Source of the DNA: Acidobacteria bacterium UBA2994
Lineage (GTDB): Bacteria; Acidobacteriota; Vicinamibacteria; Vicinamibacterales; UBA8438
NCBI GenBank assembly: GCA_002346545.1
Contig: DEAA01000053.1
Span: forward strand, 1-64,000
DNA: 64,000 nt
Reading direction: 5' to 3'
Part shown: positions 1 to 64,000 of the stretch, one piece after another
Numbering within the stretch: the first letter of the stretch is position 1
Layout of the letters: every line of letters starts with the position of its first letter
Notes under the pieces: generated by a model
The model's database searches: none
Seen by the model: only the letters and a program-made list of their open reading frames with translations
What the model was told of the DNA's origin: nothing
Made by a program: the position numbers and the translations under genes

Positions 1-44
1 CCTGCTCCCAAAGCAGGCGCGCTACCAGGCTGCGCCACGCCCCG
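1..44 (-). tRNA. tRNA-Pro(TGG), partial (3' part beyond window edge)
   Basis: Read on the minus strand from 44, the sequence begins CGGGGCGTGGCGCAGCC, which is an acceptor stem followed by a typical D-arm (GCGCAGCCTGGTAGCGC). It then runs into an anticodon arm with loop TTTGGGA closed by CTGC/GCAG. The anticodon is TGG, so it decodes proline. The variable loop, T-arm and acceptor 3' half lie outside the window. The match to bacterial tRNA-Pro is strong over the visible half. Confidence 0.9.
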
Positions 45-93
45 TACCGGTCAAGAGGCTTCCCTCTAATTATCCTCGAAGTTCCCGGAGAAG

Positions 94-582
94 CTAGAAC
101 AGAGCTTTGTGCCAAGACTGACTGGCGGGGAGCTCCCAGTGACCGTTGCGGACATCGCCAACGGTGGTGAGGGAGTTATCAAAGACGACGGTCTCTGGGT
201 TGACATCGCCCTTCTCGGCTAGCTCAATAAACTGATGGCGCTCGACACGGGCGATGCGATCGCCCTCGCGATAGAGCACCGGACCGTGGTTAATGAGCTC
301 CAGGCCAAGGGCAGTCTCAAGTCCCTTCATCTGACGGACCAGGGCGTCGATTGAGCAGCCGGAGGCACCGGCGGCGCGCTCGTCGACGGCGACGAAGATG
401 AACCGGTCATAGCGTAGGTCTCTGGCGGTGGTCAGCGGGCGATCGTGGGCGGCCCACTGCTCGATGAACCCATCGACGGCGCCTAAGACTTGGGTCTGCT
501 CGTCCGCCGTCAGTAACCGCTCGGCGGCGAAGATCCAGAGACGGGCGTCGGGGGGAAGCTGGTCGAAAGCGATACGTGGCAT
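94..582 (-). CDS. Conserved hypothetical protein (small family often labelled 'ABC transporter ATPase')
   Basis: A 162-residue soluble protein without signal peptide or membrane segment. It resembles a small conserved family, common in Bacteroidota, that databases often label 'ABC transporter ATPase'. No Walker A, Walker B or ABC signature is visible, so that label should not be taken as function. Recognisable pieces are LPPDARLWIFAAERLLT near the N-terminus, a central RYDRFIFVAVDE, the SGCSID segment near residue 75, and a C-terminal region ending in W-K-A-L-F. I start it at the ATG at 582 because the family begins there; the upstream in-frame ATG at 630 adds 16 low-complexity residues. Its function is unknown. 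It lies between the tRNA and an AhpD-like gene on the same strand. Confidence 0.7.
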   Translation of the reverse strand: MPRIAFDQLPPDARLWIFAAERLLTADEQTQVLGAVDGFIEQWAAHDRPLTTARDLRYDRFIFVAVDERAAGASGCSIDALVRQMKGLETALGLELINHGPVLYREGDRIARVERHQFIELAEKGDVNPETVVFDNSLTTVGDVRNGHWELPASQSWHKALF

Positions 583-629
583 CCGGTCGATTATGGCATG
601 ACCGGTACGACTCGAGCCCGCCCTCCTCA

Positions 630-1214
630 TCAGCGTGGGATGCCGGTCACCCCCTCGTCGAGCGGCACTCGAAAGGTCTTGAGCGCCATCGACACCAGGT
701 TGTACTGGCCCACCGTGAAGACCACATCCATCAGCTGTCTCGTGTCGTAACGGGCCGCCAGCTCGTCCCAGGTCACGTCGCTGATCTCGGCGTCGCGGCG
801 CAGTTCGTCCACAGCGCGCAGCAGTGTGCGGTCAAAGCTCGACCACTCGGGCGCCTCTGGCCCTTCAGTAATGCGCTGGATCTCCGTCTCGGTCAACCCA
901 GCTTCCCTGCCGATGCGGGTGTGCTGTCCCCACTCGTAATCAGAACCCAGAAGAAACCCGATCCGCAGAATCAGCAACTCACGGTCGCGAGGGGGGAGCG
1001 TGCTGTTACCCAGCACATAGCGAGCAAACGTCAGCCAGGCATCCGACAGGTCAGGGTGATTTGCCAGCGTCTTGCTGATGTTGATACCAGACGCCGACTC
1101 GAGAGGCGGAATGCGCGGCTCCTGTGCCTGCCCGACGACAGACACGATCAAGCACACCGCCGCCACCGCCACTATTCGACGTATCGAGCGCCAGGGGAAT
1201 CCGTTCCAACGCAT
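630..1214 (-). CDS. Exported carboxymuconolactone decarboxylase (AhpD-like) family protein
   Basis: A 194-residue protein. Residues 1-30 form a signal peptide (RRIVAVAAVCLIVSVVGQAQ). The rest is an all-alpha AhpD/CMD-type domain with the family pattern NSTLPPRDRELLILRIGFLLGSDYEWGQHTRIGREAGL and a later VVFTVGQYNLVSMAL helix. Classic AhpD peroxidase activity needs a CxxC pair. No such pair is visible here; the equivalent stretch reads GSDYEWGQH. It is therefore more like the CMD branch in which Glu and His are conserved, and the substrate is unknown. The ATG at 1214 is chosen because a GGGAGG ribosome-binding site sits just upstream and a signal peptide follows. It is divergent from the hydrolase at 1310. 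Confidence 0.8.
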   Translation of the reverse strand: MRWNGFPWRSIRRIVAVAAVCLIVSVVGQAQEPRIPPLESASGINISKTLANHPDLSDAWLTFARYVLGNSTLPPRDRELLILRIGFLLGSDYEWGQHTRIGREAGLTETEIQRITEGPEAPEWSSFDRTLLRAVDELRRDAEISDVTWDELAARYDTRQLMDVVFTVGQYNLVSMALKTFRVPLDEGVTGIPR

Positions 1215-1309
1215 GACTACCTCCCGTGAACTGTCGGGCCGATTATGCCACCCGCCACGCTCGCAGCCGGGACGCCCGCGCCGACCGCCACGCCGACGAG
1301 CGCCATACA

Positions 1310-1999
1310 ATGGCACCCATGCAGACACGCCTGGCGCCGGAGACCCGAACCCTGGCTGCCAGTACCCTCGGGCGCTACATCGTCTCTCCGTCCGCACAAC
1401 CTGGCCCCGCGCCGCTGCTGGTCGGCTTCCACGGCTACGGAGAAAACGCCGAGCGTCATCTGGAAGGCCTGCTCGGGATCCCCGACATCGAGCACTGGCA
1501 GGTCGCGTCAGTCCAAGCACTGAATCGGTTCTATGAGCGGAAGACCGGCACGGTGGTCGGGAGCTGGATGACCAGCCAAGACCGGGAGCAGGCAATCGCC
1601 GACAACCTGGCCTACGTGCGCGACGTCGTCGCCACGCTTCGGATCACCCCCGACCTGCCGCTGGTGTTTGCCGGGTTCTCGCAAGGAGTCGCGATGGCGT
1701 ATCGCGCAGCGCTACGGTCAGGACACCGCTGCGACGGCCTGGTAGTACTGGCCAGCGACATTCCCCCGGAACTGCATGAGGAGCCGGCCGACCGATGGCC
1801 ACCTATCCTCCTCGGAGGCGGCGTTGATGACCACTGGTATACCGAGCCAAAACGCGACGCCGACCTGACGTTCTTGACCTCCCGCGGCATCGCATACGAG
1901 ACCGTCACCTTCGACGGCGGTCACGCTTTTCACCCTGACTTCCACCGTGCCGCGAGCAAGTTCTTAGAGCGGGTCCGGAGCGGCGTGGAAGTCACGTAA
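1310..1999 (+). CDS. Alpha/beta hydrolase, phospholipase/carboxylesterase (YpfH-like) family
   Basis: A 229-residue cytoplasmic serine hydrolase of the small carboxylesterase type. The nucleophile elbow GFSQGVAMAYRAA carries the Ser at about residue 122. The acid is probably the Asp in GGGVDDHWY and the His is in GGHAFHP near residue 205, giving a Ser-Asp-His triad in the usual order. The oxyanion region is GFHGYGEN. Start is ambiguous between ATG 1310 and ATG 1319; the longer ORF upstream has no family resemblance. The natural substrate cannot be told from sequence. Confidence 0.8.
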   Translation: MAPMQTRLAPETRTLAASTLGRYIVSPSAQPGPAPLLVGFHGYGENAERHLEGLLGIPDIEHWQVASVQALNRFYERKTGTVVGSWMTSQDREQAIADNLAYVRDVVATLRITPDLPLVFAGFSQGVAMAYRAALRSGHRCDGLVVLASDIPPELHEEPADRWPPILLGGGVDDHWYTEPKRDADLTFLTSRGIAYETVTFDGGHAFHPDFHRAASKFLERVRSGVEVT

Positions 2000-2012
2000 C
2001 GGCTTCGGGCCT

Positions 2013-2048
2013 CAGGCAGTTCCGAAGGAGTGTCAGCGGAACTGCCTG
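2013..2048. repeat. Perfect 11-bp inverted repeat (possible hairpin terminator without T-run)
   Basis: CAGGCAGTTCC at 2013-2023 is the exact reverse complement of GGAACTGCCTG at 2038-2048, with a 14-base loop. It begins 13 bases after the stop codon of the carboxylesterase. No T-tract follows on either strand, so it is not a classical intrinsic terminator; it may stabilise the 3' end of the transcript or act as a factor-dependent stop. Confidence 0.45.
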
Positions 2049-2103
2049 GCAGTCCTGCTCGAGAGTGGCAGCACGGCCCTCTTCAGCCCCGCCGTCAAAA
2101 CGT

Positions 2104-2787
2104 ATGAAACGGTTCACGATCGCCGTTGGCGTCGAGTCGACCACCGCCATCGCCTACCCGACGACCAATGCGCGCGCGAGCATGATCCTCGCGCACGGCG
2201 CCGGTACGGCGCAGACCCATCCGTTCATGGTGGCGTTCGGCCGAGGCCTGGCCGAGCGGGGCATCGAGGCGGTCACCTTCAACTTCCTGTATGCCGAGCA
2301 AGGTCGACGCCCGCCGGACCCGGCATCGAAGCTAGAAGCGTGCTATCGATCCGTTGTGGACACCATGCGGGAGCACTCGCAGGGCCGCCCGCTGTTCATC
2401 GGGGGCAAGTCAATGGGTGGACGCATGGCCACCCACATTGCGGCGTCGCCAGACCCGGATTCGGACGACGGCGAACCAGCGGCCGATGTAGCCGGCGTCA
2501 TAGCTCTGGGCTATCCCCTGCACCCACCCGGGCGCCCCGAGAAGATACGGGACGCGCACCTGCCGCACATAGCGGCGCCGACCCTAGTCGTCCAGGGCGC
2601 ACGCGACCCGTTTGGCACCGAGGCGGAGCTACGGCCGGTGCTGGCCAGAATGCCGGCCGCCGCCCTCCATGTCGTGGAAGGCGGCGACCATTCGTTCAAT
2701 GTACGAGGAAAGCAGGCGCCGTCGAAGCGGGAGACCTACGACGCCGTGATTGACGTAATGGTCGAGTGGATCGAGCGGCAAGCCTAA
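2104..2787 (+). CDS. Alpha/beta hydrolase (KANL3/Tex30-like, dienelactone-hydrolase-related)
   Basis: A 227-residue cytoplasmic hydrolase. It has LAHGAGTAQTHPFM near residue 30 (oxyanion region), the nucleophile elbow GGKSMGGRMA with Ser at about residue 101, GARDPFG near residue 175 (acid) and GGDHSFNV near residue 198 (His). This arrangement matches the KANL3/Tex30-type alpha/beta hydrolases of bacteria. The ATG at 2104 is used because family similarity begins at MKRFTIAV; the extra 13 residues from 2065 look non-coding. It is on the same strand as the preceding hydrolase, with a hairpin between the two. Substrate unknown. Confidence 0.8.
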   Translation: MKRFTIAVGVESTTAIAYPTTNARASMILAHGAGTAQTHPFMVAFGRGLAERGIEAVTFNFLYAEQGRRPPDPASKLEACYRSVVDTMREHSQGRPLFIGGKSMGGRMATHIAASPDPDSDDGEPAADVAGVIALGYPLHPPGRPEKIRDAHLPHIAAPTLVVQGARDPFGTEAELRPVLARMPAAALHVVEGGDHSFNVRGKQAPSKRETYDAVIDVMVEWIERQA

Positions 2788-2875
2788 AGCCGCCAGGTGC
2801 CGGTCGTGGCCATCAATGACCGCTTCCCGGAAGGACTTGAGCAGGCCACGCAACCCAAAGCCAGGCGTCGATGTC

Positions 2876-3889
2876 CTACACCGACTCCTTCAGCGTGACC
2901 GCGTCGAGAAACGGCATCATCCCGCGGAGTTCGACGCCCACTTTTTCGATCTGCAGCTCCTGCTCGGCGCGACGGGTCGCCATGAACTCGGGCCGGCCGG
3001 CCTTGTCTTCCTCGATCCAAGCCTTGGCAAAACTGCCGTCCTGAATGTCCCGGAGCATGCTGCGCATCGCCTCGCGAGTGGCGTCAGTAATCACCTGGGG
3101 ACCACCGGTGTAATCACCGCGCTCGGCGGTGTCGCTGACCGAGTAGCGCATGTAGTTGAGTCCGCCGCGGTAGATCAGGTCGACGATGAGCTTCAGCTCG
3201 TGCATACACTCAAAATACGCGACCTCAGGCTGATAGCCAGCGTCGACGAGGGTCTTGAAACCAGCCTTGATCAGCTCGCTGACCCCGCCGCAAAGCACCG
3301 CCTGCTCACCAAAGAGATCCGTCTCGGTTTCCTCGGTGAAGGTGGTCTCGATAACCCCTGCGCGAGTCACTCCAAGTCCCTTGGCGTAGGACATTGCGAG
3401 CGCGTGCGCGTTGCCAGTAGCGTCCTGCTCGACGGCGATAAGCGCCGGCGTGCCCCCCCCCTCCTGGAACACCTCACGCACCCGATGGCCGGGCGCCTTG
3501 GGCGCGATCAGAGTGACGTCGACATCCTTCGGCGGCGTGATCGTGTCGTAGCGGATGTTGAAACCATGGGCGAACATCAGCATGTCGCCCGACTTCAGGT
3601 TACTTGCGATCGACTCGGCATAGATTGCCGGCTGTTTGGTGTCGGGCGCTAGAATCATGATGACGTCGGCCCAGGCCGCCGCCTCGGCGCCGCTGTTGAC
3701 AGTAAGGCCGTCCGCCGCCGCCTTCGGGTGCGACTTGCTCCCCTCGGCCAGGGCCACCCGCACGTCCACGCCGCTGTCCTTGAGATTGAGCGCATGGGCA
3801 TGGCCCTGCGAACCGTAGCCGAAGATAGCTACCTTCTTTTGCTGGATGAGCGAGAGATCTGCCGCGTCGTCGTAGTGAATCGTTGCCAT
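2876..3889 (-). CDS. ilvC: Ketol-acid reductoisomerase
   Basis: A 337-residue class I ketol-acid reductoisomerase, normal length for the family. It isomerises and reduces 2-acetolactate or 2-aceto-2-hydroxybutyrate to the dihydroxy acid with NAD(P)H and Mg2+, the second common step of valine, leucine and isoleucine synthesis. The N-terminal Rossmann motif is [13 protein letters not shown] near residue 25. The helical C-terminal domain carries the Mg-binding Asp/Glu residues in [16 protein letters not shown] and [17 protein letters not shown]. It is the last gene of the ilvDBNC operon, 67 bases after ilvN. Expression should depend on the attenuator upstream of ilvD. Confidence 0.97.
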
Positions 3890-3956
3890 TGCTCGTTTCT
3901 GCCTCGTGGTTGCGATGGTGTCCGGGCGTCGCCCGGGCGGTCACGAATCTGTCCAA

Positions 3957-4502
3957 TCAGACCGAATAGGATACGTTGTCGTCGACTTCGCCGGGAGTCT
4001 CATCCGAGGGCCCCTCGACCGGCGCCTGCTGACCGCGAGACATGGCGACCCGTCCGGTACGCACCATTTCCAGCACCTCATAGGGCTCGAGCACGCCCAT
4101 CAGCCCGTCGATCTTCTCCTCGGTGCCGGTGGCTTCGATGATGAGCGAGTCAGGCGCCACGTCGACCACCTTGGCGCGGAAGGTGTCGACTAACTGCATG
4201 ATGTGGGTACGGGTCTCCTGGTCGGCACTGACCCGGATCAGCGTTAACTCGCGCACCACCGCTGCCTCGGCGGTCAGGTCGGTGACCCGAAGCACGTTCA
4301 CCAGCTTGTAGAGGTTGGCCTCGAGCCGCTTGGCCCCATTGGCGTCGGTGTCGACCACAATGGTCATCCGAGACACCCCGCTGGTTTCGGTGTGCCCGAC
4401 TGTCAGCGACTCGATGTTGAAGGCGCGACGCCGGAACAGCGACGCCACGCGGTTCAGCACCCCGGGCTTGTCTTCGACATGAACGACGAAAGTGTGACGC
4501 AT
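3957..4502 (-). CDS. ilvN: Acetolactate synthase small (regulatory) subunit
   Basis: A 181-residue regulatory subunit of acetohydroxyacid synthase, which binds valine and activates the catalytic subunit. The N-terminal ACT domain reads MRHTFVVHVEDKPGVLNRV and continues FNIESLTVGHTE; the C-terminal half is the ALS_ss_C-type region (VDTFRAKVVDV, IIEATGTEEKIDGL). The C-terminal tail after about residue 158 is acidic and lacks similarity. The ATG at 4502 is chosen because the ACT domain starts there and GGAAAG precedes it. The ilvB-ilvN gap contains a GC-rich hairpin (GCGCGC, 5-base loop, GCGCGC, 4579-4595) right at the ilvB stop codon. Also called ilvH in other bacteria. Confidence 0.95.
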   Translation of the reverse strand: MRHTFVVHVEDKPGVLNRVASLFRRRAFNIESLTVGHTETSGVSRMTIVVDTDANGAKRLEANLYKLVNVLRVTDLTAEAAVVRELTLIRVSADQETRTHIMQLVDTFRAKVVDVAPDSLIIEATGTEEKIDGLMGVLEPYEVLEMVRTGRVAMSRGQQAPVEGPSDETPGEVDDNVSYSV

Positions 4503-4594
4503 CTTCTTTCCATGGGGCTCCGCACCAAACCCCGGCTCTTCGCTAGTGAGGCACAACGCCCCACACAGCTCGTCGCGGGCGCGCTATGTGCGCG

Positions 4595-6313
4595 CTAGTC
4601 GTCGGCTGTCTCCACGATCGGGCTCGGACTGGGTCGGCGGATCATGGCTTGGAGATCGGCGCCGGCGGGCACCATCGGGTAGACGGTGTCCTCCTGCTCC
4701 ACCCGGAAGTCGATCACGACGGCGCCCTCGTGGGCCCGCGCCATCTCGATGGTCGGCTCGACGTCCTGCCGGCGAGAGACCTGGGCGCTCTTCAGGCCGA
4801 ACGCCTCGGCCAGCTTGGCGAAGTCGGGGCTGAGCAGCGGCGTCGCAGCGTACCGGCGCTCGTAAAAGAACTCCTGCCACTGACGCACCATCCCAAGGTA
4901 GCCGTTGTTGATGATGGCCACGTTGATCTTGACCTTCTCCTGGGCAATGGTGGCCAACTCGCACATGGTCATCTGGAACCCACCGTCACCAACCACAACC
5001 CACACCTCGGCATCTGGTCGAGACAGCTTGGCGCCAATGGCGGCCGGCAGCGCGAACCCCATCGTGCCCAGACCGCCAGAGGTGATAAGCGAACGGGGCT
5101 CCTGGTGGTGGTAGTACTGCGCCTCCCACATCTGATGCTGGCCGACGTCGGTCACCACCACCGCCTGGCCGTCGGTCATCCGCCAGATGTCATTGATGAC
5201 GTGCGCGGCATAGAGATGCCCGCTGTCGGGAATGTTTTGGACGTCCCGCACTGCCGAATCGCCCTTCATCACCCCGATCGCTGAGAGCCAGTCGGACCGA
5301 TCGCCACGCTCCACATGAGGCAGGAGATCGGCGAGCACGGCCGACAGGTCACCCGCCAGCGCCACGTCCACCAGCACGTTCTTATTGAACTCGGCCGGGT
5401 CGATGTCGATGTGTATCTTCCGGGCGTTGGGTGCGTAGGTCTTGAGGTTACCGGTCACCCGATCGTCGAACCGCATCCCGAACGCCAGCAGGAGGTCCGC
5501 CTCCTGAATAGCCTGATTCACCCATGCCTCGCCGTGCATCCCCATCATGCCGAGATTGAGGGGGTGGAGCGCCGGCACCGACCCTATTCCCAGCAGCGTC
5601 ATCGCGATCGGGATGTTCGCGCGCTCGGCGAACTCGCGCACCAGATCCATCGCCCCGGACAGCATCACACCGTGGCCGGAAAAGATGACGGGCCGCTTCG
5701 CGCCGTTGATCAGCTCTACAGCCTGCTGGTATTCGGCTTCGGTCGCCCGGAGCTCGGGGCGATACCCCGGCAGTTGCACGGGGCTGTCGTCCCAGACGAA
5801 CTCGGTTGACGACTGCTGGGCGTCCTTGGTGATGTCCACTAGCACCGGACCGGGTCGACCAGACTTCGCAACGTAGAACGCCTCGTGGATAGTCGGCGCC
5901 ACCTCGTCGACGTCTGACACCAAATAATTGTGCTTGGTGATCGGCAGAGTCACGCCGGTGACATCGGTTTCCTGAAACGCGTCCGAGCCAATCAGCTTAC
6001 TCCCAACCTGGCCGGTGATGCAGACCATGGGCGAACTGTCGAGCATGGCCGTGGCGATGCCGGTCACCATGTTGGTGGCGCCTGGGCCAGAGGTAGCAAT
6101 CGCCACGCCGACCTCGCCGCTGGCGCGCGCATAACCGTCGGCCATGTGCGTGGCACCCTGCTCGTGGCGCACCAGCACGTGACGGATCGGGTACTCGAGC
6201 ATCGCGTCGTAGGCGGGCAGGATGGCACCGCCCGGATACCCGAAGACGGTGGAGACGCCTTCGCGCACCAGCGACTCCCATAGGATCTGCGCGCCGGTTC
6301 GAATGTTGTCCAT
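4595..6313 (-). CDS. ilvB: Acetolactate synthase large (catalytic) subunit
   Basis: A 572-residue ThDP- and FAD-dependent enzyme that condenses two pyruvates, or pyruvate plus 2-oxobutyrate, at the first common step of branched-chain amino-acid synthesis. The ThDP-activating Glu lies in VRHEQGATHMADGYARASG near residue 50. The central FAD domain is intact (GHGVMLSGA onward). The ThDP-binding motif is GDGGFQMTMCELATI followed by NNGYLGMVRQWQEFFYE near residue 480. Length and motifs match AHAS rather than oxalyl-CoA or pyruvate decarboxylases. It starts 26 bases after ilvD and is followed by its regulatory subunit. Confidence 0.96.
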   Translation of the reverse strand: MDNIRTGAQILWESLVREGVSTVFGYPGGAILPAYDAMLEYPIRHVLVRHEQGATHMADGYARASGEVGVAIATSGPGATNMVTGIATAMLDSSPMVCITGQVGSKLIGSDAFQETDVTGVTLPITKHNYLVSDVDEVAPTIHEAFYVAKSGRPGPVLVDITKDAQQSSTEFVWDDSPVQLPGYRPELRATEAEYQQAVELINGAKRPVIFSGHGVMLSGAMDLVREFAERANIPIAMTLLGIGSVPALHPLNLGMMGMHGEAWVNQAIQEADLLLAFGMRFDDRVTGNLKTYAPNARKIHIDIDPAEFNKNVLVDVALAGDLSAVLADLLPHVERGDRSDWLSAIGVMKGDSAVRDVQNIPDSGHLYAAHVINDIWRMTDGQAVVVTDVGQHQMWEAQYYHHQEPRSLITSGGLGTMGFALPAAIGAKLSRPDAEVWVVVGDGGFQMTMCELATIAQEKVKINVAIINNGYLGMVRQWQEFFYERRYAATPLLSPDFAKLAEAFGLKSAQVSRRQDVEPTIEMARAHEGAVVIDFRVEQEDTVYPMVPAGADLQAMIRRPSPSPIVETADD

Positions 6314-6339
6314 GACGATGGTCCTTCCTTACTACCTTC

Positions 6340-8052
6340 TTACCCAGTGGTCACCGCGCCTTGCGCGGCTGACGACACCAACCGAGCGTACTTGGCCATG
6401 ACGCCGCTGGTGGTCTTCGACTTAGGAGGCCGCCAGGCCGCGCGTCGCGACGCCAGCTCCTCTTCACTGACTTCTAACTCGAGCTTCCGGTTCTGCTCGT
6501 CGAACAGGATCGTGTCACCGTCACATACGAGCGCGATCGGACCACCCTTGGCGGCTTCCGGGGCCACGTGTCCGGCCATCATGCCGCGGGTCGCTCCGGA
6601 AAAACGGCCGTCGGTCAGCAACGCCACCGACTCACCTAGCCCGGCGCCGACGATGGCAGCGGTTACCGCCAGCATTTCACGCATGCCCGGACCGCCCTGC
6701 GGTCCTTCATAGCGGATCACCACGATGTCTCCAGCCTTGATCTGGCCCCGTTCGATGGCGGCGAACGCTCCCTCCTCGCCGTCGAACACGCGAGCTGACC
6801 CGCGATGCTGCTGCGGCGTGTGCCCGGCGACCTTCACCACGCAGCCATCGGGCGCGAGGTTGCCGCGCAAGATCACCAGTCCCCCTGTAGGTGTTATCGG
6901 GTCGGACACCGGCCGCATCACCTTTTGCCCGGCGGTTTCTTGCGCGCTGTCGGCGACCTCGCCAATGGTCTGGCCCGTCACGGTCATGGCATCGCTGTGC
7001 AGGAGGCCGGCCTCCTTAAGGCGATGCGCCACTAGCTCGAGGCCCCCGGCCCGATAAAGGTCCGTCGCCACGAACTGCCCACCCGGCTTCAGGTCGGCCA
7101 GAAGCGGCGTCCGTTCACTGACCCGATCGAAGTCCTCCATGGCCAGCTCGACTCCGGCCTCATGCGCTATAGCGAGCAGGTGCAGCACGGCGTTGGTCGA
7201 GCCGCCGGTAGTCGCCACGGCCGCGATGGCGTTCTCGATCGCGTCCTTGGTGACGATGTCACGGGGACGGACGCCTCGTCGAACCAGGTCGAGGACGAGC
7301 GCGCCGGCCTGCTTCGACACTTCGTACTTCTCGGGCCGGGTGGCAACCTCACCGCCCTCGTCGAGAAGCGTGGTTGCCGGCACCCCGTTGGCCGCCATCG
7401 GCGACACGCCGAGTAGCTCGCAGACCGTGGACATCGTGTTGGCCGTGAACTGGCCGCCGCACGCACCGGCGCCCGGGCAAGCCACGTTTTCGAGCGCCAG
7501 AAGCTCGCCGTCGGTCATCGTGCCGGCAGCATGGGCACCCACTGCTTCGAAGACGTCCTGAATAGTGACGTCCTTCCCGTCGTACCGTCCGGGCGCGATG
7601 GAACCGCCGTAGAGGACGAGGCCTGGGATATTGAGACGCACGAGCGACATAACCCCGCCGGGAATCGTCTTATCGCATCCCACCAAGATGACGATGCCGT
7701 CAAACAGGTTGCCCCGCGCTACGAGCTCGATCGAGTCAGCGATCACCTCACGGCTGACGAGCGAAGTCTTCATCCCCTCGCTGCCCATGGTGATGCCGTC
7801 CGAGATGGAGACCGTGTTGAACTCCATCGGCGTGCCGCCGGCCTCGCGAATCCCCTGCTTGACCTCTTCGGCCAGGTCACGCAGGTGGTAATTACACGGA
7901 CCGATCTCGGTCCAGGTGTTGGCCACCCCGATGATCGGCTTCGCTAGCGCCTCGTCGTCAAAGCCCACCGCCTTGAGCATGGCGCGCGCCGGCGCCCGCG
8001 ACGGGCCGTCGGTGATCTCACCGCTACGGGTCTTGCCGGATGTTGCGCTCAT
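6340..8052 (-). CDS. ilvD: Dihydroxy-acid dehydratase
   Basis: A 570-residue Fe-S dehydratase that converts 2,3-dihydroxy-3-methyl acids to 2-oxo acids, the third common step of branched-chain synthesis. The cluster ligands are in GCDKTIPGG (about residue 120) and CPGAGACGGQFTANTM (about residue 190). The C-terminal GRFSGATRGMMAGHVAPEA motif of the IlvD/Edd family is present. I choose the ATG at 8052 because family similarity begins just after it; the longer open frame upstream runs through the attenuator. No strong Shine-Dalgarno is visible between the terminator T-run and the ATG. First structural gene of ilvDBNC. Confidence 0.96.
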   Translation of the reverse strand: MSATSGKTRSGEITDGPSRAPARAMLKAVGFDDEALAKPIIGVANTWTEIGPCNYHLRDLAEEVKQGIREAGGTPMEFNTVSISDGITMGSEGMKTSLVSREVIADSIELVARGNLFDGIVILVGCDKTIPGGVMSLVRLNIPGLVLYGGSIAPGRYDGKDVTIQDVFEAVGAHAAGTMTDGELLALENVACPGAGACGGQFTANTMSTVCELLGVSPMAANGVPATTLLDEGGEVATRPEKYEVSKQAGALVLDLVRRGVRPRDIVTKDAIENAIAAVATTGGSTNAVLHLLAIAHEAGVELAMEDFDRVSERTPLLADLKPGGQFVATDLYRAGGLELVAHRLKEAGLLHSDAMTVTGQTIGEVADSAQETAGQKVMRPVSDPITPTGGLVILRGNLAPDGCVVKVAGHTPQQHRGSARVFDGEEGAFAAIERGQIKAGDIVVIRYEGPQGGPGMREMLAVTAAIVGAGLGESVALLTDGRFSGATRGMMAGHVAPEAAKGGPIALVCDGDTILFDEQNRKLELEVSEEELASRRAAWRPPKSKTTSGVMAKYARLVSSAAQGAVTTG

Positions 8053-8065
8053 CGCTGGAATCCAC

Positions 8066-8103
8066 AAAAAAAGGGCCATCAACCGTATGCGGATGATGGC
8101 CCT
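8066..8103 (-). terminator. Intrinsic terminator of the ilv attenuator
   Basis: On the minus strand AGGGCCATCA (8103-8094) pairs perfectly with TGATGGCCCT (8081-8072). A further CCG/CGG pair inside the 12-base loop extends the stem, and seven T residues follow (8072-8066). It lies only 13 bases before the ilvD start codon and after the leader peptide, so it can end transcription before the structural genes. Confidence 0.93.
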
Positions 8104-8133
8104 ACCTAATCGCTGTCGGGGTACATCATCCGC
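8089..8133 (-). promoter_or_regulatory. Antiterminator of the ilv attenuator
   Basis: GCGGATGATG (8133-8124) is an exact complement of CATCATCCGC (8098-8089). The second segment is part of the 5' arm and loop of the terminator, so the two hairpins exclude each other. The first segment overlaps the leader stop codon (8128-8126). A ribosome that reaches the stop would cover it and allow termination; a ribosome stalled on the upstream Val codons leaves it free to pair. A separate 6-bp stem (TGTCGG 8159-8154 with CCGACA 8143-8138) could be the early pause hairpin. Confidence 0.88.
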
Positions 8134-8200
8134 TGGATGTCGGCGTAATGACACCGACACTGGCGACAACGACGACAGAGCGAAGCTGAAGGCTATCCAT
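8126..8200 (-). CDS. ilv operon leader peptide (branched-chain amino-acid attenuator)
   Basis: A 24-residue leader beginning MDSLQLRS and containing the run VVVVASVGVI. Two Leu, six Val and one Ile make up 9 of 24 residues, with four consecutive Val codons at 8176-8165. The stop codon lies inside the antiterminator arm. This is the layout of enterobacterial ilvGMEDA and ilvBN leaders, although the peptide sequence is not the same. An in-frame ATG at 8218 would add six residues; another at 8254 overlaps the predicted -10 box and is unlikely to be transcribed. No strong Shine-Dalgarno is seen before either start. Its role is to sense charged tRNA-Val, -Leu and -Ile by ribosome stalling; the peptide itself probably has no function. 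Confidence 0.9.
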   Translation of the reverse strand: MDSLQLRSVVVVASVGVITPTSSG

Positions 8201-8249
8201 CGAACATGCGGGCCCCATGGGACGCCCCCGGGGCCACCGAGATTCACTC

Positions 8250-8280
8250 ATTGTATCGCGGGCACGGATCAGGTCGTCAA
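8250..8280 (-). promoter_or_regulatory. Candidate sigma-70-type promoter of ilv operon
   Basis: On the minus strand TTGACG (8280-8275) and TACAAT (8255-8250) are separated by 19 bases. The -10 hexamer differs from consensus at one base and the -35 hexamer at one base. Transcription would start near 8243, about 43 bases before the leader ATG at 8200. The spacer is two bases longer than ideal. Confidence 0.6.
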
Positions 8281-8354
8281 GCCATGACGATGCTAGACTG
8301 AAACAAGCCAGGATCGATCCGCGTCTAAGGAAAGAGACACCGGAACCACCGTCG

Positions 8355-8748
8355 ATGCCCAAAGCCCTTCCGCTCTCCGCCTGGTTCGTCGTTCTTGGGC
8401 AATGCGTAACGCTCGTCGCGGCGCCCATCGCCGTGTGTTGTTTCGCCAAGCCCGGCGAGGTGGCAGAGCACGACTGCCCGCACGAGATGACGACCGGCGC
8501 CAGTGCACAGTGAAGCGCAGGCCAACGACGACCGATGGAGGGACTGTAACACTGACACCGAGCTCCTCTCCTGGCTGAAAGTGCCCGCGTCGACACCAGA
8601 AGCGATGCGGGTGGGACACACCTTGCTCGACAGCCAGCCAGCATTCGCCGTTCCGCTTCCCTCCCCCCCTCGATCTCGCGTACGCCCCGTCACCACCTCC
8701 TCCGCGCGCGTAGCTCCGTCCCATCTCAATTCGTTTCTCGGAAAGTAA
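8355..8748 (+). pseudogene. Small exported Cys/His-rich protein, probably frameshifted
   Basis: The first frame (8355-8513) codes for 52 residues: a signal peptide (LSAWFVVLGQCVTLVAAPIA), then a CC pair and HDCPHEM, then a stop. A second frame opens at 8503 and runs to 8748, continuing with a Cys and a long hydrophobic/proline-rich tail. Joined by a shift near 8505 they would give a protein of about 130 residues with signal peptide, CC, CPxH-like cluster and Pro-rich C-terminus. I recall this general form from small metal-binding proteins beside TonB receptors in related bacteria, but the exact family is not certain. It precedes a broken TonB receptor by about 90 bases. It may be a real mutation or a sequencing error; alternatively only the 52-residue peptide is made. 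Confidence 0.4.
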
Positions 8749-8836
8749 CGGTCTGCCGTGTGCGGTGTGCCACGTTGTGAGTCTCTGGCACCCGGTGGCT
8801 AGCCGGAGCTGGCACCTTATCCTGCCGAGATAAAGT

Positions 8837-11046
8837 ATGTATCGATCGTGGAAATTCGTTTTGTCGTCGTTGCTCTTTCTCTGGCTGTCCAGCGCCATCC
8901 CGGCGGTGGCTCAGACTGCGTCCTGGACCGGCACCATCACCGACGCCCAGGACCTCCCCTTGCCCGGCGTCTCTTTGGAGCTCCGTGACCTGGACGACGG
9001 CTTCGTCGCCGGCACCACGACCGACCGCGACGGACGCTACGAGTTGCTGATTCCGGAAGGTTCGTATCGCCTGAGCGCTAGCCTGCTCGGCTTCGACACC
9101 CACCGCGTCACGGTCACGATCGCCAGTGGTGGGGACACCCTCGACATCCAGCTCGAGGTCGGAACCTTTGCCCAGGAGGTCGTGGTCTCGGCCACCATGC
9201 TCGAGCTGGCCCGCGAGTACGTGGTGTCGGCGCGAGTGGCCGAGCAGCGCGCCGTACAGGACATCGCCCAGCAGCTACGGACGGCACCTGGCCTTTCGGC
9301 CGTACGTCGAGGCCCGATCAATCTTGAGCCAACCGTACGAGGCCTACAGGAAACTCAGGTGGCCATGTTCGTCGATGGCACCCGGACCTACTCGGCGGGA
9401 CCAGCCCGCATGGATTCCGAGATCAGCCACGTCAGTCCGCACACCATCCAGCAAGTCCGCGTAGTGAAGGGCCCCTACGCGCTCACCTGGGGTCCGGGCG
9501 CGATGAGTGCGGTTCGTGTCGACACATTCCGGCCCGAGTTCTCGAGCGGCGACTTCGTGGTCGGCGGCCGCTTCGGCGGGAACTATATTCAGAGTGGGGA
9601 AAACCGAGACGGTTTCGCCGGCCTCTGGGGGAGCAACGACAAGACCCGCTTTGCCCTCTACCACAACACCCGGATCGGCAACGACTACGAGGACGGCGAC
9701 GACAAGGTGATTCCGGGCGACTACAAGTCGTTCGATACGCGCTGGGCTTTCGGGTTCAAGCCAAATGCTGAGACTACGGTCGAGTATCTCGGCGGCCACC
9801 AGGAGCAGCGTGGCATTGATTACGCTGGCCGCATCCTCGACGCCTCGTTTTTCAAGACCTACTCCCACGCCGGAGAAGTCACGTGGCGCCCCCGGGACGG
9901 GTTCGTCGCCGAGATCTACGGCCAGGTCTACAGCAACCAGAAAGACCACCAGATGAACAACGACGAGAAGCCGACGGCCCGAGACATGCCTGGTCGCATG
10001 CCGCCGTTCGGCCTGCGGGTAGACTTCCCTACCTCGTCCGACGCCACGGGCGCGCGGTTCCACGTGCTGCTGGATCAGGGCGTGATCGACCGGATGCGCG
10101 GTTGACCAACATGGGCGGCTACGCCCAGGTCATCTACGACTGGGGCGGCGGTCAACTGGGAGCCACGGCTCGCATCGACGCGCTCGACGCCTCGGCCGGG
10201 ATGGTGTCGGACTTCTTCGCCACCAACACGACCGGTACGCTCGACCAGGCCGAGACGAACGTCAGCGCCGCCGTGAACCTGACGATCCCTGTAGGCGAGT
10301 CATTCGTCTTCACGACCGGCGGGGGACGTTCGGTGCGCAGCGCCACCGCCATCGAGCGCTATTCGGACCGGTTCCCGTCGACGAAGTTCCAGATCGCGGC
10401 CGAGTTCATGGGGAACCCGGCGCTCTCCCCGGAGGAGGCGCTCGAGATCAACTCGGGCGGTCTATTCCAGATAGGCCAGGCCACCGTCAACGCCGACTTC
10501 TTCTACCGACTGATCGACAACTACATCACCGTGACGCCGGAGGCCTTGCTAACCAAGCGGTTGCCGTTGAGCCCGAGCACGGTCTTCCGCTACATCAATG
10601 GCGGCCAAGCCCGGTTCAGCGGCTTCGAACTGACGGCGAACTCCGGAGTAGGTCCCCACGCCACGCTCAGCGGCGCCCTGAGCTACATACGGGCCGAGGA
10701 CACACTGCTGAACGAGCCGGTGTTCGGCGTCGCGCCGCTCGAACAGCGCTACACCATCCAGGGCCATACCCGAGACCAGCAGCGCTGGGTGGAACTGGCC
10801 GTGACCGTGGTTGCGGAGCAGGACCGGATTGCCGTGACGCGCCTCGAACAGGCCACCGACGGCTGGGCCCGGATCGATCTGCGCGCCGGTCTGGCCATAG
10901 CCCACGGGATGTCGGCGCTGATCGGGGTGGAGAACCTGACCGACGCAACCTACGCCACGCACCTGAACGTGCTAAACCCGTTCACCCTGCAGCGCATCAA
11001 CGAGATCGGCCGCAGTTACTACGCCGGTTGGGAGTGGGGGTTCTAG
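8837..11046 (+). pseudogene. TonB-dependent receptor (OprC/metal-receptor-like), frameshifted with apparent internal deletion
   Basis: Frame one (8837-10105) gives 422 residues: a signal peptide ending AIPAVAQ, a carboxypeptidase-regulatory-like domain (residues about 25-110) and a plug domain with RTAPGLSAVRRG and HVSPHTIQQVRVVKGPYALTWGPGAMSAV, then the first barrel strands. It stops in GVIDRMRG. Coding resumes in another frame at PDARLTNMGGYAQVIYDW and runs to 11046, ending with the aromatic C-terminus YYAGWEWGF typical of outer-membrane barrels. The junction near 10085-10100 also seems to lack about 30-40 residues that normally separate these strands. The plug motif RGPYALTWG-type and the GRMPPFGLRVDFPT segment resemble copper-receptor-like TonB proteins; the metal assignment is inference. 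Non-functional if the shift is real. Confidence 0.75.
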
Positions 11047-11468
11047 GACCTGAGCTCGGGTAGCTCTTCGCCTTCAGGCACGAAGCGGATGGCGACACCG
11101 TTGTTGCAGTACCGCTTTCCCGTGGGCTCTGGACCATCCGGAAAGACGTGGCCTTGGTGTCCGCCGCAGCGGGCACAGTGATACTCGGTGCGTGGCAGAA
11201 TCAGCGCGAAGTCCCGTTTAAAGCCAAGGCGTCCGTCGATAGCATCGAAGAAGCTTGGCCAGCCGGTACCGCTCTCATACTTCAAGGCCGACTCGAAAAG
11301 TGGGAGATGACAGGCGGCGCACACAAAGGTCCCGGTTCGCTTCTCCTGATTCAGGCCGCTCGATCCGGGCGGCTCGGTGGCCTCCGTGAACAGGACCGCG
11401 TAGGCGTCGTCCGACACCACTCCACGCCATTCGTCGACGGGTTTCTCCAGCCGTTCGATCTTGCTCAC
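11043..11468 (-). CDS. msrB: Peptide-methionine (R)-S-oxide reductase
   Basis: A 141-residue methionine sulfoxide reductase B, which reduces the R-form of methionine sulfoxide in proteins. Zinc-binding CxxC pairs are CAAC (about residue 51) and CARC (about residue 97). The fold markers GTGWPSFFDAI, EYHCARCGGHQGHVFPDGPEPTGKRYCNNG are present; the catalytic Cys is in RYCNNG near residue 120. The GTG start at 11468 is preceded by GGAGG at good spacing and gives the usual family length. Longer in-frame sequence upstream has no similarity. It overlaps the end of the convergent TonB receptor pseudogene by 4 bases. No signal peptide, so probably cytoplasmic. Confidence 0.92.
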   Translation of the reverse strand: MSKIERLEKPVDEWRGVVSDDAYAVLFTEATEPPGSSGLNQEKRTGTFVCAACHLPLFESALKYESGTGWPSFFDAIDGRLGFKRDFALILPRTEYHCARCGGHQGHVFPDGPEPTGKRYCNNGVAIRFVPEGEELPELRS

Positions 11469-11824
11469 CCTGCACCTCCGCCCCCGTCGCCAGCCCGACC
11501 CGGGACCGCAACGATGAGCATCCGCTGAGGATACCACCGCGCTTCGGTCGTTTCGGGAAGTCGCTACCCAAGGGACCAGTCCGGCGGCGTCGTGACAGCA
11601 CTCGATGCGCAAACCGCAACCAGGTGGGAGCACCGCGACTCTCCAACCGGCGTGTCGCGCGGTCGCGATCTCAGCTACGATGGACTGGTAGCGGCGCTCT
11701 ATATCCAACCAACGTCGCCGGGAACCTTGCTTCGACCAGCCCGGCGGACGTTCCAGAAGGAGTGCCTCCCACACCCTGGCGAATTGTGGCGACCAGGGAC
11801 TCGAAGGCTGGATAGGCGATTCGG
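11469..11824. other. Intergenic region without recognised features
   Basis: About 356 bases between the divergent msrB and TlpA-like genes. No ORF with family resemblance, strong hairpin or convincing promoter pair was found. It presumably contains promoters for both genes. Confidence 0.5.
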
Positions 11825-12541
11825 ATGGCAACCGTCGAACCGAACGAGCGGCCGGACGTGGATGTGAGCGCGGACGTCCGACAGGACAAACCGCCGCGGC
11901 GGACTCCGTCGGTCGGCGCCTGGATGGTGCTGGGCGCGGCCGTGCTCTGGGCCGGCGTGATGCTGGTCACGGTAGGGCCGTTGGCCTCCCGGCCGAGCTC
12001 CGACGCGACCCTCTCGCTGGCTGAGGGCCCCGCGAACGACCGGTTCGCGCCAGCCGTCCCACCCCCGGTCGCATCAGAGCGTGCGGAACCGGTCCGGGCC
12101 GGGCTGCTTGCCGTCGCCGACCGCAGCCCGGCCCCTGACTTCTCGCTACCCGATGCCGAAGGCGGCACCGCCACCATGGCGGACTACGAGAACCGTGTCC
12201 TACTGCTGAACTTCTGGGCCACCTGGTGTCAGCCGTGCAAGGCCGAAATGCCCTGGTTCGTAGCCTTCGAAGACGTCTTTTCCTCCGAGGGCTTCGCGGT
12301 TCTGGGAGTGTCGATCGACCAACCGGGGTGGGACATCGTGAGGCCCTTCCTCGAGGAACGACCGGTCAACTACCGCATCGCGCTCGCCGATACCGCGGAG
12401 CGCGGAGCCCCCTTCGGCCCAATGACCATCCTGCCCACCACCTGGCTCATTGACCGCGAAGGCCGCATCGCCTCCGAACATATTGGCTTGGTAGACCGCG
12501 AGCTCCTGGAAAAGGAGATCCGACAGCTCCTCGCCGAATAG
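11825..12541 (+). CDS. Membrane-anchored TlpA/ResA-type thiol-disulfide oxidoreductase
   Basis: A 238-residue protein with a cytoplasmic Pro/Arg-rich N-terminus, one membrane segment at about residues 32-52 (VGAWMVLGAAVLWAGVMLVTVG), a linker, and a thioredoxin-like domain from about residue 100. The redox motif is WATWCQPCKAEMP (WCxxC). The cis-Pro is in ILPTTWLIDREGRI. These features fit TlpA/ResA proteins, which keep cysteines of apo-cytochromes c or copper sites reduced outside the membrane. The window has several c-type haem proteins that could be clients, but no cytochrome c maturation genes lie next to it. Followed 29 bases later by the dihydroorotase. Confidence 0.85.
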   Translation: MATVEPNERPDVDVSADVRQDKPPRRTPSVGAWMVLGAAVLWAGVMLVTVGPLASRPSSDATLSLAEGPANDRFAPAVPPPVASERAEPVRAGLLAVADRSPAPDFSLPDAEGGTATMADYENRVLLLNFWATWCQPCKAEMPWFVAFEDVFSSEGFAVLGVSIDQPGWDIVRPFLEERPVNYRIALADTAERGAPFGPMTILPTTWLIDREGRIASEHIGLVDRELLEKEIRQLLAE

Positions 12542-12570
12542 CGAGCGACAACTTCTGAGAAGAGAGGCTC

Positions 12571-13893
12571 GTGACCTATCAGATCGTGCACGCCCGGATC
12601 GTCAACGAAGGGACGACCCACGAGGGGAGCCTCTCGGTCGAAAACGGAAGAATCGTCGGTATCGACACGGCACCACCTGCCGACGCTGAGGTCATCGACG
12701 CCGAGGGCGCCTACCTCCTCCCGGGCCTGATCGACGACCAGGTCCACTTTCGCGAACCAGGGTTCGAGCACAAAGCCACCATCGAGACCGAATCTCGGGC
12801 AGCCGTCGCGGGTGGTATCACCAGCTACATGGAGATGCCCAACACGAACCCGCAGACGGTAACGGCCGAGGCGATGGTCGACAAACACGCGCGGGCCGCG
12901 GCCCGCTCGATGGCCAACTACAGTTTCTTCTTCGGCGCGAGCAACGACAATCTCGAGGAGGTCAAACGTGTCGACCCCGCCCTCGCCTGCGGGGTCAAGG
13001 TCTTCATGGGATCGAGCACCGGCAACATGCTGGTCGACGACGAAACGGTCCTCGACGGCATCTTCTCGTCAACACCGCTCGTCATCGCCACCCACTGCGA
13101 GCACACGCCGACCGTTAAGGCAAACGAAGCGGCTGCTCGGGAACGGTTTAGCGACACCATCCCGTTCAGCGAGCACCCCGTCATCAGATCGGTCGAGGCG
13201 TGTTATCGCTCGTCGAGTCTCGCCGTCGAGCTGGCCCACCGTCATGGCGCGCGACTGCACGTGCTCCACATCACGACGGCCCGCGAGCTGGAGCTGTTCA
13301 CTCCTGGCCCGGTGGCTGACAAGCGGATCACGGCCGAGGCCTGTGTGCACCACCTCTTCTTCGACGACACCGCCTATCCGACGCACGGGTCACACGTGGT
13401 GTGCAATCCGGCGATCAAGACCGCTGCGGACCGCGCCGCGCTATGGAAGGCTGTCGGTGACGACCGGATCGACGTCATTGCCTCCGACCACGCGCCGCAC
13501 ACACTCAAGGAGAAAGCCGGCCCGTACGGTTCGGCTCCGGCTGGCCTCCCAATGGTGCAGCATTCGCTACTCACGCTCTTCGAGCATGTGGCACTGGGAC
13601 GGTTCACCGTTGAACAGGTGGTGCAGAAGACTGCACATGCCCCAGCAACACTGTTCGGGATTCGTGACCGCGGCTATCTGCGACCCGGATACTGGGCCGA
13701 TCTGGTGCTCCTCGATCCGCACTCGCCCACCCCGGCTGACGCTCCGCTCCACGCCAAATGCGGCTGGTCGCCGTTTGCCGGCATAACCTTCAACTCCCGG
13801 GTCAGGATGACCTGGGTCAATGGGGAGCTGCGGTATCAGGACGGTCGGTTCCTCCCGGGCTCGGGAGGCCGTCGCCTGGAGTTCGACCGATGA
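12571..13893 (+). CDS. pyrC: Dihydroorotase
   Basis: A 440-residue amidohydrolase that cyclises carbamoyl-aspartate to dihydroorotate in pyrimidine synthesis. Metal ligands are visible as HFREPGFEHK (about residue 60), GVKVFMGSSTG (probable carboxylated Lys, about residue 143), ATHCEHT, LHVLHITT and the Asp of VIASDHAPH near residue 310. This is the longer dihydroorotase form also seen in Bacteroidota. The start is GTG at 12571 with AGAGAGG upstream. Allantoinase and hydantoinase are relatives, but the HFREPG motif and overall pattern favour dihydroorotase. Its stop overlaps the next start (ATGA). Confidence 0.88.
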   Translation: MTYQIVHARIVNEGTTHEGSLSVENGRIVGIDTAPPADAEVIDAEGAYLLPGLIDDQVHFREPGFEHKATIETESRAAVAGGITSYMEMPNTNPQTVTAEAMVDKHARAAARSMANYSFFFGASNDNLEEVKRVDPALACGVKVFMGSSTGNMLVDDETVLDGIFSSTPLVIATHCEHTPTVKANEAAARERFSDTIPFSEHPVIRSVEACYRSSSLAVELAHRHGARLHVLHITTARELELFTPGPVADKRITAEACVHHLFFDDTAYPTHGSHVVCNPAIKTAADRAALWKAVGDDRIDVIASDHAPHTLKEKAGPYGSAPAGLPMVQHSLLTLFEHVALGRFTVEQVVQKTAHAPATLFGIRDRGYLRPGYWADLVLLDPHSPTPADAPLHAKCGWSPFAGITFNSRVRMTWVNGELRYQDGRFLPGSGGRRLEFDR

Positions 13894-14945
13894 CACTGAA
13901 GAAAATTTCAATCGCCGGCACCGGACTTCTGATGGCGCTGGCCGGTGCCGCGTACGTCTATCGGGCCGACATCGGTCTTGTAGTAATGGCGGTATTGATC
14001 GCCCCGGGTCACGGATTCGACGACGTCCCGCCCCCTCAAGCGCCGGATTATGCCAACCCTAACCACTGGGCCGCACTGCCGGATCGGCAGGACCTGGCCG
14101 ACGCGGTCCCGCCCGGCGGCACCGACCAGCAGGCCGACGCCCGGGTCGATGTCTTTTTCCTACACCCCACCACCTACGTCACCTCGGACGGCTGGAACCA
14201 GCCGCTTGAGGACGACGCCACCAACCAGTCCACCGACGAGGCGGTCATGCGTGGACAGGCGAGCGCCTTCAACGCCTGCTGTCGGGTGTTCGCTCCTCGG
14301 TATCGCCAGGCGACTCTCGCCGCCTTCTTCGACCAGAACGGGCACGGCCCCCGCGCCCTCGACCTGGCCTATCAGGACGTGGTCGCCGCGTTCCGTTATT
14401 TCATTGACGAGTTGAACGAGGGACGTCCGTTCATCCTGGCGGGCCATAGCCAAGGGTCTCGCCACGCGGACCTCCTACTGGCCGAGCAGATCGTCGGAAC
14501 CCCTGTGGCGAACCGACTTGTCGCCGCCTACCCGGTCGGCTTCGAGATCGACGGAAGCAACGGCCTTCCGGTCTGCACCGCACCCACCCAGACCGGCTGC
14601 CAGGTCACCTGGAACACCGTGGGGCCACGGGCGGGGGCGCTCTTTGCGTCCCCAGCCAACATCTGTGTCAATCCGCTGACCTGGGCGGCCGACGGCGCAG
14701 CCGCGCCGCACGACCTTAACCTGGGCGCCGTCAACTTTGACGGCGACGCGAGCTACGAGCAGGGCGCCGCTGACGCCCAGTGCGTCGATGATGGACGGCT
14801 GCTGGTCTCCGATATCCGCTCGAACCGCTACACGCAGCGGCCGCTCGGCCGCGACAACTACCACATCTACGACTACGCGCTGTTCTACGTGAACGTCCGG
14901 CAGAACGCGCAGGCACGGGTCGAGGCCTTCCTCGCCGCTCGCTAA
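13890..14945 (+). CDS. DUF3089 alpha/beta-hydrolase-like protein
   Basis: A 351-residue protein with an N-terminal membrane anchor or signal segment (residues about 6-40), then a DUF3089 domain. Key pieces are DVFFLHPTTYV near residue 90, a Cys-rich SAFNACCRVFAPRYRQATLAAF, a nucleophile elbow AGHSQGSRHADLLL near residue 185, and NYHIYDYALFYVNVRQNA at the end with the likely catalytic His. The arrangement suggests a serine hydrolase at the cell envelope; the substrate is unknown. The start overlaps the pyrC stop by 4 bases (ATGA), so translation may be coupled, although no functional link is evident. Confidence 0.82.
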   Translation: MTLKKISIAGTGLLMALAGAAYVYRADIGLVVMAVLIAPGHGFDDVPPPQAPDYANPNHWAALPDRQDLADAVPPGGTDQQADARVDVFFLHPTTYVTSDGWNQPLEDDATNQSTDEAVMRGQASAFNACCRVFAPRYRQATLAAFFDQNGHGPRALDLAYQDVVAAFRYFIDELNEGRPFILAGHSQGSRHADLLLAEQIVGTPVANRLVAAYPVGFEIDGSNGLPVCTAPTQTGCQVTWNTVGPRAGALFASPANICVNPLTWAADGAAAPHDLNLGAVNFDGDASYEQGAADAQCVDDGRLLVSDIRSNRYTQRPLGRDNYHIYDYALFYVNVRQNAQARVEAFLAAR

Positions 14946-15089
14946 CCCCCAAGAAAGACAAGAGACGGCGCGGTTCGGCCAGCTTGGCGCAAGACGCACG
15001 GCCGGAGAAACCGCGAGCGCCAGAAAGGAAAGAAACGGCGCGGCAAGGTGGACGACCTCGCCGCGCCCGGAGTGTAGTGGACGGAGTCT

Positions 15090-15581
15090 CTAGATCCCGG
15101 ATTCCATGCGAACGGTGATGGTCTCGCACAGCCCCTCGATCGTGCGATGCTCATCGTCGCCGATCTGCACGCTGAAGGTGTACTCCCCGTCCTCGAGGGT
15201 CATCTCCATGCCGTCAGAGCCGTCCCCGAAGTGAACCCAAGGATCGGCAGCCGGAATGATCTCGCCAGCCGGCAGGCACTCGGTGTTGACACCTAGGTGG
15301 TAGTGCCCCATGCCTCCGCGAGGATTGCTCGGATCATCAGGCACCGGGCTAATCGCGAAGTTCTCGCTACCGAACGTGAACCCCAGAGGCAGTTCGGTTG
15401 GGTGGTCCGTCTCGTTCCGCGGCGCCACGAAGAACACTCGCGGGGTCCCGGTCGGCTCTTCGGCCGCGGCAGGCTCGGCATCGGCTCCACCGGCAGGCTC
15501 GGCGTCGCCGCCTCCTCCGCACGCCATCGCACTAATAGTCAACAGCGCAACCAGAGCCGTTATCCCGTTCCGTTTCAACAT
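15090..15581 (-). CDS. DUF4399-domain lipoprotein
   Basis: A 163-residue lipoprotein. The signal peptide ends in the lipobox TISAMAC (Cys at about residue 21) and is followed by a Gly/Glu/Ala-rich linker. The DUF4399 domain begins at RVFFVAPRNETDHPTELPL and continues with GHYHLGVNT, WVHFGDGSDGMEMTLEDGEYTF. The conserved His residues (GHYHL, WVHFG) suggest a metal or ligand site, but family function is unknown. The ATG at 15581 is used since it starts the signal peptide; an in-frame start at 15695 would add residues with no signal character. Confidence 0.85.
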   Translation of the reverse strand: MLKRNGITALVALLTISAMACGGGGDAEPAGGADAEPAAAEEPTGTPRVFFVAPRNETDHPTELPLGFTFGSENFAISPVPDDPSNPRGGMGHYHLGVNTECLPAGEIIPAADPWVHFGDGSDGMEMTLEDGEYTFSVQIGDDEHRTIEGLCETITVRMESGI

Positions 15582-15707
15582 CGATCCTTCTTCGAACACG
15601 TAGCCTCTCCTTCCGCTCAACTCGGTCACTAGATCAAACTCAACAGTAATCTTGCAACATTCGTCCAGGTCTGTCGACGCCAATGCCAGGCTCACCCCAA
15701 TGCTGGA

Positions 15708-16160
15708 CTAGGTCGGCCGATAGGCCAGCACCAGACCGGCACCCGCCGCCGCCATCACGATGCCGATAAAGAAGATGGGCGAGGGGCTGTTCTGCGGGGG
15801 ATTGTAGAGCATAGCTACGAACACGCTCACGACCGGGGCCCCAGCGAAGACCAGGGGCGGAACCACGTTGGGCTGGCCGCCGTTAATGAGGGCGAAGACG
15901 ATGCCAAGTGCCCCCAACGCGCCTAGCACCCCCGCACCAAAGGTAAAGGCCATCCCGGTCGACGAGAACAGGTCCCAGCTGCCCGCCCGCGCGATAATCG
16001 TGCCCGGAATCAAGATGGCCACCAACAGATAGGCCAGCCCGACCATCAGGAAGGCGTGCACACCGCTGCCTCCCAGCCCGACCTGCCCTTTGTGCAAGGT
16101 CGGGATATAGGTGCCCCAGCTAAACACAGTCAGCAAGACAAACGGCAACCAGCTACGCAT
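15708..16160 (-). CDS. Half-size EamA/DMT-like membrane protein
   Basis: A 150-residue integral membrane protein with about five hydrophobic segments, including LPFVLLTVFSWGTYIPTL, FLMVGLAYLLVAILIPG, FTFGAGVLGALGALGIVFAL, PLVFAGAPVVSVFVAML and FIGIVMAAAGAGLVLAY. This matches one EamA-type repeat, whereas typical drug/metabolite transporters have two. It might work as a dimer, as other half-size transporters do. AAAGGAG at good spacing before ATG 16160 fixes the start. Divergent from the hemerythrin-like gene. Substrate unknown. Confidence 0.75.
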   Translation of the reverse strand: MRSWLPFVLLTVFSWGTYIPTLHKGQVGLGGSGVHAFLMVGLAYLLVAILIPGTIIARAGSWDLFSSTGMAFTFGAGVLGALGALGIVFALINGGQPNVVPPLVFAGAPVVSVFVAMLYNPPQNSPSPIFFIGIVMAAAGAGLVLAYRPT

Positions 16161-16239
16161 CGAGTTCTCCTTTGGCGGCGAGACCACCCGTCGGCGGCGA
16201 CGAGCGGGAACGGCAAACGCCGTATTGTATCGTAGGCAC

Positions 16240-16731
16240 GTGCGCCGGCATCGAAGCCTCGTCCCGCTCTCGCACGAGCATCACGACATACTCGTGGTCG
16301 CCCAGGGACTGATTCGCGGCCGGTCCCCGGCCCCTCACTCCGACTGGCCACCGGTGCGTCGGGGCCAAGTCGGCCGCGTGCTCGACTTCTTCGACCAAGT
16401 GCTTGCACCCCATTTCGATTTCGAAGAACAGGTGCTATTCCCACTCGCCGAACGTGAGCTGCTCCGAGCCGCTCCCCTGCTGGCGGCACTCGTCCGCGAA
16501 CACGACGAAGTTCGCTCGCACCTCGCCACGCTCCGCGCCAACCCGACCCACGACCTCGACCTCCGTCTTCCCGCGCTAGGCCGCCTCCTTGAAAGCCACG
16601 TCCGTCAAGAGGAGCGGGTGCTGTTCGAGAGCCTGCAACGGGAGCTCTCGGAGGACATCCTGAACAGCATCGGCAGCGAGCTACGGGCACGTCCAACGTC
16701 TGGACCGTCCTGCCAGCCGAGACAGCCCTAG
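16240..16731 (+). CDS. Hemerythrin-like HHE-domain protein
   Basis: A 163-residue soluble all-alpha protein with a hemerythrin HHE cation-binding pattern: PLSHEHHDILV (residues about 9-19), HFDFEEQVLFPL (about 60), LVREHDEVRSHLATL (about 88) and LLESHVRQEERVLFESL (about 120). The repeated H and E ligands suit a di-iron centre that binds O2, NO or iron. The start is uncertain; GTG at 16240 is preferred since it directly precedes the domain and leaves an 80-base divergent promoter region. Its stop is three bases from the convergent M1 peptidase stop. Confidence 0.8.
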   Translation: MRRHRSLVPLSHEHHDILVVAQGLIRGRSPAPHSDWPPVRRGQVGRVLDFFDQVLAPHFDFEEQVLFPLAERELLRAAPLLAALVREHDEVRSHLATLRANPTHDLDLRLPALGRLLESHVRQEERVLFESLQRELSEDILNSIGSELRARPTSGPSCQPRQP

Positions 16732-16734
16732 CGT

Positions 16735-19368
16735 CTACGGCGACTGGGCATCAGCCACCCGATAGAGCAGGTCGGCCGACTGCAAGATCTTCTGACGCAG
16801 CCGCACCGGGTAGAACGGGCGGCTATCGAGGAACTCCCGCACTGTGGCAGCCGCCTCGGGCGACCGATGCCCCCTCAGCGTCGCACCCACCCAGCCGGCG
16901 GGAAAAAAGATGTCACCGGTCTGCTGGATCTCCTCGAGCAGTTCCAGCGCCGGGAGAATGAACCGCCGGGCGTGTTCAGCCCGGGTCGGGTGGTGGAGGT
17001 GGTCCAACCCGGAGAGGACCCAGGGCTCCCGCTCCCGGTTCGCCGGATCCCCCAGTGACTCAAAGAACCCCGCCCGAGTCTCCGGATTGGCCGCAAGGGC
17101 CGGACGGATGAACCGGAATCGCGCCAGGCGGTCGGGGTTCTCGATGCGAGCCTCCTGCCGGTCGAGGATAGCCGCAGCGTCTTCCACCTCCCGCACCGCC
17201 AGGCCCTCGGCCAGCGCGATGAAGTCCGGCTCGGCCAGCGACACGCCCGGCACCTCTTCCTCGCCCGCCCAGATCCGGCGCATCCGGCCGACCGCAGCGG
17301 GACTGGTGGCCAGCCTCCGCCAGGCGCCGAAATACGCGGCCTGAATGGTCGGCGCGGTCCCCGTTGTCACCCCAGCCCACAGGGTGCGCTCCAACGCGTC
17401 CGCCCAACGCTCCCGACCGGCTTGGTCCATCAGGCGCCAGTAGGTGGTGCGGAGGTAGGTCAAGAGCCGCTGGGTGTTCTGCTCTACCGGTTCCGCTTCG
17501 AGGCCCGTGAGCAGCAGCGCCAGCCATGCCTCCGGCTCAACGTCGCCTGCGAGCACCGCCTCCCAGAGGTTCGCCCAGCCGACGCCGCGCACCAGCGGTT
17601 CGTCGAGAGCCGGCAGGTTCTCGAGCAGGTACTCCCGGCTGTCCCGATCGAGTCGAAACCAGCCGTACTCGAGGCCGGCGCCATTCGGGAGCAGGAAGCG
17701 GGGCCTGGGATGCCCGGCCAGCGCATCCACCTCGACGCGGGGCGCATCCAGCAACACCGGAATACGTTCGAGTCCGTCGTCGTAGCCGGCAAGCAACAAA
17801 AGCTCCTGTGGCCACACTCGGCCACCCTCGGCCGGATCCACCTGCACCACCTCAACCTGCGTGGGGACGTCTGTCCCGGCACCCAGTCCCTGGACTTCGA
17901 TCCGGGGCCGACCCGGCTCGTCGACCCACACCCGACTCCAGGCCGCCAGATCAAGTTCGGTGCGACGATCGAGCAGCTCCACCAGCTGCGTCCAGGCGGC
18001 GTTGCCGTACCTAAATCGGTCCAGATACTCCCTAAGCCCGTCCCGAAGCACGGTTTCCCCGAGCAACTGCTCGAGGTGGCGCATGACGATCGGCGCCTTC
18101 TGATAGATGATCGGCCCATACAGTGCACCGGCCTCGTTTAGATTGTCGAGCGGCTGACGGATGGAGTTCGCGCCGGCGGTGCGATCCACCCCGTAGGCGG
18201 TATCGTGGTGCGCTAGAAAGAACCGCAGATCGTGGCGGATGTGCGGGAACGTGGGATGGACGATCTTCGCCGCCATGAAATTAGCGAACACCTCCTTGGT
18301 CCACACATCATCGAACCAGTTCATCGTCACCAGATCTCCGAACCACATGTGGGCCGTCTCGTGAGCAATCAGACTTGCCCGCGACAGGATCTGCGACTGG
18401 GTGGCTGACTCGTCGAGAAAGAGGCTGCCTTCGCGGTAGAAGATGGCCCCAGGATGCTCCATGCCCCCGTACTGAAACGGCGGGATCAGGGCAAAATCGA
18501 ATTTCTCGAACGGATAGTCAATCCCCGTGTAGTCCTCGAGCCACGCTAGGGCCGAGGCATGCAAGTCGAAGACCGCGTCTCGGTTCCGGGCGACCTTCTC
18601 CTGGTCAGTCTCCCGGTGCAGCATCCGCATCCGCCGACCGTCCAGCTCCGCCTCCTCGACCTGAAAGGCGCCCACGGCGAACGCGAACAGATAGGTGGGC
18701 AAGGGTGCGGTCTCGGCAAACTCCCATCTGATTTCACCCGGGGCTGGTCCGCTGGCGTCTGCGTCGACACCTTCCCGACGTGCCCCGTTGGACACCGCGA
18801 CCCAGTCCGACGGAATGTCAAGCGTCAGCGAGAACCGCGCCTTGAGATTCGGTTGATCGAACAGCGGCAGCGAGAAATGGGCTCGGTCTGGCACGAACAG
18901 GGTATAGAGGAACTCGTCGTTGCGATTGAGCGCCCCATCGCCCACCTCGAATTCCAAGCGCACGATGTTCACGCCGTCTGGCGTGAGCGACGTCGCCGGC
19001 ACGACCAGATGGTCATATTCAGCACGCCAAGCGCTCTCGGCGTCGTTCACACTGACGGCTCGCACCCGAGCGCCGGGCTCCTGAAAATCGACGACTAGGT
19101 CCCGTCGGACGGGATCAGACCATCGCAGCTCGATGTCGACGGCGCCGAAGAGAGGGACTGACCGCTCGGGGGGAACCCTGAGGTGGTAGCGATAGCGCAC
19201 GTCAGACACCGTGGCGGCCCGCTGCTCCGCCAGCCACCAAGGCACGCCCTCTTCAATCGGCATCGGTAACGGTTCAGAGGCACATGCCGGCACGAGCGCC
19301 AGGGCCAGGAAAAGACCGGTGGCGAGCGTCGCACGCCCGGTGGTTCGACTCACGGGATCAGGACGCAT
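16735..19368 (-). CDS. M1-family aminopeptidase, lipoprotein
   Basis: An 877-residue zinc metallopeptidase. A signal peptide with lipobox LVPAC predicts attachment to the envelope. The zinc site is HETAHMWFGD (His336, Glu337, His340) and the third ligand is the Glu in WTKEVFANF, 18 residues later, the exact M1 spacing. The exopeptidase motif appears as GGMEHPG rather than the common GAMEN. Residues about 45-240 form the N-terminal beta domain and the region after about 500 is the helical C-terminal domain. It likely removes N-terminal residues from peptides outside the cytoplasm. Its start overlaps the end of the upstream gene by 19 bases. Confidence 0.93.
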   Translation of the reverse strand: MRPDPVSRTTGRATLATGLFLALALVPACASEPLPMPIEEGVPWWLAEQRAATVSDVRYRYHLRVPPERSVPLFGAVDIELRWSDPVRRDLVVDFQEPGARVRAVSVNDAESAWRAEYDHLVVPATSLTPDGVNIVRLEFEVGDGALNRNDEFLYTLFVPDRAHFSLPLFDQPNLKARFSLTLDIPSDWVAVSNGARREGVDADASGPAPGEIRWEFAETAPLPTYLFAFAVGAFQVEEAELDGRRMRMLHRETDQEKVARNRDAVFDLHASALAWLEDYTGIDYPFEKFDFALIPPFQYGGMEHPGAIFYREGSLFLDESATQSQILSRASLIAHETAHMWFGDLVTMNWFDDVWTKEVFANFMAAKIVHPTFPHIRHDLRFFLAHHDTAYGVDRTAGANSIRQPLDNLNEAGALYGPIIYQKAPIVMRHLEQLLGETVLRDGLREYLDRFRYGNAAWTQLVELLDRRTELDLAAWSRVWVDEPGRPRIEVQGLGAGTDVPTQVEVVQVDPAEGGRVWPQELLLLAGYDDGLERIPVLLDAPRVEVDALAGHPRPRFLLPNGAGLEYGWFRLDRDSREYLLENLPALDEPLVRGVGWANLWEAVLAGDVEPEAWLALLLTGLEAEPVEQNTQRLLTYLRTTYWRLMDQAGRERWADALERTLWAGVTTGTAPTIQAAYFGAWRRLATSPAAVGRMRRIWAGEEEVPGVSLAEPDFIALAEGLAVREVEDAAAILDRQEARIENPDRLARFRFIRPALAANPETRAGFFESLGDPANREREPWVLSGLDHLHHPTRAEHARRFILPALELLEEIQQTGDIFFPAGWVGATLRGHRSPEAAATVREFLDSRPFYPVRLRQKILQSADLLYRVADAQSP

Positions 19369-19805
19369 TCGCCGTAGTACTGCTCCGGACGAGAGGTGAA
19401 ACCGGGCAGCGAGGTGTCGGTGTACTCGTGCCTGGTGTGCACCGCCATCCTCTTTCCTTCGGTCGTTTCACGATCAATGACCGTCGTCGTGTAGAGCGGA
19501 CCCACCAGGAACATCTGGACAAGATGGAGATAATCGCCCGTCTGCCGGACGATGATCTGCGAGTCTCCGTAGGGCCCAACGATCTCGGCAGTGGCGCCGT
19601 CCGGATCAATCTCCTCGAAGCGGAGAGACAGGGTCACCCCGTCGTGACTCGCCTCGGCTATCCCGTCGTTCCAGGTACCGCTGGCGACCGTGGAGAAGCT
19701 GCAGTCAAGCCCCGTCACGTCGGCCAGCTCTACCTGCGCCTCCGTGCTCACGGCCACCGCCAGCACCAGCCCCACCGCCAAACCACCCGCCCGTGTCGCG
19801 TCCAT
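19350..19805 (-). CDS. Secreted hypothetical protein
   Basis: A 151-residue protein with a signal peptide (LAVGLVLAVAVSTEAQ) and a mature beta-rich part with two Cys (LDCSFS and YGECVLIP) that could form a disulfide. No family was recognised. It overlaps the start of the M1 aminopeptidase gene by 19 bases and is transcribed in the same direction, so the two are probably co-transcribed. Divergent from the FMN-binding gene at 19852. Confidence 0.7.
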   Translation of the reverse strand: MDATRAGGLAVGLVLAVAVSTEAQVELADVTGLDCSFSTVASGTWNDGIAEASHDGVTLSLRFEEIDPDGATAEIVGPYGDSQIIVRQTGDYLHLVQMFLVGPLYTTTVIDRETTEGKRMAVHTRHEYTDTSLPGFTSRPEQYYGECVLIP

Positions 19806-19851
19806 CCTGCCTCCCTCAGTCTGTTACACTGCGGCATTCTATCCGCGCCGC

Positions 19852-20358
19852 ATGCGACGACTCATCCCGTTCTTCCTCTTCTGCGCCGTGGTCGTCGTAG
19901 AGGGCCAGCCGGCGCTCGACCCGATCGTGCGGGAACGTCTCGAGGCGCTCTTCCCGGGCGCGGCGAACTTCTCACCAAAAGAAGGGTCGCCGCCACACTT
20001 CAAAGCACTAGACGGCGAGGGTGAGATCGTCGGCTATGGCTTCTACACGACCGACCTCGAGCCACTGGAGCGCGGGTATGACGGCCCCATCCAGATGCTA
20101 GTCGGCGTCGATCTCGATGGGGTGCTGACCGGCATCATCATGGTGCGGCACCACGAACCGTACGGCTATTTCTCCATCGACAAGCCGGAATACTCCGCGC
20201 AGTTCGCCAGCAAGAGCGTGCGTGATCGGTTCCGAGTGGGCGCCGACATCGACGCGGTGTCGACGGCTACCATCACCATGACCAGCGCCACGCGGGCGAT
20301 CCGCAACGGCGCCCGGCGGATTGCCCGCCGGTTCCTTACCCCACCCGAGTCCCGATGA
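19852..20358 (+). CDS. Exported FMN-binding domain protein (RnfG/NosR N-terminal-like)
   Basis: A 168-residue protein with a short signal peptide (LIPFFLFCAVVVVEG) and an FMN-binding domain. The domain shows IVGYGFYTTDLEP, GYDGPIQMLVGVDLDGVLTGIIMVRHHEPYGYF and the candidate flavinylation site DAVSTATITM near residue 143. The usual motif is [S/T]GA[S/T]; here the Gly is Thr (STAT), so covalent FMN on the last Thr is plausible but not certain. The domain order corresponds to the N-terminal periplasmic part of NosR. The next gene starts within its stop codon (ATGA) and encodes the polyferredoxin half. Likely role: electron transfer outside the cytoplasmic membrane. Confidence 0.85.
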   Translation: MRRLIPFFLFCAVVVVEGQPALDPIVRERLEALFPGAANFSPKEGSPPHFKALDGEGEIVGYGFYTTDLEPLERGYDGPIQMLVGVDLDGVLTGIIMVRHHEPYGYFSIDKPEYSAQFASKSVRDRFRVGADIDAVSTATITMTSATRAIRNGARRIARRFLTPPESR

Positions 20359-21362
20359 GCCGACCATCCAGGCGCACCTCCCTTGGCCTGCTTCTGTGCC
20401 TGACGCTGTGCTGGAGCGCTCCGGCGTGGGCACAACCTGAGACCGGGCCAGACGCCGCCGATGACGGCGGCTGGAACTTCGACGACCAGGAGGACAACGG
20501 CTGGGGCTTCGAAGACGAGGGGGAAACAGTCGAAACGTGGGGCTCACTGCTCCTGGACCAAGCCACCGACATCGGCCTGTTCGTCGGTTTCGCGGCCCTG
20601 ACCATGGTGAGCTTCTTCCGCAAGAGCATCCCGCTCAAGTTCGTAACGTTCGGCGCAGCCATCCTCTATATGGGGTTCGCGAAAAGTCAACTGATCTCGG
20701 TGGTCAACATCTACGGCGCGATGACCGGCAACATGCCGGTCTTTCGCTATAGCATCGCCTGGTACCTGTTCGCCGGGTTCACCATCGTCACAACCGTGCT
20801 CTGGGGCCGGCTGTATTGCGGTCGGGTGTGCGCTTTCGGGGCCCTCACCCAGGTAATGGACCGGGTAGTGCCTGCCCGGCTCAGGGTCGAGATTCCGGAC
20901 TGGCTGGAGCAACGTGCAACCTGGGTCAAGTACGGGTTACTCGGTGCGACACTCACCTACTTCCTGACTACGTCAGACATCACCGCCTACCGTTTTGTCG
21001 AGCCATTCTGGATGTTCACGCGCCAGGGCACGGCAGCCATGTGGACCGGGCTGGCGCTGCTGCTCGTCGCCACGGTGTTCGTACGGAACCTCTACTGCCG
21101 CTTTCTCTGCCCGGTTGGCGCGTTTCTCGGTCTCATCTCGAAGCTCACGGTCTTCCGCATTAAGCGCTGGAACGAGTGTAGTACCTGCAAGCTATGCGAG
21201 AAGACCTGCGAATGGGGTGCCATCCGCGGCCCCGAGATCGTCATGACCGAGTGCGTACGCTGCGACGACTGCGAGCGGCTCTACGCCGACACCAGCCGGT
21301 GCCCCCACTGGCTCATCCTCGCCCGCGCCAAGCTCTCACGAAAGTCGGCCGCTTCGGCCTGA
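20355..21362 (+). CDS. NosR C-terminal-like membrane polyferredoxin (4Fe-4S)
   Basis: A 335-residue protein with a signal peptide or first membrane segment (GLLLCLTLCWSAPAWAQ). Next come an acidic Trp-containing stretch (GGWNFDDQED) and about five membrane segments between residues 70 and 250. Two membrane motifs, YCGRVCAFGALTQ and YCRFLCPVGAFLG, match the NapH/NosR/CcoG group. A C-terminal cluster site CSTCKLCEKTCEWGAI is followed by CVRCDDCERLYADTSRCPHWL, the form found at the NosR C-terminus. It is translationally coupled to the FMN-binding gene, so together they look like a split NosR. No nosZ is in the window, so nitrous-oxide reduction should not be assumed. The pair may pass quinol or NADH electrons to an extracytoplasmic acceptor. 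Confidence 0.85.
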   Translation: MSRPSRRTSLGLLLCLTLCWSAPAWAQPETGPDAADDGGWNFDDQEDNGWGFEDEGETVETWGSLLLDQATDIGLFVGFAALTMVSFFRKSIPLKFVTFGAAILYMGFAKSQLISVVNIYGAMTGNMPVFRYSIAWYLFAGFTIVTTVLWGRLYCGRVCAFGALTQVMDRVVPARLRVEIPDWLEQRATWVKYGLLGATLTYFLTTSDITAYRFVEPFWMFTRQGTAAMWTGLALLLVATVFVRNLYCRFLCPVGAFLGLISKLTVFRIKRWNECSTCKLCEKTCEWGAIRGPEIVMTECVRCDDCERLYADTSRCPHWLILARAKLSRKSAASA

Positions 21363-21467
21363 GCTTCCCGAGCGTGCGTTCAGTCCGGGTGGAAGGTGGT
21401 CTCGGAGATCTCGTCGTTATCCTACTCTCCCCGGACCATGCGAAGATGTGGGGGATCGGAGGTACAC

Positions 21468-22022
21468 ATGAGACGAACCAGCCTAATCCTGTCGGCCCTG
21501 GTGCTGGGACTTCCCCCGCTGACCGCCCTGGCACAGAGCGTCGAGATCGAGAAGGCCCTGCTGGCCGCACCGCCGACCATGCGTGAGAACGCCATGGTGA
21601 TCAAGATGACCGCCGATGGCAGCCACACCGTGCTGCGTGAAGGCTCGAACGGATTGATGTGCTGGGACCGCTCGGACGAGCCGAGCCGCACGTTCAGCGT
21701 CCAGTGCACGAGCGAAGAAAATCTCGAACGGGTCCAGCAGAACCGTGCCTTCAACATGTCAGGCGGCACGCCGGAGGAAATTCGCGCCATGCGTGACGCT
21801 GCCGAAGTCGACGGCAGCCGGAAGGAATCGAAATTCGGCAGTGTCTACTACACGCTGAACGGTGAAAACGCCGAATCGGCGAGCCTCCATCTGACCATCG
21901 CTGTCCCGCACGCCACCGGCAACACTCTCGGACTACCCGAGCAGGGCAGCTACACCCAGCCTGGCAGCTGGATCATGGAACCGGGAACGACCTCGGCCCA
22001 CATCATGCTGCCGGGCCAGTAG
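21468..22022 (+). CDS. Secreted hypothetical protein
   Basis: A 184-residue protein with a clear signal peptide (MRRTSLILSALVLGLPPLTALAQS). The mature part contains EKALLAAPPTMRENAMVIKM, a Cys pair (LMCWDRSD and VQCTSEEN) and a Gly/Pro-rich C-terminus. The form is familiar from exported proteins of acidobacteria, but no function is known. GGAGGT before the ATG at 21468 defines the start. It follows the NosR-like pair by about 105 bases. Confidence 0.75.
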   Translation: MRRTSLILSALVLGLPPLTALAQSVEIEKALLAAPPTMRENAMVIKMTADGSHTVLREGSNGLMCWDRSDEPSRTFSVQCTSEENLERVQQNRAFNMSGGTPEEIRAMRDAAEVDGSRKESKFGSVYYTLNGENAESASLHLTIAVPHATGNTLGLPEQGSYTQPGSWIMEPGTTSAHIMLPGQ

Positions 22023-22051
22023 ACCGCCACCTCAGGACAGGATCGACCACA

Positions 22052-23383
22052 ATGACTCGAACCGCTCGCGCGCTCGCCGCCGTAATCGTGCTGGGGTTTG
22101 CCCCAACAAGCTTCGCCAATGACAACTGGCCTCACTTCCGGGGCCCTACGATGACCGGTGTCGTGGAGGACAATGCGAATCTCCCCGAACGGTGGAGCCA
22201 GACAGAGAACGTCGAGTGGGTCACCGATATCTCCGGGCTGGGCTGGTCAAGCCCGGTCGTCTGGGACAACAAGGTATTTCTCACCACCGTTACCGCAATC
22301 GGTGAGTTCGAGCGGCCGAAGCCAGGGCTCTACGCCCCCCGCGGTCGATCGGAGCCTCCTCCCCTCGATCACGAGTGGCTGGTGTACTGCATCGACCTCG
22401 AGTCGGGCGCCGTGCTGTGGCAGCGGGCAGTCAACCGCGGACAACCGGCCTTCCCTCGCCACCAGAAGAACACCTACGCCTCGGAGACCGCCACCACCGA
22501 CGGCGAGCGGGTCTACGTGCGGTTCGGCGAGCTGGGCCTCTACACGTTTGACGTGGACGGCAACGAAGTATGGCGGATGGAGATTCCGGATCGGCTAACC
22601 CGGTCCGACTGGGGTTCCGCCTCGTCACCAGTGGTCTACGGCGACCGGCTGTTCATCGTCTACGACAACGAAGAGAGCTCGTGGATCGCGGCCCTCGATA
22701 AACGCACTGGGGAAGAAATTTGGCGGCAACCGAGGGAAGAACAGTCGAGCTGGGCCACACCCTACATCTGGGAAAACAACATTCGCACCGAGATCGTGAC
22801 CTCGGCGGTGAACCGCATCCGGTCCTACGACCTCGACGGCAACCTGCTGTGGGAGATGGACGGCCGGATGTCTTGGGCCGCGATCCCGACCCCGTTCTCG
22901 AGCCAGGGGCTGGTCTACGTGAACTCGGGCTACTTCCGCGACGAGCATAGGCCTGCCTATGCCATCCGTCCGGGCGCGGTCGGCGACATCACCCTCGACG
23001 AGGGCAAGACGTCGAACGAGTACATCGCCTGGTATCAGCCGAAGGCGGGCAACTACAACACGTCACCCATCGTCCACAAGGACATCTACTACAGCCTGCT
23101 CGATCGAGGCTTTTTCGAGGCGTACGACGCACGCACGGGCAACCCGGTCTACGATCGCCAGCGGATCCGGGTGGGTGCGAGCTTCACCTCGTCGCCGTGG
23201 GCCTACAACGACAAGATCTTCGCGCTCAGCGAGCAGGGCGACACTTACGTGATCAAGGCGGGCCCAGATTTCGAGGTCCTGTGGGTGAACAGCCTCGACG
23301 AGATGGCTATGGCCACGCCGGCCATCGTCGGCGACCGGCTCTTGATCCGGACCAGTTCGAAGCTCTACAGCATCAAGCACTAG
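22052..23383 (+). CDS. Exported PQQ-like beta-propeller repeat protein
   Basis: A 443-residue periplasmic protein with signal peptide ending PTSFAN. The mature start NWPHFRGPTMTGV is typical of secreted PQQ-like (BamB-type) propellers of soil bacteria. Repeated blades are visible, for example WLVYCIDLESGAVLWQ, VYVRFGELGLYTFDVDGNEVW, WIAALDKRTGEEIW and FFEAYDARTGNPVY. The catalytic features of true PQQ dehydrogenases (long chain with calcium and Asp active site) were not recognised, so it may be a binding or scaffold protein. Preceded by AGGA 9 bases before the ATG. Confidence 0.85.
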   Translation: MTRTARALAAVIVLGFAPTSFANDNWPHFRGPTMTGVVEDNANLPERWSQTENVEWVTDISGLGWSSPVVWDNKVFLTTVTAIGEFERPKPGLYAPRGRSEPPPLDHEWLVYCIDLESGAVLWQRAVNRGQPAFPRHQKNTYASETATTDGERVYVRFGELGLYTFDVDGNEVWRMEIPDRLTRSDWGSASSPVVYGDRLFIVYDNEESSWIAALDKRTGEEIWRQPREEQSSWATPYIWENNIRTEIVTSAVNRIRSYDLDGNLLWEMDGRMSWAAIPTPFSSQGLVYVNSGYFRDEHRPAYAIRPGAVGDITLDEGKTSNEYIAWYQPKAGNYNTSPIVHKDIYYSLLDRGFFEAYDARTGNPVYDRQRIRVGASFTSSPWAYNDKIFALSEQGDTYVIKAGPDFEVLWVNSLDEMAMATPAIVGDRLLIRTSSKLYSIKH

Positions 23384-23407
23384 CCCACCCGCCAGCGGTA
23401 ATCGACC

Positions 23408-23714
23408 ATGGACGCGACCTCAACCCCGCGACGTCTGCTCGTTCTCGACGTCCTCCGGGGTTAGGCCGTGTTCGGTATGCCGGCGGTCAACGTCTGGTAA
23501 TTCGCCAGACAGTCCCTTTCTCCCAACCGGTCTCGAAGCCATCGCAGGCGGCATGGTCCAGGTACTTGCCATGGGGGAGTTTTGGACTCTGTGCTCGATC
23601 CTGTTCGGAGTCTGGCTCGCGATGCGGCTCGAACGGGCTGAGGCGCGAAGGTGGCCCCTCGTGTGGCTCTGGCCGAAACACATAGCGGTGCAGCTTGCCT
23701 ACGACGTGTCTTAA
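23408..23714 (+). pseudogene. Decayed DUF418-family membrane protein gene
   Basis: From ATG 23408 the first frame reads RRLLVLDVLRG-stop-AVFGMPAVNVW-stop, the conserved N-terminus of DUF418 proteins broken by in-frame TAG and TAA codons. In another frame, from about 23553, GEFWTLCSILFGVWLAMRLERAEAR matches the later DUF418 motif usually written FW-LFSLLFG-GFALQLERAEAR. About 25 codons separate the two parts where intact members have roughly 60, so there is also an internal deletion. Coding similarity ends at the TAA at 23712-23714; the C-terminal membrane half is absent. This is a relic rather than a sequencing artefact, since several lesions are present. Confidence 0.7.
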
Positions 23715-23880
23715 GCTCGTCGTTGAGCCCCGCGCTGCCCGACGACCTCCGTCGATCCGTCCCCCTCATGCCTACTCGAGACCCGGAACGATGCCAAGCG
23801 TGACCGGTTCCAAGAAGTCCTGAACGCAAAGAGACGCTACAATGGGGACGGGCCGATTTCCGTAAGGAGACGGTGACCGC

Positions 23881-24165
23881 GTGAACGTCCCGTATTTTCG
23901 TGCGCCCTTTCGAGGACCTGATCCAATGCGACAGGTACCCGCAGGCGGCGCGCCGCCCCTCGACATGTTTGGGAGCGGTCGCGTCGCTCGCCACCTCCGC
24001 CACCACTTCTCTCACCTCGGCCTTGATCTGCGGCTGCGGCTGCGGACTAGCTTCGCCCCCGAGCCGCCACCACGCGCACAAGACGGACCTCTCGAAGACC
24101 ACCTGCTTAACGTGGTCTACGACTCCGTCGTCCAGGTCGACGAACTCGAGGAGACCCCACCATGA
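23881..24165 (+). CDS. Hypothetical protein (possible first gene of a coaX trio)
   Basis: A 94-residue reading frame starting at GTG 23881, with AAGGAGA ten bases upstream and TACAAT at about 23838 as a possible -10 box. The composition is Arg/His/Pro-rich in the middle; the C-terminal part NVVYDSVVQVDELEETPP looks more protein-like. Its stop overlaps the next ATG (ATGA), and the next gene overlaps coaX in the same way. The coupling supports reality, but no family is recognised and it could be a chance frame. Confidence 0.4.
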   Translation: MNVPYFRAPFRGPDPMRQVPAGGAPPLDMFGSGRVARHLRHHFSHLGLDLRLRLRTSFAPEPPPRAQDGPLEDHLLNVVYDSVVQVDELEETPP

Positions 24166-24509
24166 CCAACGTGCTCGACTTCGCGCGAGCCAAACAAGAC
24201 GGCCGCCGGATCTCGATGGCCACCTGCGACGACACCTGGTCCGCCCGGCTGACCGCACGCTCCCAGGTCAATGCGGTGCTGGTGGGCAACTCGGTGGCGA
24301 TGGTGATGCACGGCGCCTCGACCACGGTGTCAGCCACCGTCGACGACATGGCGCTCGATACGCGGGCCGCCAGTCAACTGCGTGCGCTCGGGTTCGGCGT
24401 GGAGTATGTCAAGGACCGCGAGGGCCACCGGTCAGGGGCGGTCCGTCTCGGCGACGTCAGATTGATCGACAACATCACGCTCGAAGACGTGACAGGAGAA
24501 CGTGGATGA
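24162..24509 (+). CDS. Hypothetical protein coupled to coaX
   Basis: A 115-residue soluble protein beginning MTNVLDFARAKQDGRR, with a central small-residue-rich beta region (VNAVLVGNSVAMVMHGAST) and C-terminal RLGDVRLIDNITLEDVTGERG. No family recognised. ATGA overlaps at both ends tie it to the upstream small ORF and to the pantothenate kinase gene, so it is probably translated with coaX. Confidence 0.6.
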   Translation: MTNVLDFARAKQDGRRISMATCDDTWSARLTARSQVNAVLVGNSVAMVMHGASTTVSATVDDMALDTRAASQLRALGFGVEYVKDREGHRSGAVRLGDVRLIDNITLEDVTGERG

Positions 24510-25300
24510 CCCTTACGCTAGATGTCGGGAACACCCAGATCTTCGGCGGTGTGTTCCAGGACGACCAACTGATTCTCCGATTCCGGAAGACTTCGGCAAC
24601 CCCGGTGTCGTCCGACGAGTTCGGGATGTTCCTCCGGGGTGTGCTGCGGGAGAACGGCAGTGACCCCACCGCGATCACGGCAGTCTCGATCTGCTGTGGC
24701 GTGCCAGACCTAATCTACTCCCTCCGAAGCTGCTTCCGGAAATACTTCGAAGTGGACCCGTTCTTCTTGCAGGCGGGGGTCAAGACGGGTCTCAAGATCG
24801 GCTATCGCAACCCGCTCGAAGTCGGCCCCGACCGGATCGCCAACGTCATCGGTGCGACCCACCTGTATCCGAACCGCCATCTGGTCATCGTGGATTTCGG
24901 CACGGCGACCACATTCGACGTCGTCCGAGCTCCCCGCGAGTACCTCGGAGGCATCATCTTGACCGGCATGCGGATCGCAATGGAGGCACTGGAGCGGAAC
25001 ACCGCGAAGCTGCCCACGGTCGAGATCGTGCCGGCGAAGTCGGTTGTCGGGCGGTCCACGGTGGAGAGCATCCAGTCGGGTCTCTACTTCGGGAACCGCA
25101 CAGTGGTAACCGGGCTGACAGAACAGATCCGTCTCGAAGCGTTCGAGGGCGAGCCAGCACTCCTGATCGGCACAGGCGGGCTGTCGGTGCTATTCGAGAA
25201 CGACGGGGTGTTCGACAAGTTGCTGCCCGACCTTGTGCTGGTCGGCCTCCGTCACGCTCTCAGCCTCAATCCAGACGGAAGCCAGAGGTGGCTGGGCTAG
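24506..25300 (+). CDS. coaX: Type III pantothenate kinase
   Basis: A 264-residue type III pantothenate kinase, which phosphorylates pantothenate with ATP at the first step of coenzyme A synthesis. The N-terminal phosphate-binding motif is LTLDVGNTQIFGGVF with the catalytic Asp. Other ASKHA motifs are GPDRIANVIGA (about residue 106), VDFGTATTFDVV (about 130) and LIGTGGLSVLF (about 222). The length is typical. A longer frame starting upstream is rejected because similarity starts exactly at this ATG. No other pantothenate kinase type is in the window. Confidence 0.93.
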   Translation: MTLTLDVGNTQIFGGVFQDDQLILRFRKTSATPVSSDEFGMFLRGVLRENGSDPTAITAVSICCGVPDLIYSLRSCFRKYFEVDPFFLQAGVKTGLKIGYRNPLEVGPDRIANVIGATHLYPNRHLVIVDFGTATTFDVVRAPREYLGGIILTGMRIAMEALERNTAKLPTVEIVPAKSVVGRSTVESIQSGLYFGNRTVVTGLTEQIRLEAFEGEPALLIGTGGLSVLFENDGVFDKLLPDLVLVGLRHALSLNPDGSQRWLG

Positions 25301-25683
25301 ACCCCCTAGCGGCATCTAACCGGCAGAGAGCGCTGACGCGCATCCTTCTACCGATGATCTGCTTAAGCTCGCCAAGAAGCAGCTCGGACGCAAGCGCACC
25401 GAACGCATCCTCGCCCACTGCCATGATTGTCAGCCTTGGACCGACCGGTTAGTCGCTCTGATCGGCGCCAAGCCCCCTGAAAAGCCCCCTCCGGTTCGGT
25501 CCCTCAAGTGTCGCAGGCGCTGGTGGGTGGCATGTGGTGGCTCACCCGACTGACCATACCCAAAGCCCTGGTGTCTAACCCGTACGAAGGACTGGATGGC
25601 AACTCCGTCATTGGGTGACGGAACTTCCGGTGGCTGCGACCGAGGTTACAACGCCGCCCCGAGCGGACAAATCGTCCGGCAAC
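25301..25683. other. Intergenic region with a startless, Cys-containing open frame
   Basis: Between coaX and the convergent ACT-DUF5612 gene. From 25320 to 25553 the plus strand has 78 codons open to a TGA, with no ATG, GTG or TTG start. The translation includes KLAKKQLGRKRTERILAHCHDC and later LKCRRRWW, ending in VACGGSPD. This resembles a zinc-ribbon-type small protein that has lost its start and may be a gene relic. No hairpin terminator was found. Confidence 0.35.
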
Positions 25684-26337
25684 CTAGAATCGCTTCTTGC
25701 CCTGACGCATCAGATCGAACTTCGCGGTGTCGGCGACCGCCATGACGGCCATGACCCCAGCCTGCACCGGGTCGCTAATGACGAGGTCGGCGGCGTCCGG
25801 CACGCTGCCGGCCATACTCAGCGAGATGACGCGGAGCCCGCTAGCGCGGACCTCCTTCACCGCCGCGGTGATCTCACCGCCCATTAGCGCGCCCGCGAGA
25901 ACGAGCATCTGGACCCGCGGCAGAGGGATGATAGCGCGTACCGCCGCGGCCAGTTCGGCCTCGCCGACCAGCGGAATCGTGTCCACCGATATCCGCTCGC
26001 CGCGAATGTTGTGGCGATCGGCCTCGGTGATGGCCCCTAGCGCCACTTGCCCGACCTGGGCGCCGCCGCCCATGACGATGATCCGTTTCCCGTAGATCCG
26101 TCCGGTCGACGGCGTTTCCTGCACCGTCCGCACACCGTCGAGCCCCTCAAGCCCTCTCAGCACATCCTGGAGACGTCCGTTCGGGACCGAGATCTCGAAA
26201 TAGATGGTCGACGACGGTGGCCCGATATGAATGTCGACGTGAGTGATATTGACGTCGTGGTCGGCCAGTACCGTCGTCAGACGAGACAGTATTCCTGGCC
26301 GCTCAGACGCACTAATCAGAATCGCGTGGTCGCCCAT
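25684..26337 (-). CDS. ACT domain + DUF5612 protein
   Basis: A 217-residue cytoplasmic protein. Residues 1-75 form an ACT domain (HAILISASERPGILSRLTTVLADHDVNITHVDIH), a fold that usually binds amino acids. The rest matches DUF5612, a highly conserved region with YGKRIIVMGGGAQVGQVALGAITEADRHNIRGERISVDTIPLVGE, LVLAGALMGGEITAAV and SVPDAADLVISDPVQAGVMAVMAVADTAKFD. I know this combination mostly from methanogenic archaea. It is divergent from ilvE with about 108 bases between, suggesting a link with branched-chain amino acids, but the biochemical role is unknown. The ATG at 26337 starts the ACT domain. Confidence 0.88.
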   Translation of the reverse strand: MGDHAILISASERPGILSRLTTVLADHDVNITHVDIHIGPPSSTIYFEISVPNGRLQDVLRGLEGLDGVRTVQETPSTGRIYGKRIIVMGGGAQVGQVALGAITEADRHNIRGERISVDTIPLVGEAELAAAVRAIIPLPRVQMLVLAGALMGGEITAAVKEVRASGLRVISLSMAGSVPDAADLVISDPVQAGVMAVMAVADTAKFDLMRQGKKRF

Positions 26338-26445
26338 GGCTCTCTGTACTCTATCGGACGTTCGAGCCCGAGGCTCCGCTCCGGGAGAACCAGTTGATAG
26401 AATGGGGTTTCTGGCAGCCGGCCGGATTCCGTCGACAGGAACGAG

Positions 26446-27435
26446 ATGAGTCAGTTCGGAACCAAGTTCTGTGACAGTTTCGCCACCGTGCGCTTCGAGG
26501 ACGGCGCGTGGCAAACCCCGACCATTCAGCCGCTGGCCCCGCTGGCGCTCCACCCGGCGTCGCACGTCTTCCATTACGCCAGCACCTGTTTCGAAGGGTT
26601 CAAGGCCTATCGCTGGAAGGATGGCCGCGCCCGCGTCTTCCGCCTGGACGACCACGTGGCTCGCATGCGCAAGAGCGCCGAGTCGCTTCGACTCCCGATC
26701 CCAGAGGCGAACACGCTGTCGGACATGGTGGTCGATCTGATCGCCCAGCATGTCGAGGACATTCCAGAACCACCCAGTTCGCTCTATATCCGTCCGACGC
26801 TAGTGGGCACCACGCCCAACATCGGTGCGGCAGCCGCCCCAGCCTCAGACGCGCTCCTGTTCGTGCTTCTGTCGCCAGTGGGCGACTACTTCTCGGGCGG
26901 GGTGCAACCCCTGAAACTACTGGTCGACGATGTCCGGACTCGTTCCACCGCACAGCTCGGCAGCACCAAGACCGGCGGGAACTATGCGGCCGCGCTCGGC
27001 CCAACCCTGGACGCCCAGCGTGAGTTTGGCGTACATCAGGTGCTGTTCTGCCCCAATGGCGACGTCCAGGAGACCGGTGCCGCCAACTTCATCCTGTTGA
27101 CCGATGACGAGGTCATCACCAAACCGCTGGACGACTCGTTCCTCCACGGCATGACACGGACGTCGATTCTGACGCTGGCCGAGGATCTGGGCTACCGCGT
27201 CAACGAGCGAAACTTCACCGTGACTGAGCTCTTGGAGTGGGCCGAAACGCATGAGGCAGCACTGTCGGGCACCGCGGCTGGACTCACCCCGGTGGGCACG
27301 TTCGTGTATCAGGGACGAGAGATCACAGTCCGTGACGGACAGGGGGGGGGCAACACGAGCAAACTCCGGCACGCGCTCCAGGACGTGCACTACGGCCAAG
27401 CGCCGGACCCACACGGCTGGCTGACCGTCGTCTGA
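26446..27435 (+). CDS. ilvE: Branched-chain amino-acid aminotransferase
   Basis: A 329-residue class IV PLP-dependent aminotransferase that makes valine, leucine and isoleucine from their 2-oxo acids. The domain order is typical: HYASTCFEGFKAYRWKDG near residue 40, RLDDHVARMRKSAESLRLP, SSLYIRPTLVGT, then the PLP lysine in GSTKTGGNYAAALGP (about residue 181) and ETGAANFILL. Other class IV members (D-amino-acid transaminase, aminodeoxychorismate lyase) are shorter and lack the CFEG motif. It completes the pathway encoded by the distant ilvDBNC operon. A run of nine G residues near 27343 lies inside the gene and could be prone to slippage. Confidence 0.92.
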   Translation: MSQFGTKFCDSFATVRFEDGAWQTPTIQPLAPLALHPASHVFHYASTCFEGFKAYRWKDGRARVFRLDDHVARMRKSAESLRLPIPEANTLSDMVVDLIAQHVEDIPEPPSSLYIRPTLVGTTPNIGAAAAPASDALLFVLLSPVGDYFSGGVQPLKLLVDDVRTRSTAQLGSTKTGGNYAAALGPTLDAQREFGVHQVLFCPNGDVQETGAANFILLTDDEVITKPLDDSFLHGMTRTSILTLAEDLGYRVNERNFTVTELLEWAETHEAALSGTAAGLTPVGTFVYQGREITVRDGQGGGNTSKLRHALQDVHYGQAPDPHGWLTVV

Positions 27436-27549
27436 TACGGCTCGAACCCCGCGCGACTGGCGACGCGCGTGCCAACCCGGTAAACAGACAGTAGGGCGAC
27501 GCCGTCACCGAGACATCAGCGCTAACCAGCGAACAAGGAGACACCGACC

Positions 27550-28425
27550 ATGTGTGACAAGCTGACCCAGAAAGACGCGGACGAGTATGCGCGGCGCGCC
27601 GGCATCACCAGACGACAGTTCGGACACATCGCCGGTATCGCCGGCCTCGCGGCCATGCTGCCTGAGGTGGCGAACGCCCAGGCTGTGACCGAAACCGACG
27701 TGGAGATCACCACCCCGGACGGTACCTGCGACGCCTACTGGGTCCATCCCTCGAGCGGCCAACACCCGGCGGTGCTGGTCTGGCCGGATATCCTCGCGCT
27801 CAGGCCCGCATTCCGGGTAATGGGTAAACGGCTGGCCGAGTCCGGCTATTCGGTACTCACCGTCAATCCGTTCTATCGCGATGCCCGCTCGCCGGTGGTC
27901 GAGGAGGGCGCCAGCTTCGCCGATGACGAAACGCGTGCCATCGTGCTGCCAATGGCGCAGAACCTGAACGCAACCACCCACTTTACAGACGCGCGGACTT
28001 TCGTCAGCTTCATCGACCAGCAGGCGGCAACGGACACGAGCCGGGGCATCGGTACCACCGGCTACTGCATGGGCGGTCCGATGGTCATGCGCACGGTGGC
28101 CGCCGTGCCCGACCGGCTAGCCGCCGGCGCTACGTTCCACGGGGGCGGCCTGGCCACCGACAACGACGACAGCCCGCACCTGCTCATCCCGGACACCAAG
28201 GCCGAAATGCTGCACTGCGTCGCGGCGAACGATGATGAGCGAAACCCTCAGGCGAAGGAAACTCTGAGAACGGCGTACGCCGCGGCCAGCATCCCCGCCG
28301 AGATCGAGGTGTACGAGGGCGCGATGCACGGATGGTGCGCCATCGATTCGCAGGTGTACCACGAGGCCCAGGCTGAGCGCGCCTGGAGCCGGTTGCTCGC
28401 GCTGTTCGAACGCGCCCTCGCGTAA
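27550..28425 (+). CDS. Exported dienelactone hydrolase family protein (Tat signal)
   Basis: A 291-residue protein. The N-terminus carries a twin-arginine-type signal (GITRRQFGHIAGIAGLAAML, then NAQA). The mature part is a DLH domain: VLVWPDILALRPAFRVMGKRLAESGY, the nucleophile elbow GTTGYCMGGPMV with Cys as nucleophile, and the His in GAMHGWC. Dienelactone hydrolases open lactones in aromatic degradation, but many family members act on other esters. AAGGAG lies 9 bases before the ATG. A strong terminator follows. Confidence 0.88.
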   Translation: MCDKLTQKDADEYARRAGITRRQFGHIAGIAGLAAMLPEVANAQAVTETDVEITTPDGTCDAYWVHPSSGQHPAVLVWPDILALRPAFRVMGKRLAESGYSVLTVNPFYRDARSPVVEEGASFADDETRAIVLPMAQNLNATTHFTDARTFVSFIDQQAATDTSRGIGTTGYCMGGPMVMRTVAAVPDRLAAGATFHGGGLATDNDDSPHLLIPDTKAEMLHCVAANDDERNPQAKETLRTAYAAASIPAEIEVYEGAMHGWCAIDSQVYHEAQAERAWSRLLALFERALA

Positions 28426-28509
28426 CTGAGGTCGACGGCCAGGGGCAGCGTTTGGCGAACAGGTAGGCAGCTGAACGGTTTCAGCTGACGAACCGCGGTG
28501 CTTGGAGGG

Positions 28510-28543
28510 GGCGGGAAGGACAAGCAGTCCTTCCCGCCTTTTT
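28510..28543 (+). terminator. Intrinsic terminator after the dienelactone hydrolase gene
   Basis: GGCGGGAAGGAC (28510-28521) pairs perfectly with GTCCTTCCCGCC (28527-28538) around a 5-base loop, and TTTTT follows (28539-28543). It lies 85 bases after the DLH stop codon and just before the convergent carboxylesterase stop. Confidence 0.9.
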
Positions 28544-28546
28544 CAT

Positions 28547-30091
28547 TCAGCGGGCGCTGTCGTAGGTCGCCGTAAAGTAGCGGTCCATCTCGTCCAGCTC
28601 GGCGCGGCGAAATCCGCTACCCTGCCCCACTTCGACCCCGAGAATCTGATACGCCTGCTCACCTGAATCGTAGGCGGGCCAGGCGGGAAGCCCGTCGCGG
28701 TTCGGATCGCCCGCGGCCGCGAACTGCACCCAGTAGTCGCTGATCAGATCGGAGATCTGCCGGTCGGTGTCCGGAGCCTGCCCTGGCAATGTCTGGAACA
28801 CATACATCAGCTCCATGGCATGCGGCGCCCGCTCGGCCGGATCTCGTAAATTCCTGGTAAACAGATACATGAACGTGTCGCCAGCAGCGTTCGCGTTCGC
28901 GTTAAGGAGCTCGCGGTTGGGACGCGCGAACCAGAGGTCCGTGTTGTAGTCCACCTCGCTGGTATAGAGTTGGTCGGCCGACCTGGCCAGATAGTGCTCG
29001 GCCATCCCGCGCCCATGCTCGCCCCACTCGTCCGTCCGTTCCGACCGTTGCTCGTCCAGCGTCTCGAACGTCCGACTGGGGCGCACAAACATCAGTCCCT
29101 CGCCATCGTTGACACCGGCAAGCAGCGGCACGATGTTATGGTCACCGGCGCGAAAAATGTCGGCCGGCGGTTCGGGCATCACCCAGCCATCGACCGCCAG
29201 CGACACGCTGAACTGCATGCTCATCAGGTCATCGGCAGACATGGCTCGCATCGTGGCCGCCAGGTCACCGTCGGTGGACTGCCCAAGCTCGTCGAGCTTT
29301 GCGGCAATGGCACGGCGCCCACGTTCCTCCGCGCTGTCAGAGAAACCGTTGTGGCGAGTCAGATGCGCCACGTTGTTCGGCGTGATCCAGGTGCTCTCGG
29401 AGATCGCGCGATGGAACAGCCCCTTGGCGAGCGGCGTCGCCATCAGCGAGTAGATGCTGGCGCCGCCAGCCGACTCGCCAAAGATCGTCACGTTGCCGGG
29501 GTCGCCTCCAAACCCCCTGATGTTGTCGCGCACCCACTCGAGCGCCACCACATGATCGAGGATCCCGTAGTTGCCGGACACCCCACGCTCCGACTCGGCC
29601 GAGAGCACCGGATGCGCCATGAAGCCGAACTCGTTCATCCGGTAGTTCACCGACACGAGGACCACGCCCTTCTCAGCGAACCCCGCGCCGTTGTAGATGC
29701 CCACGCTGCTCGCACCCGAGCTCCAACCGCCGCCATGAATCCACACCATGACGGGCAAGCCGGCATCGGCGCTCTCCGCGCCGGTCCACACGTTGAGATA
29801 GAGGCAATCCTCGCTCATCAGCTGAGACCGTCCCTGCATGCAGGCCGGGCCGAACGTGTCGGCAGCGCGTACCCCCCGCCAAGGAATCGGTGGCTGGGGC
29901 GGTTTCCAGCGGAGGTCACCGACCGGGGGCGCGGCGAACGGAATCCCGCGATACACGGTGACTCCATCCTCGACCTCGACCCCGGATACCTGGCCATAGG
30001 TCAGCTGCACCGGGTCATCGGCGGCATGCACGGCCAAGCCGGATGACAGGAGCAGAGCGGCAGCAAATCCAGCGCGCAGTCGCGTGGTCAT
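28547..30091 (-). CDS. Secreted type-B carboxylesterase
   Basis: A 514-residue esterase with signal peptide (LRAGFAAALLLSSGLAVHAA). It has the full type-B pattern: YRGIPFAAPPVGDLRWKPP, EDCLYLNVWTG with the disulfide partner in GPACMQG, MVWIHGGGWSSG (oxyanion hole) and the nucleophile elbow FGESAGGASIY with Ser at about residue 210. The Glu and His of the triad should lie in the C-terminal half (GVNDGEG and a later His). The length is typical. Substrate could be any of many esters. Upstream lies a 230-base divergent region. Confidence 0.92.
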   Translation of the reverse strand: MTTRLRAGFAAALLLSSGLAVHAADDPVQLTYGQVSGVEVEDGVTVYRGIPFAAPPVGDLRWKPPQPPIPWRGVRAADTFGPACMQGRSQLMSEDCLYLNVWTGAESADAGLPVMVWIHGGGWSSGASSVGIYNGAGFAEKGVVLVSVNYRMNEFGFMAHPVLSAESERGVSGNYGILDHVVALEWVRDNIRGFGGDPGNVTIFGESAGGASIYSLMATPLAKGLFHRAISESTWITPNNVAHLTRHNGFSDSAEERGRRAIAAKLDELGQSTDGDLAATMRAMSADDLMSMQFSVSLAVDGWVMPEPPADIFRAGDHNIVPLLAGVNDGEGLMFVRPSRTFETLDEQRSERTDEWGEHGRGMAEHYLARSADQLYTSEVDYNTDLWFARPNRELLNANANAAGDTFMYLFTRNLRDPAERAPHAMELMYVFQTLPGQAPDTDRQISDLISDYWVQFAAAGDPNRDGLPAWPAYDSGEQAYQILGVEVGQGSGFRRAELDEMDRYFTATYDSAR

Positions 30092-30321
30092 GAATCAGTC
30101 CCTTCGTAGCGTCTCGATGACGAGAGAATCCGGCGTTCGACTCAGCATAGAGACCGCTACCATGCTTGTCTACCGGTGTTGGAGATGATGCCTGGAGCGG
30201 CTTCCGGATAGCCGGCAATGACGAAGCTACTCCCCGCGACCATCGGTCGGCTCGGAGGCACCCTGCATCGGCGCGTTGTATAGTCGAAGCAGCTTTACCT
30301 TCCATCCTCCTGGAGGCAGCC

Positions 30322-31254
30322 TTGACCGTGGCCGAGTGCCCGAGACCGACCGTTCGCGAAGCGCCCACTCCGGCGCGCTACGGGATTGCTGATCGGATGC
30401 GCGTAACATCCGGCGCAGGACGTTTAGACCTGTGGATTCCGCTCGTCACTGATACGCCCTACCAGCGCGTGCTAGCGTGCGAGCTGCCGTCTGGCGCAGG
30501 CTGGTCGGTCACACGGGAACCGGAGCACGGGAACCAGATGGCCCACCTGCGGCTCGATGAGATGACCGCGCCTCTGGACGTTGAAGTCCGCTACGACGTT
30601 GAGCGGCTTCAAGTGACCCACGAGCTTCACGAGAGCTGCGTCCGACCTCTCGGCAACCCGACGCCCTTTGCCCAGCACCTAGCGCCGGAACGCCACGTGG
30701 ACATCAGTGACGCGACGAGAGCACTGGCCGCGTCGGTCGTGGGGAACGAGACCAACCCGCTTGGCCAGGCTCGACGTCTTTTCGACTATGTCACCGGCGC
30801 CATGCAATACGACGCCACCCGGCAATCAGGTACCGGCAGCACGCAGCATGCAATGGCCTGCTCGGTCGGCAACTGTAACGACATTCATGCGCTCTTCATC
30901 TCGCTGGCTCGCTCGGCCGGCATCCCCGCGCGGCTGGTACTGGGGCAAGCCCTCGAACCGACTACGCCTGGAGAGGAGGATTGCGACATCTGCGGCTATC
31001 ACTGCTGGGCCGAGTTCTTCGCCACCGGCCTCGGATGGATCCCGGTCGATGCCTCGTGCACGTGTAAATTTGGCACGGAGGGGCTGTTCGGAACGCTCGA
31101 GATGAACCACGTCGCGTGGTCAGTCGGGCGCGACCTGCAGCTGGCTCCACCCCAGTCTGGCGCCCCGGTGCTGTTCTTTGCCGGCCCCTACGCCGAGCTG
31201 AATGGCGCCCCGAGCCCCACGATCGAGCGACACCTGAATGTCTCCGAGGGGTAG
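30322..31254 (+). CDS. Transglutaminase-like domain protein
   Basis: A 310-residue protein with an N-terminal beta domain (residues about 20-120) and a transglutaminase-like core: LFDYVTGAMQYD, the catalytic Cys in SVGNCNDIHALFISLARSAGIPARLV (about residue 190), then His in CGYHCWAEFF and Asp in GWIPVDASCTC, the Cys-His-Asp order. Such domains can be cysteine proteases or amidases. Cys pairs DCDICGYHC and CTCKF are unusual additions. I start at TTG 30322 because GGAGG lies five bases upstream; GTG 30328 is possible. No signal peptide is evident. Confidence 0.78.
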   Translation: MTVAECPRPTVREAPTPARYGIADRMRVTSGAGRLDLWIPLVTDTPYQRVLACELPSGAGWSVTREPEHGNQMAHLRLDEMTAPLDVEVRYDVERLQVTHELHESCVRPLGNPTPFAQHLAPERHVDISDATRALAASVVGNETNPLGQARRLFDYVTGAMQYDATRQSGTGSTQHAMACSVGNCNDIHALFISLARSAGIPARLVLGQALEPTTPGEEDCDICGYHCWAEFFATGLGWIPVDASCTCKFGTEGLFGTLEMNHVAWSVGRDLQLAPPQSGAPVLFFAGPYAELNGAPSPTIERHLNVSEG

Positions 31255-31334
31255 GCGCCGCCCCGGCCCCTGCTTGATGCGTCCGGGCAGGGACCGCTAT
31301 CCTTGAGGCCACTTTCTAGTGAAGGAGTGACGGA

Positions 31335-32372
31335 ATGAGCCTGAAGTCTCCACGTCTTCTCGTCGCGCTGGTCCTGGTAGCGCTCGGGGTGGTCGGTCCG
31401 ATGGTGGCCGCAGAGCGGTCCGCGGCGAACATGGCGGCCGCTGCCAACGCCTTCCTCGACAGCCTGTCTTCAGCCCAGCGGGCGGAGGCGACCTTCGAGA
31501 TCCAGTCCGAGGAACGGGAGAAGTTCCACTTCATCCCGACCGAGATGTTCCCGCGTAACGGCGTGACCCTCATCGACATGAACGCCGGGCAGCGGATGCG
31601 GGCCCACGACCTGCTGAGCTCCGGACTCAGCCAGCGTGGCTATCTCACCGCGACGACGGTCATGGAGCTCGAGGGCATCCTGTCCACCATCGAGACCAAC
31701 GGCCGTTTCGACCGGAACCCCGAGTGGTACTTCTTCTCGGTGTTCGGTACGCCCGGCCCGACCGGCGCCTGGGGCTGGCGCGTGCAGGGGCACCACTTGT
31801 CACTCGACTTCACCATCGTTGACGGCCGGTCGGTGGCGGCATCACCCAGCTTCTTCGGCTCGAACCCGGCCCAGGTCAAGGAGGGCCGGCACGCCGGACT
31901 TCGCGCGCTGGCCGGACGTGAAGACACGGCCCGCGCACTGGTGCAGGCGCTCGATGGCTCGCAGCGCTCGACCGCCATCGTGGCCGAAGAAGCGCCCGAC
32001 GACATCATCACCGGCGCCGAGCTCGAGATCGACCCGCTGTCGCCGGCAGGGCTGCAGGCCTCGGCCATGACCGACGCACAGCAGGAGATGCTGATGGACG
32101 TCATCGAGTCCTACACCTCGACGATGGCCAACGACATCGCCGCCGAGCGGGTCGCGCAGGTCAAGGAGAACTGGGACAGCATCGGGTTCGCCTGGGCCGG
32201 AGGCATCGAGCGAGGGGACGGGCACTACTACCGGGTGCAGGGGCCGTCGTTCCTCATCGAGTACGACAGCACGCAGGGGGGCGGCAACCACGTCCACTCG
32301 GTATGGCGTGACTTCGAGAACGACTTCGGGCGCGACCTGCTCCGCGAGCACCTGGCCGCCAACGACCACTAA
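31335..32372 (+). CDS. Secreted DUF3500 protein
   Basis: A 345-residue protein with signal peptide (LLVALVLVALGVVGPMVAA). The DUF3500 domain shows WYFFSVFGTP followed by WGWRVQGHHLSLDF, ALDGSQRSTAIV, and the C-terminal FAWAGGIERGDGHYYRVQGPSFLIEYDSTQ and NHVHSVWRDFENDFG. Conserved His and Asp residues suggest a metal site, but the family has no established function. AAGGAG lies before the ATG at 31335. It ends at a strong hairpin. Confidence 0.88.
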   Translation: MSLKSPRLLVALVLVALGVVGPMVAAERSAANMAAAANAFLDSLSSAQRAEATFEIQSEEREKFHFIPTEMFPRNGVTLIDMNAGQRMRAHDLLSSGLSQRGYLTATTVMELEGILSTIETNGRFDRNPEWYFFSVFGTPGPTGAWGWRVQGHHLSLDFTIVDGRSVAASPSFFGSNPAQVKEGRHAGLRALAGREDTARALVQALDGSQRSTAIVAEEAPDDIITGAELEIDPLSPAGLQASAMTDAQQEMLMDVIESYTSTMANDIAAERVAQVKENWDSIGFAWAGGIERGDGHYYRVQGPSFLIEYDSTQGGGNHVHSVWRDFENDFGRDLLREHLAANDH

Positions 32373-32379
32373 ACGAAAA

Positions 32380-32405
32380 GAGGGCCGGCTCCCGCCGGCC
32401 CTCTC
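32380..32405. terminator. Bidirectional hairpin terminator between convergent genes
   Basis: GAGGGCCGGC (32380-32389) pairs perfectly with GCCGGCCCTC (32394-32403), loop TCCC. On the plus strand it is followed by TCTC; on the minus strand by CTTTTC from 32379 down. It lies between the DUF3500 gene and the convergent DUF1501 gene, so it can serve both. Confidence 0.75.
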
Positions 32406-32435
32406 TCACCCTCCGAAACGAGACACCCGCAGGTC

Positions 32436-33689
32436 TCAAAACATCCCGAGCGTCTCGAACTTCCCACCCAGCACCTTCTCAGACTGCTGGTAACCCAGGA
32501 ACTCCTCAATCAGGCTCGCATAGACCCGCCGGAAGTCGGTGGTGTGCTGCAGGTTGTCACCAAGCACGAGATCGGTGAGGCTGGGCGGCGTCCCGTACTG
32601 GCCGCCCTGCACCCCGCCGCCGACGGCGAACGACACGTTCGCCGTGCCGTGGTCGGTACCCAGGCTGGTGTTTTCCGGCACGCGACGGCCGAACTCGCTG
32701 TGGATAAACACCGAGACGTCGTCCTGCTTGCCGATCCGCTTCATCTCCTCGAAGAACCCCCAGACCGCGTCCGAGCAGTACTGTACCTGCCGGTCGAACG
32801 GGCTCTCCTGGTTGACGTGCGTATCGAACAGGCTGCCGCGGAGCCGCACGTAGTAGAGGCGCGCCGGGAAGTCGTTCTCGATGAGCGCCACCACCTTGTC
32901 GAGGTCGAGCAGTCGCAGGTCTGGGGTGCGGGTACGCGAGTAGTTCTGCCAGGCCTGCCGCACTAGCGCTGACGCTTCACGCGCGCTCTGGTTCACGTCG
33001 AGCAGAAATCGGTGCGTGTCGTTCTTGGCCGCCTGCCCGTTGCCGAGACGCCCCACCTGGGCCTGCTGCGGCTGAAACAGATCGCGCCGGAAGCCGGTGG
33101 GATCCTGGAAGACCACCGGCACGTGGTCGCGGGCCCGAACCGCCAGACTCTGGGTAGACGAGATGTTCACCAGATAGTTCGGCGTCCCATCGGGGTCGAG
33201 AGCATCGGCGGTGCGTCCGTACCAGCCGTAGGGTTCGCCGCTGTTCGGAGCGCCCGTGTGCCAGTAGGAGCTGGACGCGAAGTGCGAGAACGACGGCTGG
33301 TCATACCCGGCGCCATGGATGACGGCCACGTTACCCTCGTCCCAGAGCCGGTGCATGCCGAGCATCGAGCGGTGAAAGCCGAAGTGCTCGTCCGCCTTGA
33401 TGACGTTCTGCTCGCGGACGCCCACATTCGGCCGCTGGCGATACAGCGCATCGTCGCCATACGGGACGAAGGTGCTCAGTCCGTCGTAGCCACCAAACCA
33501 CTCGAACACCACGAGAATCTTGCCAGGGGTGGCGGCGAGCGCGGTCGAGGCCGCCGTAAACATCGGCGGCAACGGGCTGACGCCGCTCAGGATCCCCAGC
33601 CCGATGCCCTGGGCTCCGATCTTGAGCGCCTGCCGGCGCGAGACGCCGCTTTCGTCAATGAGCCGCTTTCCACGATTCGACAAAGTCAT
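32436..33689 (-). CDS. DUF1501 exported protein (Tat-like signal)
   Basis: A 417-residue protein. The N-terminus has a twin-arginine motif (SRRQALKIGAQGIGLGIL). The mature part is a DUF1501 domain, distantly related to alkaline-phosphatase-type hydrolases: KILVVFEWFGGYDGLSTFVPYGDDALY, VAVIHGAGYDQPSFSHFASSSYW and the C-terminal FIHSEFGRRVPENTSLGTDHGTANVSFAVGG. The role is unknown. It lies 12 bases downstream of the DUF1800 gene; these two families are commonly found side by side and are thought to work together in the envelope. Confidence 0.9.
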   Translation of the reverse strand: MTLSNRGKRLIDESGVSRRQALKIGAQGIGLGILSGVSPLPPMFTAASTALAATPGKILVVFEWFGGYDGLSTFVPYGDDALYRQRPNVGVREQNVIKADEHFGFHRSMLGMHRLWDEGNVAVIHGAGYDQPSFSHFASSSYWHTGAPNSGEPYGWYGRTADALDPDGTPNYLVNISSTQSLAVRARDHVPVVFQDPTGFRRDLFQPQQAQVGRLGNGQAAKNDTHRFLLDVNQSAREASALVRQAWQNYSRTRTPDLRLLDLDKVVALIENDFPARLYYVRLRGSLFDTHVNQESPFDRQVQYCSDAVWGFFEEMKRIGKQDDVSVFIHSEFGRRVPENTSLGTDHGTANVSFAVGGGVQGGQYGTPPSLTDLVLGDNLQHTTDFRRVYASLIEEFLGYQQSEKVLGGKFETLGMF

Positions 33690-33701
33690 GCGGTTGTCCT
33701 C

Positions 33702-35546
33702 TCAATCAATCTGGTATTCCGGCGTGCTCATGATCAGATGGGTGACCATCCGGAGCGGGTCTTCCAGATACGTCTCGGCGCGCACCAAGTCGTCGCTGGC
33801 CAGCTCGTCACCAAGGAACTCGATCAAGCCGGAGCGGAATTCGGTCGACACCGGCATCCGGAGGAATCGGCCAAGCAGATGGTCGACCGCCTCGGTCGTG
33901 GTGGTCGCTCCGGCGTCCAGCACCATCCGGGTCATGTCGATCCGGACCGCGCCACGTGGGGTCGGAATGAGCTTCTGCATGGCGGTGGCCCAGGCCCGAT
34001 AGCCAGAGACCCGTGTGTTGAACAGCTCGTCTCGCTCGCGCGCCGCCATGTTGAAGGCAGTCTGCTCAGCGGTTGGATCGAGCGCGATGGCGGCGGTGAA
34101 GTTCTGCCCGCTCCTGAGGCGCTCGCCGATGATGGCATCGCCGCCACTCGACAGGAAGTTTGGGTCCTGGAACCCGACAACGTCAGGGAACAGAACGTTG
34201 AACGCGACGTTGCCTCGCCGCTGCAGCAGGGCGGGCGTGATCCAGGCCTGCCCCTGCGCCCAGCCGGCCACCGACGGCGGGTTGAGCAGCTGCTGCCCCA
34301 GCCCGGTGGTCGTCCGGTTGAAGTCTGGCACGCCAGGCACGTCGTCGGCGTCCAGCTGGTTCAGCATGGTGATGACATGCTCGACCGGCCCCTTGATATG
34401 CGCGCCGTAAGAGGCCTCGCTATAGAAGTCGCGCGACAGGAAAATCGTGCTCAGTAAGGGCTGAAGCTCGTAGTCGGCGCCTCGGAAGACCTCTCCGAGC
34501 GCGGCGACCAGCGCGTCGCTCGGATCGGCCCGAACGAAGAAACGGTAAAGTTTGGCCGCGATGTACTCAGCGGTGACCGGCTGATCGAGAATGATGCGCA
34601 ACACGTCCACGCCGTCGAAGTGTCCAGTCTGCCCGAGAAACTCCTTCTCGCCGTCATCGTGCTGGTCGGCGTTGACCACGAAGTCGAGGTCAACGTAGTT
34701 CCACCCGGTGAACGCGCGGGCCGCCTCACGCACATCCCGCTCAGAATAGTTGCCGACGCCCATAGTGAAGAGCTCCATCACCTCGCGAGCAAAGTTCTCG
34801 TTGGCCGCGCCCTTCACGTTTACGCCGGCATCCAGGTAGTAGAGCATGCCGGGATCCTTCGCGACCGCTTCGACGAGATCGCCGAAGTTCCCCACAGCGT
34901 GCTGCTGGAAGAGTTCAACCTGGCCGAGGAGCTTCCGGTAGTCGCGTACCTTTCCTTCAGCAGTCGCGAAGTGCCCGTGCCAGAAGAGCGCCAGCTTCTC
35001 TTGCAAGGGGCGATTGGTGTCGAGCATCCGCTCCGCCCACCAATAGGCCACCCGACGGCTTTCGAGTTGTGACGCCCGGATCCAGTAGAAGAACCGGTCC
35101 GATACCGGTTGCATGTGGCGGTTGCCACCCTCCGGCTTCACCCGGATGCCCATGCTCTTCCCGGTCTCCTGCGCAAGCTCCGTGGCCGCGGGACGACTGG
35201 GCGGAAAGTCAGCGAGGGACTCATCGAAGAACCCGGAGTGCTCAAACGGCAGCAGGTGGTCATTGGCGACTCCGTCGAAGTCGACCAGCGATGCCACCGC
35301 ATCGGCTGGTGTCATATCGACTAGACGCTGAATCTCGTCCGGTGTACCGCCGAAACCGGCTCGTCCAAGTAGATGCTCGGCCCGGTCGTAACTCCAGTCC
35401 GCCTCGGTGATGGGCGTCAGGTCTCCCACCCAGGACGCGGGGCCAGGTTGGTAGTCGTTCTCGTTAGCAACCACCGACGGAATGGTCAGCACAGGCGCCA
35501 GCAGCAGGATCAAGGCAGCGGCGAGCGGATGGCGTCGCTTCGTCAT
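33702..35546 (-). CDS. DUF1800 exported protein
   Basis: A 614-residue protein with signal peptide (LAAALILLLAPVLTIPSVVA). It matches DUF1800: DRAEHLLGRAGFGGTPDEI (about residue 55), RVAYWWAERMLDTNRPLQEKLALFWHGHFAT, ANENFAREVMELFTMGVGNYSERDVREAARAFTGW, and NPPSVAGWAQGQAWITP in the C-terminal part. Function unknown. The ATG at 35546 is preferred over the one at 35561 because it overlaps the stop of the small upstream ORF (TGATG) and has GAGGA at proper distance. Followed by DUF1501. Confidence 0.9.
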   Translation of the reverse strand: MTKRRHPLAAALILLLAPVLTIPSVVANENDYQPGPASWVGDLTPITEADWSYDRAEHLLGRAGFGGTPDEIQRLVDMTPADAVASLVDFDGVANDHLLPFEHSGFFDESLADFPPSRPAATELAQETGKSMGIRVKPEGGNRHMQPVSDRFFYWIRASQLESRRVAYWWAERMLDTNRPLQEKLALFWHGHFATAEGKVRDYRKLLGQVELFQQHAVGNFGDLVEAVAKDPGMLYYLDAGVNVKGAANENFAREVMELFTMGVGNYSERDVREAARAFTGWNYVDLDFVVNADQHDDGEKEFLGQTGHFDGVDVLRIILDQPVTAEYIAAKLYRFFVRADPSDALVAALGEVFRGADYELQPLLSTIFLSRDFYSEASYGAHIKGPVEHVITMLNQLDADDVPGVPDFNRTTTGLGQQLLNPPSVAGWAQGQAWITPALLQRRGNVAFNVLFPDVVGFQDPNFLSSGGDAIIGERLRSGQNFTAAIALDPTAEQTAFNMAARERDELFNTRVSGYRAWATAMQKLIPTPRGAVRIDMTRMVLDAGATTTTEAVDHLLGRFLRMPVSTEFRSGLIEFLGDELASDDLVRAETYLEDPLRMVTHLIMSTPEYQID

Positions 35547-35836
35547 CAGTAATCCTCGCAATCCTGACGTTTATACACCGACGCCGAGCCAACCGCTAGG
35601 TGTGGAGCTCCACCTCGACGCCGACCCCGGTGAGCTTCGTGTGAGTTGCAGTCACCCCCGCTCATCGCGAAGTCCTTCATAAGAGCCCATGGCTCGTCGG
35701 ACAAGAACCCCAACTCGGACAACTCGAACGCTGCGACACTGCCCCCACCGTCGACCGGACCGGCTGTATGGGCGGCGGCGCTGATGCCTGACACCACGAG
35801 GATTCCTGCGGCGACAGCGGTAGCCGATATCGGCAT
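35546..35836 (-). CDS. Small exported hypothetical protein coupled to DUF1800
   Basis: A 96-residue frame with an apparent signal peptide (TAVAAGILVVSGISAAAHTA), a middle part ELSELGFLSDEPWALMKDFAMSGGDC, then a basic stretch EAHRGRRRGG and the end KRQDCEDY. The stop overlaps the DUF1800 start as TGATG, which suggests translational coupling. The basic C-terminal third looks less natural and may reflect a frameshift. No family recognised. Confidence 0.45.
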   Translation of the reverse strand: MPISATAVAAGILVVSGISAAAHTAGPVDGGGSVAAFELSELGFLSDEPWALMKDFAMSGGDCNSHEAHRGRRRGGAPHLAVGSASVYKRQDCEDY

Positions 35837-35941
35837 CGTGTCCCGCGTGCCAAGGCGCGGCAGCGCAGCAACCCTCGTGCGGCATCTATGCTAGGGTCGT
35901 CCTCTTGCCCCCGCCAGTTCGGCCGACGGGGCTCGTGAGCC

Positions 35942-36862
35942 ATGGACCAGTCGACCCGCGCCCCCGTTTACGTTATTGGGAGCCTCAACACGGATTTGGT
36001 GGTGAAGACCGGCCAGCTACCTGCCCCGGGTCAGACGGTGCTGGGCGGCGACTTTTTCATGAGCCCGGGCGGCAAGGGAGGCAACCAGGCGGTCGCCGCC
36101 GCCAGGCTCGGCGCCAGCGTCTCGATGGTGGCCCGACTCGGCACCGACATCTTCGCCGACGCCGCTATGGCCAGCCTCGAACGCGATGGGCTGACATGCA
36201 CCCACGTCAGCCGCGATCCTGACCGCCCGTCAGGGGTAGCCCTCATCAGCGTCGATGCAGCCGGGGAGAACCAAATCGTGGTGGCGCCAGGTGCCAACGC
36301 CGCGCTTAGCCCCGCCGACGTCGAACATGCCTGCGGCGAGCTACCGGCAGGGGCCCTTGTCCTCCTCCAGCTCGAGATCCCGATGGAGGCCGTCCAGCGA
36401 ACGGTGGCTATTGCGGCCGAGCGCCACTGTCGCGTCATCCTCGACCCCGCGCCAGCGCCCGAAGGACCGCTACCAAGGGACCTCCTGGGTGGCGTCTATC
36501 TTCTGACCCCGAACGAAACCGAGGCGCAACGCCTGACCGGTCTGAAGGTAACCGATCAGGACTCTGCCCGGACCGCCGCCGGTGCCTTGATCGATGCCGG
36601 CGCCGCCCACGTGGCGCTCACTCTGGGGCCAGCCGGCGTCTGTCTAGCACACCAGAACCAGACCACCTTCGTTCCGGCTCCACAGGTGACAGCGGTAGAT
36701 TCAACTGCCGCCGGCGACTGCTTTAATGGCGCTGTGGCGGCCGGATTGGCCAAAGGCCTCGACCTGATCGCCAGCGTCGAATTCGGCTGTCTGGCCGCCG
36801 CCATGTCGGTCACACGGCTGGGGGCGCAAGACGCCATGCCTTCGGCGGCCGATATCGCTTGA
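35942..36862 (+). CDS. rbsK: Ribokinase (PfkB family)
   Basis: A 306-residue sugar kinase that phosphorylates D-ribose at O5. The substrate-binding N-terminus reads YVIGSLNTDLVVKTG and PGGKGGNQAVAAARLG (about residue 42). The ATP-binding region and catalytic base are in VDSTAAGDCFNGAVAAGLAKG (Asp at about residue 258). Other PfkB kinases such as fructokinases lack the exact GGKGGNQAVAA form, which favours ribokinase. No ribose transporter or repressor is adjacent, so it may act in general ribose salvage. Confidence 0.88.
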   Translation: MDQSTRAPVYVIGSLNTDLVVKTGQLPAPGQTVLGGDFFMSPGGKGGNQAVAAARLGASVSMVARLGTDIFADAAMASLERDGLTCTHVSRDPDRPSGVALISVDAAGENQIVVAPGANAALSPADVEHACGELPAGALVLLQLEIPMEAVQRTVAIAAERHCRVILDPAPAPEGPLPRDLLGGVYLLTPNETEAQRLTGLKVTDQDSARTAAGALIDAGAAHVALTLGPAGVCLAHQNQTTFVPAPQVTAVDSTAAGDCFNGAVAAGLAKGLDLIASVEFGCLAAAMSVTRLGAQDAMPSAADIA

Positions 36863-37115
36863 GGCAGAGTTGCACGTCGACGGCGAGCTCATAGAGACCG
36901 CCCGCTGACCGACCGAGTACATGACCTGTCGGTTCTACCTATTTTGGCGCTCCGCACTCGACGAGGGGCGCCACAGGGCTGAAGCGCGGCTACTGAACCT
37001 AACGGAGTCGGCGCGCAATAGTGCTCTACGACGCCGAGACGGCGGCGAAATGAGCGGATGCGGCTGATTCTGGTACCATGTTCCAAGTACGAAGTACGTT
37101 CTGAGGGAGGATCGA

Positions 37116-38594
37116 ATGCTAAAGGCGACGTTCCCCTACGCCGTGCTAGCGGTGCTTGCGTGGCCGACACTGGCCACCGGTCAATCAATTGCCGGCGCAG
37201 ACCCGCATCCGGAGGTCCACTACTACGACCTGGCCGACTTCGGCATCGCGCCGACCGACGTCACATTCGCCAAGGACATCGGCCCGATCCTGCAGCGCAG
37301 CTGCCAAAGCTGTCATCGTCCCAACGGCGGCGCGCCGATGTCACTCGTCACCTATCAGGAGGTAAGGCCGTGGGCGCGCTCCATCAAGCACCGGACCGCC
37401 ATCCGTGACCGGATGGGCGCAATGCCACCGTTCTATCTGGAGAAGGACATCGGCATCACCCGGTTCAAGGACGACACGTCACTCAGCGACCTCGAGCTGG
37501 CCAAGATCCAGGCCTGGGTCGACAACGGCGCGCCGCTGGGTAACCAAGCGGATATGCCGCCGGCCCTCGAATTCACCGAAGCGGGTGAGTGGGCACTTGG
37601 CGAACCGGATCTGACCCTGAGGGGACCGGAGATCACGCTGCCCGCCATCGGACCCGACCGCTGGGGAGACATCGGACTCGTACCAACCGGTTTGACTGAG
37701 GATCGATATGTGAAGGCCGTCGAGGTACGGGAGGTCAACAACATCCCACCCGCCTCAGGCTCAGACACGGTCGGCGGACGCTACATCTTCCACCACATGA
37801 CCTACTCGAGTGGAGTGCTGAACGAGGCCGGCACCGAGGTCCTCGACGACACGAGGATCCGCTGGCCCATCCACGAGGTGGGCCGGAACCCGGACATCTT
37901 CGCGGAGAAATTCGGGACGCTGCTGCAGGCCAACTCGGCGCTGCATCTAGGCGCGAGTCATCTCCACTCGAACGGCATCCAGGAAACCACTGGACATCTC
38001 GAATTCGGATTCCATTTCCATCCGAAAGGCTACGAGCCGGAGTATGGCGGTCGAGCACCAGTGCGGTTGGGGAACGGTAACGACATCGACGTGATGCCCG
38101 GTCGGGCCGACCAGGAGTTCCACTCGTTCGAGGTACTCGAGCAGCACACGAAGATCATCGCCTTCGAACCGCACCTGCACGCCCCCGGGACCCGCATGTG
38201 TATGGAGGCGATCTGGGGCGGCAACCACTTCACCTTGAACTGTGTCGGCTACGACCACAACTGGGTGAAGCAGTACGTCTACGAGGACGACGCGGCACCG
38301 CTGCTGCCTAAGGGAACTATCCTGCACATCGTCGGCTTCCTCGACACCACCGCCGGCAACGAGAACCTTGCCGACAACCGTAACTGGGCAGGCGGGGGCC
38401 GTCGATCGGTTGCCAACATGTTCATCGACCTCGGCTACGCCGTGGAGCTGACCGAGAAGCAGTTCCAGGACGAGATGACCGAACGTCGAGCCGCCATGGA
38501 AAGCCGGAACGAATACGATGTGGGCTGCCCGCTCTGCTGGGCGCCGATTCCGACCGAGGAGACCGCCACCACGGACGGTGGGGACAGCCAGTGA
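37116..38594 (+). CDS. Cytochrome c / copper type II monooxygenase-like exported protein (module copy A)
   Basis: A 492-residue exported protein with signal peptide ending ATGQS. A short cytochrome-like domain carries one haem motif, RSCQSCHRPN (Cys63, Cys66, His67), followed by GAMPPFY, in which the Met may be the distal ligand. The C-terminal two thirds hold His clusters typical of copper-monooxygenase-like folds: FHHMTYSS, SHLHSNG, FGFHFHPKG and AFEPHLHAPGTRMCMEA. LLPKGTILHIVGFLDTTAGN follows. These resemble the C-terminal domain of peptidylglycine hydroxylating monooxygenases, but activity is unproven. GGGAGG precedes the ATG. It overlaps the next gene by 4 bases. A paralogue is at 55970-57358. 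Confidence 0.82.
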   Translation: MLKATFPYAVLAVLAWPTLATGQSIAGADPHPEVHYYDLADFGIAPTDVTFAKDIGPILQRSCQSCHRPNGGAPMSLVTYQEVRPWARSIKHRTAIRDRMGAMPPFYLEKDIGITRFKDDTSLSDLELAKIQAWVDNGAPLGNQADMPPALEFTEAGEWALGEPDLTLRGPEITLPAIGPDRWGDIGLVPTGLTEDRYVKAVEVREVNNIPPASGSDTVGGRYIFHHMTYSSGVLNEAGTEVLDDTRIRWPIHEVGRNPDIFAEKFGTLLQANSALHLGASHLHSNGIQETTGHLEFGFHFHPKGYEPEYGGRAPVRLGNGNDIDVMPGRADQEFHSFEVLEQHTKIIAFEPHLHAPGTRMCMEAIWGGNHFTLNCVGYDHNWVKQYVYEDDAAPLLPKGTILHIVGFLDTTAGNENLADNRNWAGGGRRSVANMFIDLGYAVELTEKQFQDEMTERRAAMESRNEYDVGCPLCWAPIPTEETATTDGGDSQ

Positions 38595-39592
38595 CAGCCG
38601 GTCTGCGTCTGCGGCTCGGCCCTCTCGCCGCTCGGCTGACATCGGCCGCGCTAGCGCTGACGGCCGTACTCGCGTGCCCGGCCGCACTCGAGGCGCAGAC
38701 CCGCTTCATGTTCCTGCGGGGCCAGAGCGTCCACCCGGCGTTCGAAGGATGGTGGCCCAACGAGGACGGCACCTACACGCTCTGGTTCGGCTACATGAAC
38801 TCCAACTGGGAGGAACAGTTCGACATCCCGGTGGGGCCTGACAATTACTTCGCCTTGACCGAGGCTGGCGCGATGGACGACATCGAAGTCGACCGCATCG
38901 TCGCGTCAGACATCGATCGAGGCCAGCCCACCCATTTCTACCCGCGGCGCAACCCTTTCCTGTTCACGGTGGAAGTACCGGCAAACTTCGATGAAAAGGA
39001 ACTAGTGTGGACGCTGACCTCGCACGGCACCCGAAACCGGGTCTACGCGTCGCTTCGACCCGACTACCGGATGGACACCCAGGTGATGTCGACCGAAGTC
39101 GGCGGTGCCTTCGGCAGTCTCGATGACCGGCTACGCGACAACCAGGCCCCGAATCTGAGTGTGGAGGGCACACTCCGTCGCACGGTAAGCGTCGGCGATC
39201 CGCTCACGCTCCGAGCCCACGCAGTAGATCCAGACAACTACCCTCCACGGGCTAACCGTGAGCCGCCCAAGACACTCGACGACCTCTACAGCACACGGGG
39301 CGTCGGGTCGGTCGTAGTCTCCGGCGCACCAGGTCTACGGATGATGTGGACCGTGTATCGCGGGCCAGCACACCACGTCCGATTCAGCCCGGAACAGATG
39401 AAGGCCTGGATGGATACGCGGGTCTGGGGAAACTCCCCATGGTCACCGCCCTACATCCTGCCGGAAGTCCCCGGAGACAACACCTGGGTGGCGGACGTCA
39501 CCTTCGCCGAGCCTGGCGAGTATGTCCTTCGCGCGGTGGCCAGCGACGGCTCGAACTTCAGCTACGAGAACCTTACGGTGGTCGTGGAGTAG
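38591..39592 (+). CDS. Exported beta-sandwich partner protein (module copy A)
   Basis: A 333-residue protein starting at GTG within the stop of the previous gene (GTGA). It has a signal peptide (RLTSAALALTAVLACPAALEAQ). Notable parts are HPAFEGWWPNEDGTYTLWFGYMN, IPVGPDNYF, FTVEVPANFDEKELVWTLTSHG and the end VTFAEPGEYVLRAVASDG, which look like two immunoglobulin-like beta domains. The paralogue at 57391-58278 shares FEGWFRNLDGTFELSFGFFN, GPENF, and VTFAEPGEYLLRFLA. Function unknown; constant pairing with the cytochrome/copper-like gene suggests a shared complex. Confidence 0.78.
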   Translation: MTAGLRLRLGPLAARLTSAALALTAVLACPAALEAQTRFMFLRGQSVHPAFEGWWPNEDGTYTLWFGYMNSNWEEQFDIPVGPDNYFALTEAGAMDDIEVDRIVASDIDRGQPTHFYPRRNPFLFTVEVPANFDEKELVWTLTSHGTRNRVYASLRPDYRMDTQVMSTEVGGAFGSLDDRLRDNQAPNLSVEGTLRRTVSVGDPLTLRAHAVDPDNYPPRANREPPKTLDDLYSTRGVGSVVVSGAPGLRMMWTVYRGPAHHVRFSPEQMKAWMDTRVWGNSPWSPPYILPEVPGDNTWVADVTFAEPGEYVLRAVASDGSNFSYENLTVVVE

Positions 39593-39670
39593 GCGCTAGT
39601 CACCTGCATCCGTCGAGCCTGTCTTCGCGCCTTCGAGGAACGCGATAATCTCTGGCCTTTCTGAAACGGT

Positions 39671-41104
39671 TCAGGGCGCCACCAGCTTGTAGACCCAGCC
39701 ATTCCCCTTGGTCACGAGGTAGAGCTCGCCCTCAGAATCGACACCCACTCGCAGATCGACCCGATTGCCAGGCCCGTAGGTGTTCGGGAAACCGGCCACG
39801 TCCACCAGGTCTCGCTCCTGACCGTCAAACCTTAGGCGGATCTCGGTGATCTCGTTCAGCCCGTCCGGGTCAAGATTATCCGCATCGATCGCCAGCAGCC
39901 GGCCGCGAGGGAACTCGGCAAACACGAACTTGCCCTGAAGCGCTGGAATCGCGCTCCCGCGGTAGACATAGCCACCACCCACCGCCGCGCCCTCATCGTG
40001 ATCGTACTGCGCGACCGGATCCACCAGGTCAGCGTCAGATTCCTGCCGGGGATACACCGGCCCAGGGCCGCGCCCCACCGCGTAACCGCTGGAAAAGGTG
40101 CCTTCCCGGAGGCGCCAGCCGTAGTTGGCCCCGGCGCGCCCAAGATTGATCTCCTCCACCTGATTCTGCCCGATGTCACCGATAAACATCGTGCCGTCGG
40201 TATCCCACGAGAAATGCTGGGGATGGCGCAGTCCGAAGGCCCAGATCTCTGGAGCCACACCGCTCTGGCCGACGAACGGATTGTCAGAGGGGATGCCATA
40301 TCCTCGGCCACCCTCGCCACCGAGCGGGTCGATCCGAATGATGGCCGCCTGCGGTATCTCCAGCGACTGACCAAAGTCGCGCGGGTCGTGGGCGGCGCCG
40401 CCGTCACCCAGACAGACGTACAACATGCCGAAGTCGGGGGAGCCTGGCACGGCGTTCGGGTTGAAGGCCAGCGTGCCGATGTTGTGATTCGGCGCGAACT
40501 GGCCGATGCGGAACACCTCGCGAGAGGTGCCGCTGAACTCGTTTGCGGTCGGATCGGTAGCCGTAAACTCCAGAATCACGCTCTCGTGACTCTCGGCATC
40601 GTCGTCGAGATAGTCCGCCACGCCGGTCGCCGACCCGGCGCTGTAGGCCGCATAGAATTTCCCGTAGCCGGGCGACCCCTCTTCGGCGAACTGCGGATGG
40701 AACGTGACACTAACCAGGCCGGACTCATTCGGGAACATCGAGTCGTCGAAGCCGATGTCCATGGTGCGCATGTCCATGAACTCGGTCGGCGGCCGCCCAC
40801 TTTCATCGACAATGTAGAGCACGCCCCGCAGGTCATTCACCACGAGCCGTCCCGACCCGTCTGGGATCGGTACCAGGTACTGCAACCGGGCATAGGCTGG
40901 ATTGGTCGACGCCGACTCGCTGTTCGACTCGATCGTGCGAGGGAAGCGGACGAACTCTTCGACCCCGGCCACTAGGTCGCCCTTCTGGATGGTCTCCGGA
41001 ATTGGGTCGTCGAGCGGACGCGGTTGAGCCATTACTGCCGGCGCGAGGCTTACAGCGAACAGAGCGGACAGTGTGACAATAGCGATCTCTCTCAGGTAGC
41101 GCAT
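39671..41104 (-). CDS. PQQ-dependent sugar dehydrogenase family protein (soluble GDH/YliI-like)
   Basis: A 477-residue exported six-bladed propeller with signal peptide (IAIVTLSALFAVSLAPAVMAQ). Family motifs are GLVSVTFHPQFAEE, HNIGTLAFNPN, the His and Asp stretch CLGDGGAAHDPRDFGQSLEIPQAAIIRIDP, WAFGLRHPQHFSWD, FIGDIGQNQVEEINL and GANYGWRLREG. These match aldose sugar dehydrogenases that oxidise sugars with PQQ. The ATG at 41104 starts the signal peptide. After the stop codon, 23 in-frame codons read like the end of a cytochrome c domain (SERPEIIAFLEGAK) and then stop, so an ancestral C-terminal cytochrome domain may have been lost. Last gene of the VOC-PQQ run. Confidence 0.88.
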   Translation of the reverse strand: MRYLREIAIVTLSALFAVSLAPAVMAQPRPLDDPIPETIQKGDLVAGVEEFVRFPRTIESNSESASTNPAYARLQYLVPIPDGSGRLVVNDLRGVLYIVDESGRPPTEFMDMRTMDIGFDDSMFPNESGLVSVTFHPQFAEEGSPGYGKFYAAYSAGSATGVADYLDDDAESHESVILEFTATDPTANEFSGTSREVFRIGQFAPNHNIGTLAFNPNAVPGSPDFGMLYVCLGDGGAAHDPRDFGQSLEIPQAAIIRIDPLGGEGGRGYGIPSDNPFVGQSGVAPEIWAFGLRHPQHFSWDTDGTMFIGDIGQNQVEEINLGRAGANYGWRLREGTFSSGYAVGRGPGPVYPRQESDADLVDPVAQYDHDEGAAVGGGYVYRGSAIPALQGKFVFAEFPRGRLLAIDADNLDPDGLNEITEIRLRFDGQERDLVDVAGFPNTYGPGNRVDLRVGVDSEGELYLVTKGNGWVYKLVAP

Positions 41105-41159
41105 CCAAACAGTATCGCCCAAGACGAGCGTCCTTCCCACGATCCTCAGCCTGAAAACG

Positions 41160-41711
41160 CTACGACCTTGAGGTCACGTGGAAGGACCACCAGGTGTCTG
41201 GCCGTGGGGTATCGAGCGCCGGCGGCGTCCCGCCGCCGCCCGGCTGCTGGGCCTGCACGGCCGGATTCTGCAACTTGCGCATACGCGCCGACCACACCCG
41301 ATCGAGCATCGACTGGTCCATCTCGCGGTTCAGGAACACCGGGTAGACCACGCCATCGAGACGCAGTCGTCCGGAGTGATCCGTCTGCACGCGCGGACAC
41401 CAGTACTTGTCGTCGCCGAACGAACAGCTGATGAACAGCTCCCCCTCAGGCGTGGCCATGCAGTTCACGTTGACCGAGTGCGGGCGCATCGTGATACTGA
41501 CCTGAATCTGGCAGAGCGACACGGCGTTGGCGAAGCTCCAGTCGTTGATCGGTTCGTCATGGGAGTCTCCCAGCAAGACGAACCCGGGCGTGGTTTCGCA
41601 TGGACAATTCACCGTCCATGCCAGCCCGCCGCCGAGCAATACGAGCACCAGGGTAGCGCCCACGCCTAGCAGCGCCTTCTTCAACGTTGACTGACCTTGG
41701 TCTGCACTCAT
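41160..41711 (-). CDS. Membrane-anchored hypothetical protein of the PQQ operon
   Basis: A 183-residue protein with one N-terminal membrane segment (ALLGVGATLVLVLLGGGLAW) followed by an extracytoplasmic part. It starts NCPCETTPGFVLLGDSHDEPINDWSFAN and has further Cys residues (SLCQI, NVNCMAT, FISCSFGDDKYWCPRV), so two or three disulfides are likely. The C-terminus is Pro/Gly-rich. It lies 18 bases after the PQQ dehydrogenase and 55 before the sugar dehydrogenase, so it is probably co-transcribed. No function known; a subunit or assembly factor for the dehydrogenases is possible but unproven. Confidence 0.7.
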   Translation of the reverse strand: MSADQGQSTLKKALLGVGATLVLVLLGGGLAWTVNCPCETTPGFVLLGDSHDEPINDWSFANAVSLCQIQVSITMRPHSVNVNCMATPEGELFISCSFGDDKYWCPRVQTDHSGRLRLDGVVYPVFLNREMDQSMLDRVWSARMRKLQNPAVQAQQPGGGGTPPALDTPRPDTWWSFHVTSRS

Positions 41712-41729
41712 TGCTTCTGTCCTCCTGAG

Positions 41730-43793
41730 CTAGGGCAATGCGAACGCCACTAGCTCGGCGATGTTGTCCTCGTCGAGCGCGCTCACCACGATGTGCTGCT
41801 TCCCGTCTGCCATGTAGGTGATCGGGAAGCCAGTGGTAGGCCCGGCGAGCTGAATCTCGTAGACGACCGCACCGGTCACCTTGTCATACGCTCGGAGCAG
41901 CGGCGCACCCCGCGCCCCCTCGCCAGAGAACAACAGCTCAGAGGTGACTAGCAACCCCGACCCCTGGGTAGGCGTACCCGTCCGCGGGATGTCGACGTCC
42001 TGCAGATCGGGATGCTCGCTGATATAACGCGGCGTCTCGCCGTGCGGTACCTGCCAGAGGATCTCGCCCGCCTTCAGGTCGATCGCGGTAATTCGACCGT
42101 AGGGCGGCTTGATCAGCGGTAGATCCCGGACGCGCGGGGCGCCCCGCGCGAACGAGATGTGATAGCGAACGCCTGTATTCTCCGTACCCTCGGTCAGCGC
42201 GAACAACTGGAGTCGCGTGGCGGATGGCACGAAGAGCACGTCGTCCACCGGGTCGACCGCGCCGCCCGGCCAGTTGACGCCACCACCCGCGCTTGGTAGT
42301 GCGAGGGTCCCCTGGTTGCCGCCCTCCTCCACTAGCGACGGCGGTGTATAGAGCGGCCCCAACCGGAAATCCTCAGTAATCTGGAGCGCTTCGGCCCGGA
42401 GTTCGGGCGTGAAGTCGATGAGGTCGTCTTCGAGTACGCCCTGACGATCGAATGCGGGCGGCTTGGTCGGAAAGGGCTGGGTCGGAGCTGTCCACTCCCC
42501 CGGCACGTCGGACTCGGGCACGGGACGCTCATCGATCGGCCAGACCGGCTCGCCGGTCTCGCGGTTAAGCACGTAGGCGAACCCCTGCTTCGAGAGCTGA
42601 ACCACTGCCTTCACCGGGGTCCCGTCCACCTCGATATCAACGAGGATCGGCGCGGTCGGAATGTCGTAGTCCCAGAGCTCGTGGTGAGTGAACTGAAAGT
42701 GCCACCGTCGCTCGCCCGTCTCGGCGTCAAGCGCGATCAGCGAGTTCGCGAATAGGTTGTCACCTGGACGATACCCGCCGAAGTAGTCGTTGGTGGCGGT
42801 CTCGGTGGGTACGTAGAACAACCCAAGCTCCTCATCGACCGTGACCGGCGCCCAGTGCCCCACGTTGCCGGTGTATTTCCAGGACGCTTCGAGAAGTTCC
42901 GGGGACTCCTCGACCCATGGGTGAGTGCCCGTCCCCACCTCCCAGAGCAATTCGTCGGCCTTCAACCAGGTCTCGACCCCAAACTCCCCTTCCTTTGGTA
43001 CGGTATTGAAACGCCAGAGCGTCTCTCCGGTGCGCACATCGTAGGCCACCACGTCGCCCGGCATGTTCATCGGCCACACCTCGTTGGGTGAGGCACGGGT
43101 CGGTACGCTTCCCGTATGCAGTGAGATAGAGGCCACCAGCGTGTTCCCCAGGATGGCCGCGGGTGAGGTGTTGGCCACCCGGCCCGCCCGTAGAGCGGCC
43201 GGCCGCTCGTCCCAGCGCAGGTCGTCCATCATATCGATGACCCCGCCGTCACCGAACGAGCCGACCCGCTCTCCGGTGTGCGCATTTAGGGCCACCAGCT
43301 GGTAGCTCGGCGTCACCACATAGATGCGATCGTCTCCGGCACCGTCGGTCCAGTAGCTGACCCCCCGGCCGGCGCTCCGAGCCACCGGTTCGATAATGTC
43401 GCCCCATCGCTGCTCGTTGTCGCCCGGCTGCCATCCCCAGATAGACTCACCGGTCGCCGAGTCAAGCGCGATGACGTTCCGCTGGTTGCCGATAGTCGTG
43501 TACAGGACGCCATCGATCACCAACGGACTGATCTGCGTCCGCCCGGACGGTGGCGGTGTGCCCTGGTCACGGGCACTCCAGCGCCAGACCACTTCCAGCT
43601 CGTCCACGTTGCCGGCGTCGATCTGGTCCAGCGGCGAGTAGCGCGTCGCGCCGGCGTCGGCGCCGAACACGCCCCATGCGCCGTCGGCGGCACCCGTCTG
43701 GGCGGCCACTGGGCCTCCCGCCAGAGCGGCCGCTATCACGACCGCCGTGGTCACCACGGTTGCCGGGTGATACACAGAGAGCACCGTACGCAT
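41730..43793 (-). CDS. PQQ-dependent quinoprotein dehydrogenase (alcohol/glucose type)
   Basis: A 687-residue exported eight-bladed propeller with signal peptide (VVTTAVVIAAALAGGPVAAQ). The mature start reads WGVFGADAGATRYSPLDQIDAGNV, the hallmark of membrane-type quinoprotein dehydrogenases. Propeller repeats include VIALDSATGESIWGW, LVALNAHTGERVGSFG, FQFTHHELWDYDIPTAPILVDI and YGRITAIDLKAGEILWQ. The HHELWDYD motif supplies Asp for the active site. There is no fused cytochrome domain and no membrane domain, so electrons must go to a separate acceptor. GGAGGAGGAG precedes the ATG at 43793. Substrate unknown. Confidence 0.9.
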   Translation of the reverse strand: MRTVLSVYHPATVVTTAVVIAAALAGGPVAAQTGAADGAWGVFGADAGATRYSPLDQIDAGNVDELEVVWRWSARDQGTPPPSGRTQISPLVIDGVLYTTIGNQRNVIALDSATGESIWGWQPGDNEQRWGDIIEPVARSAGRGVSYWTDGAGDDRIYVVTPSYQLVALNAHTGERVGSFGDGGVIDMMDDLRWDERPAALRAGRVANTSPAAILGNTLVASISLHTGSVPTRASPNEVWPMNMPGDVVAYDVRTGETLWRFNTVPKEGEFGVETWLKADELLWEVGTGTHPWVEESPELLEASWKYTGNVGHWAPVTVDEELGLFYVPTETATNDYFGGYRPGDNLFANSLIALDAETGERRWHFQFTHHELWDYDIPTAPILVDIEVDGTPVKAVVQLSKQGFAYVLNRETGEPVWPIDERPVPESDVPGEWTAPTQPFPTKPPAFDRQGVLEDDLIDFTPELRAEALQITEDFRLGPLYTPPSLVEEGGNQGTLALPSAGGGVNWPGGAVDPVDDVLFVPSATRLQLFALTEGTENTGVRYHISFARGAPRVRDLPLIKPPYGRITAIDLKAGEILWQVPHGETPRYISEHPDLQDVDIPRTGTPTQGSGLLVTSELLFSGEGARGAPLLRAYDKVTGAVVYEIQLAGPTTGFPITYMADGKQHIVVSALDEDNIAELVAFALP

Positions 43794-43886
43794 GGCGTGT
43801 CTCCTCCTCCTTACGTGGGACTTCGTCCCAAACGACCAGCACCAACAGGCTATTACTGACTTGGCAGCGGATGCTCGGCACCTCAT

Positions 43887-44996
43887 CTAGTCGAAGGCTT
43901 CAATCAACTCGTAAGCCAGACCGTTCGGGTCCTCAACCAACAGGGCCCGCGTCTCGCCAAACGGATACGGTCCTTCGAGGATCGGCACGCCGGTGGCTTC
44001 GAGGTGCGCGATCACGGTATCGAGGTCAGGATAGGTCAAACCAACATGGTCAACGACCTGCCCGCGTGACGGCGCAAGCGGCCGATCGTTGCCATCACCG
44101 CAACGCCCGTCGCGACACTGACGCGGATACCAGAGCCAGCTCGCATTCGCGACGCGTGCGTTTCCGGCTGGAATCCTCAGCTGGCCCACCTCCATGTAGG
44201 TCGGATAGGTCACCTCGCCGGTCTGCACCTCGCAGGGGTCCCAGCCGTCTCGCCCGAAGTTGAACTCAGTGCTGAAGCTGTTCTGGTTCTCGGGGAAGGT
44301 AGCACCCAGGTGCTCAACATGCCAGTTGGCGCTGCAGAGCGGGTCCTCCCCCCAGAAGTGGGTATGGCTCCGGAAGTTGTCGGTCCGGCCAGCCGTGAAC
44401 TCGACCAGCATCCCGTCCGGATCGACCAGATAGCCGAAATCGAGACCAGAAGTGGCCGGTGGCGGCAGATCTTCGGCGATCCGTTCATCGATCTGGCTCA
44501 ACGGGAGGAGCGCTTCGCCCAGAGGCAAACCGAGTGAGTGAAGCGAGGTGTTGTCACCGCCAGGGCCGCCGTAGAGCGTGACCAGCTCGAAGGCCGCGGA
44601 GTCGAGGGCCGCGAACCGGGCCCGCGGCTGCTCGGTGTTGGCTCCGGCGAAGGTCGATCCGAAGGTCCAGAAGCCGCTCTGTGGCTCGCTGCGCTGCAAC
44701 TCCCGATCGAAGCCACCCGGTGCCTGCTCGGCGACCTGGGTGTACAGCAGGTAGATGTCGTCGTAGAACGCCGGGAAGCCCGCATGGGTCGTCACGCTGC
44801 CCTGCGGCCAGTAGGTGCCGTACCACTCGAGCGACCGCTCCGGATCCACCGAGTTGATGTGGATATGGTGGAACGTGGGCGACGGAATGGCCGGCGATCG
44901 CGCCGTCGCCTCCTCGGCCGGTTCAGTAGGAACGCATGCCGCTCCAAGAGCGGCCAGCATCGAGACCAACCCCGTCAACACGCCGTGTCTTCGCAT
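43887..44996 (-). CDS. VOC (glyoxalase/extradiol-dioxygenase fold) lipoprotein
   Basis: A 369-residue predicted lipoprotein: signal peptide LTGLVSMLAALGAAC with lipobox. The first VOC half starts at FHHIHINSVDPERSLEWYG, and includes DFGYLVDPDGMLVEFTAG; the second is VDHVGLTYPDLDTVIAHLEATGVPI ... LLVEDPNGLAYELIEAFD. Between them is a Cys-bearing insert (WDPCEVQTGE, RQCRDGRCGDGND). Metal ligands (His, Glu) are at the expected ends of both units. Surface VOC proteins of this type have no assigned reaction. GGGAGG lies before ATG 44996. It is followed by the PQQ dehydrogenase after about 93 bases. Confidence 0.78.
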   Translation of the reverse strand: MRRHGVLTGLVSMLAALGAACVPTEPAEEATARSPAIPSPTFHHIHINSVDPERSLEWYGTYWPQGSVTTHAGFPAFYDDIYLLYTQVAEQAPGGFDRELQRSEPQSGFWTFGSTFAGANTEQPRARFAALDSAAFELVTLYGGPGGDNTSLHSLGLPLGEALLPLSQIDERIAEDLPPPATSGLDFGYLVDPDGMLVEFTAGRTDNFRSHTHFWGEDPLCSANWHVEHLGATFPENQNSFSTEFNFGRDGWDPCEVQTGEVTYPTYMEVGQLRIPAGNARVANASWLWYPRQCRDGRCGDGNDRPLAPSRGQVVDHVGLTYPDLDTVIAHLEATGVPILEGPYPFGETRALLVEDPNGLAYELIEAFD

Positions 44997-45071
44997 CGCC
45001 GTTGACCTCCCTATGCGCGGTACTCGGATCAGACCACCTCTGACGGAGGTAGGCAAGCGAGACAATGACGA

Positions 45072-48000
45072 CTAGGCAGACGCTGTTTCGGCCTGGGCCT
45101 GGTCCGGCGCGTTCGGGCGCCCAACGAGCACCGCGCGAACGTCTTCGATGATGACGTAAGCCGCGGGCACCAACACCAGCGAAATCACGGTGGCGAAGAC
45201 GACTCCGAAGGCCAGGGAGATGGCCATAGGGACGAGACTCTGTGTCTCGAGGTCGCGCGAGATAAGCACCGGCACCAGCCCGCCGAAGGTGGTCAGCGAC
45301 GTTAGTAGGATGGGACGGAAACGGGCAATGCCAGCTTCGCAGGCCGCTTCGACGACATCGCCGTGCACCCGGCGCTTCCGGTTGATGAAGTCGATCATGA
45401 GCAGACTGTCGTTGACCACCACACCCGCCAGCGCCACCAAGCCGAAAAGTGACACCAGGGTGAGCTCGGCGCCCATAACAACGTGACCCCAGTAAGCGCC
45501 CACCAGCCCGAACGGAATGGCCGCCATGATGATGAGCGGCTGCACGTACGACTTCAGCGGAATGGCGAGCAAGGTATAGATCAGCAGCAACGCCAGTCCA
45601 AAGCCCTGGGTCAGCCCGCTCAGGCTGTCCTGCTGCTCACCGAGCATGCCAGCCAAACGATAGGTTACGCCGGGATGCGACTGAAGGATCTCGGGCAAGA
45701 TCGTCGCTTCGAGATCGCCGACCACTTCATTCGCCGAGGCACCCACACCAACCGCGGCCCGGACGTTGATCACTCGCTGACGATCCACCCGTTGAATCGT
45801 CGAGAACCCCCGCCCTTCTTCGACGTCGGCCACCGAGCGGAACGGCACCTCGTCGCCGGCCGGCGTCCGGATCCACATCCGATCAAGGTTGTCGACCGAC
45901 CGCCGATGCTCAGGCGGATAGCGAAGCATAACGCGCACATCGTGCCGCCCGCGCTGGATCCGCTGGACTTCTTCACCGTAGAAGGCCTGGCGCACCTGCC
46001 GGCCGAGGTCGCGTTGCGACAGTCCGAGGTGAATCGCCTCCGGCTTGATCCCGAGTCGGAGCTCCTGCTTACCGGCCCTGGCGGTATCGGTCACGTCTCG
46101 CAACCCAGGATAGCGGATCAAATACTCGCGCAGAGCCGCGGTGGCCGACTCGAGCTCATCGAGGTCGAGACCGGTCAGCTGGATGTCCACATCCTGGCCC
46201 GCGCTGAACTGCGACCCGGCAAAGGTCAGCTCCTCGACGCCCGGTAGTGGTCCCATCGCCGCCCGCCACAACTCGGCGATGTCATCGCCATCGAGGGTCC
46301 GGTCCGCCTCTGGGTCGATCTCGATGGTCACCTCCCCAATATTGCTCCCACCGAGAATCAAACTGCCGTTGAGCATGGCGTCGCCCTGCGCTGTGCCGAA
46401 CGGCTGCTCCCCCACCGCCGAATAGACGTAGCTCACTAGCGGCTGGCCTTGAGCATCCCGCAGCTCGGAGGCGAGCTGATACGCGCCCGCCTCGACCGCC
46501 GCGACTGCCTCTCTGGTCAGCTGCACCGGCGCGCCGGGCGCAAGCGTGATGTCGGCGGTAACGTAGTCGCTCGGCGGCTCCTGGAAGAAGTTGAACGGCA
46601 CCCTGCCGCTGGACAGCATGCCGACGGTGACCACCAGCAAGCCGGTGCCAGAAGCCACGGTCAGGTAGCGCCAGCTGACCGCCACCTCGACGGAGGGCGC
46701 ATAGACCTTCTTGATGAACCAGCTGAGAAGGCGAGCCAGTCCGTAGGCCTGGCCCGGGCGGCTCGCCCCCCGCCCGCGCCTGAACGAGAGATGCGCCGGC
46801 AGGATCAGGAGCGACTCGACCAACGAGAAGATGAGGCAGCAGGTCACAACCATCGGCACCGCCTCGAAGAACTTCCCCATCATGCCTTCCACCAGCATGA
46901 TCGGCATGAAGGCGGCGATCGTGGTCAGCACACCGAATGTGACCGGCACTAGGACTTCCTGCGCCCCCTCAATGGCACCGCGTAAACCGTCGCCGTGCCG
47001 CTCTTGATGCGTGAAGATGTTCTCGCCCACGATGATGGCGTCGTCCACGACGATGCCCAGTACCACCATGAAGCCGAACAGCGTCATCATATTCAGTGAC
47101 AGGTCCAGCCCGGGCATCAGCATCAGGGCGCCGAGGAACGAGATCGGGATCCCGAGCCCCACCCAGAAGGCCAGCCGGATACGCAGAAACAGCGCCAAGC
47201 AGACGAAGACGAGGAAAGCACCGGTGAGGCCGTTGCGAACCATCCGGCCAAGCTGCCGCTCCAGCTGCTGCGCCTGATCCTGCCAAACGGTCAGCGCCAG
47301 CCCAGGCGGCAGCGTCCTGGTTGGCGCTTCGACGTAGTCGACCACGGCGTTGGCGACCGTCGGCGCGTCAATCTGCCGCGAACGGAACACGCGCAGCACG
47401 ATCGTAGGCACGCCGTTGAACCAAGCGGTCTGGTCCGTTTCAGCGAAGCCATCCACCACGGTCGCCACATCACCCAGCCGGATGTAGGTCCCATCGGCTC
47501 GCGTGATCAGCGCCAGGTCTTCGAACGACGTGCCCCGGTAGGCCTGACCCACCGTGCGCAGCAGGATCTCGCCGCCCTCGGCCCGCACCGCTCCGCCCGG
47601 CAGGTCGAGCGATGCGCCACGCACCGCGTCGGCCACCCGATCGAAGGTCAATCCGTATCGACGGAGGGCGGTCTCCGATACCTCAATCGAGATCTCATAG
47701 GGCTTGGCCCCCTGGAGCTCCACCTCGCTCACCCCGGATATGGCCGAGAGGTCGTCGCGTACCCTGTCTGCCCACTGGTGAAGTGTGGCGTTGTCCACAT
47801 CGCCCCACATGGCGACGTGGATCACCTGAAACCGCGTGACTAGTTCCTGGATGACCGGCTTCTCGACCTCGACGGGAAAGGTGTCGATAGCGTCGACACT
47901 ACTCTTAATATCGTCGACCGCCTTTCGAAGGTCGGCCCCATACTCGAGCTCGACCAGCAGTGTGGCCTGGCCTTCGGCGGCCGTCGCTGTGATCTCCCGT

Positions 48001-48233
48001 ACTCCGTCGATGCCCTGCACCGCCTCCTCGAGCCGCACGCTCACGGCATCCTCGACCTCGGCCGGGCTCGCACCGAGGTACGGGATGTTGATGGCCACCA
48101 TGTCCAGGTTCATCTCCGGAAAGACTTCCTGGTCGATCGTCGTCGCAGCGAGCAGGCCACTCGATACGATGAACACCATCGTGAGATTGGCGGCGACCGG
48201 GTTGCGTGCGAACCACGCGACAGCAGAATGCAT
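45072..48233 (-). CDS. RND-family efflux transporter inner-membrane subunit (HAE1/AcrB-like)
   Basis: A 1053-residue RND transporter, full length for the family. It starts MHSAVAWFARNPVAANLTMVF and contains two six-helix bundles and two large periplasmic loops. The proton-relay Asp pair is in GIVVDDAIIVGENIFTHQE (about residue 405); the second repeat has LVSLFGLVALAGVVVNDSLLMIDFINRKR (about 940). It probably exports drugs, lipids or other small molecules in exchange for protons. No membrane-fusion or outer-membrane channel gene is next to it, so partners must be elsewhere. ATG at 48233 is the natural start. Confidence 0.93.
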   Translation of the reverse strand: MHSAVAWFARNPVAANLTMVFIVSSGLLAATTIDQEVFPEMNLDMVAINIPYLGASPAEVEDAVSVRLEEAVQGIDGVREITATAAEGQATLLVELEYGADLRKAVDDIKSSVDAIDTFPVEVEKPVIQELVTRFQVIHVAMWGDVDNATLHQWADRVRDDLSAISGVSEVELQGAKPYEISIEVSETALRRYGLTFDRVADAVRGASLDLPGGAVRAEGGEILLRTVGQAYRGTSFEDLALITRADGTYIRLGDVATVVDGFAETDQTAWFNGVPTIVLRVFRSRQIDAPTVANAVVDYVEAPTRTLPPGLALTVWQDQAQQLERQLGRMVRNGLTGAFLVFVCLALFLRIRLAFWVGLGIPISFLGALMLMPGLDLSLNMMTLFGFMVVLGIVVDDAIIVGENIFTHQERHGDGLRGAIEGAQEVLVPVTFGVLTTIAAFMPIMLVEGMMGKFFEAVPMVVTCCLIFSLVESLLILPAHLSFRRGRGASRPGQAYGLARLLSWFIKKVYAPSVEVAVSWRYLTVASGTGLLVVTVGMLSSGRVPFNFFQEPPSDYVTADITLAPGAPVQLTREAVAAVEAGAYQLASELRDAQGQPLVSYVYSAVGEQPFGTAQGDAMLNGSLILGGSNIGEVTIEIDPEADRTLDGDDIAELWRAAMGPLPGVEELTFAGSQFSAGQDVDIQLTGLDLDELESATAALREYLIRYPGLRDVTDTARAGKQELRLGIKPEAIHLGLSQRDLGRQVRQAFYGEEVQRIQRGRHDVRVMLRYPPEHRRSVDNLDRMWIRTPAGDEVPFRSVADVEEGRGFSTIQRVDRQRVINVRAAVGVGASANEVVGDLEATILPEILQSHPGVTYRLAGMLGEQQDSLSGLTQGFGLALLLIYTLLAIPLKSYVQPLIIMAAIPFGLVGAYWGHVVMGAELTLVSLFGLVALAGVVVNDSLLMIDFINRKRRVHGDVVEAACEAGIARFRPILLTSLTTFGGLVPVLISRDLETQSLVPMAISLAFGVVFATVISLVLVPAAYVIIEDVRAVLVGRPNAPDQAQAETASA

Positions 48234-48456
48234 GGGAACGAGCGGGTGGAGGCTGGGTTCCCGAAGGGAAATACCGATACCCAGATTACGACCGTAACGT
48301 ACCTGGGCACGAATTGCCCACTCGCCGGTGCGCCCCCGTGGCAGCGCGTTCGGCAGAGCAAGAACCGTGCAAGGATTGACGACCCTGACGGTTGCGACGC
48401 TCGTGATCGGCGAGCTGGTGGCGGCTCCACTCGCGGTGGGCCGTCGGGCCGCTATG

Positions 48457-50004
48457 CTATGGCGTCACGCAGGCGAAACTGGCCGCGTCGTTCGTATCGC
48501 CCGAGCCGTCATACTCAGCCACCTGGGGATACGGACAGAGCGGCCGGGTCATGGTCGTCTCACCGCCGGCGTCGATCTTGGACGCTCGCAGACGTTCCGG
48601 CGCCCGATCCTCCTCCACCCAGACCCGGATCGCCTCGACCCAGTCGACGCGGTCGGGTCCAGGGCCGCCCGCGCAGTGCAACACACCCGGGAGCATGTAC
48701 AGACGTGAGTAGTCCGTCGCGGATGCATCCTCGGACTGCAGCTGCTCGAAATAGTCGATGGTCCCCAGCGGCGACAGCGCAAGGTCGGACCAGCCGGTCC
48801 AGTAGATGATTTTGCCGCCGCCGTCACGGAACACGCTCAGGTCGGTGCTCGTAGCGTTGAGCATCGCGGCCGTTGGTGCGGTGTCCTCCGCCCAGGTCGA
48901 GAAGTCGTACTGGGTATAGTCCCACTCGGGGTCATTGAAGACGAAGTATTTGAACAGCTCAGTACCGAAGCCGTACTGGGCGTTCGGGATGCCGCTGGCC
49001 CGGCGCGCTTCACTCGCTACCACCCAGGAATCCCAGCCGCCGCGGTTATGCTCGCCGCCGTAGTTGAAGCCGGGATAGATCGACTGCCCCTTCGACGTCG
49101 GTCCGTCATACACCCGCTCGATCGCGGCGAGCTGGGCCTCGGTCACACATCCCTCGGCGGCCACGTCCCCGACGCAGTGCGGTAGGTCGGCGGGCGTGAA
49201 GCCGCAGGTGCGTGGGTCGGTCATCGAACCGTCGACGACTCCGTCGTCACCATCACACGCTTTAAGGATGCTCATCCCTAACAGTTCGAGGGTGTCTGGG
49301 GTGAGTACCGGCTCATCAACGTCGCCGGACGGATAGATCGCCTGTTGGTTCTGCACGAACCCGGCCGTGAAGCCGGTCCAGTGGTAAGCCGGGGCCGCTG
49401 CCACGATGCCATCGAAGTCATCGGGATAGCGCTGCGACTCCATCATCGCCTGACCGCCGCCTCGGCTGCAGCCAACGAAATAGGAGTAGTCAGGCCCCTG
49501 ATCGTAGTAGTGCTGGATGATGGACTTGCTGGCTTCGGAGGTCAGATGCACCGCACGGTGCCCAAAGTTCCCCTGCCGTTCGGGATGATTCAGCGCCCAG
49601 GAAGCCTGAATGCCGTTGCCCTTGTGCCCCGTGTCCGTACCCACCGTAGCGTAGCCGCGCTCAAGCGGACCACCACCGTGAGCGTAGAGGCCACGTGCCT
49701 GGTTCTGAACACTGCCCACGAAGCCGCCACCACCGCCCATCAGGAACCGTCCGTTCCAGGCATTGGGCTCGGGTAACAGCAGCTCGAACTTGATCTCGGT
49801 CTCGATCACGCCAGCGACACGGCAGTGCGTAGGGATGGTATCGGTCGCGGCCACGATCTCGGCTTCGCCGATGCGCATGGCAATCAATTCGAGCGTCGCC
49901 AGGCCGGCGCACCCATCCACGGTGGTCGGCGTCGCACAGGCCGCGGCAACCGCCAGCCCGACCCCCAGGCTCAATCTCAGCAACGTTCTCCGAATCGACG
50001 ACAC
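48457..50004 (-). CDS. Tannase/feruloyl esterase family protein
   Basis: A 515-residue exported serine esterase. The signal sequence (LLRLSLGVGLAVAAAC) has a Cys that may make it a lipoprotein. The core reads WNGRFLMGGGGGFVGSVQNQ, ATVGTDTGHKG, the nucleophile elbow FVGCSRGGGQAMM (about residue 185), then the acid (GWSDLALSP) and the His in PGVLHCAGGPGPD. A Cys in the elbow and one beside the His (LHC) form the family's catalytic disulfide. It hydrolyses plant phenolic esters in characterised relatives. GTG at 50004 is preceded by GAGGAG. Confidence 0.9.
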   Translation of the reverse strand: MSSIRRTLLRLSLGVGLAVAAACATPTTVDGCAGLATLELIAMRIGEAEIVAATDTIPTHCRVAGVIETEIKFELLLPEPNAWNGRFLMGGGGGFVGSVQNQARGLYAHGGGPLERGYATVGTDTGHKGNGIQASWALNHPERQGNFGHRAVHLTSEASKSIIQHYYDQGPDYSYFVGCSRGGGQAMMESQRYPDDFDGIVAAAPAYHWTGFTAGFVQNQQAIYPSGDVDEPVLTPDTLELLGMSILKACDGDDGVVDGSMTDPRTCGFTPADLPHCVGDVAAEGCVTEAQLAAIERVYDGPTSKGQSIYPGFNYGGEHNRGGWDSWVVASEARRASGIPNAQYGFGTELFKYFVFNDPEWDYTQYDFSTWAEDTAPTAAMLNATSTDLSVFRDGGGKIIYWTGWSDLALSPLGTIDYFEQLQSEDASATDYSRLYMLPGVLHCAGGPGPDRVDWVEAIRVWVEEDRAPERLRASKIDAGGETTMTRPLCPYPQVAEYDGSGDTNDAASFACVTP

Positions 50005-50059
50005 CGGTCTCTCCTCTTTCGGCGTTAATGTGGCCAACGCAGCTCGCGAGTGGTTGGAG

Positions 50060-51700
50060 TTACCGCAGTTCGCGCGGCAACGACTCGCCTTCGAGCAACA
50101 GATACAGGTGCGCTTCGAGCTGCTGCATTCCCGCTTCGCCATCGAACGAGAGCCGGCCGTCCCTGTCTTCGTCGAAGCCCTCGGCAATCTGGTAGGTCAG
50201 CGCCTGGAGCCTCCCCACCAGGGGAGCCGCCCGGCGAATCGACACGGCGTCCCGAAGCTGGGAAGCGATGTCGACCGCCTCTCGAGCGTGGGTCAGCATG
50301 CCATCCGCGATCTGGGTTACGTGGCCGGTATGGGTCTCCAGATTGTCCGAAGCCCCAGACTCGGCAGCCGCTCGCTCCAAGTGCTCGACCAGAGCCTCGA
50401 CCGCCGGAATCACGCCGAACCCAAGACCGGGCCCCGAGGCGCCGTCGGCCGGATCAAGCAAATGCAACACGTGCGCGCCGTGGCGTCGCATGGCAGCGAA
50501 GTCGCTCAGGTCGCCGGCGGCAAAGTTCGCGTGGAGCACGGCGGCCCCCACCTCTGCCGATGCGGTCGCAGCGAGTCCCATCCCGTCAGGGGCACCAGGG
50601 AAGACATACGCCACGTGGCCGAGGTGGAGGGACCCGCCACCCGGAAGCGCACTCGCGGTACCGTTCGGCTCGTGGCGCTCAAGCATGCGGCGCCGGACCA
50701 CGGCGCCATAGACGTTACCGGCCAAATCAACCCCGACGCCTTCGGCTCCACTGTGCTCGATGGCGTATGGCTCCAGATCCTCGATTAAATACTCGACCGA
50801 GCCGTCCTGGGCACTGCCCACTCTGATGCCCTTCTTCCAACCGGGATTGTCGGTGCCAAAGGACTCGGAGTCGGCAACATAGATCCGGTCGTCGGCGCCG
50901 ATCGCGATTCCGCTTGGCCGACCAAATTGATACCAGACGTCGAGGAAGGTGCCCTGCTGGTCGAAGATCTGGATCCGGTTGTTCCCCCGGTCGCCGACGA
51001 ACAGCCGTCCCTGGGAATCGAGCGCGATGGTGTGGGGAACGTTGAACTCGCCCGGCGCTGACCCTGTTTGGCCCCACGACATCAGGAAACTGCCATCGGC
51101 CGCGTACTTCGTCACCCGGTTCGCTCCGGCGACGAAGCTGTGCCCCTCAGTGATGAAGACCTCACCCGTCGCAGCCACCACCACGTCGGTCGGTTCATTC
51201 AGCCGCGGCGGGTCGCCCGCCGTGCCCCGATCGCCGATAGTCAGCAGCAAGTTCCCGTCGGCATCGAACTTAACCACCCGGTGTCCCCGCTGATCGGCCA
51301 CCCAAACGTTGCCCTCGTCGTCGAGGTCGAGTCCATGCGGAAAGTCGAACATGCCGGACCCCCAGCTGAGGAGGAGCTGGCCATCGGGATCGAGCTTGAG
51401 AAGCGCCGACTCGCTGCGCCCGGTACAAGAATTCTGCAGACAGCGGCTCAGCAGATAGATGTTGCCGTCCGGCCCCTCATCGGCCCCGATGAACGAAGCG
51501 CGCGCGTCGTAGGCGCCGGGCTCGTACGGATTCGGAAGCTCGCCCCACGGGTGCACTCGTACGTAGGGATTCGGGAGGTCGTTGGTTGGCGCGACCCGCG
51601 TCTGGTCCTGGTGCTGCGCTTCAGCAAGTCCCGCGATTGTGAGCCACAACACCACCGCCAGCAAACCGACCACCCGCACGGCGGGCTTCCCATTCAGCAT
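50060..51700 (-). CDS. Exported NHL-repeat propeller with C-terminal helical/EF-hand-like region
   Basis: A 546-residue exported protein with signal peptide (VVGLLAVVLWLTIAGLAEAQ). Residues about 45-300 form an NHL-repeat propeller with FDFPHGLDLDDEGNVWVADQRGHRVVKFDADG, NEPTDVVVAATGEVFITEG, NVPHTIALDSQGRLFVGDRGNNRIQIFD. The C-terminal region (about 390-546) is alpha-helical and Ala/His-rich and includes FDEDRDGRLSFDGE, which resembles an EF-hand loop although position 12 is Gly. Such propellers may bind or oxidise ligands; function unknown. AAGGAG precedes the ATG at 51700, 12 bases after the acyl-CoA dehydrogenase. Confidence 0.8.
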   Translation of the reverse strand: MLNGKPAVRVVGLLAVVLWLTIAGLAEAQHQDQTRVAPTNDLPNPYVRVHPWGELPNPYEPGAYDARASFIGADEGPDGNIYLLSRCLQNSCTGRSESALLKLDPDGQLLLSWGSGMFDFPHGLDLDDEGNVWVADQRGHRVVKFDADGNLLLTIGDRGTAGDPPRLNEPTDVVVAATGEVFITEGHSFVAGANRVTKYAADGSFLMSWGQTGSAPGEFNVPHTIALDSQGRLFVGDRGNNRIQIFDQQGTFLDVWYQFGRPSGIAIGADDRIYVADSESFGTDNPGWKKGIRVGSAQDGSVEYLIEDLEPYAIEHSGAEGVGVDLAGNVYGAVVRRRMLERHEPNGTASALPGGGSLHLGHVAYVFPGAPDGMGLAATASAEVGAAVLHANFAAGDLSDFAAMRRHGAHVLHLLDPADGASGPGLGFGVIPAVEALVEHLERAAAESGASDNLETHTGHVTQIADGMLTHAREAVDIASQLRDAVSIRRAAPLVGRLQALTYQIAEGFDEDRDGRLSFDGEAGMQQLEAHLYLLLEGESLPRELR

Positions 51701-51712
51701 CCGCACTCTCCT

Positions 51713-52921
51713 TCAGTCCTCGCGGCCCGCGTAGCCATCTCTCGTCTGCGGCAGCTTCCAACCCAGCAACCGGCTCGCGATCTGCGTGCGCAGCACCTGC
51801 GCCGTACCGCCGCCAATGGTGAACATCCGCGCGTCGCGCACCATCCGCTCCAAGGGAAGATCGCGCGAATACCCACGAGCCCCGAATAGTTGGAGCGCCT
51901 GGTTGGTGACCACAATCGCCATCTCCGAGGCCTGTACCTTGGCTTGAGCCGCCAACAGGGGATCGGGAAACGGATCAGCCGACACGGCCGCCTGGTAGAT
52001 CGCTAGCCGAGCCGCGTTCAACTGCACCGACATGTCGGCCAGCATCCACTGCACCCCCTGGAACTCACCAACCGGTCGCCCAAACTGCCGCCGTTCCTTG
52101 ACGAAGTCGAGCGCCAACTCGAAGGCGCCCTGCGCGATGCCGAGCGCGACGGTCGCCGCGCCAACACGCTGGGTGTTGTAAGCGCTCATCAGCTCGGCAA
52201 ACCCGCGTCGCCATCCACCCGGCGGGCGGAGCACCATATCACCAGGAATCTCGAGGTCATCGAAGGTCACCTCAGTTTCGGGTAATCCGCGAAGCCCCAT
52301 CGCCGGCTCGCGCCGACCAATTCGGAAACCTCGCGCTGAGGCGACCTCCGGGTCGTCACGAACGAAGAGAAAACCGCCGACGCCCTGTTCCTCACCAGCC
52401 TCACCGAACACGCGCGCAAAGATCAGGTACAGCTTCGAGACCCCACCGCCGGTGATCCAGTGTTTCTTGCCGTTAAGGATGTAGCCATCGCCACGCTCGA
52501 CCGCCGACGTCGTCAGCTCGCTGGCCGCCGAACCCGCCTCCGGCTCGGTGATGCAAATGGCCGGCTTGTCTCCGGCCAGCACGAGCTGAGCCGCCAGGGC
52601 ACGCTGCGCCTCGGTTCCATAGCAAATCACGGCCGAGAGCACCCCCATATTCGCCTCGACCGCAATGCGACCCGTGACGCCGCAGACCCGCGCCATCTCC
52701 TCGACGATAACCACCGCGTCGAGCAGGCTGCCGCCTTGTCCCCCGATTTCCTTGGGGATGGTATAGCCCAACAGCCCCTCACCCACCAGAGCCTCAATAT
52801 TGTCCCAGGGATAGGCCTCGCTTCGGTCGACCTCAGCCGCCCTGTCGCGGACTCTCCCCTCGGCCACCGCCCGGGCGTGACGCCGGAGCGCTTTCTGGTC
52901 AGCCCTGAGGTCGAACGACAT
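51713..52921 (-). CDS. Acyl-CoA dehydrogenase-like flavoprotein
   Basis: A 402-residue cytoplasmic flavoprotein with full acyl-CoA dehydrogenase domains. It has ICITEPEAGSAASEL and KHWITGGGVSKLYLIFAR in the middle, QFGRPVGEFQGVQWMLADM, and QALQLFGARGYSRDLPLERMVRDARMFTIGGGTAQVLR at the C-terminus. The FAD-binding regions look intact. The usual catalytic Glu of IYEGT is Gly here (TIGGGT). The alternative Glu of isovaleryl-CoA-type enzymes is Gln (AYNTQR). It may use another base, be a reductase-like member, or act on an unusual substrate. The ATG at 52921 is favoured over 52948. Confidence 0.88.
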   Translation of the reverse strand: MSFDLRADQKALRRHARAVAEGRVRDRAAEVDRSEAYPWDNIEALVGEGLLGYTIPKEIGGQGGSLLDAVVIVEEMARVCGVTGRIAVEANMGVLSAVICYGTEAQRALAAQLVLAGDKPAICITEPEAGSAASELTTSAVERGDGYILNGKKHWITGGGVSKLYLIFARVFGEAGEEQGVGGFLFVRDDPEVASARGFRIGRREPAMGLRGLPETEVTFDDLEIPGDMVLRPPGGWRRGFAELMSAYNTQRVGAATVALGIAQGAFELALDFVKERRQFGRPVGEFQGVQWMLADMSVQLNAARLAIYQAAVSADPFPDPLLAAQAKVQASEMAIVVTNQALQLFGARGYSRDLPLERMVRDARMFTIGGGTAQVLRTQIASRLLGWKLPQTRDGYAGRED

Positions 52922-53053
52922 CGTCCGTATTAGACACCCGGTCGCCATTTCGATCTACGACGCCCCGTACCGTGGGCGTCGTGGGCAGAGGCGAGCTGCT
53001 CTCTCGATCACCTTGGCAGGATCCCGGGTTCTGACCTTGCAGATTCCTTCAGG

Positions 53054-55327
53054 CTAGGCGAGATGCAGCGGCAGGTCGCGTAGCCGCTGACCGGTCACCG
53101 CGAAGAGCGCGTTGGCGACCGCCGGAGCCACCGGCGGTACGCCCGGCTCACCGAGGCCACCGACCGGGGCGTCCGACTCGATGAACGAAACGTTCACTCG
53201 CGGCGCTTGGGCCAACCGCACCATGTTGAAGTCAGGAAAGTTGCGGTTCTCGACCGCTCCCTCCTTGACCGTGATCTCGTGAAAGAGGGCCGCCGAAAGA
53301 CCAAAGATGACGCTGCCGTGGATCTGGGCCAGAGCCTGTTGCGGGTTCACCACCAGACCGCAGTCGACCGCCGAATCGACCCGGTAGACCAGGATCCGCC
53401 CGTTCTCGACGCCCACCTCGCACACGTTGGCCACGATCGAGCCGAACGACTCAAAGATGGCGATGCCACGGGCACGACCGTCGGGCAGCGCGCTGGCCCA
53501 ACGGGCCATGTCGGCCGCCCGTTCGAGCACCGCTCGATGACGCGGCGCGTCGGAGAGGAGCTCCCGCCTGAACTCAAACGGATCTCGACCGGCTGCATGC
53601 GCCAGCTCGTCGGCGAACGACTCGGCGAAGAACCCGTGCTGGGACGCCGCCACCGAACGCCATTCGCCCGTGCGCAGGTGGGCGGGTGAGGTTACCACCG
53701 CGATGTCCTTATCCTTGATCCCATACGGCGGATCCGCTTCGAGCCCGTCGGTGGCGCGACCGGTGAAGCGACTGGCCCAACGATGGATCCTTCCCGGCTC
53801 GTCGACCACACCCTGGAAGCGGCCCATCACGAACGGCCGGTAGTAGCCGTGCCGCATGTCCTCCTCGCGGCTCCAAACCAGCTTCACCGGTCGTGGTGCG
53901 GTCGCCTTCGCGACCGCCACCGCCTGCTCGACGTAGTCGTAGGTGCCCGGGAGACGGCGGCCAAAACCGCCTCCGAGCTGCTGGTTGTGGATATAGACCG
54001 CGTCACGCTCGAGCCCCGCCACCGCGGCAGCCACCCCGCGTGTACTCAGCGGATCCTGGGTGCCGCACCAGACGTCCAGTCGACCATCAGCGAGCTGCGC
54101 CGTGGCCGCCATCGGCTCCATGGTGGCGTGTGAGAGATACGGCACGCAGTACTCGGCCGTAACCACCTGGCCGCCCTGGGTTGGCTCGGCCAGCGGCTCC
54201 TCGTCGAGCGCTGCCGCGTGCCAGCCGCGAATAGTGGCAGTATCGACGTGCCCAAGACCCGCGTCCGTGAACTGCGGCTCGAGCGCGTCGAGCGCCTGCT
54301 GGGCGTGCCAGTAGCTCTTGGCTACCACCGCTACCGCATCGTCGAGCTGCACCACCTGCTCGACCCCGTTCATCGCCTCGGCCGGCGACGGATCCACCTG
54401 AGCGAGCTGCCCCCCGGGCACCGGCGCCCGCATGATGGCGGCATAGGCCATATCCGGCCGGACCACATCCATCCCGTAGCCGGCCTCGCCCACGACCTTA
54501 CCGGGGATGTCGGCCCGATCCTGCGACGTGCCTACCAGGCGGTACTCGTCCCGCGACTTGAGCCGCGGGCTGCTCGGCAGATCCAGCTCACTCGCCCGAC
54601 CAACCAGTTCGCCAAACGTCGCACTTTGCCCCGACGGCTCGTGGTGCACACGGGAGTCGCGGGCCACGAGCTCCGCCTTCGACACACCGAACTGTTCGGC
54701 GCCCGCTTCGAGCAACATCTCGCGCGCCGTGGCGCCAGCGAGTCGTAGTCCGAAGACACCGGTCCCTCTGGTGCTAGTGCTCCCGCCGGTGACCTGGAGA
54801 CCCGCGAACTGCGCCATCTTGAACGACCCGAAGTCGAACGCCCGTCCCATAAATCCTGGAATGGAGACCCCAACCTCGCCCAGGAAGGCGTGGAGGATGT
54901 AGCCGTTCGCATAGATGTCCTCGGCCGGCGCCTCCTCGATGGTGCACAGGTTCCAGTCCGCGTCGAGTTCCTCGACCAGCAACATGCCAAGACCCGTGAG
55001 GGCGCCCTGCCCCATCTCGCAGTGCGGCACTAGCACCGTGGTGTGGTTGTTTGGTGTGATCCTGATCCAGGTAGTGAGGTGCCCCTCACCCTCGGCCCCG
55101 TCGGGCACGTAAGAGAGCCGGTTTGGCGAGAACACGATTCCACCGACACCCAGCACCAAGCCGCCACCAGCGGCGGCGCCAGCGCCGATGAAAGCGCGTC
55201 GGGTCCACTTACGAAGTCGCGACCGCTTTCCGGCCCCTGTCGATATCTTGCCGAATGGGGTAATCGGTTCGGGAGATGGCTCGGTCGGAGGTGTGGACGC
55301 GGACGGCGGCGTCAGCTCGTCAGACAT
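53054..55327 (-). CDS. Molybdopterin-binding aldehyde oxidase/xanthine dehydrogenase-type subunit (IorB-like)
   Basis: A 757-residue exported molybdenum enzyme subunit with a twin-arginine signal (RKWTRRAFIGAGAAAGGG, about residue 39). It matches the large subunit of isoquinoline 1-oxidoreductase and related aldehyde dehydrogenases: VPHCEMGQGALTGLGMLLVEEL, GEAGYGMDV, LSHATMEPMAATAQL, QLGGGFGRRLPGTYDYVEQAV and the catalytic Glu in GGLGEPGVPPVAPAVANAL. The Moco is a cytosine-dinucleotide form in relatives. It starts 8 bases inside the end of the small subunit gene. No FAD subunit is present, as usual for the Ior type. Substrate: an aldehyde or N-heterocycle, unproven. Confidence 0.92.
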   Translation of the reverse strand: MSDELTPPSASTPPTEPSPEPITPFGKISTGAGKRSRLRKWTRRAFIGAGAAAGGGLVLGVGGIVFSPNRLSYVPDGAEGEGHLTTWIRITPNNHTTVLVPHCEMGQGALTGLGMLLVEELDADWNLCTIEEAPAEDIYANGYILHAFLGEVGVSIPGFMGRAFDFGSFKMAQFAGLQVTGGSTSTRGTGVFGLRLAGATAREMLLEAGAEQFGVSKAELVARDSRVHHEPSGQSATFGELVGRASELDLPSSPRLKSRDEYRLVGTSQDRADIPGKVVGEAGYGMDVVRPDMAYAAIMRAPVPGGQLAQVDPSPAEAMNGVEQVVQLDDAVAVVAKSYWHAQQALDALEPQFTDAGLGHVDTATIRGWHAAALDEEPLAEPTQGGQVVTAEYCVPYLSHATMEPMAATAQLADGRLDVWCGTQDPLSTRGVAAAVAGLERDAVYIHNQQLGGGFGRRLPGTYDYVEQAVAVAKATAPRPVKLVWSREEDMRHGYYRPFVMGRFQGVVDEPGRIHRWASRFTGRATDGLEADPPYGIKDKDIAVVTSPAHLRTGEWRSVAASQHGFFAESFADELAHAAGRDPFEFRRELLSDAPRHRAVLERAADMARWASALPDGRARGIAIFESFGSIVANVCEVGVENGRILVYRVDSAVDCGLVVNPQQALAQIHGSVIFGLSAALFHEITVKEGAVENRNFPDFNMVRLAQAPRVNVSFIESDAPVGGLGEPGVPPVAPAVANALFAVTGQRLRDLPLHLA

Positions 55328-55805
55328 TGCCGTTCTCCTCGTCCAGATCCTCATCGGTCTTCTGGACCACCGACTGCACCGCCGACCGGATCCGCTCGTA
55401 GGTACCGCACCGGCAGATGTTGGTGATCGATTCAGTCACCTGCTCGTCGGTAACGTCCGGCCGCCGTTCTAGCAAGGCTGAGATCGCCATGAGCATGCCA
55501 GGCTGGCAGTACCCACATTGCGGCACCTGGTGATCGATCCAAGCCTGCTGTAGCGGATGCAGTGCTTCGCCGTCGGCCAAGCCCTCGATGGTGATCACCG
55601 CCCGACCAGCCACGTTGGCCACCGGTACCGAGCAGGACCGCACGGCCGCCCCGTCGAGGTGGACGGTGCAGGCGCCACAGTTGCCGATACCGCAGCTAAA
55701 CTTGGTCCCGGTGAGCCCGGCCGACTCCCGCAACGCCCACAACAGGGGCATCTCGGGTGGCACGTCCAGGCTGACCGCCTCGCCGTTGAGAGTGAAGTCA
55801 ATCAT
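55320..55805 (-). CDS. (2Fe-2S)-binding subunit (IorA-like)
   Basis: A 161-residue two-cluster ferredoxin subunit. The plant-type cluster is SCGIGNCGACTVHLDG with a fourth Cys in VRSCSVPVAN. The second is QCGYCQPGM and NICRCGTYERI. Its role is to pass electrons from the molybdenum centre to an acceptor such as a cytochrome c. It overlaps the large subunit by 8 bases, so both are co-translated. It has no signal peptide; it is probably exported with the Tat-bearing large subunit. Residues after about 140 are acidic and variable. Confidence 0.93.
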   Translation of the reverse strand: MIDFTLNGEAVSLDVPPEMPLLWALRESAGLTGTKFSCGIGNCGACTVHLDGAAVRSCSVPVANVAGRAVITIEGLADGEALHPLQQAWIDHQVPQCGYCQPGMLMAISALLERRPDVTDEQVTESITNICRCGTYERIRSAVQSVVQKTDEDLDEENGNV

Positions 55806-55969
55806 GCCGTCCTCACATGGAAGCGTCGTTCGAGCGGTGCGCGAAACGGGCCTTCAACGAAGTTCTGTAACAAGGTTGCAGGCAAAGCCTGAGAGGTCGG
55901 TCTAAGCGGACAATACGGGCACCTGCTCCGCCTCCAGGACAGAGGCAAGCAAAGCCAGGCCCGTCAACA

Positions 55970-57358
55970 CTACTGCTCGTTGCCGTCGTTGGTCTCGCGC
56001 GCGGCGCGTTCCGCAGTCAGTTCGTCGTATTGCTCGTCGGACAGGTAGGTGATTCCGATCCAGGCGTGTGACATCTCGTCGACGCCACGGGCCCCGAACA
56101 CAACCCACTGATCCGGATCGGGGTTGATCCGATTCGCGGCCGAGTTATCCCACTTGCCACGGAGCATCAGCACGGTCCCCTTCGGCAGAAGCGGCTGGGC
56201 TTCTTCATCGTAGACGTAGGCGATCTGCCAGTTGTGGTCGTAGCGGTTGACGTTGCTCAGCAGCTCGCGCCGTCCGTCGGGATAAAGCGCCGTCATCGAC
56301 ATCTCGGTGCCTCGCATATGCATGTGCGGTCGGAAGCTCTGGATGAGTGCCGGCTGCTCCATCACATACTGGTCCTCGAGCACGAGGCTACCATGGGGAG
56401 GAATCAGGATGTCGCTCGCTCGCAGCCGCTCCCGGTGGGTGCCATCCACATAGAACTGCTGCTCACCGGCCGTAATCTTGGTCGGATCCTCGTCCTCCGG
56501 ATAGAGCCACACCCCAACGTCGATCAGGTCGGTAACCTCTTCGCCCACTGGGAAATAGTGGATATTGAAGCTGACGGTCGCCGGCCCAGGCGGCAGCAGC
56601 TTGCCCACGCCCTCAGGTAGCACATCCCACCGCTTGCCGATGCCCATGCCGACCAGGCGGACAGCCCGCGGGCGCTCTTGGCCATCTTCTGTCTCCTTTG
56701 CACGAAGATAGGCGTGCCCATGGTGAGCTACCTTCATGCCACCAGGGAACGACGGCTTGAACTCGGCGGCACGAATATAACGCGGAGTGTCGAAGCCCTC
56801 GAACTCGAGCTCGGGCTCCCACCACTGATCCTGCCCATTGGCCACGACGGTGTACGGTGTCGACTGGATGACAAAGTCGGGCGGACGGCTCAGTTCCTGC
56901 TCGACGGCCCAGCCATCGGCCGGCGGGAAGGTCAGTGGCGCGGGCATGTCGTCCGGGTTGCCTTCCGGCGCCCCGCCGTCGACCCAGCGCACGATCGTGC
57001 CTACTTCGGTATCGCTCAACGAAATGTCGTTCTTGTATTCCTGGATACCCACCGAGGCGTCGAGATGCCAGGGCGGCATCAGGCGACGCTCTACCTTATC
57101 TCTGATGCTACGAGCCCAGGGGCGTGCCTCGCGGTAGGTGAGCAGCGACATTGGCGCGATACCGATCGGCTGATGGCAGTTCTGGCAAGACCGCTGCAGG
57201 ATGGGTGCGACATCCTTGCTGAAGGTTGGCGTTCCGTCCGCTTCACCCGGTACCCCAGCGGCACCGGTCTGAGCCAACGTCTGGCTGCTCACGCCAAACG
57301 CCAGAGCTAGGACCAGTCCGGTCAGCGTCCGCCGTACGTTCATGGTTGCCATCGCCAT
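55970..57358 (-). CDS. Cytochrome c / copper type II monooxygenase-like exported protein (module copy B)
   Basis: A 462-residue paralogue of the protein at 37116. It has signal peptide (TLTGLVLALAFGVSSQTLAQ), a haem motif QRSCQNCHQP (Cys58, Cys61, His62) with VERRLMPPWHLD after it, then His-rich copper-like motifs: KVAHHGHAYL, FNIHYFPVGEEV and SFRPHMHMRGTEMSM. The end reads LLPKGTVLMLRGKWDNSAANRINPDPDQWVVFGARGVDEMSHAWIGI, a form familiar from acidobacterial 'ascorbate-dependent monooxygenase-like' proteins. Start ATG 57358 is preferred because AGGA sits five bases upstream. Copy B has the opposite gene order to copy A. Confidence 0.82.
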   Translation of the reverse strand: MAMATMNVRRTLTGLVLALAFGVSSQTLAQTGAAGVPGEADGTPTFSKDVAPILQRSCQNCHQPIGIAPMSLLTYREARPWARSIRDKVERRLMPPWHLDASVGIQEYKNDISLSDTEVGTIVRWVDGGAPEGNPDDMPAPLTFPPADGWAVEQELSRPPDFVIQSTPYTVVANGQDQWWEPELEFEGFDTPRYIRAAEFKPSFPGGMKVAHHGHAYLRAKETEDGQERPRAVRLVGMGIGKRWDVLPEGVGKLLPPGPATVSFNIHYFPVGEEVTDLIDVGVWLYPEDEDPTKITAGEQQFYVDGTHRERLRASDILIPPHGSLVLEDQYVMEQPALIQSFRPHMHMRGTEMSMTALYPDGRRELLSNVNRYDHNWQIAYVYDEEAQPLLPKGTVLMLRGKWDNSAANRINPDPDQWVVFGARGVDEMSHAWIGITYLSDEQYDELTAERAARETNDGNEQ

Positions 57359-57390
57359 GGATGTCCTCATCTCTACGTGTGACGCCCCTC

Positions 57391-58278
57391 TCACGGGGTC
57401 ACTGTAACCGGCAAGTAGGCGTTGGTCCAACAGCACTGGAACTCAAACTCCCGGATCACGTTGAACGCCAGGAACCGCAGCAGATACTCACCCGGCTCGG
57501 CGAACGTGACCGCGGTTGCCACCTTGGCCCCGCCCTCAGCCGACCAGACGTCGCGTTCGACGCTCGTGGTCCGCTCGGCGAAGGTGACCTCGCCGCTCCC
57601 CTGGTGCTTGAACCACTTGACGTTGATCGGACGCTCGTCCTCGGCCGCCACGTCGTCCCGGCTGATCCAGGCGTTCAACTCTACCGGCGTACCCGCCTTA
57701 ACCTCGACCGCCTCTGCCACGATGCCGCGCGGTCCACGACCCGACGGTCCATCCTCAATCCACCGCACGAGCGGCGATAGCGTGGTTCGGCCGGGGAAAT
57801 CCCAGCCGGCCAGCTCGTACGCTGAACTTGTCAGACGCCCTGGCACCGACAGCGTCTGCTCCTTCGACCGGATGGTCCAGACCACGTCGCGGTCGCCGAA
57901 GTCGGCCGGGACGGTCACGGTGAACGCCCCGACGTGACGTCGGTCCCGATCAGGCACCGGCTCGAAACGGGTCGGTTGCATGCCGTGAAACTCGACCGGC
58001 TCGACGAAGTTCTCCGGACCAAGTGGCACTTCGATGACCTCTTCGGTGTTCACGTTGAAGAAGCCGAACGACAGCTCGAACGTGCCGTCCAGGTTGCGGA
58101 ACCAGCCCTCGAAGATGGGCACCACCGGCCCGCCGGATGGGCGCAGTAGCTGGACGTCGAACTGCGTCTCACCCGGGTTGGCCACCCGACGTTCGGAGGC
58201 TCGCTGGGCGACGGCGTCGGCAGCGACCAGCAGCGCTACTAGCACGGTCACCACGGCGCCAACGAACCACCGGCACAT
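57391..58278 (-). CDS. Exported beta-sandwich partner protein (module copy B)
   Basis: A 295-residue protein with signal peptide (VGAVVTVLVALLVAADAVAQ). It shares with the 38591 gene FEGWFRNLDGTFELSFGFFN, a PLGPENF segment, FTVTVPADFGDRDVVWTIRS, and a C-terminal VTFAEPGEYLLRFLAF. An added CC pair (EFQCCWTN) is near the C-terminus. It precedes its cytochrome-like partner, ending 32 bases before that gene's start. Function unknown. Confidence 0.78.
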   Translation of the reverse strand: MCRWFVGAVVTVLVALLVAADAVAQRASERRVANPGETQFDVQLLRPSGGPVVPIFEGWFRNLDGTFELSFGFFNVNTEEVIEVPLGPENFVEPVEFHGMQPTRFEPVPDRDRRHVGAFTVTVPADFGDRDVVWTIRSKEQTLSVPGRLTSSAYELAGWDFPGRTTLSPLVRWIEDGPSGRGPRGIVAEAVEVKAGTPVELNAWISRDDVAAEDERPINVKWFKHQGSGEVTFAERTTSVERDVWSAEGGAKVATAVTFAEPGEYLLRFLAFNVIREFEFQCCWTNAYLPVTVTP

Positions 58279-58344
58279 GGCTACATTCACGACCTTATTA
58301 GTCTCTCTCAATCGAGACGCCCTTGCCAGATCGGAAACCAGCCC

Positions 58345-59646
58345 TCACCGTCGGACGAGTGCCAGGACCCACCAGGCGGTGGCGGCAAAGATCACGACGA
58401 GGAATCCTCCCACGACGAGCCAGACATAGGCTGGCACCAGAGACACACCGGCGGCAGGGGCAACTGAGGCCCCGATGTTGACGACGCTCCCATATGTCGT
58501 AAGCGCCAGCACCGCGAAGGTTCCAGCCATCGACAAGACGGTTGGGCCCGCGCCAGGCAAGGGCGTTCGCCGCGCCCCGATCCGGAGGGACCAGATCCGG
58601 ACGCCAACCAGTATTGACAGCGATATAAGCAAACCAGCGACGAACCACAGTAACTTCACGCCGAGACCGGCAAAGTTGCCGAAGTGCAGCGGGTCCATCG
58701 TGTGGCCCAACCGGACCCCCAGCGACAGGTCGCCAGCGTGGCTGGCGCTCACGACCTCTCGCCGTATCGGATCGACGACCACGCGATTGGCCGCGTCTCG
58801 CACCAGCCAGACGTCGGTCTGCCCCACCAGGGTCAGCAGCGGCCACTCACCCCACCGGACAAAGATGGTCCGCACATCGAGCTGGGGCACCTGCTGGCGG
58901 GCCAGCTCCACCGCACCATCGAGGTCGATCGGCGGCGTAATGTGAGCAGCGTGAACGTTAGGAGATGAAGCCACGACGCTCTCACCAACCAGGCCGCTAT
59001 CGATGGCGATCCGTTCGTAGAGATACCAGACGCCGGTCACCGCGAATAGCAGCGAGAACAGGGCCGTCCAGAGCCCGGTCGCACGGTGCAGCGTGGACCA
59101 GAAGGTGCGTGGATTCCGGCTTCGCTGGCGCAAGAGCGCATCCTTCCAGCGCATCCGGTAGAAGAGCAGCGCGCTGACTACCGAACCGATAAGGACCAGC
59201 CCGAGCGAACCGACCAGATACACCCCGTGTGGCAACGCGCCAGGATAGATGTAGAACTGTTTGTGGAACGACCGGAAGAAGCGGGTCACAGTGAACTCGC
59301 TAATCGTGCCCCGTACCGCCGCCGTGTCCGGATGCACCAGGACGAGTCGACCGCCGCCCGTATCAGACGCAATGGTCGCGGTCGCCGCCCAGCCCACCGC
59401 CTGAGGAGCAGACACCGCCGTCACCAGGGCCTCCGGGTGTGCTGCCTGGATGGCCCGATACCACCGGTTCCACTCAGGGGGCGCGCCCGTGGCCCCGGAA
59501 ACGCGGAGGCCGGGGTTGAATAGCCAGTCGATCTCGGCACTCAGCGTCGCGATGGTACCCGACAGGCAGACGATGAACAGCAGCAACCCAAGGTTGAGCC
59601 CCAGCCAGCTGTGCAGCCGGAAGTGGGAGTGTCTGGAAGCCTGCAT
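58345..59646 (-). CDS. PepSY-associated membrane protein
   Basis: A 433-residue integral membrane protein of the PepSY-associated TM family. It begins RLHSWLGLNLGLLLFIVCLSGTIA (first helix), then an extracytoplasmic segment, FRSFHKQFYIYPGALPHGVYLVGSLGL, LHRATGLWTALFSLLFAVTGVWYLYE, a PepSY-type domain VRLGHTMDPLHFGNF, and final helices. Conserved His residues in the helices may bind haem. Relatives work in siderophore or iron reduction, but some are of unknown function. The window has a TonB receptor nearby in the opposite direction, which would suit an iron link; this is only inference. Confidence 0.85.
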   Translation of the reverse strand: MQASRHSHFRLHSWLGLNLGLLLFIVCLSGTIATLSAEIDWLFNPGLRVSGATGAPPEWNRWYRAIQAAHPEALVTAVSAPQAVGWAATATIASDTGGGRLVLVHPDTAAVRGTISEFTVTRFFRSFHKQFYIYPGALPHGVYLVGSLGLVLIGSVVSALLFYRMRWKDALLRQRSRNPRTFWSTLHRATGLWTALFSLLFAVTGVWYLYERIAIDSGLVGESVVASSPNVHAAHITPPIDLDGAVELARQQVPQLDVRTIFVRWGEWPLLTLVGQTDVWLVRDAANRVVVDPIRREVVSASHAGDLSLGVRLGHTMDPLHFGNFAGLGVKLLWFVAGLLISLSILVGVRIWSLRIGARRTPLPGAGPTVLSMAGTFAVLALTTYGSVVNIGASVAPAAGVSLVPAYVWLVVGGFLVVIFAATAWWVLALVRR

Positions 59647-59686
59647 GTGTGATCAGCATAGAATGCAGTAGCCGAAAGGTCACCAG

Positions 59687-60616
59687 ATGACGAGACCCGT
59701 TTGCGGACTGCTTGTCGCGGCACTGCTCTTGCCACTGATCGTACTAGCTCAGCCGACGTCAGCCACCACCCAGTTCCAGACGCCCTGGGGCGACCCGGAC
59801 CTCCGGGGGATCTGGGACTACCGCACCATGACGCCGCTCCAGCGCCCGAGTAAGCTGGCGGACAAAGCGGTGTTCACCGAGGAAGAGGCGGCCGCCTACC
59901 AGGAAGCCGAGCTGGAAGGCCGAGCCGACTACGACGCGCTCCCAACAGTACACGCCAAGTTCTGGCTTGACTACGGCACCGAGCTGACACCGGATCGGCG
60001 GACGTCACTTATCATCGACCCACCCGACGGACGGATTCCGGCCCGCACCGCGAACGCCCAGGCCCGGGCGCGAGTGCGCGCCGAACGACGGGAACGGACC
60101 CACAGCATCCAGGACCGCAGCATCACCGAGCGCTGCATTCTTGGGTTTAATGCCGGTCCGCCCATGAACCCCGGCGCCTACAACAACAACCTCTTGTTCC
60201 TCCAGATCCCGGGGATGGTCGTGCTACACAACGAGATGGTCCATGAGGTTCGGGTTGTGCCGCTCGGTGGCCGGGACCACCTCCCGGACAGCCTTCGGCA
60301 GATCCGAGGCGACTCTCGCGGTTACTGGGACGGACCGACTCTCGTGATCGAAACGACTAACTTCACCGACCAGACTAGCTTCCTGGGGTCGGGCGCCGAA
60401 CTGCACTTAGTGGAACGGTTCACGCGTGTGGATGAAGGAACCCTGCACTACGAGTACACGGTCACCGATCCGGCCTCGTTCGAGCGCCCCTGGTCGGCCG
60501 CCATGCCGATGACGCGCACCGAAGGACCGCTGTTCGAGTTCGCCTGTCACGAGGGGAACTACGGATTGACGAACATCCTGTCGGCCGCACGCGCCGAGGA
60601 ACGCCGCACGCAGTAG
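59687..60616 (+). CDS. Secreted hypothetical protein of an acidobacteria-rich family
   Basis: A 309-residue protein with signal peptide (GLLVAALLLPLIVLAQ). The mature start QTPWGDPDLRGIWDYRTMTPLQRP and the pieces IIDPPDGRIPA, CILGFNAGPP, YNNNLLFLQIPGMVVLHNEMVHEVRVVPL, RGDSRGYWDGPTLVIETTNFTDQTSF and VERFTRVDEGTLHYEYTVTDPASFERPW belong to a large secreted family that is abundant in this group of bacteria. No function known to me. It is divergent from the PepSY gene by 40 bases. Confidence 0.82.
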   Translation: MTRPVCGLLVAALLLPLIVLAQPTSATTQFQTPWGDPDLRGIWDYRTMTPLQRPSKLADKAVFTEEEAAAYQEAELEGRADYDALPTVHAKFWLDYGTELTPDRRTSLIIDPPDGRIPARTANAQARARVRAERRERTHSIQDRSITERCILGFNAGPPMNPGAYNNNLLFLQIPGMVVLHNEMVHEVRVVPLGGRDHLPDSLRQIRGDSRGYWDGPTLVIETTNFTDQTSFLGSGAELHLVERFTRVDEGTLHYEYTVTDPASFERPWSAAMPMTRTEGPLFEFACHEGNYGLTNILSAARAEERRTQ

Positions 60617-60815
60617 CGGCCGGTCACGGCCCGCGGAAGAGCCGTGCGGCCACGTCAAGCGACTCGCGACATCCCTTCAGCAACCGTTCACCCCGACCAC
60701 ATTCGCCGACAAGGTCCGGGAAATGGAGGCTCACGCACCACGAGACACCGCGGGCTGCCGGACTAGCCGCTGACGGGGTGGCCGTTTCGGTATACAAACT
60801 GATGGAGGCTACACC

Positions 60816-63248
60816 GTGTCATCCTCCCTCCCTCGCATCGCCGCAGCACTTTCGCTCGTCTTGATGGCTGTCGGATCAGCCCTGGGACAGACGCGGGCCG
60901 CCGGTCTGGTACTGGACGGCTTGAACGACCAGCCGCTCGCTGACGCCACAATCGAAGGCGGAGACACCACCACGACGACCGGGCCCGACGGCCGCTTCGC
61001 GCTCGACCTGCGGACGGACACCGCCGAGATACGCGTCAGTGCGGCGGGCTACCTCGATACGGTGGTACAGGTGAGCGATGCCCTGCTCGAGGTCCGGCTC
61101 TTCCCGAGCAACTTCGCGGAAACGGTCGAGGTCGTCTCGGACACCACCCGTGAGGAACAGCGGCCATCATCGACGCCCGTCACTCCGGAGGAGGTGTTCC
61201 GGGCACCCGGCAGCATCGACAACGTGTTCCGGACGCTGCAGACGCTGCCCGGCGTCGTCGCTACCGACGACTTCGGGAGCCGGTTGGCGGTGCGAGGAGG
61301 CACCCCGGATCAGAATCTCACGATGATGGACGGGATCGAGGTGCACAATCCGTTCCGCCTCTTCGGCATCGCCAGCGCGTTCAACCCGGATACGGTGGAG
61401 AACTTCCAGCTCACGGCCGGAGGGTTCGGCGCCGCCTATGGCGATCGACTCTCGTCGCTGTTGATCGTGGACAACCGCCACGGTCGCCCCGACTTCCAGG
61501 GCACGACGGCGACTAGCGTGACCGACGCCAACGTGGTGGTCGAAGGGACGTCCCCGGTGGGTGCCAACGGCACCTGGTTGCTGAGCGCGAGGCGCACCTA
61601 TTACGACTTACTGGCCGGCCCGCTGGCCGACCAGGACTTCCCATCGTTCGCCGATGTGCAGTTCCAGACCAGCTGGGAAATGGGGCCCGGACACCGGCTC
61701 ACCATCACCGGGCTCAGCAGCATCGAGGACGCCAGCCTCGACTTCGGCGACGAAGGAGACGGCGAACGAGCCACGTTAGGTTCCGACGTCACCAACAACT
61801 TGGTCTCGGCGCGATTCGACGCGGTGTTGGGCGGGCGCAGTCGAACGTCGACCATCGTCTCCTGGTATGACAACGAGGAGCAGTTCGACTTCGATGGCCA
61901 GATCAGATCTGACGCGCAGCGCTCAAACGCACCCGACGGGGTAGAGGCCGCCTTGCTCTCGAACGTCATCTTCGACCGGACATTCGGCGTGCGTGACGTC
62001 TCCCTCCGGCAAGAGGTCGACGTCCAGCTGTCGTCCCGGCACCTGATTAGCACTGGTCTCGAGCTGCACAGGCTCGAGACCGGCGTCATCTTCAACATCT
62101 CGGGCGACCGGAACCCAAATGAAGCGAACGGCTCGAGCGTCAGAGGAGGCGCCGGACTGCCCAAGGCGCTCGACTCGACGCTCACCGGCACCCGAGGCGG
62201 TCTCTGGCTACAGGACACGTTCACCACGTCGGAGCGCTGGTCGTTCGAACCTGGTCTGAGGCTCGACTGGAGCACCATCAACGGCCACACCACGCTGTCG
62301 CCACGCCTCGCCAGCAGCGTCGCGCTGGGGCGGGGCGCCCGGCTGCGCGCGGCGTTCGGCCTCTACACGCAGAGCCCCGGCTACGAGAAGCTCACCCAGT
62401 CGGACTACTTCATCGATCTGACCGGAGTCCGCGAACGGGGCCTGGTGCACGAGAAGGCCACCCATGTCGTGGTCGGCATCGAGCAGCAACTGGGCGAGAA
62501 CCTCCTCGCGCGAGTGGAGGGCTACTACAAACGATTCAACGACCTCTTGCTGGGCCGGCTCGAAACCGAGTCCGAACGCGCCGCCCGGCTGGCGGCCTAT
62601 GACTTTCCGGCCGCGCTCGCCACGTCCGTGCCGACCGACCCGCTGATCTTGAGCACACCGAACAACGACGCCGGCGGAGATGCGTACGGTGTCGACGTCT
62701 TTCTCCAGCACAGCGACCCGGGTGAGCGGCTGACCGGTTGGATGACCTACGCCTGGGGTCGCGCCACCCGCGAAAGCTACGGACGACGGTATGCGTTCGA
62801 GTACGACCGCCGGCATGCGTTCAACGCAGTCGGCCGGCTCCGTCTCACGAGTCGATGGGATCTGGCCGCAACCGTCCGGCTGGCGAGCGGCTTCCCCTAC
62901 ACGCCGGCGCTGGGACTCCGAGTGGCGTCCGACCAGGACGAACGTGGCCGTCTCCTCCCGGCGCGCGACTCGGCCGACAATCTGGTCTACACGGTCGACT
63001 ATGGCGGGGTGGACAACCTTAATCGCGGACGACTTCCCCACTACGCCCGCATCGACCTGCGCGCAACCTACCAACGCGGACGCTGGTCCGCCTACCTCGA
63101 GATCATCAACCTGCTTGGGAGAGACAACCCGATCCGGTTCGAGCCGCGCCTGGACCACAACCCCGCTGGAGCGCTGCCGCTCCTGTCCGAGGTGCCGGCC
63201 GAGGGCTTCCCGCGGATACCCACGTTTGGCGTCAGAGTCTCCTTCTAG
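60816..63248 (+). CDS. TonB-dependent receptor with N-terminal carboxypeptidase-regulatory-like domain
   Basis: An 810-residue outer-membrane receptor. GTG start with signal peptide (LSLVLMAVGSALGQT). Residues about 25-100 form a carboxypeptidase-regulatory-like domain (GLVLDGLNDQPLADATIEG). The plug is near 115-230 with TLQTLPGVVATDDFGSRLAVRGGTPDQN and PDTVENFQLTAGGFGAAYGDRLSSLL. A 22-strand-type barrel follows, ending with the aromatic C-terminus FPRIPTFGVRVSF. The substrate is not evident. It is complete, unlike the receptor at 8837. A perfect-arm hairpin lies just downstream. Confidence 0.92.
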   Translation: MSSSLPRIAAALSLVLMAVGSALGQTRAAGLVLDGLNDQPLADATIEGGDTTTTTGPDGRFALDLRTDTAEIRVSAAGYLDTVVQVSDALLEVRLFPSNFAETVEVVSDTTREEQRPSSTPVTPEEVFRAPGSIDNVFRTLQTLPGVVATDDFGSRLAVRGGTPDQNLTMMDGIEVHNPFRLFGIASAFNPDTVENFQLTAGGFGAAYGDRLSSLLIVDNRHGRPDFQGTTATSVTDANVVVEGTSPVGANGTWLLSARRTYYDLLAGPLADQDFPSFADVQFQTSWEMGPGHRLTITGLSSIEDASLDFGDEGDGERATLGSDVTNNLVSARFDAVLGGRSRTSTIVSWYDNEEQFDFDGQIRSDAQRSNAPDGVEAALLSNVIFDRTFGVRDVSLRQEVDVQLSSRHLISTGLELHRLETGVIFNISGDRNPNEANGSSVRGGAGLPKALDSTLTGTRGGLWLQDTFTTSERWSFEPGLRLDWSTINGHTTLSPRLASSVALGRGARLRAAFGLYTQSPGYEKLTQSDYFIDLTGVRERGLVHEKATHVVVGIEQQLGENLLARVEGYYKRFNDLLLGRLETESERAARLAAYDFPAALATSVPTDPLILSTPNNDAGGDAYGVDVFLQHSDPGERLTGWMTYAWGRATRESYGRRYAFEYDRRHAFNAVGRLRLTSRWDLAATVRLASGFPYTPALGLRVASDQDERGRLLPARDSADNLVYTVDYGGVDNLNRGRLPHYARIDLRATYQRGRWSAYLEIINLLGRDNPIRFEPRLDHNPAGALPLLSEVPAEGFPRIPTFGVRVSF

Positions 63249-63286
63249 GCCCCTGTGCTCGCCTAGGATCACGTTTGGGGCGGGTG

Positions 63287-63323
63287 TGCCCCGCGGCTCC
63301 GTTCACGAAGTCACCGCGGGGCA
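63287..63323. terminator. GC-rich hairpin between convergent genes (possible terminator)
   Basis: TGCCCCGCGG (63287-63296) pairs with CCGCGGGGCA (63314-63323) over 10 bp, with a 17-base loop. It is 39 bases after the TonB receptor stop and 7 before the convergent gene's stop. No T-run follows on either strand, so it may work with a factor or as a 3'-end stabiliser. Confidence 0.4.
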
Positions 63324-63329
63324 TTCGAG

Positions 63330-63995
63330 CTAGTTCACCGCGAAGCAGTAGAAGAGGCCCGCACCGCCGGTCCCCTCTAGATTTTCCTGGCCGCATCCCC
63401 GGCTCGGGTGAGACGAGTTCCAGGAACTGTTGTTCCCGCCTTGGGTATCGGAATGGCCCACCTGGGCCGAGCCGTCGCCGTCGCTCGTCCAGTTGCGGCA
63501 TGTGCGATCCTCGTCGGCGGCAAAGGCGCGACCGTCCGGCATCGTACCGGTCAGGATGTCGTGCTGATTGGGCGAATCGCCAACGCCGTTGACCGGATTC
63601 CCCTCCTCGGTCAGCGCAATCATCTTGCCGATAGCGTTACCAATTCGCGCCTGATCGAGGGTGTCGCCGTGCAGCCAGCCAAGATCCTGCGCGATCCGGC
63701 GTCGTCCCCCATGCGCATACCAGGGCCCGCTACCGATCCGGTCGCGGGCGTTGACGGCGTTCGGGCCTTGCGTGCTCAGATAGGCGCGCCAGGTCACGTC
63801 GCCGCGCCCGACCGCGGCCGCCAGTGACTGGCAGTGCGCGTCGGCGCCTTCCAGACCACCCAGATTGGCGCCATCACCCAGCCCCTCACTCGTGACGAAG
63901 AACGTCATCGGCTGCGGGTCCTGCTGCGCCCCGACCGGCACGGCCAGCGCGAGCCCCGCCATCATCACCATCGCTCCACAGTATCTCGATCGCAT
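63330..63995 (-). CDS. Secreted C-type-lectin/endostatin-like fold protein
   Basis: A 221-residue exported protein with signal peptide (MVMMAGLALAVPVGAQ). The mature part begins FFVTSEGLGDGANLGGLEGADAHCQSLAAA and has WRAYLSTQGPNAVNARDRIGSGPWY, LTEEGNPVNG, PNQHDILTGTMPDG, CRNWTSDGDG, SWNSSHPSRGC and the end GLFYCFAVN. The Cys pattern and WTS/LFYCF motifs resemble DUF1554/endostatin-like domains, which adopt a lectin-like fold. Function unknown; possibly surface binding. The first ATG (63995) is 6 bases from the window edge region, so an upstream start cannot be excluded. Confidence 0.75.
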   Translation of the reverse strand: MRSRYCGAMVMMAGLALAVPVGAQQDPQPMTFFVTSEGLGDGANLGGLEGADAHCQSLAAAVGRGDVTWRAYLSTQGPNAVNARDRIGSGPWYAHGGRRRIAQDLGWLHGDTLDQARIGNAIGKMIALTEEGNPVNGVGDSPNQHDILTGTMPDGRAFAADEDRTCRNWTSDGDGSAQVGHSDTQGGNNSSWNSSHPSRGCGQENLEGTGGAGLFYCFAVN

Positions 63996-64000
63996 CAGGG

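Follow-up and report, generated by a model that had tools for sequence, protein, structure and literature searches.

The ilvDBNC operon in the window, meaning here the whole 64,000 nucleotide stretch of DNA analysed, is very probably controlled by a classical, ribosome-mediated transcription attenuator 5' of ilvD. The case for this is made by the parts of the element, their conservation and covariation in relatives, and folding with masked ribosome positions. The window belongs to a draft genome of the Vicinamibacterales (Acidobacteriota), 4.12 Mb in 82 contigs, and the phylum had been named correctly when the genome was called acidobacterium-like from the letters alone. A larger family of elements with a common core is a more interesting result than the attenuator of the window itself. 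The features are as follows.

8280-8275, minus strand: promoter -35-like hexamer TTGACG (sequence)
8255-8250, minus strand: promoter -10-like hexamer TACAAT (sequence)
8200-8126, minus strand: leader peptide ORF, ATG at 8200, 24 codons plus TGA, MDSLQLRSVVVVASVGVITPTSSG and stop (leader conserved in relatives)
8176-8165, minus strand: segment 1, control codons GTC GTC GTT GTC (Val x4) (sequence)
8159-8138, minus strand: hairpin P1 inside the leader, lying between segments 1 and 2 (covariation)
8133-8124, minus strand: segment 2, antiterminator 5' arm GCGGATGATG, containing the leader stop codon
8098-8089, minus strand: segment 3 CATCATCCGC, 3' arm of the antiterminator, also part of the 5' arm of the terminator (sequence)
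8102-8066, minus strand: putative intrinsic terminator (segments 3:4), 8102-8073 with T7 at 8072-8066 (sequence, fold)
8052-6340, minus strand: ilvD, dihydroxy-acid dehydratase, first structural gene, ATG at 8052 (NCBIfam TIGR00110, 697 bits)
4595..6313, minus strand: ilvB, acetolactate synthase large subunit (NCBIfam TIGR00118, 742 bits)
3957..4556, minus strand: ilvN, acetolactate synthase small subunit (NCBIfam NF008864, 203 bits)
2876..3889, minus strand: ilvC, ketol-acid reductoisomerase (NCBIfam NF004017, 540 bits)

All of the parts named in the earlier, sequence-only reading of this DNA, with their coordinates and the complementarity of leader, arms, and terminator, are present on the minus strand. 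The leader does have 24 codons with a VVVV run, Val making up 6 of its 24 residues, and the antiterminator arm does overlap the leader stop (TGA at 8128-8126, inside segment 2) and is the exact complement of segment 3. Segment 3 is common to two mutually exclusive stems, 8133-8124:8098-8089 on the one hand and 8102-8073 followed by T7 on the other. The terminator, previously given as 10 bp with T7, has that length if the first T is counted, the stem really being 9 perfect pairs, one T-T mismatch, and 3 further pairs with a loop of 4. Folded alone, the antiterminator region has an energy of -20.6 kcal/mol, the terminator -21.4 kcal/mol, and P1, a hairpin located after the Val codons and before arm 2 that was absent from the earlier description, -12.4 kcal/mol. 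In the full-length fold segment 1 is mostly paired with segment 2. The promoter-like hexamers are also where they had been seen, with 19 nt between them, which is above the optimal spacing; by eye, there is no clear Shine-Dalgarno sequence in front of the leader.

The operon order after the element, ilvD-ilvB-ilvN-ilvC, had been read correctly, as judged by the NCBIfam matches. The ilvN ORF as listed has a TTG start, with the family match beginning at residue 19. A 635 aa ORF with a GTG start (8247-6340), which would extend ilvD through the attenuator, was rejected by inference, because the conserved terminator would be crossed and because in the 570 aa form the family match begins at residue 7. 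Elsewhere in the window, on the plus strand, two overlapping ORFs in two frames (8837-10105 and 9883-11046) together resemble one gene, presumably for a TonB-dependent receptor, and their split looks like a frameshift or an assembly error.

By its sequence the element has the features of a classical attenuator, from which its regulation is predicted. RNA polymerase would start just 5' of the leader, with a ribosome following and translating the leader. When Val-tRNA is ample, the ribosome would reach the stop codon and cover segment 2, so that segment 3 would be available for the terminator, and transcription would end before ilvD. A terminating ribosome must cover segment 2, because the stop codon is inside it, and in replete cells termination would be due mainly to this. 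When Val, and probably also Ile, is short, the ribosome would halt in the VVVV run with segment 2 open, which would then pair with the emerging segment 3 before the 3' arm of the terminator exists, allowing the polymerase to read on.

Folding was carried out on 30 aligned rows with a ribosome masked at the stop, stalled in the control codons, or absent; in 2 of the 30 (L024 and L027) the stall position is misplaced, with the wrong leader frame. When a ribosome sits at the stop codon of the leader, the terminator (3:4) has a probability of 0.86–1.00 in all 30 rows, by folding only. When the ribosome is stalled and the RNA stops short of the 3' arm of the terminator, 2:3 forms at 0.86 or higher in 27/30 rows. 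At equilibrium, the stalled full-length transcript favours the terminator in 24/30 rows and the antiterminator in 6/30, the window having 0.06 for 2:3 and 0.82 for 3:4. Equilibrium folding was therefore rejected as proof of antitermination, and read-through would require that 2:3 forms first and persists, a kinetic matter. The earlier claim that stalling prevents termination rests on kinetics, the antiterminator winning in most folds of the shorter transcript but not at full-length equilibrium in most rows, the window included. Without a ribosome, the full-length RNA of the window folds as 1:2 plus the terminator; where the transcript ends before the terminator 3' arm, 1:2 beats 2:3 in 13/30 rows, with 2:3 at 0.99 in the window.

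In a search of 120 genomes, the genome itself included, ilvD was found in 88 at E 1e-100 or better, and in 24 of the 28 genomes of the same family. The element is directly upstream of ilvD in 20 of these 24, and the four with ilvD that do not have it (G009, G016, G022, G026) are all of genus g9. In the rest of the order another 13 genomes have it directly before ilvD, 13 have it before pheA, and 3 have it before ilvB. The leader, the stop in arm 2, and both competing stems are conserved in relatives with ilvD genes that are approximately 70–95% identical (95% in the same-genus genome G001).

The alignment of 30 rows leaves out L046 and the Geothrix rows, and L032-L041 and L043, being duplicates of other loci, are counted once. 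The proportions of paired cells, 91.6% for the antiterminator, 94.1% for the terminator, and 75.4% for P1, are conditional on the presence of the core, because the rows were chosen for showing it; when the partner is slid by 1–3 columns they fall to 16–66%. Double changes that keep the pairing are seen in 11 cells of arm 2:3, 13 of stem 3:4, and 27 of P1, counts that were reached by none of 500 shuffles, although the shuffles ignore kinship. Arm 2:3 also has 11 double-change cells when slid by +3, and by the weaker measures it is matched by 57/500 shuffles for pairs with a double change and by 239/500 for further pair types. In individual loci segments 2, 3, and 4 have changed in concert, to GGGTGA/TCACCC/GGGTGA in L025 and L031 and to GGATGACG/CGTCATCC/TGACGG in L042 and L045. 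The comparison with relatives that had been proposed along with the sequence-only reading has therefore come out in its favour, the leader and both stems being kept with compensatory changes.

The leader is retained as a peptide as well, Val being kept across the rows while its codons differ (GTC/GTG/GTT), and in the ilvD rows V, I, and L make up 0.30 of the frame that ends at GGNTGA and 0.13 of each of the other frames (30 rows). In L023, L024, and L026-L030 the leader passes through GGATGATG/GGGATGATGTAG in a different frame, with ...GMM before a TAG stop, while the nucleotides GGATGATG are unchanged. In these rows it is the nucleotides that are conserved and not the peptide, and the coding and RNA constraints on the element can be distinguished. 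Among the control codons it is those for Val, and some for Ile, that are conserved, which agrees with the Val and Ile of the sensing proposed earlier but not with its Leu, since the two Leu codons of the window leader are not generally conserved.

A promoter-like pair of hexamers is present in 23/30 rows, as a raw count with a loose pattern. Just 5' of the -35-like box before ilvD a stretch like AAGAATTATAA recurs in L018, L019, L022, L023, L005, L006, and others, perhaps an UP element or a regulator site; it is absent from the ilvD upstream region of the window.

A covariance model, R1, was built from the 30 ilvD elements only. It matches 71 of the 120 relatives, 30 of which contain R1 training rows, and 46 of 396 genomes sampled across the phylum; 23 of the 46 are from outside the order, and 19 of these 23 were inspected, leaving out G284, G299, G346, and G467. 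On 31 genomes reached through named loci there were 5 matches: 0/15 among those labelled as other phyla, 0/1 of unstated phylum, 0/10 among Geothrix/Holophagaceae and genera of Terriglobia type, and 5/5 among the others. Three of those five genomes hold training sequences (L034, L037, L042), such that their ilvD matches are by construction, but their hom matches are not.

In the genome of the window R1 has a second match (L220, G000:C54:8958-9073, minus strand, E 4e-11) before a homoserine dehydrogenase gene (NCBIfam PRK06349, 410 bits), with a leader, MSAIFPICLPGPTTATMAPARLGQSG, that has Thr codons (TTATM). The two cores have GCGGATGATGTA and GGCCATCATCCGCA in common. Outside the ilvD and hom places this genome has no R1 match better than E 4, and at both places the opposite strand scores as well under R1.

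Other than the ilvD-adjacent ones known from the ilvD search, 100 stretches around R1 matches were inspected, the downstream gene being the best match to reference genes. These are 36 hom, 12 pheA (L310 doubtful, 42% identity), 9 ilvB, 6 ilvN, 4 cimA, 2 ilvA, 2 ilvD, 1 ileS, 1 gltB, and 5 LysR-type regulators (L296 doubtful, 28%), and one that scored as ilvC but has ilvN in front. The 21 remaining comprise 5 thrA (L306 confirmed by Pfam, the other four 69–83% identical to it), 6 with a small-protein gene, 2 cysteine-pathway, 2 cupin-like, and 6 without an assigned gene (L228, L255, L278, L279, L288, L300), of which L278 and L279 look like false matches. A pheA with the element is the first gene of an ilv operon, with ilvD or ilvB next in 10 stretches and ilvD just beyond pheA by coordinates in G106, G029, and G100. 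The leaders before pheA are Val-rich, not Phe-rich, because those pheA genes head ilv operons.

The residues of the leaders mostly appear to follow the pathway of the downstream gene. When target residues are counted as a fraction, first in the frame that ends at GGNTGA and then in the two other frames (L310 left out), V, I, and L account for 0.42/0.18/0.13 before ilvB (8/9 rows), 0.52/0.19/0.10 before ilvN (6 rows), 0.39/0.08/0.12 before pheA-ilv (9/11 rows), 0.38/0.12/0.17 before ilvA (2 rows), and 0.36/0.19/0.12 before cimA (3/4 rows). The figures are 0.23/0.03/0.10 for T and M before hom (32/33 rows, several of which use the third frame; three g9 rows, 0/3 with the motif, are set apart), 0.31/0.05/0.09 for T and I before thrA (5 rows), and 0.25/0.10/0 for C before the cysteine genes (2 rows). 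The single ileS leader has 0.33 Ile, in the third frame.

Within the family, exact GGATGATG in arm 2 is present in 17/19 ilv elements as against 2/24 hom elements, while GG[AG]TGA[TC]G in arm 2 is in 17/19 ilv and 20/24 hom elements and CCATCA[TC]C[CT] is in all 43 of the ilv and hom elements. Part of the likeness between hom and ilv cores is there by construction, R1 having been used to find the hom elements. In genus g9 the ilv element is absent in 4/4, and 3/4 have a hom match that lacks the stop-bearing arm.

On balance, these elements may be a modular attenuator family of the Acidobacteriota, a reading slightly more likely than not, in which one antiterminator-terminator core (GGRUGAUG / CAUCAYCC / GGRUGAUGGCC-U) would have been duplicated or recombined beside leader cassettes carrying codons for Val/Ile/Leu, Thr/Met, Ile, or Cys. 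It would be one RNA switch with exchangeable amino-acid sensors for operons of ilv, hom/thrA, ileS, cysteine, and other genes, among them an unnamed small-protein gene. The sensing codons are in the variable leader and the switch core is similar, which opens attenuator origin and change of specificity to study in this family. The comparison points to leader-peptide attenuation as a likely and widespread form of control over Val/Ile and Thr/Met synthesis in the order, represented here mostly by MAGs, and leader codons may predict what unknown downstream genes respond to.

Several elements stand apart as observations. Leu/Ile-rich attenuator-like elements lie before an ORF of 46–90 aa ending GYG[HYF]G[VI] in L230, L237, L259, and L311 (genus g24) and in L238 and L239; in g24 this ORF is convergent with ilvC. 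The small protein is found in 6 of the 120 relatives, all g24, L238 and L239 having only the C-terminal motif in common with it. It has no Pfam match and 394 homologues, the 120 listed among them being unnamed or 'hypothetical protein' and without a Pfam domain. Cys-rich leaders with the core are seen in L252 (G049; CPICSCCC), before siroheme/sulfite reductase genes, and in L321 (G030; CVACCC; R1 E only 9e-4), before a JAB-domain gene that is presumably linked to cysteine synthesis. The hom attenuators L312, L313, and L307 of family f11 have Met-rich leaders, such as HMSMPMSMRMRTVSAMSMRS. Attenuator-like elements lie before LysR-type regulator genes in L236, L253, L297, and L303 (L296 doubtful), with some leaders V/I/L-rich. 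In L261 and L272 the core is a variant, the leader is Leu-rich, and a cupin-like gene follows, which in L261 scores just below the cut-off for Cupin_2 and just above that for AraC_binding. In Geothrix (L055, L061, L062, L067, L068) a conserved BCAA-rich leader, such as VVRPVAGLVAIPAVLIISGEVGAP, precedes ilvD with a different terminator (GGCCCCGC), perhaps an independent attenuator; R1 did not find the element in the two of these five genomes searched (L055, L061).

It could be that the leader and stems are real, but that termination is set by a protein or by the overall pace of translation and the control codons are irrelevant. Indeed, replacement of the candidate control codons in a comparable ilvB leader of Streptomyces coelicolor is reported, in the available text of PMC1262725, to be without effect. 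There are also leaders here with no obvious match to their gene, namely those of gltB (L260, R1 E 4.5e-9, before the glutamate synthase large subunit and without an evident glutamate match), the LysR genes, the cupin-like gene, and, for hom, L257 and L291, which are Leu-rich, and L302, which like the g9 rows has no clear run. On average, however, the residues match the pathway, V/I/L for ilv, Thr and Met for hom, Thr and Ile for thrA, Ile for ileS, and Cys for cysteine genes, and this counts against a codon-blind device, which needs no such match. Control that ignores the codons is therefore considered improbable.

It is much less probable that the leader serves as an 'antenna' for ilvD through translation re-initiation, with the hairpin incidental. 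Leader genes near structural genes are enriched in several groups including the Acidobacteria, but the peak of the enrichment is at short distance, 10–14 bp in the groups for which the available text of PMC4833913 quotes figures, and here the leader stop and the ilvD start are 73 nt apart with the terminator in between. Re-initiation was rejected at this distance as too far, and the stems covary.

Control of the operon by a riboswitch, T-box, or other ligand-binding leader is equally hard to credit. While ppGpp riboswitches control ilvB in some bacteria, according to the text available for PMC10272879, 0/4227 Rfam families match in the window at gathering score, and near the element there are only three sub-threshold matches (E 0.33–1.1). 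There is no T-box around the element at E up to 10, nor in 20 loci of relatives without a detected element upstream of ilvD, and 20 loci with sister or ilvD elements gave no Rfam match at gathering score but a tRNA. T-boxes, riboswitches, and Rfam leader families were rejected on these grounds, there being no relevant matches in the window or in the loci of relatives. Near ilvD of Bryocella elongata an Acido-Lenti-1 RNA matches at gathering score (L100:2825-2869).

Chance or artefact, a terminator beside an unrelated small ORF, is scarcely credible even though short ORFs and hairpins are common, given the conservation and covariation of the stems and that a detector that requires an antiterminator, a terminator, and an ORF rich in V/I/L that ends at the arm finds the full pattern in 18/23 family upstream regions and in 0/460 dinucleotide shuffles. 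The five family regions missed are the four of genus g9 and L009, where the core is visible to the eye, yet fails the strict detector. The full pattern was found for 0/106 window ORFs of at least 150 aa, mostly mechanical, where the element of ilvD itself is outside the tested stretch because ilvD was taken from its longest, mechanical start. The folding z is -2.9, with 1/200 shuffles equally good. The 4.12 Mb genome has exactly two places with the pattern GGCCATCANCC-N3-9-GGNTGATGGCC, and none with the backwards control.

The literature on leader-peptide attenuation, to which later titles add Staphylococcus and Listeria, holds several comparable cases. Attenuation by a uORF is named for ilvB of E. 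coli in the available text of PMC10272879. The ilvBNC leaders of Corynebacterium, Mycobacterium, and Streptomyces (ilvB-II motif and others) likewise have a BCAA-rich uORF and terminator before ilvB, but belong to Actinobacteria, and in the text available their exact mode of regulation is called unclear and no core in common with Thr or Cys attenuators is described (PMC1262725, PMC10272879). The ilvB-OMG motif, an RNA with a BCAA/Thr-rich uORF and 41 representatives in 'various bacterial phyla', is similarly a probable uORF attenuator before ilvB, as far as the available text goes (PMC10272879); it differs in that the window has no Rfam gathering-score match, although the motif may not be in Rfam. 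In the text available, the uORF attenuator of cysS in Rhodobacterales has the same logic as the Cys sister elements (PMC8632094), and conserved complementary triples were already known within trp attenuators (PMC1262725).

In the titles and abstract starts searched, with the survey of Lopatovskaya et al. 2010 outside the search, no attenuator is described in the Acidobacteria, in line with the earlier supposition that there was no described example in the phylum, and no earlier description of a core common to attenuators for different amino acids was found in the same literature. Since the ilvB-OMG motif spans several phyla, an earlier case in this phylum may exist. The logic is old, and it is the phylum and the core common to attenuators for different amino acids that seem to be undescribed in the literature searched.

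The ilvBN (ivbL) and ilvGMEDA (ilvL) attenuators of Escherichia coli have a Val/Leu/Ile-rich leader with competing antiterminator and terminator. The element of the window, likened to them by description, shares the BCAA-rich leader, the competing stems, and the ilv operon, and differs in its phylum, its operon order, the stop codon inside arm 2, and the hairpin nested between the control codons and arm 2. The thr operon attenuator (thrL) has the same logic as the hom/thrA (Thr) sister elements. The thrL and cysS attenuators are separate sequences, however, whereas here one covariance model finds elements for several amino acids.
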